Below are positions 1 to 44,307 of a DNA stretch of 44,307 bases, in pieces. Origin of the DNA: Bartonella tribocorum (lineage in GTDB: Bacteria > Pseudomonadota > Alphaproteobacteria > Rhizobiales > Rhizobiaceae); assembly GCF_002778015.1 (NCBI RefSeq), contig NZ_NJPP01000014.1:1-44307 (forward strand). Direction: 5' to 3'. Position numbers and translations under genes: made by a program. Numbering within the stretch: the stretch's first letter is position 1; each line of letters begins with the position of its first letter. Below the pieces are notes generated by a model. The model was given only the letters and a program-made list of their open reading frames with translations. It ran no database searches and was not told the origin of the DNA.

Positions 1-52
1 GGCATAACAATAACTATCTGTATTTGGGCATAACAATAACTATCTGTATTTG
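1..52. repeat. Perfect 26-bp tandem duplication inside the haemagglutinin remnant
   Basis: Positions 1-26 and 27-52 are identical. The unit begins ggcataacaataac and ends tgtatttg. It lies within the FhaB-like coding frame, and 26 is not divisible by three. One extra copy therefore changes the downstream reading frame. Further copies could lie beyond the left edge. Confidence 0.9.
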
Positions 53-431
53 CCTGACAACCAAGATAAGTGTTTTTATAGGCTGTTGCCCCTACATTGG
101 TCAACACATTCGCATGGATATCCGCATTTTCTCCTGCTTTTATAATGCTATAGTTATTCTCAATATTATCAGCGTTAATGATCAGATTACCGTGAGATTG
201 TATCATCCCCTGAGCCGCCGATTTATGCGAAAACGTCTGCGTGACAGTCTCCTCTGTCATATGGGACCAATTATTCCATTGATACCGTTTTACAGATTTT
301 TGATCATAGACAGGCTTAAATTCCCAATTAAATGCCTTATAGACTGATCCATCTTTCAATGTTGCTTTGCCGTATGATCCTTCCTTATTGTCAAAAAGTA
401 CTTCGTCCAAGATAAATTTATTTTGTATTCT
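1..431 (-). pseudogene. FhaB-like filamentous haemagglutinin fragment, runs off left edge
   Basis: Read on the minus strand, the frame is open from just after a TAA at 432-434 to the window edge. It translates to repeat-type haemagglutinin sequence. Recognisable pieces are NLIINADNIENN followed by IKAGENADIHANVLTNVGA, the pattern of the FhaB/CdiA haemagglutinin repeats of two-partner-secretion adhesins. No ATG with a ribosome binding site lies at its beginning, only a TTG near 410, so it looks 5'-truncated. At its distal end the frame crosses a perfect 26-bp tandem duplication (1-52), which is not a multiple of three and should shift the frame. Family assignment is by motif recognition; pseudogene status is inferred, because the rest of the gene is outside the window. 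An open frame on the opposite strand (24-347) is read as its shadow. Confidence 0.6.
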
Positions 432-434
432 TTA

Positions 435-700
435 ATATCGAGGCAGTTCATACAACAGATGAGAATATTTTACATTTTATCCTATTAAGAACTGAGACTT
501 CCTTTATATTTGAATGAATAGTTTTTCTTTTAAAGATCATTAATTGATTTTAAATAAAACTATTAAAATTCATCCCTTCATTAACAAGAGCTTTCCTTTT
601 TTCCTGTATTTTTCTTCCCATATTTAATACGCATAGATCTTTTTTTAATTGTAATATCCAGCGTAATGATAATAAAATGGAGGCAGATAAATTTTTTACA
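435..700. other. AT-rich intergenic region, no gene seen
   Basis: This spacer lies between the minus-strand haemagglutinin remnant and the plus-strand ABC transporter operon. No open frame in either strand looks like a protein I recognise. Just upstream of the haemagglutinin frame a short frame starting at an ATG near 450 stays open for about 30 codons in another phase, which may be further decayed sequence of the same gene. The right end carries the promoter described separately. Confidence 0.6.
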
Positions 701-729
701 TTGCTCCAAAAGAGCTTACAGATTATAAA
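701..729 (+). promoter_or_regulatory. Predicted sigma-70-type promoter of the first binding-protein gene
   Basis: TTGCTC at 701-706 and TATAAA at 724-729 are separated by 17 bp, about 50 bp before the ATG. The same boxes, spacer length and most of the surrounding 90 bp recur upstream of the second binding-protein gene. The leader from about 748 (tttgcctgcttattgaatag) to the GGAG ribosome binding site is also shared. Confidence 0.55.
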
Positions 730-777
730 AATGCCTCGTGGTTTTATCTTTGCCTGCTTATTGAATAGGAGAACATA

Positions 778-1530
778 ATGAAGTTATTAGCAAGAGCTCT
801 TATAATAAGCGCAACGTTGTTTACATTATCAGCCAATTCTCAAACGCTGAAAATAGCAAGTGATGCTTCCTACCCTCCGTTTAGTTATATTGATTCAAAT
901 AACGAACTTCAAGGATTTGATATTGATATATCTTACGCACTTTGTAAAAAAATGAATGTTGAATGTACCATTGTCACGCAAGACTTCGAAGGGATGATCC
1001 CCGGCCTTTTAGCCAAAAAATATGATGCTATTGTTTCTTCCCTTTCTCCTACAAAAGAGCGTTTACAAAAAATTGATTTTACAGATCCTTATTACAACAC
1101 AGTACTTGCTGTCATTGTTACCAAGAACTCAGGCATTAAAGAAATTTCAGCACAAGCCTTTAGAGATAAAAACCTTGGTGTACAATCAAATACAACACAA
1201 GCTGCATATGCAGAAGATCATTATGCTTCTGAAGGCGTAAATATCAAACTTTATCCTACAGCAATAGAAGTGAATCGTGACCTTTTAAGCCATCGGCTTG
1301 ATATCATCATCTTTGATAAATTAAAGGCAGTAGATTGGCTTGAAAATAAAGGAAAAGACTGCTGTAAGCTTCTAGGAACTTTAGAAGAAATAAAATTTCC
1401 TGTTGCAATTGCACTGCGTAAAAATAATCATGATCTTAAAAATAGTTTTAATAAAGCAATAGAAGAGATACGCGCAGATGGGACCTATGATAAAATTATG
1501 AAAAAATATTTTACATTCGATATCTATTAA
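778..1530 (+). CDS. Amino-acid ABC transporter, periplasmic binding protein (first copy)
   Basis: A 250-residue family-3 solute-binding protein of the HisJ/ArgT type. An N-terminal signal peptide (residues 1 to about 21, probable cleavage after ANS) sends it to the periplasm. The mature part begins TLKIASDASYPPFSYID, followed by GFDIDISYALCKKM. Residues that contact the amino-acid backbone in this family are present: SSLS then an ER pair near residues 82-90, and an Asp in the IIFDKLKA segment. It ends with the ADGTYDKIMKKYF motif typical of the family. ATG is preceded by aataGGAGaacata. A tandem paralogue follows after a 480-bp gap, with about three quarters of residues shared by eye. Polar or basic amino acids are the likely ligands; which one cannot be read from sequence. 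Confidence 0.9.
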   Translation: MKLLARALIISATLFTLSANSQTLKIASDASYPPFSYIDSNNELQGFDIDISYALCKKMNVECTIVTQDFEGMIPGLLAKKYDAIVSSLSPTKERLQKIDFTDPYYNTVLAVIVTKNSGIKEISAQAFRDKNLGVQSNTTQAAYAEDHYASEGVNIKLYPTAIEVNRDLLSHRLDIIIFDKLKAVDWLENKGKDCCKLLGTLEEIKFPVAIALRKNNHDLKNSFNKAIEEIRADGTYDKIMKKYFTFDIY

Positions 1531-1935
1531 ATATCACGATCAATTAAAATCGACTCTTTTTAAGAAATGCCGTTTAGCTTTTTGTTGAACATGAAAAAAG
1601 TGTTAGAAATTCAGTGTTTTTATAAAAAAATTATATTTATCAAAAGATTATTTTTTCATTGTTTCTCGATAGTTAAATGTTTATAGAATCTAATGGCAAC
1701 AAGGAAGTTTTCTATCTTATCTCAATCTAATTTGTTATATTCATATTGAATAGCCTTATTTTTAAAGAAAAGCCCTCAGTTTCTACTCGTGAAATGATGC
1801 CAACCTATCATTTCATGAAAATTAAGTGTCGTACAGCAGTAAGATATTTCTTCTTCTTGAGATCATAAAAAAGATATTTTTTTGATAATAATGTGCAGCA
1901 TAATAATCTAAAATAAATACCGATAAATTTTTGCA
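1531..1935. other. Intergenic region between the two binding-protein genes
   Basis: AT-rich spacer with no open frame that I can support. Just after the first gene there is a weak inverted repeat (CGAT 1537-1540 and ATCG 1549-1552) followed by actcttttt, which could serve as a poor terminator. The remainder shows no clear structure until the duplicated promoter block begins near 1922. Confidence 0.5.
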
Positions 1936-1964
1936 TTGCTCCAGAAAAGCTTACAGATTATAAA
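1936..1964 (+). promoter_or_regulatory. Predicted promoter of the second binding-protein gene, duplicate of the first
   Basis: TTGCTC at 1936-1941 and TATAAA at 1959-1964 with a 17-bp spacer reproduce the boxes upstream of the first copy. The flanking stretch agccttacagatt-like and the leader tttgcctgcttattcaatag are also conserved, so the duplication included the control region and not just the coding sequence. Confidence 0.55.
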
Positions 1965-2010
1965 AACGTGACGATTTCATATTTGCCTGCTTATTCAATA
2001 GGAGAATATC

Positions 2011-2763
2011 ATGAAACTATTAACAGGAGCTCTTATAATAAGCGCCGCACTATTTATCCAATTGGCTGACGCAAAAACATTAAAAATCGCGAGTGAAGGC
2101 ACTTATCCTCCCTTTAGTTACATTGATTCAAATAACAAACTACAGGGATTTGATGTTGATATATCTTATGCACTTTGTAAAAAAATGAATGTTGAGTGTA
2201 CGGTTGTCACGCAAGATTTCGAGGGAATGATTCCTGGGCTTATTGCAAAAAAATATGATGCAATCGTTGCTTCTCTCTCTCATACACAAGAGCGTTCAAA
2301 AAAAATTGATTTCACAGATCCTTACTACGAAACAGCACTGGCTGTCATTGTTACCAAAGCTTCGGGAATTAAAGAAATCTCAACACAAAACCTTAGAGGC
2401 AGAAATCTTGGTGTGCAATCAAATACAACACAAGCTGTTTATGCAGAAGATCATTATGCCTCTGAAGAAGTAAAAATCAAACTCTACCCTTCCACAATAG
2501 AAGTGAATCGTGATCTTTTAAATTATCGACTTGATGCGATTATTGTTGATAAATTACAAGCATTAAATTGGCTGAAAAATGAAGGAAAAGATTGCTGCCT
2601 TCTCCTGGGAACTCTGGAAGAAACAAAGTTTCCTGTTGCAATTGCGTTGCGTCAAAAGAATAATGATCTAAAAAATAAATTCAATGAAGCTATAAAAGAA
2701 ATTCGTTTGGATGGAACTTATGAGAAAATTATGAGAAAATATTTTACGAATGATGTTTTTTAA
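2011..2763 (+). CDS. Amino-acid ABC transporter, periplasmic binding protein (second copy)
   Basis: A 250-residue paralogue of the preceding gene with the same length and architecture. It has a signal peptide of about 22 residues ending LADA, then TLKIASEGTYPPFSYID, GFDVDISYALCKKM, ASLSHTQER, an Asp in IIVDKLQAL, and the terminal DGTYEKIMRKYF. Differences from the first copy include S to A in the SSLS motif and P to H just after it, next to the ligand-contacting region, so specificity or affinity may differ. A ribosome binding site (aataGGAGaatatc) precedes ATG. The permease gene follows 77 bp later across a hairpin that overlaps the stop codon. Both receptors probably dock on the single downstream permease pair. 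Confidence 0.9.
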   Translation: MKLLTGALIISAALFIQLADAKTLKIASEGTYPPFSYIDSNNKLQGFDVDISYALCKKMNVECTVVTQDFEGMIPGLIAKKYDAIVASLSHTQERSKKIDFTDPYYETALAVIVTKASGIKEISTQNLRGRNLGVQSNTTQAVYAEDHYASEEVKIKLYPSTIEVNRDLLNYRLDAIIVDKLQALNWLKNEGKDCCLLLGTLEETKFPVAIALRQKNNDLKNKFNEAIKEIRLDGTYEKIMRKYFTNDVF

Positions 2764-2782
2764 ATATCATTGTGATATTTAA
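2760..2782 (+). promoter_or_regulatory. AT-rich perfect hairpin at the end of the second binding-protein gene
   Basis: TTAAATATCA (2760-2769) and TGATATTTAA (2773-2782) are perfect complements around a 3-base loop, and the left arm includes the TAA stop. No U-run follows, so it is not a typical intrinsic terminator. In other binding-protein operons a hairpin in this place protects the upstream message and gives more binding protein than permease; that role here is inference. Confidence 0.45.
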
Positions 2783-2840
2783 TAAGATCCACTGTTTATT
2801 TCTAAAAACATGATCTAACTCTTTCATGAGGAATACAAGA

Positions 2841-3563
2841 ATGATTGAAAATTTAGCATTGCTATCATTTAGCAATGGTGGGTGGGGAGCGGTTATACTT
2901 TCTAGTGCAGGAATGACATTATCATTGGCGTTATGTTGCGGACTTCTGGGACTTCCTCTAGGACTTCTCAATGCAGTGATGATTCGATCCAATATTAAGA
3001 TGGCTAAAGCTATAGCACGTCTCTTTTCAATGGTGTTTCGTGGGCTACCAGAGCTTTTAACTTTGTTTTTAGTGTACTACGGGTTACAAAGTCTTATTCA
3101 AAATGCCTTTGACTATTTTAATCTTGAAGTCATGTTCACTATCAATGCCTTTGTGGCGGGTGTTCTTGCACTGAGTATGGTTCTTGCCGCTTTTTCTTGT
3201 GAAGTTTGGCTTGGAGCATTCAACATTTTTGATAAAGGTCAATATGAGGCAGCAAAAGCCTTAGGCCTTTCACAGTCAACCACATTCTTTCGTATTGTCT
3301 TCCCTCAGCTCATCCGAAATGCCTTACCAGGACTTTCCAATAATTGGCTTACTTTACTGAAAGATACATCTCTCGTTTCAACCATTGCGCTTGTTGACCT
3401 CATGCGGCAAACGAATTTAGCTGTCGCTGCGACCAATAAACCTATGCTATTTTACCTTGTCGCATGTTTACTTTATTTATTATTTTCAGCGTTTTTTTCT
3501 GCAATCTTACGCCATTTGGAAACTTACACTCAAATAGGCTATAAAAAGGTTCTAAGTCAATGA
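2841..3563 (+). CDS. Amino-acid ABC transporter permease, HisQ/ArtQ type
   Basis: Inner-membrane permease of about 240 residues with roughly five hydrophobic segments. The cytoplasmic EAA loop that contacts the ATPase is visible as QYEAAKALGLSQSTTFF followed by RIVFPQLIRNALPG. The N-terminal part contains RLFSMVFRGLPELL, the conserved FRG-P-LL element of polar amino-acid permeases. I use the ATG at 2841 because GAGGAatacaaga precedes it; an in-frame ATG at 2826 has no ribosome binding site. The stop overlaps the next start (ATGA), indicating translational coupling with the partner permease. It should form a heterodimer with that protein. Confidence 0.88.
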   Translation: MIENLALLSFSNGGWGAVILSSAGMTLSLALCCGLLGLPLGLLNAVMIRSNIKMAKAIARLFSMVFRGLPELLTLFLVYYGLQSLIQNAFDYFNLEVMFTINAFVAGVLALSMVLAAFSCEVWLGAFNIFDKGQYEAAKALGLSQSTTFFRIVFPQLIRNALPGLSNNWLTLLKDTSLVSTIALVDLMRQTNLAVAATNKPMLFYLVACLLYLLFSAFFSAILRHLETYTQIGYKKVLSQ

Positions 3564-4267
3564 TTCCTGAGTGGCTTTATTTCCTTTTTAATCCTGATCT
3601 TTTAAGCCGTTATGGACCCAAATTTATTGATGGTTTTATTGTTACTGTTGAGCTTGTTTCTATTTCTTGTTCTCTTGGTTTTTTCCTTGGTATGGTTATT
3701 GCTTTTGCACGTTTGTCAAAAAATACATTTTTACAATATCTTTCAAATGCTTATGTCTATTTTTTTCGCGGATCTCCTTTGTTAGCCCAACTCTTTCTTT
3801 TTTATTATGGGCTTGCTTCAATGAACAGTTTTTGGCAACAGATTGGTCTATGGTGGTTTTTTCAAAACGCGTGGTATTGTTGTCTTTTTATTTTCACACT
3901 CAATTCTGCTGCTTATCAATCTGAGATCTTTAAAGGAAGTTTTCTATCCGTAACAACTGAACAACGTGAAGCATCACAAGCTTTAGGACTGAGCAATTCT
4001 GTCACATTTTTTAGAGTTATTCTTCCACAAGCAATGATTGTAGCATTACGCCCCCTAGGAAATGAGTTGATTTTAATGATTAAATCCAGTGCCATTGCCT
4101 CTCTTGTTACTGTTTATGATTTAATGGGGGTTGCCAAACTCACGTATTCACGTACATTCGATTTTCAAGTTTATGTTTGGGCCGCTCTTATCTATCTTTT
4201 TATTGTTGAAATCATTCATCGTTTTATCGTTTTTATCGAAAATCACCTCACACGATATTTACGGTAA
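3560..4267 (+). CDS. Amino-acid ABC transporter permease, HisM/ArtM type
   Basis: A 235-residue inner-membrane protein, the second permease of the importer. It has the family element YFFRGSPLLAQLF and the EAA loop QREASQALGLSNSVTFF followed by RVILPQAMIVALRPLGNE. The latter end, IKSSAIASLVTVYDLMG, is typical of HisM/OccM/ArtM proteins. The start overlaps the stop of the preceding permease by four bases. An 80-bp gap separates it from the ATPase gene. With its partner it should form the membrane channel through which amino acids released by either binding protein are taken up. Confidence 0.88.
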   Translation: MIPEWLYFLFNPDLLSRYGPKFIDGFIVTVELVSISCSLGFFLGMVIAFARLSKNTFLQYLSNAYVYFFRGSPLLAQLFLFYYGLASMNSFWQQIGLWWFFQNAWYCCLFIFTLNSAAYQSEIFKGSFLSVTTEQREASQALGLSNSVTFFRVILPQAMIVALRPLGNELILMIKSSAIASLVTVYDLMGVAKLTYSRTFDFQVYVWAALIYLFIVEIIHRFIVFIENHLTRYLR

Positions 4268-4347
4268 AATAAAATGATCATAAAAAACTTTACCAAACCA
4301 ACATGTTGCATTAATCAATTTATTCATCAATGAAAGAATAAAACAAG

Positions 4348-5121
4348 ATGAATTTGGAAAATAATCAATCGACCTCTTCCAGTAAAAGCCCTGTGATCTC
4401 CATTCGAGATCTCAATAAATGGTATGGAAACTTTCAGGTCTTACATGATATCAATTTTGATGTTCAAGCTGGTGAACATATCGTTATTTGTGGGCCATCC
4501 GGATCTGGAAAATCAACGTTAATTCGTTGTATTAACCAATTAGAACAAGCACAAAAAGGTTCAATCTGTATTCATAACGTTGATATCCATACCGCTCCTA
4601 TACAACAGCAAAAAAATATTCTGCGAAAGATAGGAATGGTTTTTCAAAACTTTAATTTATTTCCCCACATGAGCGTTATACAAAATTGTATTTTAGCCCC
4701 TATGACAGTTCAAGGGCTTTCCAAACAACAAGCACAGGAGCGAGCAATTCGTTACTTAACGCATGTCGGTATTGAAAAACACTGTGAAAAATATCCTTTA
4801 CAACTTTCTGGTGGGCAACAACAGCGTGTTGCGATTGCCCGTGCGCTTTGTATGGAACCTGAAGTCATGCTTTTTGATGAACCAACTTCTGCTCTTGATC
4901 CAGAAAGTGTGGGAGAAGTTTTGGAAGTGATGGCGCAATTGGCTAATACAGGGATTACAATGCTTTGTGTTACCCATGAAATGGGCTTCGCACGGAAAGT
5001 ATCAGAAAGAATACTTTTTCTGGAAAATGGAAAAATCGTTGAAGATACCGCCTCTGATAAATTTTTCACCAACCCTAAAAGCCAACGTGCCCGTGATTTT
5101 CTTGCTAAAATTAAACATTAG
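4348..5121 (+). CDS. Amino-acid ABC transporter ATP-binding protein, HisP/GlnQ type
   Basis: A 257-residue ABC ATPase. Motifs in order: Walker A GPSGSGKST (about residue 50), Q-loop VFQNFNLFPHM, signature LSGGQQQRVAIARAL, Walker B VMLFDEPTSALDPE, and H-switch VTHEMGFARKV. This complete set predicts an active ATPase that forms the cytoplasmic dimer driving the two permeases. The N-terminus has a short Ser/Asn-rich extension before the ABC core. It is the last gene of the plus-strand operon and converges on lpxB, with only about 20 bp between the two stop codons and no convincing terminator hairpin in the gap. Confidence 0.92.
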   Translation: MNLENNQSTSSSKSPVISIRDLNKWYGNFQVLHDINFDVQAGEHIVICGPSGSGKSTLIRCINQLEQAQKGSICIHNVDIHTAPIQQQKNILRKIGMVFQNFNLFPHMSVIQNCILAPMTVQGLSKQQAQERAIRYLTHVGIEKHCEKYPLQLSGGQQQRVAIARALCMEPEVMLFDEPTSALDPESVGEVLEVMAQLANTGITMLCVTHEMGFARKVSERILFLENGKIVEDTASDKFFTNPKSQRARDFLAKIKH

Positions 5122-5141
5122 TCATCAAAATATTGCTTTAT

Positions 5142-6338
5142 TTATACAATTTTACCCCTACTTTTTAAAAGAGTAATAATTTTTTGCGCACCGACAACTC
5201 CGGAGGGGACTTCAGTTTTCATTTTCTGTTCCACCCCCTCAAAAGCATCAAGTTGAGCCTGGCGTAATAAAGGATTAGATAAAAGTTGTTCTATCTGTCT
5301 TGCTAACATGCCAGGACGTATCAATTCATTCAAATATTCTGGAACAATAGGCTTATCAGCAATAATATTTGGAAGAGCAGCGCTCCATAACATCATTTTA
5401 GGGAAAATAAATAATTTAGAAAAAAGATCAAGTTTATAGCAAAGAGCCATAGGAATTTTTGCTAAAGCTAATTCAAGTGAAACCGTCCCATGGGATGCAA
5501 GAGCAACATCTGCTTGTGAAAAAGCACGCCATTTTTCATCTTCCCCAACAACAATTTCTACTTTGCTTTTCCAACCTTGTACAAAATCACTGATTCTATT
5601 CACCAAATGGGGTAAAGTTGGTAAAATAATCTGTAAATGAGGGATACGCTGTACAAGAATCTCTACGGTTTCTCGAAAAATAGGCATTAAAGAACGAAGC
5701 TCTGAATTGCGTGATCCCGGCAAAATAACCAATGTAGGCGATGAGGTTTGTTGATCATATAAATGTCTTTGTTCTACTTGGCGCTTTTTTTCTGATTGAA
5801 CTCTCAAAAGAGGAGAATATGTCAAAAGGCGATGTCCAACATAGGTGGTAGAAGGACCTCCCAAATCCTGCATAACCTTTTCTTCAAAAGGAAAAACCGC
5901 TAAAACATGATCAACAAACCCGCGCATAGCTTTTGCACGCTCTGGTCTCCATGCCCAAACGGTTGGCGCAATATATTTAATAATCGGAATAGAAGGCGCT
6001 AAAGCGCGTACCTTTTTTGCAACACGATGCGTAAAATCAGGACTATCAATAATAATTAAACAATCAGGTTGTTCTTGTGCGATAAATTTGGATAAATTGC
6101 GAATATGGAGCAACAACAACGGTAATTTTTTCAATACCTCCTTTAAACCTATTAAAGCAATATCACGAGAATCAAAAAAGCTTTTTAAACCTAAAGCTTT
6201 TAAATGCCTCCCCCCAACCCCCATCAAATGAATGTTGCATTCTATTTGTTGTGATAAACAAGAAATTAAATCTGCTCCAAGCAAATCACCAGATTCCTCA
6301 CCTGCAACCACAGCAATCTTTAAGAAACAATCATTCAT
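5142..6338 (-). CDS. lpxB: Lipid-A-disaccharide synthase LpxB
   Basis: Glycosyltransferase (GT19) that joins lipid X to UDP-2,3-diacylglucosamine to form the lipid A disaccharide at the inner membrane. The N-terminus KIAVVAGEESGDLLGADL is the LpxB hallmark. Further family blocks are VGVGGRHLKALG-like sequence, CLIIIDSPDFTHRVAKKVR, YIAPTVWAWRPERAKAM, VLPGSRNSELRSLMP and ALASHGTVSLELAL. The frame extends upstream to a TTG, but the ATG at 6338 gives the usual N-terminus and about 398 residues. That start overlaps the end of lpxI by 8 bases, so the two are probably translationally coupled. It is the last gene of the lipid A block. Confidence 0.95.
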   Translation of the reverse strand: MNDCFLKIAVVAGEESGDLLGADLISCLSQQIECNIHLMGVGGRHLKALGLKSFFDSRDIALIGLKEVLKKLPLLLLHIRNLSKFIAQEQPDCLIIIDSPDFTHRVAKKVRALAPSIPIIKYIAPTVWAWRPERAKAMRGFVDHVLAVFPFEEKVMQDLGGPSTTYVGHRLLTYSPLLRVQSEKKRQVEQRHLYDQQTSSPTLVILPGSRNSELRSLMPIFRETVEILVQRIPHLQIILPTLPHLVNRISDFVQGWKSKVEIVVGEDEKWRAFSQADVALASHGTVSLELALAKIPMALCYKLDLFSKLFIFPKMMLWSAALPNIIADKPIVPEYLNELIRPGMLARQIEQLLSNPLLRQAQLDAFEGVEQKMKTEVPSGVVGAQKIITLLKSRGKIV

Positions 6339-7203
6339 GACCAAATTTTTCAAATGTTTCTATAAATAGAGAATATTTATTGGCTTTTTCTATTGTTGTT
6401 TTCACCGATAATATTAGACTTCTATTTGCCTCAACCGCAATACCAGATAAACCACTCTTTGCAATATTCACTATTGTCGCAGGCCCAATTGATGGCAAAT
6501 CAACGCGATTATCCTGCTGTGGCTTTGCACATTTAACAAGAACACCACCTTTAGGGGGGATTTGCCCTCTTTCTCGCATTTCACAAACACGCCACAACAT
6601 ATTATCAGTTCCCTCAGCTCCCTCCAGAGCAACCACCCTTCCTTGAACAACGACAACAGCTTGACCGATATCCAATTGACCTAAAAGCTTTGCTGCTTGT
6701 GCTGCTAAAAAAATATCTTTCTTCTCTTTTGACGTAGCACGCCGTACTGTTAAATTAAATTCTATGGGCGCTAAAAGATCTGGGACTATTTCATGAGCAC
6801 CGATAACACAAAAACCGTGTGCTTCAATGACCCGTATAAAAGCTTTTAATAACGCATCATCCCCCCTTCTTAAGGCTCCAATCAATTTAGGAAGAGCTAA
6901 AAATGTGATCCAGTCCAGTCGCAATTGTGTAAGAAGTGGTCGCTTTTTCACACCACCTGCCAAAACAACATTATAAACGCCAGCCTCTTTTAAGATTTTA
7001 ATGAGTCGCGCTAACTCTACAATTGATAACTCGCAATGCTCATAGCGATAAAGAAAAGAATCTGCCTCACCATGCAAAAGCACAAGAAAAGGATTCTCTC
7101 CATTCTTCTCAAGAGCCTGCGCAACAGTAATCGGTAGAACACCATTTCCTGCTATAATAGCAGTACGGCCGGAAAGAAAATTTCTGGCACCCCAAATAGG
7201 CAT
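6331..7203 (-). CDS. lpxI: UDP-2,3-diacylglucosamine pyrophosphatase LpxI (DUF1009)
   Basis: A 290-residue LpxI protein, which hydrolyses UDP-2,3-diacylglucosamine to lipid X and UMP and replaces LpxH in most alphaproteobacteria. The N-terminal domain begins TAIIAGNGVLPITVAQAL. The C-terminal catalytic part includes GQAVVVVQGRVVALEGAEGTD, GGVLVKCAKPQQDNRVDLP and SGLSGIAVEANRSLIL, all characteristic of the family. It sits exactly between lpxA and lpxB, the substrate and product steps, which supports the call. There are two bases between the lpxA stop and this start, and its end overlaps lpxB. Confidence 0.93.
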   Translation of the reverse strand: MPIWGARNFLSGRTAIIAGNGVLPITVAQALEKNGENPFLVLLHGEADSFLYRYEHCELSIVELARLIKILKEAGVYNVVLAGGVKKRPLLTQLRLDWITFLALPKLIGALRRGDDALLKAFIRVIEAHGFCVIGAHEIVPDLLAPIEFNLTVRRATSKEKKDIFLAAQAAKLLGQLDIGQAVVVVQGRVVALEGAEGTDNMLWRVCEMRERGQIPPKGGVLVKCAKPQQDNRVDLPSIGPATIVNIAKSGLSGIAVEANRSLILSVKTTIEKANKYSLFIETFEKFGHE

Positions 7204-7205
7204 TT

Positions 7206-8030
7206 TTAATCCTTATGTTCTTTTATTCTATCACCTTCATATTTTGGTGTACAATAAAAACGCTTTCCTTCCTCTTTTATAAAATTAACAACTTCAGCAA
7301 CAGACCGAAAAGAAGAATAGAAAGAAACAACATCACCAACACGCTCTTTAAATGGCTTTTTATGATCAAAAAGCATGGCAACCGCATGACGGAGTGCGTG
7401 AATATCTTTACGCTCCAACCCTGCACGCTTCATGCCAATAATATTGAGACCAGCAAGTTTTGCCTGCACACCAACAGCTGTTCCATAAGGAATGAGATCA
7501 CCGACCAGTGCAGAGACACCACCTATAAATGCATGATGCCCAATACGAACAAATTGGTGAACAGCAGCACCACCACCGATAATCACATAATCACCAACAG
7601 TAACATGACCAGCAATCATTGCATTATTAGCAAATGTTACGTGATTGCCTACATAACAATCATGAGCGATATGCGCATAACAAAAAAATTGGCAATTATC
7701 ACCAATAACTGTCATTCCTCCACTCGAATCAGAGCCTCTATGCATTGTTACGCCTTCACGAATTGTACAATTCTTACCAATAGAAAGAGTCGTAGCCCCC
7801 CCTTTATGTTTATTATTTTGCGGATCGGCCCCCAAAACTGCATGAGAAAATACTTTACTCTTGGCTCCTAACGTTGTCTTTCCCATTACCACAACATGAC
7901 TTGTCAAACTACATTCATCACCAATAACAGCCTCTGAACTAATATGGCAAAATGGCCCAACGTGTACATTCTCACCAAGCTGCGCCCCCTTCTCCACAAG
8001 AGCAGTTGGATGGATTTTCGTACCGGACAT
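7206..8030 (-). CDS. lpxA: UDP-N-acetylglucosamine acyltransferase LpxA
   Basis: First committed enzyme of lipid A synthesis, transferring a 3-hydroxyacyl chain from acyl carrier protein to UDP-GlcNAc. The 274-residue protein has a left-handed beta-helix of hexapeptide repeats, starting IHPTALVEKGAQLGENVHVGP in the first 25 residues. The active-site segment YAHIAHDCYVGNHVTFANN carries the catalytic His, and IGGGAAVHQFVRIGHHAFIGG and GLNIIGMKRAG follow as in other LpxA proteins. A helical C-terminus completes it. It lies 24 bp after fabZ in the same-strand block. Confidence 0.96.
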   Translation of the reverse strand: MSGTKIHPTALVEKGAQLGENVHVGPFCHISSEAVIGDECSLTSHVVVMGKTTLGAKSKVFSHAVLGADPQNNKHKGGATTLSIGKNCTIREGVTMHRGSDSSGGMTVIGDNCQFFCYAHIAHDCYVGNHVTFANNAMIAGHVTVGDYVIIGGGAAVHQFVRIGHHAFIGGVSALVGDLIPYGTAVGVQAKLAGLNIIGMKRAGLERKDIHALRHAVAMLFDHKKPFKERVGDVVSFYSSFRSVAEVVNFIKEEGKRFYCTPKYEGDRIKEHKD

Positions 8031-8054
8031 TTTTAAATTCCCATCAAATATCGT

Positions 8055-8522
8055 TTATTCTTCTTCAACAATCATCGCAGCAATTTCTGCTTCAGCCACG
8101 CGGACATCTTCTACTTTTGCAACACACAAAAAACGCCTCATACCAGATCTCTTTTTCAAAAGCTGAACATGAATTTTAAGCTGATCACCAGGCATAACCG
8201 GCTTACGAAATTTCGCTTTATCAACCGTCATAAGGTAAACTAAATTTGTTTGCTTATTACCTAAATTTAAAAGTGCTATTGCTCCTGCCGTTTGTGCCAT
8301 AGCTTCTAAAATCAAAACTCCAGGCATAACCGGCTTTGCGGGAAAATGTCCCGTAAAATGTGGCTCGTTAATCGTTATATTTTTAATACCAATCGCTTCT
8401 TGTTCACCATCAATATCAACGATACGATCGATCAATAAAAATGGATAACGGTGCGGTAATATTGATAGCAGTTTTTCAATATCAACGGTCTCTAAATCTT
8501 TAATTCCTTCAGTGCTGATCAT
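8055..8522 (-). CDS. fabZ: 3-hydroxyacyl-ACP dehydratase FabZ
   Basis: Hot-dog-fold dehydratase of fatty acid elongation, cytoplasmic, 155 residues. The motif [17 protein letters not shown] and the active-site stretch [23 protein letters not shown] (split here as family blocks) include the catalytic His and Glu. [13 protein letters not shown] near residue 110 is also conserved. Its substrates share the 3-hydroxyacyl-ACP pool used by LpxA and LpxD on either side, which explains the grouping. The ATG at 8522 overlaps the region just after the lpxD stop, separated by one base, so coupling is likely. Confidence 0.96.
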
Positions 8523-8523
8523 A

Positions 8524-9570
8524 TCAGCTTTTCTCCTTTTTAACTTTTCCCATACTGCGCAACGTCGCTACTTCACGAAACCATTGTTTTAATGGTCGCG
8601 CTGGACTCCCTCCCCATTTTTCACCATCGGGAATGTCATTCATAACACCACTACGACCAGCAATTTGAACACATTTACCTATTACGATATGGTCTGCTAC
8701 TCCAACCCCCCCACCAAGCTGAGACATATCCCCTATAGATGTACTTCCCGCAATTCCACAGTGGGCGGCAATAAGGCAATAACGACCAACTTTGACATTG
8801 TGGGCAATTTGTACAAGATTATCAATTTTGCTTCCTTCTCCAATAACTGTATCTTGAAATGTTCCTCGATCAATCGTGGTATTGGCACCGATTTCCACAT
8901 CATCCTCAATAATAACGCGACCAAGTTGTGGAATTTTCTCGATTCCAGAAATACCCACAACATAACCAAAACCATCTTGCCCAATGCAAACACCAGGATA
9001 AAGCTGAACCCTATCACCTATTAGAGAACACTGAACGGTTACTCTAGGAGCAATATAGCAATCACGTCCAATACGACAATTCTCACCGATAACAGCTGTG
9101 GATGAAATAAGTGTTCCTGCTCCAATCTCAACATTTCTACCAATAACAGCTCCCGCTTCAATACACACATCATGGGCAAATTTAGCCGTTGGATGAATAT
9201 GCGCATGCGGTGAAATCTCCTTCTGTCCAAACCAAGGCATTGGCTTGACAGAATCAGGAAACAAAATACGACCAATCTGAGCAAAATCACGCTGCGGTGT
9301 GGACGTCACCAAAATTGCCATCGTGTCAGGAACTTTAAAAACAATATCATTCGTACAAAAAACAGCAACAGCAGAACTGTCCCGTAGAGCATCAGAAAAT
9401 TTCCGATGCTCCACAAAAACAAGAGATCCTTCTACAGCACTCTCAAGAGAAGAAAGAGTATTGATAACTTTATGAGAAAACTCTGGATTAAGAAGCTTTG
9501 CACCCGTCAACTCAGCAACATTTGCAACTGTTAATTGCTGGGACGGCGTAAAAAAAAATGTATCCGCCAT
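8524..9570 (-). CDS. lpxD: UDP-3-O-acylglucosamine N-acyltransferase LpxD
   Basis: Third acylation-pathway enzyme of lipid A, transferring a second 3-hydroxyacyl chain to the glucosamine nitrogen. The N-terminal uridine-binding domain (to about residue 110) is followed by hexapeptide repeats such as [20 protein letters not shown]. Signature blocks are [21 protein letters not shown] and [14 protein letters not shown], the latter holding the catalytic His. An additional in-frame TTG lies one codon upstream, but the ATG at 9570 with a GGGAGAG element about 10 bp upstream is preferred. A 60-odd-bp gap separates it from bamA. Confidence 0.95.
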
Positions 9571-9636
9571 CAAAACACTTTCTCTCCCAGCTTAAGCTAT
9601 TCTCTTCAGGTTTGTCCTTCTTAAAAACCACTCAGA

Positions 9637-12033
9637 TCAGAACTTCGTAGAAATACCAAAGTTCAATTGCTGCAAACGATCCCCCTCCTGCTTTTTTATT
9701 GGCCAAGCATAATCAAAACGCAAAGGACCAAACGGAGAATCCCACATCAAACTCACACCTGCAGATGAGCGCCAAGCACTTTTAATATTGGTAACAGGCG
9801 GTTCACCCTTAAAAACAGCTTTATAATTATTGCCATAAAGCGTAGCAATATCCGCAAATACAGCACCGCGCAATCCAAATCCTTCCGGCACAACAGGAAT
9901 AGGAAACTGTACTTCAGCAGTCGCATTCATATAAGTCGTCCCCCCTAAGAAGTAAACTTCACCTTTACTGGAAACCTGACGTGGACCTATTCCGTTGTAT
10001 TTGAACCCTCGGATCATATCGGTATTTGCTTTAAACATATCGAAAATACGAACACCCTCTTTGCCTACTTCATGGATATAACCACCACCAAAGGAAAGCA
10101 AACCAACAATATCCTTCTGATCAGAAATAGTCTTGTACATCATCGCCTTCCCCGTGGTCTTCAAGAACTTTGCACTCCCACCAAGTCCTGCATATTCCTG
10201 AAGGAGATTCACATACCATCCATCATGGGGATTTCTCATATCATCAATCGTATTATAGGTTAAACCATAACTAATCGATGAACGTTTCCAAGGACTTTGC
10301 TTAGCTGCTTGAACAATCGCACCAGAATATTTCCCATATAATTCTATTATATCACTCTCTTTGTCGAAATCATACTCCCCGCCAAAATCGTATTCTTCCT
10401 GTACATAAGAATAAGCGACATTCGCAGATAATTTATTATTAATAGGGAGAGAAAACCGTAGTGATCCCCCTGTCTGTCGTACATCGTACGCTTTATCAGC
10501 ACGGTAAGTGCTGCGAAAAACATCGACACCAGCCGATAAGCGGTACCCTAAGAAATAAGGATCAACAAATGATAAATTATAATTACGGGATTTTTCTTGC
10601 CCCGCTCCTAATCCTAAACGAACGTACTGACCGCGTCCCCCAAGATTACGTTCAGTAACAGAAACTTCAAGTGACATACCAGGGCTTGTTCCCCCCGTTG
10701 TATATCCTCCAGAAAGGGAAAGATCTCCTGTTGAAGCTTCAACGACATCTATCACTAAAACAACCTGATCGGATTGCTCGGTGGGAACCATTGAAATATT
10801 AACGGCTTTGAAAAAACCTAAACTTTCTAAACGACGTTTTGCCCGCTGTAATAAAGTTTGATTGTAAGCATCTCCTTCGTTTAAATCAATCTCACGACGA
10901 ATGACGTAATCACGCGTTTTTTCATTACCACGTATATCAATGCGCTGAATATAAGCCCGTGTACCTTGTTCAATATTATATAAAATTGAAATCGTATGAC
11001 TTGCTAAATCACGGTTTCCCCGTGGTTCAACTTTAGCAAAAGCATATCCCGAATCAGCAACCTTGTTATTAATAGTTGCAACAGATTGTTCAATATCTTC
11101 TGCACTATAAATACTACCTGGCTGAGTCTTAAGCATCCTTTTCACAGATTGAACATCAATTCCATCAACATCACTTTCAACCTGAATATCACTAATTTTA
11201 TAGCGCGCTCCTTCATCAAGAACGAAAGAAATTTTATACGTATTGCTTGCTGCATCAAAAGTTGCTTTAGAAGAGACAACACGAAAATCTGCATAACCAC
11301 GATTATAATAAAAGCGACGTAAAGCTTCTTCATCGGCAGCAAGGCGCTCTTCACTGTAAACATCGCCTCCCAACAACTTCGAAAAAATTCCTGAAGATTT
11401 GGTTGAAATCACATCACGCAATCGGCGGCTTGCAAAGACACTATTTCCCCTAAAAGTAATAGCCCCAATCTTTGTTTTTTGTCCTTCAACAACATTAAAC
11501 ACCACATTAACACGCCCTTTTCCAAGGTTAATTGTTTGAGTGTTAATAGTGATATTATTACGACCAAGCGTTTTATAAGCTTCACGAATTGTATTTATAT
11601 CAGCAGAAAGCTTAGCAGAATTAAAAGGTCCATTTGGTTTTAATGAAATAAATCGCTTGAGATCTGGATCCTTAAAAGATTTATTTCCCTGAAATAATAT
11701 TTGATTAACAACCTCGTATTCTTTTACGAATACAACCAATTTATCACCTACTTGATTTATTTTAACATCATAAAATAAACCTAATTCAAAAAGATTCTTC
11801 ACAGCATGGTCAACATCACCACTGGAAACCCCTTGTCCAGCCTTTATACCTATATTATCCCGAATCGCCTGAGAACTTACAAACTTATTCCCACGAACCT
11901 CAATAGAACGGACTACAGATGCTTGTATTTCTCCAACAGCAGCAATTGACATAAAAACCGTTGCTGGGGCAATCATCCCCATCCTTAACACTAATACAGA
12001 TGCTGCATTTAAAAACTTTGAATTCGTAGTCAT
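9637..12033 (-). CDS. bamA: Outer-membrane protein assembly factor BamA (Omp89)
   Basis: Central beta-barrel of the BAM complex, inserting proteins into the outer membrane. 798 residues. A long N-terminal signal sequence ends near the ASVVRSIEVRGNKFVSSQ segment that starts POTRA 1. POTRA-domain starts are recognisable, for example IGAITFRGNSVFASRRL and IQRIDIRGNEKTRDYVIRRE, giving the expected five domains up to about residue 430. The barrel follows, with the loop-6 motif as MIRGFKYNGIGPR and a C-terminal Phe (FGISTKF) as required for outer-membrane targeting. It lies between rseP and lpxD, the classical alphaproteobacterial order. A 204-bp gap precedes it. Confidence 0.96.
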   Translation of the reverse strand: MTTNSKFLNAASVLVLRMGMIAPATVFMSIAAVGEIQASVVRSIEVRGNKFVSSQAIRDNIGIKAGQGVSSGDVDHAVKNLFELGLFYDVKINQVGDKLVVFVKEYEVVNQILFQGNKSFKDPDLKRFISLKPNGPFNSAKLSADINTIREAYKTLGRNNITINTQTINLGKGRVNVVFNVVEGQKTKIGAITFRGNSVFASRRLRDVISTKSSGIFSKLLGGDVYSEERLAADEEALRRFYYNRGYADFRVVSSKATFDAASNTYKISFVLDEGARYKISDIQVESDVDGIDVQSVKRMLKTQPGSIYSAEDIEQSVATINNKVADSGYAFAKVEPRGNRDLASHTISILYNIEQGTRAYIQRIDIRGNEKTRDYVIRREIDLNEGDAYNQTLLQRAKRRLESLGFFKAVNISMVPTEQSDQVVLVIDVVEASTGDLSLSGGYTTGGTSPGMSLEVSVTERNLGGRGQYVRLGLGAGQEKSRNYNLSFVDPYFLGYRLSAGVDVFRSTYRADKAYDVRQTGGSLRFSLPINNKLSANVAYSYVQEEYDFGGEYDFDKESDIIELYGKYSGAIVQAAKQSPWKRSSISYGLTYNTIDDMRNPHDGWYVNLLQEYAGLGGSAKFLKTTGKAMMYKTISDQKDIVGLLSFGGGYIHEVGKEGVRIFDMFKANTDMIRGFKYNGIGPRQVSSKGEVYFLGGTTYMNATAEVQFPIPVVPEGFGLRGAVFADIATLYGNNYKAVFKGEPPVTNIKSAWRSSAGVSLMWDSPFGPLRFDYAWPIKKQEGDRLQQLNFGISTKF

Positions 12034-12237
12034 TGGCTTTTTTACCTTACTCTTGTTCTTTGGACACGATGCCTTAAAAAGCTAACTGCCATAACAACCT
12101 TTTTACAGCGAGACTTTTTCATCCCTTAATTACTCATTATAATGTACAACGCCACAATATTTTGCAGACATGGTAAACAACCTTCAAGTCATTTTTGCTA
12201 CTATTACCTAATTTACAAAGCATTTTCTATAATTTAA

Positions 12238-13386
12238 TTAGCTAAACCAACAAAAATAATCATTAAAGAAGACAAAAAGCATAAAAAGAAGAACAAGGGA
12301 AAAACCTAAACGAAAAACAATTCCCTGAGTTTTAGCGGATGTTTTCCTCCCAGTAATGACCTCAATGACATGAAATAAAAGATGCCCACCATCAAGCGGT
12401 GGAATCGGAAAAAGGTTAATAAGCCCAACGCTTATTGAAAGAAAAGCAGCCAAATTCAACAAAGAGATAAAACCTGTCTCGCTCACTTTCCAAGCAACTT
12501 TAACGGTCTTAGAAGGCCCACTTAGCCGACAACGATCTTCTTTTCCTACGATTAAACGACTCATAAAAAGAATAGTTTGAGTGCTAATAAACACGGTACG
12601 GTTTAACGCTTCTCTTATAGCTGCTAGAAAACCATAGCGAATATGTTTTATATAAGCTGGGTCTAAACGCGCCGGATTATTTACATCAACAGGAACACCT
12701 ACACCAATCATAGGACTTTGTGTTTTATTCCCAAACCCATCATCTCGCTCAACAACTTTTGGGGTAATGACTGTTGTAAATGCCTGCCCCATACGTTCTA
12801 TTTTAAACTCTATCGGTTCTCTTCCATAAAAAGCAACATAATTCATCAAATCTTCAAAACTTTTAACCTGTCGACCATCCATTTCAACAAAACGGTCTCC
12901 TAATTCCAAACCGGACTGAATAGCAGGGCTCTCTTTTACCAAAAAACCCACAACAGGTTCAATGGCAACACGACCATAAGTAAAGAAAAAAAATGTTAGA
13001 GTAATAACAGTAAAAAGAGCATTGAAAAAGGGACCCGCAAAAACAGTTGCGGCTTTTTTCCAAGCATGCGCACTGACAAATGAACCATCAACAATCGGAG
13101 ATGATGGAGATGATAGCGTATCGTTGTTTTCCTCATCCCCAACGAACTTCACATAACCTCCTAAGGGGATAAATGCTAAACGCCACTTCGTGCCATGCTT
13201 ATCTGTGTAACTGGCTATTTGTGGTCCAAATCCAAGTGAAAAAACTGACGCCTTAATACCACACCACCGACCAATAAGATAATGCCCAAATTCGTGCACA
13301 AAAATGATAATCATAACGATGAAAAGGATACCCAAACTTCTTAAAAGAAAATCACCCATAGTGACCATATAATTTAAAAGTCCCAA
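12238..13386 (-). CDS. rseP: Site-2 protease RseP (M50 family)
   Basis: Inner-membrane zinc metalloprotease of regulated intramembrane proteolysis, 382 residues in the longest form. The zinc motif HEFGH is at residues 31-35 inside the first membrane segment. A PDZ domain covers about residues 145-210 (ESPAIQSGLELGDRFVEMDG). The third metal ligand is in NLFPIPPLDGGHLLFH near the end. The reported start is a TTG with a good GGGGAG element 8 bp upstream; in-frame ATGs at 13368 and 13359 are alternatives. The cdsA stop lies 15 bp upstream. Substrates are not known from this window; in related bacteria it acts in envelope stress signalling. Confidence 0.93.
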   Translation of the reverse strand: MGLLNYMVTMGDFLLRSLGILFIVMIIIFVHEFGHYLIGRWCGIKASVFSLGFGPQIASYTDKHGTKWRLAFIPLGGYVKFVGDEENNDTLSSPSSPIVDGSFVSAHAWKKAATVFAGPFFNALFTVITLTFFFFTYGRVAIEPVVGFLVKESPAIQSGLELGDRFVEMDGRQVKSFEDLMNYVAFYGREPIEFKIERMGQAFTTVITPKVVERDDGFGNKTQSPMIGVGVPVDVNNPARLDPAYIKHIRYGFLAAIREALNRTVFISTQTILFMSRLIVGKEDRCRLSGPSKTVKVAWKVSETGFISLLNLAAFLSISVGLINLFPIPPLDGGHLLFHVIEVITGRKTSAKTQGIVFRLGFSLVLLFMLFVFFNDYFCWFS

Positions 13387-13401
13387 AATATCTTCTCCCC
13401 A

Positions 13402-14229
13402 TTAAATCATACTAAAAAGATTAAAAGGTGCATCCATATCAGACATCAATGAACCAATTAAATAAAGGAGACAAGCCGCCCCTACCAATCCATCCATACG
13501 ATCCATAAAACCACCATGTCCAGGCAATAAAGAACCGGAATCTTTAACAGAAAAGCGTCTTTTAAGCCATGATTGTCCTAAATCACTCAATTGTGAAATA
13601 ATTGACAAAACAACTGGAAGGATTAGCACAAAAAAACTTGCTAAATTTATATCAAAAAATCCAACAGAAACCCATATACCTGCGAAAACGCCGACACATG
13701 TACCACCAAGTGCTCCTGACCATGTTTTATTGGGAGAAAATCGTGGCGCTAATTTAGGCCCCCCCAATGCACGTCCGATAAAATATCCACCGATATCGGT
13801 TCCCCATACTACCGAAAATAAGAAAATAACAACTTGGAACCCCAACATCTCATGATCCCGTAAAAAGCATAAAGCCGCCACAGGAAAAGATGCATATAAA
13901 AAACCACAAAAAACCCAACCACTGTTTTTTATAGATATAATAGCCAAAACCGCAGCCAACACGATTAAAACACAAAAAACCAATGAAGCAGATACATTCA
14001 ACACTAAAAGAAAGCCAAAAAACAAATAAAAAATGCTTACTAATATCTTTTGTAAAACACACCACTTCTCTTGAGTAATACGTATCCACTCATAAAGAAT
14101 AAAACCGCCAATACACCACGCAAACAGAAAAAAGGAGACCCCTCCCAACCATGTTAGATACAAAGCAATAACGCCAAATACAAAAGCTGTTAGAACACGA
14201 TAAACCAAATTAGACAAAACAACATCCAA
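13402..14229 (-). CDS. cdsA: Phosphatidate cytidylyltransferase CdsA
   Basis: Inner-membrane enzyme making CDP-diacylglycerol from phosphatidate and CTP, about 275 residues with eight or so hydrophobic segments. The family signature is complete near the C-terminus: SWLKRRFSVKDSGSLLPGH followed by GGFMDRMDGL, with KTWSGALGG upstream. The frame has no ATG at its start; the reported start is a TTG at 14229 without a clear ribosome binding site. The position between rseP and the frr side matches the usual frr-uppS-cdsA order, but intact uppS is missing upstream. The unusual start may be a consequence of decay of the upstream gene. Confidence 0.9.
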   Translation of the reverse strand: MDVVLSNLVYRVLTAFVFGVIALYLTWLGGVSFFLFAWCIGGFILYEWIRITQEKWCVLQKILVSIFYLFFGFLLVLNVSASLVFCVLIVLAAVLAIISIKNSGWVFCGFLYASFPVAALCFLRDHEMLGFQVVIFLFSVVWGTDIGGYFIGRALGGPKLAPRFSPNKTWSGALGGTCVGVFAGIWVSVGFFDINLASFFVLILPVVLSIISQLSDLGQSWLKRRFSVKDSGSLLPGHGGFMDRMDGLVGAACLLYLIGSLMSDMDAPFNLFSMI

Positions 14230-14327
14230 CCAATAAGAATAGCAAACACAAGCTCTAAAATTGATGCAACAAAAACGGCCCTCTCGAGTATTTTCATTTC
14301 ATACTTGTACAAATCTCTCTTAATAAT

Positions 14328-14640
14328 TTACCACAATTGATCTAGTTTACCAAGATAGCGCTTATAAGACGAATAATCAATGAAAACAGCTTCAAAAATC
14401 TTCCTTATCAGGGTTAATCCTAAAATAAGTTTTCAAATATTTTCTAAAACATAAAATGAAAAAGCGGCTGTCTACGCCCCATAACATCAGCTTTCTTTAC
14501 CCTACGCACATGTTTTTAATGAACGATAAGAGCAAAGTATTATTTGTTGCACTATATTATTTCCCAAAACTCCATCTTAGAATATTTGAGAAACCCTCAT
14601 AATATTTCTCATCATACAGTTTGACAAAAACATGCTAAAC
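14328..14640 (-). pseudogene. uppS: Possible decayed uppS (undecaprenyl diphosphate synthase) remnant
   Basis: The interval between frr and cdsA normally holds uppS in alphaproteobacteria. Here it contains no open gene. At 14328-14418 on the minus strand one frame gives NPDKEDF and, after a one-base shift in a T-run, EAVFIDYSSYKRYLGKL before a stop. This resembles the UppS C-terminus (WPDF-x-DFEAAL-x-Y-x-x-RxRRFGG). At 14572-14595 another frame gives GFSNILRW, resembling the SNFLLWQ block, although its distance from the C-terminal piece is longer than in intact enzymes. The N-terminal MDGNGRWA motif was not found. The evidence is short and rests partly on synteny; 14641-14875 shows nothing convincing. 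Confidence 0.35.
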
Positions 14641-14875
14641 AAAAAAATCTCATTATGCTGTAATAGTGTCCTCCAGTAAAGAACAGAACGCACTCACAGA
14701 TTAAAGAATAAAAGCATCAACTCTTTCAAATCAATCTTTCCCCTATCGAAATGATTAAACAATAAAACAGCTCTCTGTATCACACCTTGCTATCACAGTG
14801 CACATCTATGCTCTTATCCAATAAAAATAATTTACACGCTGGGAATAGAATATCTTTTCTAGCGAAAAAATCGTC

Positions 14876-15436
14876 TTAAACGTGCATAATTTCAGATTCT
14901 TTCACGGCTAAAATTTTATCGATATCAGCAATAGTTTCATCTGTGAGTTTTTGAACTTTCTCGGATAAACCATGGGCTTCATCTTTGCCAATTTCACCAT
15001 CTTTTTCTAATTTTTTCAAATTATCCATACCATCACGACGAACATGACGTGTAGCAACACGCGCTTGCTCTGCATAGTGATGCGCAATTTTTACAAGTTC
15101 TTTACGGCGCTCTTCATTCAACTCAGGCAAAGGAATACGTAAATTCGTACCATCAGTTATGGGGTTCAAACCAAGACCAGAATCGCGAATAGCACGCTCG
15201 ACAGCTCCTACCATCGTTTTATCCCATACAGAAACGGAAAGCATCCGAGGTTCGGGAACAGAAATATTCGCAACCTGATTAATGTGTACAACAGAACCAT
15301 AAGATTCAACGGTCAACGGCTCTAATAAACTCGCTGATGCCCGTCCCGTCCGCAAGCCACCTAATTCATGTTTAAAAGCCGTAATAGCACCATCCATGCG
15401 TCGTTTCAGATCATCCATAATTGATGCAACATTCAT
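14876..15436 (-). CDS. frr: Ribosome recycling factor
   Basis: Cytoplasmic factor that splits post-termination ribosomes together with EF-G. With the ATG at 15436 the product is 186 residues, the normal RRF length, beginning [23 protein letters not shown] lies 8 bases upstream. A longer in-frame start exists at 15508, but it would overlap pyrH and add an atypical extension. Conserved blocks are [20 protein letters not shown] and [25 protein letters not shown] (in two adjoining stretches), with [19 protein letters not shown] near the end. It is the last gene of the rpsB-tsf-pyrH-frr set. Confidence 0.95.
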
Positions 15437-15473
15437 ATTTTTGTCTCCTTCAATTGTTCTTTGAAGCTTATCC

Positions 15474-16193
15474 TTATTCCGATACCATTGTAAAGCGCCC
15501 TGTTCCATTCAAGACTTTAGCTAAACCACCTTTTTCATGAATAGAATACACAATAATTGGTACATTGTTCTCACGGGCTAAAGTGACCGCCGTTGAATCC
15601 ATAACCGATAATCCCCATTGCAAAATTTCAACATGTGTTAATTGGTCAAAACGCTTAGCTGTAGGGTCTATCTTTGGATCTGCTGAATAAATACCATCAA
15701 CTTGTGTTCCTTTAAGAAGGACATCTGCACCAATTTCTGCTGCACGTAAAGTCGCAGCAGAATCAGTGGTAAAAAAGGGATTTCCTGTACCACCCGCAAA
15801 AATAACAACTTTTCCCTGATTCATATAAGCTATTGCTTTACGTTGCGAAAAACTTTCACAAATTTGTGGCATAGCAATCGCAGAGAGTACAACAGTTTCA
15901 ACCCCTAGTTTTGTCAATGATGTTCGCAATGCCAAAGAATTAATAGCCGTTGCAAGCATTCCCATATGATCACCTGTCACACGGTCACCACCATGCGAAG
16001 CAACAGCAACGCCACGAAAAATATTTCCCCCACCGATAACAACTGCGACTTCTATCCCCATCGCGCGCACTTCTGCAATATCATCAGCAATACGGTCGAC
16101 AACAGAAACATCAATACCAAAGCTCTGCCCCCCCATAAGAGCTTCACCAGAAGCTTTTAAAAGGATACGTTTATACGGAAGTGCTAATGCCAT
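15474..16193 (-). CDS. pyrH: Uridylate kinase PyrH
   Basis: UMP kinase of pyrimidine nucleotide synthesis, 239 residues, member of the amino-acid kinase fold. The N-terminus [15 protein letters not shown] holds the phosphate-binding Lys-Ser-Gly element. [24 protein letters not shown] and [16 protein letters not shown] are family blocks, and the last is part of the nucleotide site. ATG is preceded by GGGGAGattgtga. A gap of about 160 bp containing a hairpin separates it from tsf, while frr begins 37 bp after its stop. Confidence 0.96.
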
Positions 16194-16292
16194 TCACAAT
16201 CTCCCCAAAAGCACATTTACTTTTTGCTTTTGACACCACGAAGGGCACCACTTTTTTTCACGTGACGCCCTCACAAAAATTACCTTGTTTCC

Positions 16293-16335
16293 ATCAGAGA
16301 TTCTAAAACGAGCAATATGATTCTAAATCTCTGAT
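16293..16335 (-). terminator. Hairpin between tsf and pyrH (terminator- or attenuator-like)
   Basis: A perfect 10-bp inverted repeat, ATCAGAGATT at 16293-16302 and AATCTCTGAT at 16326-16335, lies just beyond the tsf stop codon on the minus strand. No clean U-run follows, so it may be a partial terminator or an mRNA-stabilising stem that separates tsf from pyrH expression. Confidence 0.4.
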
Positions 16336-16351
16336 CAAAAGTTTGCAATAA

Positions 16352-17275
16352 CTAGCCTTTTGCAGCAGCCGCAACCTCTGCAGCAAAATCAGACTCCTCT
16401 TTTTCTACACCTTCACCGAGTGCAAAACGAACAAAGCCTGTAATTTTTGCTGGAGCACCAATTGATTTCTCAGCGTCCTTTAAAGCAGTTTCAACAGTTA
16501 TATCAGGATTCATAACAAAAGCTTGAGAAAGCAAAACAACCTCTTCAAAAAACTTACGCATACGTCCTTCCACCATTTTTTCAATGATATTCTCAGGTTT
16601 CCCAGACTGACGCGCTTGATCTGAAAAAATTGCTTTTTCACGTTCAACAGCACCAGAATCAACATCTTGTGCTGTAAGCGCTAATGGATTGGTTGCCGCA
16701 ATATGCATCGCGACCTGACGACCAAAAGCAAGAGCAGCTTCTTTATTTCCCGTTGTTTCAATTGCAACCAAAACACCAAGTTTCCCAAGCCCATCAGCCA
16801 CACTATTGTGTATATAAGTCGCAACAACACCATTCTCAACAGACAATTTAGCGGAACGACGAAACGTCATATTTTCGCCAATTGTACCAATTGCATCTTT
16901 AATTGTAAGCTCTACGGTCTTCTCAGAACCCGGATAAAGAGAAGCAGAAACAGACTCAACATCACCTGGCGTATCCAAGGCAGCAGCGGCTACATTGCGC
17001 ACAATGTCTTGGAATCCATCATTGCGTGCAACGAAATCTGTTTCTGAATTAATCTCAACCAAAACAGCATGTAAATCTCTTAACACGACACCGATTAATC
17101 CCTCAGCTGCTGTACGACCAGCCTTTTTATCTGCTTTAGCTATCCCTTTTTTACGAAGCCAATCAACAGCAGCTTCCATATCACCATTGGTTTCTGCTAA
17201 AGCAGTTTTACAGTCCATCATACCGGCGCCAGATAATTCTCTAAGTTCTTTTACTTGTGCAGCAGTAACACTCAT
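16352..17275 (-). CDS. tsf: Elongation factor Ts
   Basis: Nucleotide-exchange factor for EF-Tu, 307 residues. The N-terminal UBA-like domain reads [20 protein letters not shown] followed by [19 protein letters not shown] and [13 protein letters not shown], all typical. The EF-Tu-contacting TDFVARND motif is present near residue 80. The core then contains [12 protein letters not shown]. The ATG has an ATAACGAGG element upstream. It follows rpsB after about 100 bp, in which a GC-rich stem is found. Confidence 0.97.
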
Positions 17276-17302
17276 ATTTTCCTCGTTATTCTATAACAGT
17301 GG

Positions 17303-17326
17303 AAGCGTGCAAATCTCCGCACGCTT
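17303..17326 (-). promoter_or_regulatory. GC-rich hairpin in the rpsB-tsf gap
   Basis: AAGCGTGC (17303-17310) and GCACGCTT (17319-17326) form a perfect 8-bp stem with an 8-base loop in the 99-bp gap before tsf. It stands out in this AT-rich genome. No U-run follows on the minus strand. It could modulate the ratio of S2 to EF-Ts message; the role is inference. Confidence 0.5.
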
Positions 17327-17374
17327 GTAACATTTCCTTTAGATAATAAAAATACCTTAATTAGACGTTTTACA

Positions 17375-18175
17375 TTACTCAGAAACTGCCAAAACCGCAC
17401 TTTCTTCCAAAACAGGTTCCACTTCTTCTAAAACAGGTTCCACAGGCACATCAACTTGAGCTCCTAAATCAATACCCATTGCACCTTGCTGACGAGCAAT
17501 CCCATCAAGGGCAGCACGCGCAAAAAGATCGCAATAAAGAGAAATTGCACGTGAAGCATCATCATTTCCTGGTATTGGATGTGTTACATCATCAGGATCA
17601 CAATTGGTATCAATAATAGCAATCACTGGAATACCCAAACGTTTTGCTTCTTGGAGTGCAATATTTTCTTTATTGGTATCGATAACAAAGATAAGATCCG
17701 GAACAGAGCCCATATCTTTAATACCACCAAGCGCACGATTAAGCTTTTCACGATCACGTTCAAGATTTAAACGTTCCTTTTTGGTAAAGCCTTGCGCTTC
17801 AGCAGCGAGAATTTTATCAAGTTTTCGCAAACGATGTATCGAATTGGAAATTGTTTTCCAGTTCGTCAGCATACCGCCAAGCCAACGCGCATTAACATAA
17901 TACTGGGCGGAACGATTCGCTGCATCAGCGATAATTTCAGATGCTTGCCGTTTCGTGCCAACAAAGAGAATACGGCCACCACGCGCAACAGTATCTGAAA
18001 CAAGTTTAAGCGCTTGATGTAAAAGTGGAACGGTCTGAGCGAGATCAATAATATGAATATTATTACGCTGACCATAAATATAGGGAGTCATTTTGGGATT
18101 CCAGCGATGAGTCTGGTGACCAAAATGTACACCTGCCTCTAAAAGCTGGTGCATAGTAAAATCAGGTAGTGCCAT
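17375..18175 (-). CDS. rpsB: 30S ribosomal protein S2
   Basis: Small-subunit protein S2, 266 residues. The N-terminus [20 protein letters not shown] and the blocks [40 protein letters not shown] and [13 protein letters not shown] are those of the family. The last 25 residues form an acidic extension with a duplicated PVLEE unit, encoded by a 24-bp near-repeat around 17402-17445. The stop lies 99 bp before tsf. The upstream 170 bp contains a structured leader candidate. Confidence 0.97.
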
Positions 18176-18250
18176 AAATCTTATCCTTTCCGGTTTAACC
18201 TCCGCGGAAAAAGCAGGAAAACCTACTACCGGCGGATGCTTGCTAAACTT
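18176..18250 (-). promoter_or_regulatory. Possible structured leader of rpsB mRNA
   Basis: On the minus strand the 75 bases before rpsB contain complementary segments: TCCGC with GCGGA and CCGGT with ACCGG. They flank a pyrimidine-rich loop and are followed by the ribosome binding site GGAAAGGA. GC-rich pairing in an AT-rich intergenic region suggests a folded leader, perhaps for autoregulation by S2 as described for rpsB in other proteobacteria. I cannot match it to a defined RNA family from sequence alone. Confidence 0.35.
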
Positions 18251-18343
18251 TTAACACGAGATCATCTATAAGCACCCAAACTCCGCGTGTGGAATAGCGC
18301 AAACATACTAATATTTAATTCTTTTTCAAGTTATTTTCTTCAA

Positions 18344-19186
18344 TCATTTAATATTTGCACTTTCACATTGATTAAGATCTTCATCTTTTCCAAGTTCTAA
18401 GAATTCAAGACTACTCAATTTCGCACGCATTGAAAAAGTTCCATAATCTATACGAAAATCACGCATGACACCATTCTCATGTAAAAGAAAACTGTTCTGA
18501 TAAACCGGCAAACCATCTTTATTTTCACCATCATCAAAATAAGAGATCGTAACAGGCCAATATCCTTCTTCATCCAATTTTCTCACTTTTTCCGCCTCGC
18601 TATCGGATAAAAGCGCTTTCTTTTCCCCTATGACGATACTTTCTTTTATAACTTTATCTGTTTTATTTTTTCCGTCAAATACAGTAACATTATAAAAATG
18701 ATCCCCCGCTTTTGCATGGCGGATAATATTCTTTAGTTGCATCATTGGAAATTCAGCCATTACGAGCTTATACTCTTTTTCCTTTGGCTTTTTTAAGGTA
18801 ACTGTAATACCATCTCTCGTTCGTTCTGCAACTCCCTCCGCATGATGCGTAACCTCTTCTCCCTCTAAATCTGTAACATTAAAACGAAATGTACGGCTAT
18901 CTCCTGTTTCATAAGTCATCGTCTGTTGATCCTTGAAACGTACCGGCATATCTTCAACATGAAGACGGTTAATGAAACGCAAACGCGTGCTATAGCCTTG
19001 GCATACCGAACCAGTAAGCTCGTAAACCATTCGCCCTGATATCCCAGAAATTGTCATTTCATGCGAAACGCTATCGAGATGAAAATCATAAATTGCTCGA
19101 TGAGGCGCAATAAAAATAGACTCTTCAGCTTTCGCCGTACAGAAAAAAACAATATATAAAATTATTATAAATAACGCTCTAATCAT
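18344..19186 (-). CDS. eipB: Cell-envelope integrity protein EipB (DUF1849)
   Basis: Periplasmic beta-spiral protein of the DUF1849 family, studied in Brucella, where its loss weakens the envelope. With the start at 19186 (GGAAG and GGGA just upstream) the product is 280 residues with a clear signal peptide ending TAKA. The mature part begins APHRAIYDFHLDSVS, a family hallmark, followed by GISGRMVYELTGSVCQGYS, TFRFNVTD and GTAERRD-like GVAERTRDG, then VTLKKPK. One Cys lies in GSVCQGY and one near the C-terminus (NQCES), matching the pair that forms the conserved disulfide. A longer in-frame start at 19237 would place extra residues before the signal peptide. Confidence 0.88.
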   Translation of the reverse strand: MIRALFIIILYIVFFCTAKAEESIFIAPHRAIYDFHLDSVSHEMTISGISGRMVYELTGSVCQGYSTRLRFINRLHVEDMPVRFKDQQTMTYETGDSRTFRFNVTDLEGEEVTHHAEGVAERTRDGITVTLKKPKEKEYKLVMAEFPMMQLKNIIRHAKAGDHFYNVTVFDGKNKTDKVIKESIVIGEKKALLSDSEAEKVRKLDEEGYWPVTISYFDDGENKDGLPVYQNSFLLHENGVMRDFRIDYGTFSMRAKLSSLEFLELGKDEDLNQCESANIK

Positions 19187-19328
19187 TCCCAACTTCCAAA
19201 CTTTATCCCCGTTGCATAACATCATAAAACAAGGCAAAAAAGGCTAATTTCTTCATTAACCACACATTTCCTTAAATTAAAAAATAGGTTATGCAATGAA
19301 TATATAGAACAGCTATGGAGTTTAAATT

Positions 19329-19790
19329 ATGACTAATATGATTGAAAAAAACTTAGAAAAGTTTGGTATCACTCTTCCTGCAGCAACGCAACCCCTTGCC
19401 AATTACATCAGCACTTCACAAAGTGGCAATCAACTCTTTATTTCTGGACAGCTCCCTCTTATCAATGGGAAACCAATAGCCATCGGTAAAGTCGGTGCAG
19501 CTGTGAACGCTAAACAAGCCCAAAAAGCATCGGAAGCTTGTGCTCTCAATATTCTTGCCCAACTCAAAGCAACTTTGGGTGATCTAAATAGAATAAAACG
19601 CGTGGTAAAAATTACTGTTTTTGTGGCTGTCGATCCTCATTTTACCGATATTCCTTTTGTCGCCAATGGAGCTTCTGATTTATTCGTCAATATTCTTGGT
19701 GAAATTGGGGAGCACGCCCGTTCTGCTATTGGTGTTGCCTCTCTTCCTATGGATGTTTCTGTAGAAGTTGAAGCTATCATAGAAATCTAA
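19329..19790 (+). CDS. RidA/YjgF/YER057c family protein
   Basis: Small trimeric family of which RidA deaminates reactive enamine/imine intermediates from PLP enzymes. 153 residues. Visible family features are LFISGQLPL near residue 35, VKITVFVAVDPHF, and HARSAIGVASLPMDVSVEVEAI at the end. The latter contains the Arg that binds the substrate carboxylate in RidA and the closing EAI motif. The length and N-terminal extension fit the YjgF-like subgroup of about 150 residues rather than the 128-residue RidA itself, so the exact activity is uncertain. It is transcribed away from eipB and followed by a HIT-family gene. Confidence 0.88.
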   Translation: MTNMIEKNLEKFGITLPAATQPLANYISTSQSGNQLFISGQLPLINGKPIAIGKVGAAVNAKQAQKASEACALNILAQLKATLGDLNRIKRVVKITVFVAVDPHFTDIPFVANGASDLFVNILGEIGEHARSAIGVASLPMDVSVEVEAIIEI

Positions 19791-19923
19791 ATCTTCATTA
19801 AAAACAGTGCGTTTCTTAAAGATAACTGAAGTCAAAATATTTTTTGTCTTACACTCTGATAAACCTTGTATTTTTCCGTTTTAAAATTAGAATTCTAAAC
19901 TTGTAATAAAAGGAAATATTTGT

Positions 19924-20346
19924 ATGAAACAAGCTTATGACGATAACAATATTTTTGCTAAACTGATTCGTAATGAAATCCCTTCTGTTCGGGTTTACGA
20001 AGATGATGATGTCATTGGATTCATGGATATCATGCCACAAGCACCAGGCCATACGCTGGTCATTCCTAAAAAAGGCTCCAGAAACTTACTTGATGCCAAT
20101 ACCGAAACATTATTTCCTGTTATTAAAGCTGTTCAAAAAATCGCCACTGCCGTCAAAAAAGCCTTTCAAGCAGATGGCATAACGATCATGCAATTTAATG
20201 AAGCCGCTAGTCAACAAACCGTTTATCATCTCCATTTCCATATTATACCACGTATGGAAGGAATAGAACTTACCCCTCACAATGATGTAATAACTCCTAC
20301 AGAAATACTTGAAGAAAATGCAAAAAAAATCCGTGCTGCCTTGTAG
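19924..20346 (+). CDS. HIT family (histidine triad) hydrolase
   Basis: A 140-residue Hint-type nucleotide hydrolase or transferase. The N-terminal block NIFAKLIRNEIPSVRVYEDD and the histidine triad in VYHLHFHIIPR (His-x-His-x-His) identify the family. The start is an ATG preceded by AAAAGGAAAtatttgt. A likely substrate class is purine nucleoside phosphoramidates or adenylated compounds. It lies 130 bp downstream of the RidA-family gene and converges with clpA. The C-terminal helix region carries no extra domain. Confidence 0.92.
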   Translation: MKQAYDDNNIFAKLIRNEIPSVRVYEDDDVIGFMDIMPQAPGHTLVIPKKGSRNLLDANTETLFPVIKAVQKIATAVKKAFQADGITIMQFNEAASQQTVYHLHFHIIPRMEGIELTPHNDVITPTEILEENAKKIRAAL

Positions 20347-20369
20347 CATGTCTTCTGTGTGGCATGCTT

Positions 20370-22721
20370 TTAAGACGTTGTGCTTTTTTTTCTTTCGCGT
20401 TTTTTTATAAAATTTTTCGTTTTACTTTTCTTTGAGTCAACAGATACGTCGGAAGAGAAAATTTTCAACTGTAATCTCTCTTTTTCGCCATTTGACTTTT
20501 GTGTCAATACGCGAACGGTACCACCATTGCGTAACTTTCCAAATAAAATTTCATCCGCTAATGGCTTTTTAATATATTCTTGTATAACACGCGCCAATGG
20601 CCGTGCACCCATCTGAGAATCATATCCTTTATTGGAAAGCCATAAAGTTGCAGAAGGGCTTAATTCAAAACAAATCCCCCGATCAGCTAATTGTGCTTCA
20701 AGCTGAAAAATAAATTTTTGCACTATTTGATTGATGGTGAAATGAGATAAAGGCGCAAACGGAATAATTGCATCTAACCGATTACGAAATTCTGGTGTAA
20801 ATAACCGATTGATTGCTTCTATATCCTCACCATCACGCTGGACTTTTCCAAATCCAATAGCTGATTTTGCCATATCTGAAGCCCCAACATTGGTTGTCAT
20901 AATCAAAATAATATTGCGGAAATCAATTTTCTTGCCGTTATGGTCTGTTAATCGACCATAATCCATGACCTGCAATAAAATATTAAATAACTCTGGATGA
21001 GCTTTCTCAATCTCATCAAGCAATAGAACTGCATGCGGCTTCTGATCTACTGCATCTGTAAGGAGGCCTCCTTGATCAAACCCTATGTAGCCTGGAGGAG
21101 CACCGATTAAGCGCGCTACCGTATGGCGCTCCATATATTCTGACATATCAAAACGTAATAGTTCAATGCCTAAAGATGATGCAAGCTGTTTTGCAACTTC
21201 AGTTTTTCCAACTCCTGTTGGTCCTGAAAATAAATAATTTCCTATTGGTTTATCGGGTTCTCGTAAACCTGCTCGCGCCAATTTTATGGATGAAACTAAG
21301 ACAGAAATTGCCTGATCTTGTCCATAAACAACGTGCTTGAGTTCTCTCTCAAGCTTACTCAATATCTTCTGATCATTCCGCGAAACTGTTTTGGGTGGAA
21401 TCCTTGCAATTGTAGCAACCGTTGCTTCAATTTCTTTAACACCTATAGTCTTTTTGCGCTGTTTTTGTGGCAAAAGCTTTTGCGCTGCGCCACTTTCATC
21501 AATAATATCAATTGCTTTGTCAGGTAACCTACGATCAACCATATAGCGTGAAGATAATTCTACGGATGCCTTCATTGCCTGATCTGTATATTTGATCTGA
21601 TGAAAATCTTCAAAGTAAGGCTTCATCCCCTGCAAAATCTTAATCGCATCAAGAACAGAAGGTTCATTAATATCAATCTTCTGAAAACGGCGCTCTAAAG
21701 CACGGTCTTGTTCAAAGAATTTTCGATATTCTCTGTAAGTCGTCGACCCAATACATCGCATAGCTCCAGAAGATAACGCAGGTTTTAAAAGATTTGCAGC
21801 ATCCATATTTCCCCCTAATGTTGCCCCTGCTCCAATTAGGGTATGAATTTCATCAATAAATAAAATAGCATCTGGATACAGCTCAAACTCTTTAATAACT
21901 TGCTTTAATCGTTCTTCAAAATCACCGCGATAACGGGTACCAGCCACAAGTCCCCCCATATCAAGAGAAAATATCGTTGCATTTGATAAAACTTCAGGCA
22001 CTTGCCCATCAACAATACGTTTTGCTAATCCCTCAATGATAGCGGTTTTTCCTACTCCAGGATCACCAACCAAAAGCGGATTATTTTTTGATCGTCGGCA
22101 TAAAATCTGAATCATGCGTGAAATTTCTTTTTCACGGCCAATTAATAAATCAATTTTCCCATTCCGTGCTTTACAATTGAGATCAACACAATAACTCGTT
22201 AAAGCACTTGTTACCCTTTCACCATTGTCGGAAATCTGCTGATCTAATTGCTCTTCAAGACCTTCCAGTAACATGGATAATCCATCATCACGCGTAATAC
22301 CATGTGAAATAAAACGTACAGCATCATAGCGTGTCATACCCATCTCTTGAAGAAAGTAGGCTGCATGACTTTCACGTTCAGAAAAAATTGCAACAAGAAC
22401 ATTTGCCCCTGATACTTCATCTTTTCCAGCAGATTGAGCATGAATCACCGCACGTTGGATAACACGCTGGAAAAAAGCTGTAGGCTTTGTATCCTCATCA
22501 GCTCTAATCTGTTCATCTAACTCTGAGCGAAGATAATTAGTTAAGCGCTCACGCAATTCCTCCACATCTACTTGGCATGCCTGAATAACGGAGCTTGCAT
22601 CGGCATCATCTAACAGAGCAAGAAGAAGATGCTCTAATGTTGCATATTCATGCCGCGCTTGAGTCGCAATTGTTAATGCACGATGTAAAACCTCTTCAAG
22701 ACTCGGTGTAAAAGATGGCAT
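20370..22721 (-). CDS. clpA: ATP-dependent Clp protease ATP-binding subunit ClpA
   Basis: AAA+ unfoldase that feeds substrates to ClpP, 783 residues. The N-terminal Clp-repeat domain covers about 1-150. The first AAA module has Walker A GDPGVGKT and Walker [16 protein letters not shown]. The second has [15 protein letters not shown] and [14 protein letters not shown], with [20 protein letters not shown] in the C-terminal small domain. The IGF in KSAIGFGKV is the ClpP-docking loop position. A Lys-rich tail of about 25 residues follows the conserved core. The upstream neighbour is its adaptor clpS, separated by 6 bases, so they are co-expressed. Confidence 0.96.
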
Positions 22722-22727
22722 AATTCC

Positions 22728-23123
22728 TCACTTCCATTCCATTACACATTGTAACGGATGTTCATTTTGACGTGCACACTTCCTCACTTGTATCATTTTC
22801 ATTTCAGCAACTTCATAAGTATAAGTTCCACATTCACCTACCCCATTATGATGAACATTTAACATAATCTGCGTGGCCTCTTCGAAACTTTTTTTAAAAA
22901 AGTTCTGCAAAACGAAAACAACAAAATCCATAGGTGTGTAATCATCATTAAGTAAAAGAACGCGATATAATTTAGGTTTTTGGGGTTTTGCTCTAGCTTT
23001 AGGGATTATAACCGCACCCTGCCTACCTTCATTCCAATTCTTGCCCTTTTCATTATGCATAATATGGAGTATATCATTATGTGTAATATGAGGTATAGAG
23101 TTTATTATGAGTATTTGTCCCAT
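22728..23123 (-). CDS. clpS: ATP-dependent Clp protease adaptor ClpS
   Basis: Adaptor that delivers N-degron substrates to ClpA. The core from [18 protein letters not shown] to [10 protein letters not shown] is a complete ClpS domain, including the Asn-Asp-Asp-Tyr-Thr segment that binds the substrate N-terminus and His in [10 protein letters not shown]. The start is uncertain. A GTG at 23171, an ATG at 23123 with GGAAAAcgata upstream, and an ATG at 23060 are in frame. The last gives about 110 residues, the closest to family length. The extra N-terminal stretch contains an 8-residue near-duplication (HIxHN) encoded by a 24-bp repeat. It lies directly upstream of clpA. Confidence 0.9.
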
Positions 23124-23380
23124 TATCGTTTTCCATGCAGAAATTTTTTTATCAATTTTAAGTTCTTTCACGACTATTGCAATACCTCTTTCCTATAAGA
23201 TAAAAACTTCCCCCTATGATTTAATTTAAATCACTCATAAAATAACTTCTGTAAACAAATTAGTAATACCATTCGTCTACACTGCATCAGCACGTTAAAG
23301 AACAGGAATCTTTATAGAAGTTTTTCAGAGTAAATGGAGAAATAGGATAACTACAAGTGTGTATTAACGATCAAAAAATT

Positions 23381-24706
23381 ATGCGCTGTTATAAAAAAAT
23401 AGCAATTTCTTTCGTTATGTTAGCTTTTTCTTATTGTTGGGCATCAGCAACACCTCAAGGAGCCTATCCTGATAAGTATGCAGCTATTGTTATAGATGCC
23501 ACTACGGGAAAAACTCTCTTTCAAGCCAATGCAACGCTAAAACGTTATCCTGCTTCTTTAACAAAAGTAATGACATTGTACCTACTCTTTGAAGCTATGC
23601 AGATGCGCCGTGTGACACCCAATACACCAATTCCTGTTTCACATTATGCAGCAACACGTCCACCGACAAAAATTGGATTTAAAGCAGGCCAAACAATTTC
23701 TGCAGAAGCAGCAGCTAAAGCACTCATAACAAGATCCGCAAATGATGTCGCTACCGCCATTGCAGAATATCTTGGAGGGAGTGAAAAAAAATTCGCTCAA
23801 ATGATGACAGCAAAAGCTCGTAAACTTGGCATGAAATATACACATTTCGCAAACGCTTCAGGACTTCCGGATGTGCGTAATTATTCTACGGCACGAGATA
23901 TAGCCACTTTGTCATTAGCCATACGTAAACATTTTCCAAAACAATATAAATTGTTTAAAATAAAAAGTTTTAATTTCCGTGGACATACGATTAACAGCCA
24001 CAACAAACTCGTTAAAATAATGAAAGGTGTCGATGGAATTAAAACAGGATACACACAAATGTCAGGTTCTAATTTAGCAACTTCGATGCGTCTTGAGGGC
24101 CGTTCTATTGTCGCTGTTGTTATGGGAGGTAAATCGTCTACCGCACGTGACGAGCATATGGCGAGCTTATTAAATCAATATTTACCAAAAGCAGCCCAAA
24201 TGAAAAGTGGGGAACGTTTAATAGCCTCTGTACACTATCACTTACCTACTGGCGCAAAGACTCCTATACCGACCATTAAAGCTAATTCAAGCAATTTTGA
24301 TGATGAAATTTCGACTATGTTGACAGCATTTGCAGAACAACCGAAAAATTCCAATATCGCAATAGCTGCTGTAAATAAAGTGATTGTCCCAATACCTAAC
24401 CCTCAAAAAGCTACACTCGTTGAAACTGATAAAGTTGTAACTGCTTCTTTTTCCACAAATACCGGATGGGCTATACAAATTGGCTCTCTTCCCAGTGAAG
24501 AACAAGCAAAAACTCTGCTTTTAAAAGCAAAAAATACATCTTTTTCTATTTTAAAGAACGCCTCTTCACATATGCAACTGTTTGAAAAAAATGGGCAGCG
24601 TTATTATCGAGCTCGATTTACAGGATTTCAATCAAAAAAAGCTGCATTTGATGCGTGTTCTACATTAAAGAAAGCAAATTTTAACTGCTATACTGTAGCC
24701 TACTAA
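23381..24706 (+). CDS. D-alanyl-D-alanine carboxypeptidase with C-terminal SPOR domain
   Basis: Penicillin-binding carboxypeptidase (peptidase S11, DacA/DacF-like) that trims the terminal D-Ala of peptidoglycan stem peptides. A signal peptide covers about 22 residues (FVMLAFSYCWASA). The serine active-site motif SLTK is at residues 59-62, the SxN motif is SAN in TRSANDVATAIAEYLGG, and KTG lies in GVDGIKTGYTQMSG. After the S11 region a Pro-rich linker leads to a C-terminal SPOR domain of about 75 residues (WAIQIGSLPSEEQA to ANFNCYTVAY), which binds denuded glycan at the septum. I use the ATG at 23381; an in-frame GTG at 23357 is also possible. A small unknown gene follows 31 bp later. Confidence 0.92.
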   Translation: MRCYKKIAISFVMLAFSYCWASATPQGAYPDKYAAIVIDATTGKTLFQANATLKRYPASLTKVMTLYLLFEAMQMRRVTPNTPIPVSHYAATRPPTKIGFKAGQTISAEAAAKALITRSANDVATAIAEYLGGSEKKFAQMMTAKARKLGMKYTHFANASGLPDVRNYSTARDIATLSLAIRKHFPKQYKLFKIKSFNFRGHTINSHNKLVKIMKGVDGIKTGYTQMSGSNLATSMRLEGRSIVAVVMGGKSSTARDEHMASLLNQYLPKAAQMKSGERLIASVHYHLPTGAKTPIPTIKANSSNFDDEISTMLTAFAEQPKNSNIAIAAVNKVIVPIPNPQKATLVETDKVVTASFSTNTGWAIQIGSLPSEEQAKTLLLKAKNTSFSILKNASSHMQLFEKNGQRYYRARFTGFQSKKAAFDACSTLKKANFNCYTVAY

Positions 24707-24737
24707 GAGTTTTTGAATTTTGCGTTAGGATAGTATT

Positions 24738-25016
24738 ATGACAGATAATGCTTTTGCTTCATTCCATGAAAAAAAATTTTTATTGAAGCAATCATCCCTC
24801 CTTTCATTGCGTTCTTTTCACGATGCTGCAGCAAAACTTACTGGTTTGAAATATAATTCAACTGCCTTAGACACACGGTCTCTTGTTAACCTTCTCATTT
24901 GCCAAACAATGCGCAATCGTCGTCTTATAATGCCGCCTGTACGCATCCATTTACGCGTTGCGAGTCAAACTGGTAATGTGCCTATTAAAATTCATCTAGG
25001 AGCAACAAATAGTTAA
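24738..25016 (+). CDS. Hypothetical protein, 92 residues
   Basis: Not recognised. The ATG has TTAGGA seven bases upstream and lies 31 bp after the stop of the SPOR carboxypeptidase, so it is probably co-transcribed with it. The protein is basic, lacks a signal peptide and a clear membrane segment, and has a His/Lys-rich N-terminus. The C-terminal third contains RNRRLIMPPVRIHLRVAS and ends VPIKIHLGATNS, a beta-strand-like pattern with a repeated I-H-L. No Cys pair or nucleotide-binding motif is visible. It borders the decayed 2.9-kb region, so it could be a gene under relaxed selection. Confidence 0.6.
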   Translation: MTDNAFASFHEKKFLLKQSSLLSLRSFHDAAAKLTGLKYNSTALDTRSLVNLLICQTMRNRRLIMPPVRIHLRVASQTGNVPIKIHLGATNS

Positions 25017-25764
25017 TTCTACAAACCTTTCTAAAAAATTATTTTACTATTATACCATTATCTACACTCTTAGAAAGTCCTTTGATAAATATACTTCTTT
25101 CTTAAGTCGTCGAAATTGTTCTAACGGCTATTCTAACTATTCCAGCAAACGTCTTTAAGATTCAAATAAAACTATTTCTTAAGAACACAAAAAATGCCAA
25201 ATATTTTTCCACTTTTTGATATAATATCAAAAATTATCTTCGATATCTTTCTGGAAAAAAATGCCCCCTCCATGAAATAAAAGCTTATTACTTTAGAGGA
25301 TATTGTAAAAGTGCAATAAAGAAAATCCCTCTTAATAACGATTCTCCCTATAACATAAGCGCTGTAAAATAATCTAAGTCCTTTTATTTCTTTCAACAGA
25401 CAAAGAAAATTTGAAAATATAAATACCATCAATCAAAAAATGTAAAAGAAATTATCAAATTAAATATCATGATACAATTTCCATAAGATTTTCATTTATT
25501 TTTTGCATATGCCTTAACATAGCAGCAAGTCAAATAGGACAATGATGAATCGATGAAAAAAATCCTTTTTAGAGATACAATAGACTTTTTAAATTATTTG
25601 GATTGCTTCTAATGATAAAGATACACAAAATTCTTCTTTAGCATTTCATCGATTTTTTATATCTTCAGTAGGAATTATCCATGAATCATCTTCAATCTGA
25701 TTGTCACAAATATAACCCAATGGATATGTGTGAATACTTGTAAGAATAAAAAACACAAAATAAA
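25017..25764. other. AT-rich noncoding stretch, left part of a decayed region
   Basis: No open frame here looks like a conserved protein on either strand. The longest (about 86 codons on the minus strand near 25172-25432) is Phe/Ile/Lys-rich and looks like translated AT-rich noise. I see no RNA gene or strong hairpin. Confidence 0.5.
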
Positions 25765-25917
25765 ATGCATTATGGTTGTTTTTTCACAAAGTTTTTTTGT
25801 AAAAAGCAGGTTCTTCTCTTCATTTTTTTGCTGGTAAACTTTGTATTTTATGGAGTTGTTCTTCCTAAGAAAGCCTGTGCTTTTTCTATTACCTATAAAT
25901 CAACATCCAATCCTTAG
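25765..25917 (+). pseudogene. Possible 5' remnant of an exported protein (signal-peptide-like 50 codons)
   Basis: A short frame begins at an ATG, has two Lys, then a long hydrophobic run (VLLFIFLLVNFVFYGVVLP) and KKACAFS, which looks like a signal peptidase site, and stops after 50 codons. This is the pattern of a secreted or outer-membrane protein cut short by a stop. No continuing homology was recognised downstream. Low certainty; AT-rich DNA readily gives hydrophobic frames. Confidence 0.3.
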
Positions 25918-26070
25918 CAACCGCATGTTTGAGACAAAGATTAAATCGCATCAGTAGCTATACGAACAATCCAAACTTCCGTATGTTAGATGGAAAAAAG
26001 GTATTTTTCATACCTGATTGTACAATCTCCAAAACAAGCAGACAGCCTCATTTTGGAAAAATATGAAGTT

Positions 26071-26205
26071 TTATAAGTGAAAACCGATCCCAAACCTTGC
26101 ATCTCCTTTTAATTCAGCTTTACCGATTTCAAAAATATCTAAAGCAATATTCTTTAAATAATTAAGATTACGCATTATTTCATGCTTTTTTATATTTTTC
26201 TCCAT
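26071..26205 (-). pseudogene. Short minus-strand frame, possible C-terminal gene fragment
   Basis: A 44-codon frame on the minus strand ends EIGKAELKGDARFGIGFHL then stop. Its codon content is less AT-biased and more protein-like than the surroundings. I cannot place it in a family. It lacks a clear ribosome binding site and may be the tail of a lost gene. Confidence 0.3.
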
Positions 26206-26425
26206 TCGACTATTTTTTCATTTCACAGACAAATCAAACAGATATAAGCAACACTCTCCTACCAATTATGCAGAAAAAAGCTACTACTCGTTCAGAAAGC
26301 ACGAACCCGTCTCAAATTTATATCGAGTATACTGCTGAATTTAATTTGAGTTTCGGTTTATAAGCAACAAAAACGATATAAGCTTTACTTCGTTTCTTAT
26401 AAAGACAAAATGCTTTTGGAAAAGA

Positions 26426-26871
26426 ATGGGGAGCAATGGCTCAACATCCAATAACTATATGGCAGAAAGTGATTTAAACGGGTATAATCTCAAAGTGTTT
26501 TTCATTCTAGCTTCTTGTTTTGATTTTAAAAATCTACTCGTCGTCAATCAAACGGAATTCACTCAAAGAATTGCTATTATTAGGCATGATTTTAATCGCA
26601 GTGAAAAAGACTCATAGGATATCCTTTTGGAAGCTTCTCGTATTGGTATTAATAGATCTTATCGCCTCAATCCAAACTTTGACTGGAAGAGTAATACAAA
26701 AAACCATAAAATGGTTATTAAAGAAAATTTTAAAAACCGCATTAAAACTGCTGGTATTAGTATATACGAAAACCGTAAATCTCTATAAATTGATATCGAT
26801 AATCAAATAGATCTTGAAGATTATTTAAAAGAACCCGTACGTACTTCGTTCGTCCATAAACCAATGAAATG
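26426..26871 (+). pseudogene. Decayed gene with two in-frame stops, unrecognised
   Basis: One plus-strand frame can be followed for about 148 codons through two internal stops (TAG at 26615-26617 and TAA near 26786). The translated pieces are protein-like, for example NGSTSNNYMAESDLNGYNLK, then LLEASRIGINRSYRLNPNFDW, then KNRIKTAGISIYENRKSL, and finally NQIDLEDYLKEPVRTSFV. Continuity of a sensible composition across the stops suggests a pseudogene. A frame just upstream (near 26270-26360) gives NPSQIYIEYTAEFNLSFGL and may belong to the same or another lost gene. No family could be named. Confidence 0.45.
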
Positions 26872-27065
26872 AGATGCTACCGCCTCTCAAATTCTCTGTA
26901 CGCTCACCAACATCACGGTCTCAGATCCGCATTTATCGAAAGGATAACAATCCTTTGGTTCTTAGAACCAATCCCCCCCTACGGAGGCGCTTAACGTCGT
27001 CCTTGACCAAAGATACCAAACGGTTTGTTTTTACGTTCTCGCGCGGTTTCGAAATCATGATATTT
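26871..27065. repeat. Left arm of a diverged inverted repeat
   Basis: Reverse-complemented, this stretch aligns by eye with 27440-27637. The clearest shared segment is aaccaaaggattgtta, followed by a TGAGAYC-ATGATSTTG-like block, GTACAGAGA and TTTGARAG, ending CTCTCAT. Both arms, read outward from the centre, encode a common peptide pattern ending in TKGLL, so they are probably two degraded copies of one short coding unit in opposite orientation. Confidence 0.55.
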
Positions 27066-27439
27066 TAAGGAGTTTCTTATGGTGCTAAAATGGAGAAATT
27101 ATCGTTTTTTCGATATGGGTTTTGCACCCCCAAATTACGTTTTATTTTAAAACGTATCATTGCACCTTTAAAAAATCTTTTAAAGAAAGACATTTTTCAG
27201 GAGAGCATGAATGTGCATTGGGGATTTTTCAAAAATGAAAGGAATGGAAAAATGCACTCAGTCACAAATTTTTGGGGGGTGATGTTTTTTTGAAAATGAT
27301 TTTTGAGAGTTAAAAATATTCTATTTGCTTTTTAAAAGCTCTTTGAGAGAGGTTTTGTTTTAATGTATATAGAGACAGAAATTGGTTTGTTTTATAAAAC
27401 GCATTCTAGGGCTAAATTTGTTTCCAATAGAGGTATTTT
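27066..27439. other. Centre of the inverted repeat, no intact gene
   Basis: About 370 bp between the repeat arms. A plus-strand frame at 27090-27293 of 67 codons has no recognisable features. The sequence has several T and A runs, for example near 27268-27300. I see no transposase-like sequence and no obvious target-site duplication at the outer ends of the arms. Confidence 0.4.
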
Positions 27440-27637
27440 TATCTCATCATGTTTTCGGCGAGCTGCGTTATAAGGATAAAACAATTCGTTTGATTCTGGA
27501 TCAAAGTCGCCGTTAGACTCTCCAACGGAAGGGCCTTTACCCTAAAAACCAAAGGATTGTTAGTTCCCAAAAGCACGGCTTTGAGATCATGATCTTGATG
27601 AGTGTACAGAGATTTTGAAAGACGGTAAGCCTCTCAT
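27440..27637. repeat. Right arm of a diverged inverted repeat
   Basis: Diverged partner of 26871-27065 in opposite orientation. One frame here reads VRLSNGRAFTLKTKGLLVP, comparable with VKRLRRGGLVLRTKGLL in the left arm read on the minus strand. Frame breaks and stops occur in both copies. Confidence 0.55.
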
Positions 27638-27947
27638 CAAATTAAAAAAAGTCTGCTTTAGAAGCCATTTTTTCTCTGATGAATTTGTTGAATGAAGTTC
27701 GTCATTTTGAGACTTAAAAAGCCCGTCTAAAACGAACGTTTTAAGTATACAATATACAGATACAGAAGAGAGGATAAAAAATTCATAGTAGCTACGCATT
27801 GCAATATTATTATTAATGGTAACATCAGTGACCTAACGAAGTTAATTTTATGAATAAAAATTATACTCAATAGATAGAAGACAGGCTAGGAATAACAATG
27901 TGCTGCCTCTCTCAAGAGCCAGTATAGATTGAAAAATATTCCAACTC
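27638..27947. other. Noncoding remainder between the repeat and sdaA
   Basis: The sequence continues AT-rich with broken short frames only. A frame right after the repeat arm gives about 12 protein-like codons before a stop. No terminator for sdaA with a U-run was identified next to its stop at 27948. Confidence 0.4.
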
Positions 27948-29339
27948 TTAACAAGATATTGCATTAACTGCGAGACCACCTTTACTTGTTTCTTTATAGC
28001 GTTCACTCATATCATGGCCCGTCTGACGCATTGTTTCTATACAAGCATCAAGAGAAACAAAATGTTCTCCATTACCATATAATGCAAGAGAAGAAGCCGT
28101 GACTGCCTTAACTGCCCCCATTGCATTACGCTCAATACAAGGAACTTGTACAAGACCTGCAACCGGATCACACGTCATTCCCAAATGATGCTCAAGCGCT
28201 ATTTCCGCAGCATTTTCAATTTGAGCCGGTGTTCCACCTAACGCTGCAGTCAACCCCGCTGCGGCCATCGAAGATGCCGTTCCAACTTCACCTTGACACC
28301 CAACTTCTGCACCAGAAATAGAGGCATTATGTTTGATAACACCGCCAATAGCTGCTGCTGTCAATAGAAAATTATGTATTCCCTCTTGATCTGAATTATC
28401 ATTAAACTGAAGATAGTAACGCAAAACTGCGGGAATAACACCAGCTGCCCCATTTGTTGGTGCTGTAACAACACGACCACCTGCTGCATTTTCTTCATTG
28501 ACTGCCATAGCATATACCGAAAGCCAATCGTTTGCCCAAAGTGGATAATTGTAATTTTTCTTTTGATTTTCCAAAAGCGTTTCATGCAGTTTTTTAGCAC
28601 GCCTTAGAACACGCAATCCACCTGGCAACTCACCTTCTTGTGAAAGACCTCTATCAATGCAATTTGTCATCACTGAAAAAATTTCATCAAGCCCTGCATC
28701 CAGAGAAGAACGCTCTATCTTTATTTCTTCATTTAAGCGCTTCATTTCAGCAATTGAAAGTCCTGATTTTTCTGCCATTGATAACATTGTACGCGCCGAA
28801 TCAAAGGGATATGGCACCTCAAATGATTCTGGTTGTATATCACCATTCATATGGCTTAATTCATCCTCAGTCACAACAAAGCCACCACCGATAGAATAAT
28901 AAATCTGCCGCAATAGAACATTCTCAACCGTATCAAGTCCTTCAAAGGCGAGGCCATTCGTATGTCCAGGTAAGATTTCTTTTCGTTCAAAAATAAGATC
29001 ACGTTGCAAATCAAACTGATAAGCGGGATGATCTTCTGGTTGGACTTTTTTTTCACGTATAACTTTTTCTAACAAAAATTCCATATTATCAGGATCAACA
29101 GTAGAAGCTTTTTCTCCTAAAAGTCCTAGTATAATAGCCTTATCTGTCGCATGACCAATCCCCGTGAAAGCTAAAGAACCATAAAGATAAACACGTATAC
29201 GAGAAACTTGAATACCAGATGACTGAGAAAAATCTCTTATCTTTTGCAAAAACATATTAGCAGCCGTCATCGGCCCCATCGTATGTGAGCTAGAAGGACC
29301 AATTCCAATTTTAAAAAGTTCAAAAACAGATAAAAACAC
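27948..29339 (-). CDS. sdaA: L-serine ammonia-lyase (L-serine dehydratase), single-chain type
   Basis: Iron-sulfur enzyme converting L-serine to pyruvate and ammonia, cytoplasmic, 463 residues as in the one-chain SdaA/SdaB form. The N-terminal beta domain has [20 protein letters not shown], the family hallmark. The alpha domain contains [18 protein letters not shown] and [16 protein letters not shown], and the cluster-ligand segment [20 protein letters not shown] with two of the Cys ligands, the third being in the GCQGEVG loop. The start is a GTG at 29339 preceded by GAGGTGAT. The gene stands alone between the decayed 2.9-kb region and a 338-bp gap. Confidence 0.95.
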
Positions 29340-29677
29340 GCATCACCTCAAAACTCTAGTATGGTTTGAGCATACGCTTTTTATTGCTTATTCCATTTAA
29401 AATCAAATTGCGAGATAAACTAAAAAAATGATAGCAATAAATAGGATTGTTGCTCGTCTTGCTACCACCCAACACCTTTTTTCTATAGTGCTTTCCACAG
29501 TCAACCTTTAAAATGGACAATGCTCATAGAGTCATCACTTTCTTAACTTCGTAAACGTAGTAAAATAAGCGTTAATATGCAATACTATAATTCAATAAGA
29601 ATGTGGGATTCTTACCGAAAATATTTCTTATAATGCACCAAGCTCTTCAAAATATATGTTTAATTATACAAAATATT
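29340..29677. other. Intergenic gap between nitroreductase and sdaA
   Basis: No gene is supported in these 338 bp. They should contain the sdaA promoter on the minus strand, but no pair of boxes stands out. A short frame of 28 codons near 29429 has no features. Confidence 0.5.
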
Positions 29678-30367
29678 TTATGGATATGCTTCAATGAAAC
29701 GGACAAAACTTTCTAACGGTTCTCGTTCTGTCTCAAAATTGTTTTCTGGAGCATTCATATCGCGATAACCAAGTGCCATACCACAAATAATATGGCGATC
29801 AGAAGGGATCGATAAAAGTGTACAAATCTGTTTATGATAATCAGCAAAAGCTGCTTGGGGGCAAGTATCTAATCCAAATCCACGTGCTGCTAACATAATA
29901 GTCTGCATAAACATACCCAAATCAAGCCAACTCCCCATCTCCATGTCGTGATCCATTGTAAACAAGAGTCCTACAGGTGCATCGAAAAATAAAAAATTTC
30001 GCGCCTTTTGATGAAGCATTTTTTCTTCATCATCTTTTTGAATTCCAAGACTCTGATAAAGGTCCAAACCAACTTTGCGACGCCTTGAAAGATAAGGCTC
30101 ACGCCACTGACGTGGATAATACTGATATTCACGCTCACCTTTTACACCTGAAAGCACAAGTTGTGAAAGCTCTTGCCCCACTTTTTGTAATACACTTCCC
30201 CTAAGCACAATTACTTGCCATGGCTGAATATTTGTTCCAGATGGTGCACGTGCTGCAAGTTTTAAGATTTCTTTGATTGTTTCAAAACTAACTGGCCGGT
30301 CAGTAAAAGCGCGAATTGACTTTCGCGACAAAATAGATTGAAAAATACTCATGGGAGAAAATGCCAT
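29678..30367 (-). CDS. Nitroreductase family FMN-dependent oxidoreductase
   Basis: A 229-residue flavin oxidoreductase of the nitroreductase fold, likely a homodimer using FMN and NAD(P)H. Characteristic elements are the N-terminal SRKSIRAFTDRPV (FMN phosphate contacts), ARAPSGTNIQPWQVIVL, the central DLGMFMQTIMLAARGFGLDTCPQ, and the C-terminal IICGMALGYRD. Its insert of about 25 residues (YYPRQWREPYLSRRRKVG) resembles the PnbA/nitrobenzoate-reductase subgroup. The natural substrate cannot be read from the sequence. A MerR-type regulator lies 209 bp upstream on the same strand and might control it. Confidence 0.9.
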   Translation of the reverse strand: MAFSPMSIFQSILSRKSIRAFTDRPVSFETIKEILKLAARAPSGTNIQPWQVIVLRGSVLQKVGQELSQLVLSGVKGEREYQYYPRQWREPYLSRRRKVGLDLYQSLGIQKDDEEKMLHQKARNFLFFDAPVGLLFTMDHDMEMGSWLDLGMFMQTIMLAARGFGLDTCPQAAFADYHKQICTLLSIPSDRHIICGMALGYRDMNAPENNFETEREPLESFVRFIEAYP

Positions 30368-30576
30368 TGTCTTTACTTTCTTTATGAAAAATATTTTTTA
30401 CTTATTAAGGACAATACACTGTGAAAATATCTTGCTGCTTTTTTCGCACGCTTTATTTCTTTAAATAACTTACACATTTCACGCAGTGTTAAAGACCACC
30501 CATCCATCAGGATAGCACAACCTCTCTCTTCAAGAGAAAGAAATTTGTCTAAAAGTAGATGAAATACATTTCATCA

Positions 30577-30963
30577 TCAACGCGTAACCCCCAACTCTGC
30601 TAAGCTTTCAAAAAAATCTTCCTCAATTCGTTCTAAATCCTGTAAAAGATCATCAATATCATGCTGCATCTTTTTTAAATCAGCTCGTTTTTTACGAATT
30701 CCTGCAATTAATTTCTTAAGCTTTTTCTCATCATCAGGTGGTTTTCCAACCATAGCCAACATATCAGATATTTCAGACAATGAAAATTTAACTCTTTTAG
30801 CACGCAGTATTTGTTTTAACTTATGACGATCCGTTTGTGTATAAAGTCGTGTAGTCCCACGCCGAAAAGGAATAAGAAGTCCCTCTTCTTCATAATAACG
30901 CAAAGTCCGAGCTGTTATTGAAAATTCACGCGTCAATTCTCCAATTGAATAATATTCGTACAT
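30577..30963 (-). CDS. MerR family transcriptional regulator
   Basis: A 128-residue DNA-binding protein. The N-terminal winged helix-turn-helix reads YYSIGELTREFSITARTLRYYEEEGLLIP, followed by RRGTTRLYTQTDRHKLKQIL. The C-terminal half is a charged coiled coil (KKLIAGIRKKRADLKKMQ) for dimerisation. No Cys ligands for metal sensing are present, so a metal-responsive role is unlikely. The type is close to the short MerR regulators of alphaproteobacteria such as LiuR, although no target is visible here. The nitroreductase gene downstream is a candidate target by position only. Confidence 0.9.
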   Translation of the reverse strand: MYEYYSIGELTREFSITARTLRYYEEEGLLIPFRRGTTRLYTQTDRHKLKQILRAKRVKFSLSEISDMLAMVGKPPDDEKKLKKLIAGIRKKRADLKKMQHDIDDLLQDLERIEEDFFESLAELGVTR

Positions 30964-31460
30964 TTTATCATTCTGTCTTCATAAAATACATTGTTATAAG
31001 AAACTATGTCTATTTTCTATAACACTTGAGGCAAGCACTCTATTTTCTAATTTTCTGCACTCTAAAATATAAAGACATATATTCTTATCATACAAATATT
31101 ATACAGCGAAAAAAAAAACTATTTTTTTAGATTACAGAAAAGACTACTGATCTTTTGTTATAAGATCTTTTAAATCTTTATAGAAGATATAAATTAAGAA
31201 TTTTTTCAAAATTCGAAATCAATTGTTATTTCACTTGTAGAGAGTCCTCTCTTTGTCCTTGGGATATGGCTTTTAGGCTTCACATATCTTAAAAAAAATT
31301 CAATATCGCCTTCAGAAATAAGAAAACTTTAAAATGAAGAAACAAAAAGATAAGCATCACTACAAAATAATAAATGGCTAAGAATATTTGAAACGACTGC
31401 CAGCTTATAATTTTTATTATTATATTTTTCAGAAAAATATATAACTTCTATATTTTGAGA
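30964..31460. other. AT-rich intergenic region between rpoC and the MerR gene
   Basis: About 500 bp with no open frame worth reporting and no recognised RNA gene. It should hold the MerR promoter on the minus strand. Its right end is the rpoC terminator. Confidence 0.5.
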
Positions 31461-31500
31461 TATAAAAACGTCTGAACTTCCCTATTCAGACGTTTTTATA
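31461..31500 (-). terminator. Strong symmetrical intrinsic terminator after rpoC
   Basis: TATAAAAACGTCTGAA (31461-31476) and TTCAGACGTTTTTATA (31485-31500) are perfect 16-bp complements around an 8-base loop. The GC-containing core ACGTCTGAA is flanked by A and T runs, so it should work in both directions. It lies 20 bp beyond the rpoC stop and closes the long transcription-translation operon. Confidence 0.9.
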
Positions 31501-31520
31501 TTACGTGACGTTGCTTTAAA

Positions 31521-34500
31521 TTATTCAGCAACGGCTTCAGCTGTCATATTTGTCAACATAGCCTTGGCTACTTCGTTATTACTAGACTTACGCTGCTCAT
31601 CTACAATCAAATCATCACGAACTGCTGCAATACGACGAATTTGAGAAATCGTTCCCCCTGTACCAGCAGGAATAAGACGACCGACAATAACGTTCTCTTT
31701 AAGTCCTTGTAAAGTATCAATTTTACCAGAAACCGCTGCTTCGGTCAGAACACGCGTTGTTTCCTGAAACGATGCCGCCGAAATGAAAGAAGGCGTTTGA
31801 AGAGAAGCTTTTGTAATTCCAAGAAGAATGGGATTACCAGATGCTGGTTTTTTCCCTTCTGCAATCAAATTATCATTGATTTCATCAAGTTCAATACGAT
31901 CAACATTATCACCTGGAATATAACCAGAATCTCCAGAATCAGTAATTTCAACCTTTTGCAACATTTGACGAACAATCACTTCAATGTGCTTGTCATTGAT
32001 AAGAACCCCTTGCAAACGATAAACCTCCTGAATCTCATTAACAAGGTAAGATGCCAAAGCTTCAACACCCTTAATCGCTAAGATATCATGAGGGGCTGGA
32101 TTACCATCAAGGATATAATCACCCTTTTCAATTTGATCGCCTTCTTGAAAGTGAAACAACTTACCTTTTGGAATCAAATATTCTACTGCCTCAAGAGTTT
32201 CATCATTTGGTTCAATGATAATACGACGCTTATTCTTATAACCACGGCCAAATCGAATTGTACCACTCACTTCAGCAATAATCGCATGATCCTTTGGACG
32301 ACGCGCTTCAAAAAGCTCTGCCACACGTGGTAGACCACCTGTAATATCTTTCGTTTTGGCACTTTCCATTGGCAGACGAGCGATAACATCACCAGCTTTA
32401 ACATGCGCACCAAGCTCAACAGAAAGAATAGTTTCCACTGACATCATATAACGGGCTTCACCTCCCTTATACAATTTAGCAATGGATTCACCTTCTTTAT
32501 CTGCCTGGATAATAATAGCTGGTTTAAGCTCCGCACCACGTGGATTAGCACGCCAATCAATCACCAAACGCTTCGTAATTCCCGTCGATTCATCCGCTGT
32601 TTCAGTGACCGATAAACCATCAACCATATCTTCAAAACCCACATAACCTTCAACTTCCGTTAAAATTGGACGTGTATAAGGATCCCATTCTGCTATACGT
32701 TGGCCACGCTTAACCACATCACCATCATCAACAAAAATATGCGCTCCATAGCTAATACGATGCACAACGCGCTCTTTTCCTAACTCATCCTTGATAAGGA
32801 TAGCCATATTACGCCCCATAACGACCAAGTGGCCTTCAGAGTTACGCGCCACATTACGGTTACGAATTTCCACCGTACCTTCATAAGATGCCTCTAAATA
32901 CGATGAATCAACAACCTGCGCAGTTCCTCCTAAGTGGAAAGTGCGCATAGTAAGCTGCGTTCCCGGCTCACCAATTGACTGAGCAGCAATAACACCAACC
33001 GCTTCTCCCTGATTAACAGGTGTTCCACGCGCCAAATCACGGCCATAGCATTTTGCACAAACACCAATACGCGTTTCACATGTTAAAGCAGAACGAATTT
33101 GAACAGATTGAATTCCAGCTTCTTCAATCTTCGCGACATCAGCTTCCTCAATCATCGCTCCACCTTCAAGAATAACCTCTCCAGAGATAGGATGTAAAAT
33201 ATCAACAAGGGCTGTACGACCAAGAATTCTTTGCCCAAGAGAAGCAACTATTTGTCCTGCATCAACAATTGGCTGCATCGTAAGCCCTTTTGCTGTCCCA
33301 CAATCAACTGCTGAAATAATAGCATCCTGTGCAACATCAACAAGACGCCGTGTGAGATAACCAGAGTTCGCCGTTTTTAACGCAGTATCCGCAAGTCCTT
33401 TACGCGCACCATGTGTGGAGTTGAAGTATTCGTTAACAGTTAAACCTTCCTTAAAATTTGAAATAATCGGTGTTTCAATAATTTCACCCGATGGTTTTGC
33501 CATTAATCCACGCATACCAGCCAATTGTCTCATTTGGTTAGCAGAACCACGGGCACCAGAATGCGACATCATATAAATCGAATTCATGGGGCGTTGACGA
33601 CCTGTTTTAGGATCAAAATCAACGGCTTGAATTCGTTTCATCATTTCATCGGCAACACGGTCTGTACATTTACCCCAAGCATCTACAACCTTATTGTATT
33701 TTTCACCTTGTGTAATCAAACCATCATTATATTGCTGTTCGTATTCCTTAGCCAAAGCCTCTGTTTCTGCAACTAAACGTGACTTGCTGTCAGGAATAAC
33801 CATATCATCCTTACCGAATGAAATTCCTGCACGACAAGCATAAGAAAAACCAAGCTGCATAATACGGTCGCAAAAAATAACCGTCTCTTTTTGTCCACAG
33901 TGGCGATAAACATGATCAATCATTTTAGAAATATTCTTTTTTGTCATTTCTTGATTGATAATATCAAATGAAATATTCGGATTTTTGGGCAAAAGCTCAC
34001 CGATAATCAAACGACCAGGTGTCGTATCATAAAGTTTAGCAACTTCTTTTCCATCCTTGCCCATATTCTTAACACGGCCTTTAATCTTCGTATGAAGCGT
34101 TACAACCTTATTTTCCAAGGCATAATGAAGCTCACCTATATCGGCAAAAGCCATTCCCTCACCTGGTTCTTTTTCAGAAACAATCGAGAGATAATAAAGC
34201 CCAAGAACCATATCCTGTGATGGAACAATAATGGGGGCACCATTAGCTGGATGAAGAATATTATTAGTCGACATCATCAAAACACGTGCTTCAAGCTGTG
34301 CTTCAAGAGAAAGTGGAACGTGAACTGCCATCTGATCTCCATCAAAGTCCGCATTAAATGCCGTGCATACCAATGGATGAAGTTGGATAGCCTTGCCTTC
34401 AATTAAGATAGGTTCAAAAGCTTGAATCCCCAAACGGTGCAATGTTGGCGCACGATTGAGTAAAACAGGATGTTCACGAATAACCTCATCTAAGATATCC

Positions 34501-35732
34501 CAAACTTCTGGATGCTCTTTTTCAACAAGCTTTTTTGCTTGTTTTACTGTTGAGGAATATCCTTTTGCATCAAGCCGCGCATAAATAAAGGGCTTAAATA
34601 ATTCAAGGGCCATTTTCTTGGGAAGACCACATTGATGTAATTTTAATTCAGGACCTGTCACGATAACAGAACGACCCGAGTAATCAACACGCTTTCCAAG
34701 CAGATTTTGACGGAAACGTCCTTGCTTCCCCTTTAACATATCTGAAAGAGATTTTAACGGACGCTTATTGGCTCCCGTAATCACACGCCCACGCCGCCCA
34801 TTATCAAACAATGCGTCAACAGCCTCTTGCACCATGCGTTTTTCATTGCGCACAATAATTCCAGGAGCACGCAATTCAATCAGCCGTTTCAAACGGTTAT
34901 TACGATTAATAACACGCCGATAAAGATCATTCAGATCTGATGTTGCAAAACGTCCACCATCAAGGGGAACCAATGGACGTAAATCCGGTGGAATAACCGG
35001 AATTGTTTTCATAATCATCCATTCTGGCTTATTCCCAGATTCAAGAAAATTTTCAACGATCTTCAATCGTTTAATCAATTTTTTCTGCTTTAACTCTGAA
35101 GTTGTTTCAGCTAATTCAAGACGCAAATCATTAGCGATCTTATCTAATTCCATACTCGCTAAAAGCTCGTAAATAGCCTCAGCGCCAATCATTGCTGTAA
35201 ACTGATCTTCTCCAAACTCATCAATAGCAAGCATATATTCTTCTTCAGAAAGAAGCTGGTAGAGCTTAAGAGATGTCAACCCTGGTTCGGTTACAATGTA
35301 ATTCTCAAAATAAAGAACACGCTCAATATCTTTTAAAGTCAAATCTAAAAGTGTAGAAATACGGCCTGGTAACGATTTAAGGAACCATATATGCGCAACA
35401 GGTGCTGCAAGCTCAATGTGCCCCATACGCTCACGACGTACACGCGAAAGAGTAACTTCCACACCACATTTTTCACAAATAATACCCTTATATTTCATGC
35501 GTTTATATTTACCGCATAGACATTCATAGTCTTTAATCGGGCCAAATATACGTGCACAAAAAAGACCATCACGCTCTGGTTTAAAAGTCCGATAATTAAT
35601 AGTCTCAGGCTTCTTAATCTCACCATACGACCAGGACAAAATTTTCTCAGGACTCGCAATGGAAATGCGAATAGAGTCAAATGTCTGCGCTGGCGCTTGA
35701 GGATTGAAAAGATTCATGACCTCGTGGTTCAT
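31521..35732 (-). CDS. rpoC: DNA-directed RNA polymerase subunit beta'
   Basis: Largest catalytic RNA polymerase subunit, 1403 residues from the ATG at 35732, which is preceded by GAAGGAG and gives the family N-terminus [22 protein letters not shown] five codons upstream is less likely. The N-terminal zinc site is [20 protein letters not shown], the catalytic magnesium motif is [14 protein letters not shown], and the second zinc site is near the [15 protein letters not shown] block. The trigger-loop region contains TGLTRR-like [17 protein letters not shown]. It follows rpoB after about 170 bp with a hairpin and ends at a strong terminator. Confidence 0.98.
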
Positions 35733-35869
35733 GCTGTTCTCCTTCAAAGATTCTTAGAACCTGTTGTAATATCTCGTTCATTTTATAACAGATCTTCTTT
35801 TAAAGACATTTACTTTAAAAAACGATCCGTACGACCCGAATAAAGTTATTGAGCCTTTTAAAATAATCA

Positions 35870-35895
35870 GAGCGCAACCTTTTTCTAGTGCGCTC
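35870..35895 (-). promoter_or_regulatory. Hairpin in the rpoB-rpoC gap
   Basis: GAGCGCA (35870-35876) and TGCGCTC (35889-35895) form a 7-bp GC-rich stem right after the rpoB stop on the minus strand, followed by TGATTATTTT. It may be a weak attenuator or a processing site between the two large subunit genes. Confidence 0.45.
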
Positions 35896-35901
35896 CTTGA
35901 A

Positions 35902-40053
<4,152 letters not shown>

Positions 40054-40300
40054 CGTCGCTCCTTGATCCTTACTCTTCAAGGTAGACCAACCTTGAAAGC
40101 CTTACATCATTAATCTGCATACGCAGACCAGTTCACTTGACACCCAATAATGAGCATCGTTAACTCCCCCATCAACAAAAGCCTTTCATTAACTCGGCTC
40201 TATGATGAGGGATGAATAACCCAAACCTATTCCCATTACTATGATTAAACCGTTGGAAAAAGGTTTTGTATCCATTATCTTTCCTCTTTTTAAAGAGAGA

Positions 40301-40326
40301 ATCGGCGAACATAAATGTCCGCCGAT
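40301..40326 (-). promoter_or_regulatory. Attenuator-like hairpin between rplL and rpoB
   Basis: ATCGGCGaACAtaaaTGTcCGCCGAT on the plus strand is an 11-bp stem with one G-U pair and a 4-base loop, immediately after the rplL stop. On the transcribed minus strand it is followed by TCTCTCTTT rather than a pure U-run, so partial termination is likely. A partial terminator between rplL and rpoB is established in Escherichia coli, where it lowers polymerase relative to ribosomal protein output; the same role here is inferred. Confidence 0.6.
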
Positions 40327-40336
40327 AAAATTAAAT

Positions 40337-40708
40337 TTATTTAAGTTCAACTTTAGCACCAGCAGCTTCAAGCTGAGATTTAATTTTTTCTGCCTCTTCT
40401 TTAGAAGCGCCTTCTTTAATAGGCTTAGGTGCTCCTTCAACCAGATCTTTAGCTTCTTTAAGACCAAGTCCCGTAAGAGCACGAACTTCTTTAATAACAT
40501 TAATTTTTTGCGCGCCACCTTCAACGAGAATAACATCAAATTCTGTTTTTTCTTCAGCAGCTGGAGCAGCAGCACCAGCAACAGCAGCAACAGCTACAGG
40601 AGCAGCAGCCGAAACACCCCACTTTTCTTCAAGTAACTTAGAAAGCTCAGCAGCTTCCAAAAGGGTTAGATTAGAAAGGTCTTCTACGATCTTCGCTAGA
40701 TCAGCCAT
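40337..40708 (-). CDS. rplL: 50S ribosomal protein L7/L12
   Basis: Acidic stalk protein of the large subunit, 123 residues. The N-terminal dimerisation part ([20 protein letters not shown]) is followed by the Ala-rich hinge near residues 35-55 and the C-terminal factor-binding domain with [20 protein letters not shown] and [19 protein letters not shown]. The ATG is preceded by a weak AAAGGAATTTAAAA. It lies 103 bp after rplJ. Open frames on the other strands in this low-complexity region are artefacts of the Ala-rich hinge codons. Confidence 0.97.
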
Positions 40709-40811
40709 TTTTAAATTCCTTTAATTAAAAGATTTGAACCATTATTAAAATTTTTATTCAAAAAAACAGAAAAGCATTAAAGCTCTTCCATCACCATGAA
40801 TACAAACAGCC

Positions 40812-41330
40812 TTAAGCCGCCTTATCCTCCTGAGCATATGCTCCAATGACACGTGCAACCTGACCTGCAGGTGCATTAACAACCTGTGCAATACGGGTGG
40901 CAGGAGTAGAAATCATACCCACAAGTTTTGCCCGCAACTCGTTTAATGAAGGCAATGAAGCCAATGACTTCACAGCATCTACAGTTAAACTTGTTGCACC
41001 CATTGAACCGCCAAGGATGACAAATTTGTCATTGCTTTTTGCAAAATCAACAGCAACCTTTGGTGCTGTGATTGGATCTTCTGAATAAGCGATAAGCGTT
41101 TGTCCAGTAAACAAACCCGATATCGATTCAGATTCCGTGCCCTGAAGAGCGATTTTAGCAAGACGGTTTTTGGCGACTTTAACGGCACCGCCAGCTTCAC
41201 CCATTTTTGAACGCAAATCATTCATTTGTGAAACTGTCAGACCGGAATAATGTGCAACAACAACAGAACCAGACTTTTGAAAAGCCTCGTTAAGCCATGT
41301 AACAAATTCGCGTTTTTCCGCTCTATTCAC
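40812..41330 (-). CDS. rplJ: 50S ribosomal protein L10
   Basis: Base of the L12 stalk, 172 residues when started at the GTG at 41330. That start has GGAGAGAGACA just upstream and gives the usual N-terminus [16 protein letters not shown]. The longer frame to 41390 would add 20 unconserved residues and run into the leader. Conserved parts are [33 protein letters not shown] and [17 protein letters not shown]. The C-terminal helix [10 protein letters not shown] binds L12. An unusually long upstream region (about 350 bp) precedes it. Confidence 0.95.
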
Positions 41331-41684
41331 TGTCTCTCTCCATTTAACAGATTTGCTTAAAACAAACCTGTTGGTTACCTTTGATAACATAAAATATTCA
41401 TGTCACCGATGAGGATCCTGTCCCCTTTTCACGCACAGCATTCAAAGGCAACCTTGGCTCAAACCCTTTAAGTCTTTAAACTCTCAGTTTTTTACCCCAG
41501 TCTCATGAAGGTCTTTTTGATTAAGATACTTAAAGCATCACCCACAATCTCGGACAGGATATTCCGGAATTTCTCCCGGTACAACCTAAGCTCTAAAAAG
41601 CTTAGATAGCTAAATGCCAGCCAAAACCGACATTTAAAATATAATTTTTATAATTACATACCTCAAAAAAAATTATAAATCAGC
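41331..41684 (-). promoter_or_regulatory. Long rplJ leader, candidate L10 autoregulatory region
   Basis: The gap between rplA and rplJ is about 350 bp with no gene, whereas other gaps in the operon are short. In many bacteria this site holds an internal promoter and the L10-binding mRNA leader. Candidate stems on the plus strand include CTAAGC (41586-41591) with GCTTAG (41600-41605), close to the rplA end. GC-rich segments near 41400-41420 and 41570-41580 also stand out. I cannot assign the L10 kink-turn motif with certainty. Confidence 0.45.
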
Positions 41685-42389
41685 TTATATTGACTCTGAA
41701 CGAACCGTTGCTGGATCAACTTTAACACCAACCCCCATAGTTGAAGAAACAGCAACACGCTTAATATACTCACCCTTTGCACCTTGCGGTTTCGCTTTAA
41801 TAACCGCACTTGCAAAGGCTTTAATATTTTCTACGATTTTTTCAACACCAAAAGAAGCCTTCCCAATACCTGCATGCACAATACCTGCTTTTTCAACACG
41901 AAACTCAACAGCACCACCTTTAGAAGCTTTGACAGCACCGGCAACATCAAGGGTTACAGTACCAACTTTTGGATTTGGCATCAAACTCCGTGGACCAAGA
42001 ATCTTACCAAGACGACCAACAAGAGGCATCATGTCTGGTGTTGCAATACAACGATCAAAGTTAATTACCCCCCCATTAATACTTTCAAACAAATCTTCAG
42101 CACCTACAATATCAGCTCCTGCTGCCTTAGCTTCCTCAGCTTTGTCTCCACGAGCAAAAACGGCAACACGAATATTCCGTCCCGTTCCGTTAGGCAAATG
42201 AGCGACACCCCGAACCATCTGATCAGCATGACGAGGATCAACACCCAAGTTCATTGAAATTTCAATTGTTTCATCAAACTTAGCAACGGCACGCTCCTTA
42301 ACTATTAAAACAGCATCATTTAAAGCGTAAAGTTCATTAAAATCAACATCTTTTCGTATATTTTTCATTCTCTTTGCTACTTTTGCCAT
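41685..42389 (-). CDS. rplA: 50S ribosomal protein L1
   Basis: Large-subunit protein of the L1 stalk, 234 residues. The blocks [40 protein letters not shown] and [20 protein letters not shown] are typical, and the C-terminal part has [10 protein letters not shown] as in other L1 proteins. It starts 4 bases after the rplK stop, so the pair is translationally coupled. L1 is the known translational repressor of the L11-L1 message in other bacteria. Confidence 0.97.
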
Positions 42390-42393
42390 AATA

Positions 42394-42822
42394 TTAGCCC
42401 ACCACTTCTAAGCCCATAGAGCGCGCAGAACCTTCAACCATACGCATCGCTGCCTCAATGTCATTCGCATTAAGATCTTTCATCTTTGATTCCGCAATCG
42501 AACGAATTTTATCGCGAGAAATACTGCCTATAGATACCTTACCAGGCTCTTTTGAACCAGATTTCAGTTGCGCTTCCTTCTTTAAAAAGAACGATACAGG
42601 AGGCGTTTTGAGAGAAAACGTGAACGACTTATCTTGGTAATACGTAATAACAACTGGAATCGGCGCTCCCTTTTCCATTTCTTGTGTAGCCGCATTAAAC
42701 GCCTTACAAAATTCCATGATATTAATACCACGCTGTCCAAGGGCCGGACCAATCGGTGGAGATGGAGTAGCAGCCCCCGCAGGAACCTGCAACTTGAGTT
42801 GACCTATACTTTTTTTTGCCAT
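42394..42822 (-). CDS. rplK: 50S ribosomal protein L11
   Basis: Protein of the GTPase-associated centre, 142 residues. The N-terminal domain has [20 protein letters not shown] followed by [16 protein letters not shown]. The C-terminal RNA-binding domain includes [10 protein letters not shown] at the end. The 168-bp region upstream of it, after nusG, is expected to carry the L1 target in the mRNA. It includes a short AT-rich stem, AGTAAT (42946-42951) with ATTACT (42956-42961), but no clear U-run. Confidence 0.97.
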
Positions 42823-42990
42823 AATAATCTGCCTTCAATTTCACTGGTACACGAACAACTTATCTTGCTCGCTACCCGCTGCAGCCATGTGGTTCGGATC
42901 ATTAAGCCGACAAAAGCCATAAATCACCTCCCACTCCTCCCTTAAAGTAATTAAAATTACTCTAAGCTTAATTAAAGTTTTTTTATTTAA

Positions 42991-43521
42991 TCAGAGTTTT
43001 TCAACCTGACCAAACTCCAAATCAACAGGCGTAGGACGCCCAAAAATGAGCACCTCAACTTTAAGACGAGAGCGCTCTTCCTCAACCTCTTGAACAATTC
43101 CATTAAATGAAACAAAAGGACCATCAGCGACGCGAACTTGCTCTCCAACCTCAAACAACACAGAAGACTTTGGAGACTCAACCCCTTCCTGAACTTGTTT
43201 GAGAATCTGTTCAACTTCTCGATCAGAAATGGGAACAGGACGCGCGTCCGATCCTAAAAAACCTGTCACTTTAGGCGTATTCTTAATAAGATGATAAACC
43301 TCATCTGTTAATTCAGCACGAACAAGAACATAACCAGGAAAAAACTTCCGTTCAGTATCAACTTTGCGTCCACGACGAACTTCTACTACACGCTCCGTTG
43401 GAACAAAAATTTTTTCAAACAGATGATCAAGTCCTTTTTGCTTCGCCTCCTTGTCAATAGCTTCCGCTACTTTCTTTTCAAAATTTGAATATGCCTGAAC
43501 AATATACCAACGAGCCGCCAC
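42991..43521 (-). CDS. nusG: Transcription termination/antitermination protein NusG
   Basis: Elongation factor that binds RNA polymerase and bridges it to Rho or ribosomes, about 176 residues. I place the start at the GTG at 43521 because AAGGA lies 9 bases upstream and the N-terminus becomes AARWYIVQAYSNFEKKVAE. A second GTG two codons upstream is too close to the ribosome binding site. The NGN domain contains FFPGYVLVRAELTD, and the C-terminal KOW domain contains VRVADGPFVSFNGIVQEV. It begins 20 bp after the secE stop. Confidence 0.96.
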   Translation of the reverse strand: MAARWYIVQAYSNFEKKVAEAIDKEAKQKGLDHLFEKIFVPTERVVEVRRGRKVDTERKFFPGYVLVRAELTDEVYHLIKNTPKVTGFLGSDARPVPISDREVEQILKQVQEGVESPKSSVLFEVGEQVRVADGPFVSFNGIVQEVEEERSRLKVEVLIFGRPTPVDLEFGQVEKL

Positions 43522-43541
43522 AATCACACTTCCTTACATTC

Positions 43542-43754
43542 TCAACTAAAAAGATATTTCAGAAGATCAATAACCCGCCAAACACCAAAATGCATAACCT
43601 GATCCACAATAAAAAAGAAAGCCGAAGCCACTGCAGTTACCAACAAAACCATAACAGTAGAAATAACCGTCTCGCGACGCGTAGGCCACTTCACTTTAGC
43701 TGTTTCTGCATAAACTTGCTTCAAAAAGGCAATTGGATTCGTTTTAGATACCAT
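43542..43754 (-). CDS. secE: Preprotein translocase subunit SecE
   Basis: Small essential subunit of the SecYEG channel with one membrane segment, about 70 residues. The cytoplasmic amphipathic part FLKQVYAETAKVKWPTRRET is the family signature, followed by the membrane helix VISTVMVLLVTAVASAFFFI. The ATG at 43754 gives the usual MVSKTNP start; an in-frame GTG at 43760 is possible. It lies between trnW and nusG as in most proteobacteria. Confidence 0.95.
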   Translation of the reverse strand: MVSKTNPIAFLKQVYAETAKVKWPTRRETVISTVMVLLVTAVASAFFFIVDQVMHFGVWRVIDLLKYLFS

Positions 43755-43973
43755 CGTCACATTATACTCTCTAGCCTTATATACTCTCTTTTAGACCTAT
43801 TGCGCTTTATCCAACAAAATAAATACGGAAAAATGTAAAAGCCAACTTCCAAACTGATGCATTTCTTTACTTTCTATTCAATAGCGTTTCACATACAAAA
43901 AAACAAGCCCTCTACAAAAAAAAGTAAAAAATGCATAAAAACCCGCCCCCATATTTAAAACCTTATCCCCCTT

Positions 43974-44049
<76 letters not shown>

Positions 44050-44096
44050 AACTTTCAAAACTCAAACACCTTTAGAAATTTTCCAACAAGCATTAT

Positions 44097-44307
44097 TTAT
44101 TCAATAATCTTGGAGACGATACCGGCACCAACAGTACGACCACCTTCACGAATAGCAAAACGAAGCTTTTCTTCCATCGCTATCGGCACAATCAGAGACA
44201 CATCCATCGCAACATTATCCCCTGGCATAACCATTTCTGTCCCTTCTGGAAGCGTAACAATACCCGTAACATCCGTCGTACGGAAATAAAACTGAGGACG
44301 ATAATTC
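44097..44307 (-). CDS. tuf: Elongation factor Tu, C-terminal part, runs off right edge
   Basis: The minus strand reads [20 protein letters not shown], then [20 protein letters not shown] and [20 protein letters not shown], ending SKIIE and TAA at 44097-44099. This is the C-terminal domain 3 of EF-Tu, complete to the normal end. Only the last 69 residues are inside the window. It is followed by trnW after about 50 bp. Confidence 0.97.

Follow-up and report, generated by a model that had tools for sequence, protein, structure and literature searches.

Undecaprenyl diphosphate synthase (UppS), a cis-prenyltransferase of family PF01255, is considered essential for bacteria that have a cell wall, and antibiotic development has targeted it. 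Mycobacteria have other cis-prenyltransferases, which make decaprenyl diphosphate. Alphaproteobacteria hold a pool of all-trans long-chain diphosphates for ubiquinone, and the known use of IspB, an all-trans octaprenyl/decaprenyl diphosphate synthase of family PF00348, is to supply the side chain of ubiquinone; to our knowledge, it has no established role in peptidoglycan. The accessible text of a review of intracellular bacteria reports uppS in almost all of the peptidoglycan-positive genomes surveyed except those of mycobacteria, which are described there as lacking uppS and using other carriers; the word Bartonella does not occur in its main text (PMC5814848). In Rickettsia parkeri, as far as the accessible text of that study goes, the upstream isoprenoid pathway is missing and undecaprenyl diphosphate (C55-PP) is attributed to UppS (PMC6854040). 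For Bartonella itself, the main text of a metabolic reconstruction of B. quintana has no words starting with prenyl or undecaprenyl (PMC11983613), a drug-target study of B. bacilliformis lists uppP, murG and murE in its accessible text, with no uppS (PMC7416641), and a complete peptidoglycan gene set is reported, in the part of the paper available, for ant-gut Bartonellaceae (PMC6044324). No report of uppS loss in Bartonella came up among the papers listed by searches of open-licence PMC articles, a collection from which subscription papers are largely absent; the loss may be recorded in pathway databases or in other papers.

The slot between frr and cdsA

We analysed a 44,307-nucleotide stretch of a Bartonella genome, here called the window. 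It contains part of the conserved gene order rpsB-tsf-pyrH-frr-(uppS)-cdsA-rseP, for which an original prediction from the sequence had claimed that uppS is missing from its place. The features concerned are as follows.

12238-13386, minus strand: rseP-like membrane protease gene, downstream of cdsA (ORF list; name assumed by us from the gene order; used in the tree)
13402-14229, minus strand: cdsA, phosphatidate cytidylyltransferase, with a TTG start (PF01148, E 1.2e-50)
14230-14875, minus strand: decayed uppS slot, between frr and cdsA (ORF lists, stop-free run, alignment)
14343-14415, minus strand: candidate remnant of the UppS C-terminus, consisting of NPDKEDF, a frame shift and EAVFIDYSSYKRYLGKL (aligned to the C-terminus of the F02 protein)
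14876-15508, minus strand: frr, ribosome recycling factor, ORF as listed (PF01765, E 4.9e-63, residues 45-208)
15474-16193, minus strand: UMP kinase gene, which we take to be pyrH, a member of the conserved order (ORF list; name from the gene order; protein used in the tree)

The slot is the exact gap, of about 650 bases, between the cdsA ORF and the frr ORF, the true start of frr probably lying further inside the listed ORF. Across the six frames, its longest stop-free run is 57 codons, compared to 246 codons in the equivalent intervals of Bartonella sp. F02 and of a B. australis-like genome (probably B. australis), both of which carry uppS. In all 39 non-Bartonella loci fetched with frr, an intact uppS stands between frr and cdsA. 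The gene is thus missing from its conserved slot, as had been claimed. No Rfam family was found in 13300-15600 at E up to 1, and a search of the slot against a plasmid collection returned three records, with matches confined to the frr part, and was uninformative. In its frr protein, the window matches Bartonella sp. B1099, sp. AU16XJBT and B. elizabethae at 98% identity and B. tribocorum at 97%. Elsewhere in the window, two very long ORFs on the minus strand (31521-35747 and 35902-40080) are rpoC and rpoB, and are ordinary.

The same prediction had read NPDKEDF, joined by a shift of frame to EAVFIDYSSYKRYLGKL, as a possible remnant of the UppS C-terminus. A stop follows NPDKEDF directly, at 14392-14394, and EAVFIDYSSYKRYLGKL continues from 14393 in a different frame. 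Both peptides are present, positioned where the UppS C-terminus would be expected, just upstream of cdsA, and the fragment was placed at the UppS C-terminus in a multiple alignment with the intact uppS of F02 and of the B. australis-like genome. The match was equalled by 21 of 1000 dinucleotide shuffles in the comparison to F02 uppS and by 12 of 1000 in that to the B. australis-like uppS. Taken alone, the window's own remnant is marginal; the reading as a C-terminal remnant is probably right but not self-standing. Over the whole gene, the match of the slot to uppS was at chance level (40 of 200 shuffles scored as high), and the translated profile search that had been proposed for this interval gave no score with the UppS profile. 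The TTG start of cdsA had been offered as a sign of recent decay. It is not such a sign, because it is also found in the B. australis-like genome with its intact uppS; of the 60 loci tallied, 35 have TTG there. Nor was the decay in this lineage recent, considering that named relatives in the window's group are also without uppS and that little similarity is left.

Distribution of UppS in the genus, family and phylum

The assembly from which the window comes, as contig 6, spans 2.09 Mb in 99 contigs and has a completeness rating of 100%. PF01255 gave no match over its curated cut-off in this genome, and matched in all 14 control genomes. A second profile, built from 15 UppS proteins that came from Bartonella and its relatives, was searched at E up to 10; it also gave no match in the window genome. 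The suggestion that uppS might be carried elsewhere in the genome was therefore not sustained by either profile. Across the genus, PF01255 matched in 15 of 71 Bartonella genomes and in none of the other 56, and the gene is also missing from single-contig genomes. One of the 56, G063, is 85% complete and is likewise without a MraY match; it has a second PAP2 match, otherwise seen in 13 genomes, all of them PF01255-positive. Because of this second match and its incompleteness, we counted G063 as missing data, and 55 UppS-less genomes remain.

The Bartonella-trained profile matched in 23 of the 71 genomes, namely the same 15, six with stop-containing fragments (G048, 7.6e-12; G029, 5.3e-11; G038, 2.2e-5; G041, 3e-4; G033, 0.001; G070, 0.02) and two with weak matches inside a 647-residue frame, which are probably due to chance. 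Position confirmed the fragment as a slot remnant for G029 and G048 only. At E up to 10, this profile found no further intact copy of uppS in the genus. In a family-wide sample, UppS was present in 149 of 151 genomes, both misses being Bartonella (149 of 149 outside the genus). A phylum-wide sample gave 196 of 199, the misses being the same two Bartonella and G249 (196 of 197 outside the genus); incompleteness is the likely cause for G249, which is rated 95% complete. The loss is close to unique to Bartonella in these samples. We regard it as practically certain that uppS has been lost from the window genome and from most of the genus.

Decay in place and repeated loss

Within Bartonella, uppS occupies the same slot in B. 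tamiae, in a large-genome group (probably insect-gut Bartonella, to judge from genome size), in sp. F02 and in the B. australis-like genome. In one member of the large-genome group the gene is split, apparently by a single frameshift (G014:C1:1136182-1136882), with two abutting frames covering profile positions 1-74 and 73-234; this is either a sequencing error or a fresh loss. We scanned 38 intervals without an intact uppS, those of 37 named relatives and of the window, the slot being fully sequenced in all, with 500 random sequences modelled on the window interval as control. Similarity to UppS exceeded the best of the 500 controls in six intervals (sp. DB5-6, B. washoeensis, sp. A05, WD12.1, B. 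clarridgeiae and B. melophagi). Five of these remnants lie near the expected diagonal, and that of B. clarridgeiae is displaced, in an interval shrunk to 444 bases. In the other 32, the window included, similarity did not rise above the best control. In relatives, uppS decayed in place between frr and cdsA, as in a unitary pseudogene, and it is there that the predicted uppS remnant was borne out. The prediction had set against itself an unrelated spacer in sister species. Close sisters are indeed without uppS, but where decay has gone less far the spacer can still be recognised as uppS.

The C-terminal shuffle test gave results at or near chance for the close relatives L017, L018, L020, L026, L027 and L041; for L024, 23 and 37 of 1000 shuffles scored as high. 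In comparisons of the window to ten relatives, identity was 75-89% in the interval, as against 88-96% in frr and 82-94% in cdsA, as expected for less constrained sequence. The slot of the clarridgeiae/rochalimae group (L047, L049, L050 and L052) is down to 417-451 bases, with 20-23% G+C.

In a six-protein FastTree of 55 loci, the B. australis-like genome and F02 fell within a clade whose other species are all UppS-less; the relevant branches have supports between 0.57 and 1.0. In a second tree, computed from eight proteins of 21 genomes by a quick search under LG+G4 with no mixture model, F02 (with uppS) and A05 (without) are sisters with an SH-aLRT of 99. On this tree, the presence or absence of uppS requires three changes, and the starred branches force two. 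Constraining the UppS-less genomes to one clade costs 62 log-likelihood units and was rejected (p-AU 0.0135). Thus, with uppS kept by two genomes inside the UppS-less clade and a single clade rejected, the gene was lost repeatedly. The UppS proteins of the B. australis-like genome and of F02 share 83% identity, whereas the five other Bartonella proteins aligned are 63-68% identical to the former. This identity and the ancestral slot argue for inheritance, not regain, in these two genomes. Counting losses only, we read about four, and at least two, as unresolved forks could reduce the number to two: one in the clarridgeiae group, one in the large group with the window, one in the bacilliformis and melophagi group, and one in A05.

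Wall and lipid-cycle genes retained

Apart from uppS, the peptidoglycan lipid cycle remains in place in UppS-less Bartonella, as shown by gene content. The window genome has a division and wall cluster, of which murE, murF, mraY, murD, murG, murC and ftsZ pass their curated cut-offs; the names of ftsI, ftsW and ftsQ come from best matches below cut-off. The gene set of the MraY/MurG lipid cycle is present: mraY, murG, a flippase and a candidate C55-PP phosphatase of the PAP2 family. MraY was found in 70 of 71 Bartonella genomes, G063 being the exception and the match in G039 only partial, and MurJ and a PAP2 phosphatase were found in all 71. The PAP2 protein of the window genome is closest to models of undecaprenyl-diphosphate phosphatase, under their cut-offs. 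BacA/UppP, the usual undecaprenyl diphosphate phosphatase, occurs in 1 of the 71 genomes (B. tamiae). In two genomes, murJ is split into two overlapping frames (G022:C2:1661327-1662633 and G043:C1:328012-329348). A DgkA-type kinase was found in 13 of 71 genomes: B. tamiae, where the match is weak, and 12 members of the large-genome group. It is absent from the 57 genomes outside the large-genome and tamiae group, the two that keep UppS among them.

Each of the 71 genomes, with UppS or without, has two PF00348 matches with full-length open frames, in the window genome a farnesyl diphosphate synthase and a long-chain synthase, the latter closest to solved octaprenyl and decaprenyl synthases. The idea that an additional trans-prenyl synthase had been gained as a replacement finds no counterpart in these numbers and was rejected, the only extra copies being fragments. 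These are partial copies of the farnesyl diphosphate synthase gene, immediately downstream of the complete one, in the three genomes listed here.

G023:C1:1752501-1753291: extra farnesyl diphosphate synthase fragment
G001:C1:788268-788456: extra farnesyl diphosphate synthase fragment
G051:C83:65754-66065: extra farnesyl diphosphate synthase fragment

UbiA matched in all 71 Bartonella genomes, in 69 over the cut-off, and IspB therefore still has its role in ubiquinone. The gene is in two pieces, with IspB intact, in two UppS-less genomes (G011:C1:927102-927978 and G038:C1:439533-440398); if these splits are genuine and do not stem from sequencing errors, IspB would have to serve another purpose in these genomes.

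We also compared 21 of the 71 genomes for protein columns that never vary among all ten UppS-bearing genomes of the set but differ in 8 or more of its 11 UppS-less ones. MraY has a single column of this kind, as does each of the two controls, MurC and MurF, and there is none in MurG, FtsW, MurD, IspA or IspB. By this test, no retuning of IspA, IspB, MraY, MurG or FtsW is visible, as they have no more clade-specific columns than MurC and MurF. Weak PF00953 matches near the PAP2 gene were likewise discarded as a candidate. Their counterpart in the window genome has only a sub-threshold DUF2232 match, and this DUF2232-like gene lies in a neighbourhood of ribosomal-protein and fatty-acid genes.

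Source of the carrier lipid

With uppS gone from its slot, the cell needs another source of carrier lipid, a consequence that the original prediction had drawn and that stands. We favour, with a probability of roughly 0.45, a home-made polyprenyl phosphate produced with no cis-prenyltransferase as the peptidoglycan carrier, most simply the all-trans C50 lipid of IspB. IspA would make farnesyl diphosphate, IspB would extend it to the all-trans C50 diphosphate otherwise made for ubiquinone, the PAP2 phosphatase would trim this to decaprenyl monophosphate, which would then serve MraY, MurG and MurJ. The sequence IspA, IspB, PAP2, MraY is the simplest self-contained route, within which we infer what the carrier is, what PAP2 does and in which order the changes came about. 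According to one study, MraY in membrane vesicles from other bacteria accepts geranyl, farnesyl, C55 and longer chains, as well as dolichol-type and even alkyl phosphates (PMC12560707). Several lineages lost uppS with no visible change in IspA, IspB or MraY, and the capability thus probably predates the losses. The fuller statement, that UppS-less Bartonella build peptidoglycan on all-trans decaprenyl phosphate diverted from ubiquinone by an ability older than the losses, is somewhat less probable than the general one and is put forward tentatively. Against the IspB route, the presence of IspB is accounted for by ubiquinone alone, and the column comparison reveals no adaptation in IspA, IspB, MraY, MurG or FtsW. 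Other Pseudomonadota with trans-prenyl synthases keep UppS (196 of 197 genomes sampled outside the genus), and therefore something further must have changed in Bartonella.

Ordinary undecaprenyl diphosphate could instead come from an enzyme unlike the cis-prenyltransferases, or from IspA or IspB with an added cis activity, a possibility that we consider unlikely but worth serious attention. A non-homologous gene would evade all of the profile searches used, and the repeated loss suggests that a replacement was already in place in the ancestor of the UppS-less clade. However, the number of full-length PF00348 frames is equal with and without UppS, IspA and IspB have no clade-specific change, and we know of no family outside PF01255 that makes long cis chains. 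Somewhat more doubtful is that a ready-made carrier, for example dolichyl phosphate, is taken from host blood or serum. The loss falls within one clade, apart from one incomplete genome, and this clade corresponds, we assume, to the blood-borne species. As far as the available texts go, B. quintana was cultured on blood-containing agar, so that its culture is compatible with salvage (PMC11983613), MraY takes dolichol-type chains in vitro (PMC12560707), and the carrier of Rickettsia parkeri draws on host isoprenoids (PMC6854040). In contrast, phosphorylation of a salvaged polyprenol could proceed by a DgkA-type kinase, among other routes, but none of the 57 genomes mentioned above has this enzyme; salvage would therefore need a phosphorylated lipid, which speaks against free polyprenol but not against its phosphate. 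Salvage is also disfavoured by DXR-II, an enzyme of the MEP pathway, listed for six Bartonella species in the accessible part of one paper; four of them are UppS-less here, and the remaining pair, B. henselae and B. quintana, falls outside our named loci (PMC3847144). Together with the retention of IspA and IspB, this listing indicates that isoprenoids are apparently home-made.

That the carrier has become dispensable, with little or no peptidoglycan being made, is very improbable. Reduced peptidoglycan is described for some obligate intracellular bacteria in the available text of the wall-gene review (PMC5814848), but murC-F, mraY, murG, ftsW and an ftsI-like gene are intact in the window genome, and the counts for MurJ (71/71) and MraY (70/71) point the same way. 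MraY is also among the measured proteins of B. quintana, a species outside our named loci (PMC11983613). An assembly gap or a failed search is scarcely credible as the general cause. The window genome is indeed in 99 contigs, and a gap is the probable cause for G063 at 85% completeness. Yet the slot is fully sequenced in the window and in the 37 named relatives, single-contig genomes are without the gene as well, and all 14 controls match; incompleteness was for these reasons rejected as an explanation across the genus.

Comparison with known systems

UppS has indeed been lost; most of the genus shares this loss, which raises a well-defined biochemical question. Bartonella is the sole genus without UppS among the 199 genomes of the phylum sample, bar the one genome rated 95% complete. 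To make a wall without any cis-prenyltransferase, a bacterium needs an enzyme not yet recognised, a carrier lipid of another kind or a supply salvaged from its host. Bartonella includes species with and species without uppS, which can be compared, and UppS should not count as a drug target in the species that are without it.

Among known genes, it is uppS (PF01255) that the slot and its orientation match, as do the remnants in relatives; the window copy is no longer a gene. The long-chain synthase of the window genome is closest to the octaprenyl/decaprenyl synthases of the IspB kind, and IspB is the proposed source of the carrier. Mycobacteria resemble UppS-less Bartonella in being peptidoglycan-positive and listed without uppS, as far as the accessible text of the review extends (PMC5814848); UppS-less Bartonella differ from them in having no PF01255 match whatsoever. 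Rickettsia parkeri, in the part of the study available, is likewise a host-associated bacterium that builds a wall with a gap in the synthesis of its carrier lipid (PMC6854040). The gap itself differs, however: R. parkeri is without the upstream isoprenoid steps and its C55-PP is attributed to UppS, whereas UppS-less Bartonella keep the prenyl synthases and miss UppS.
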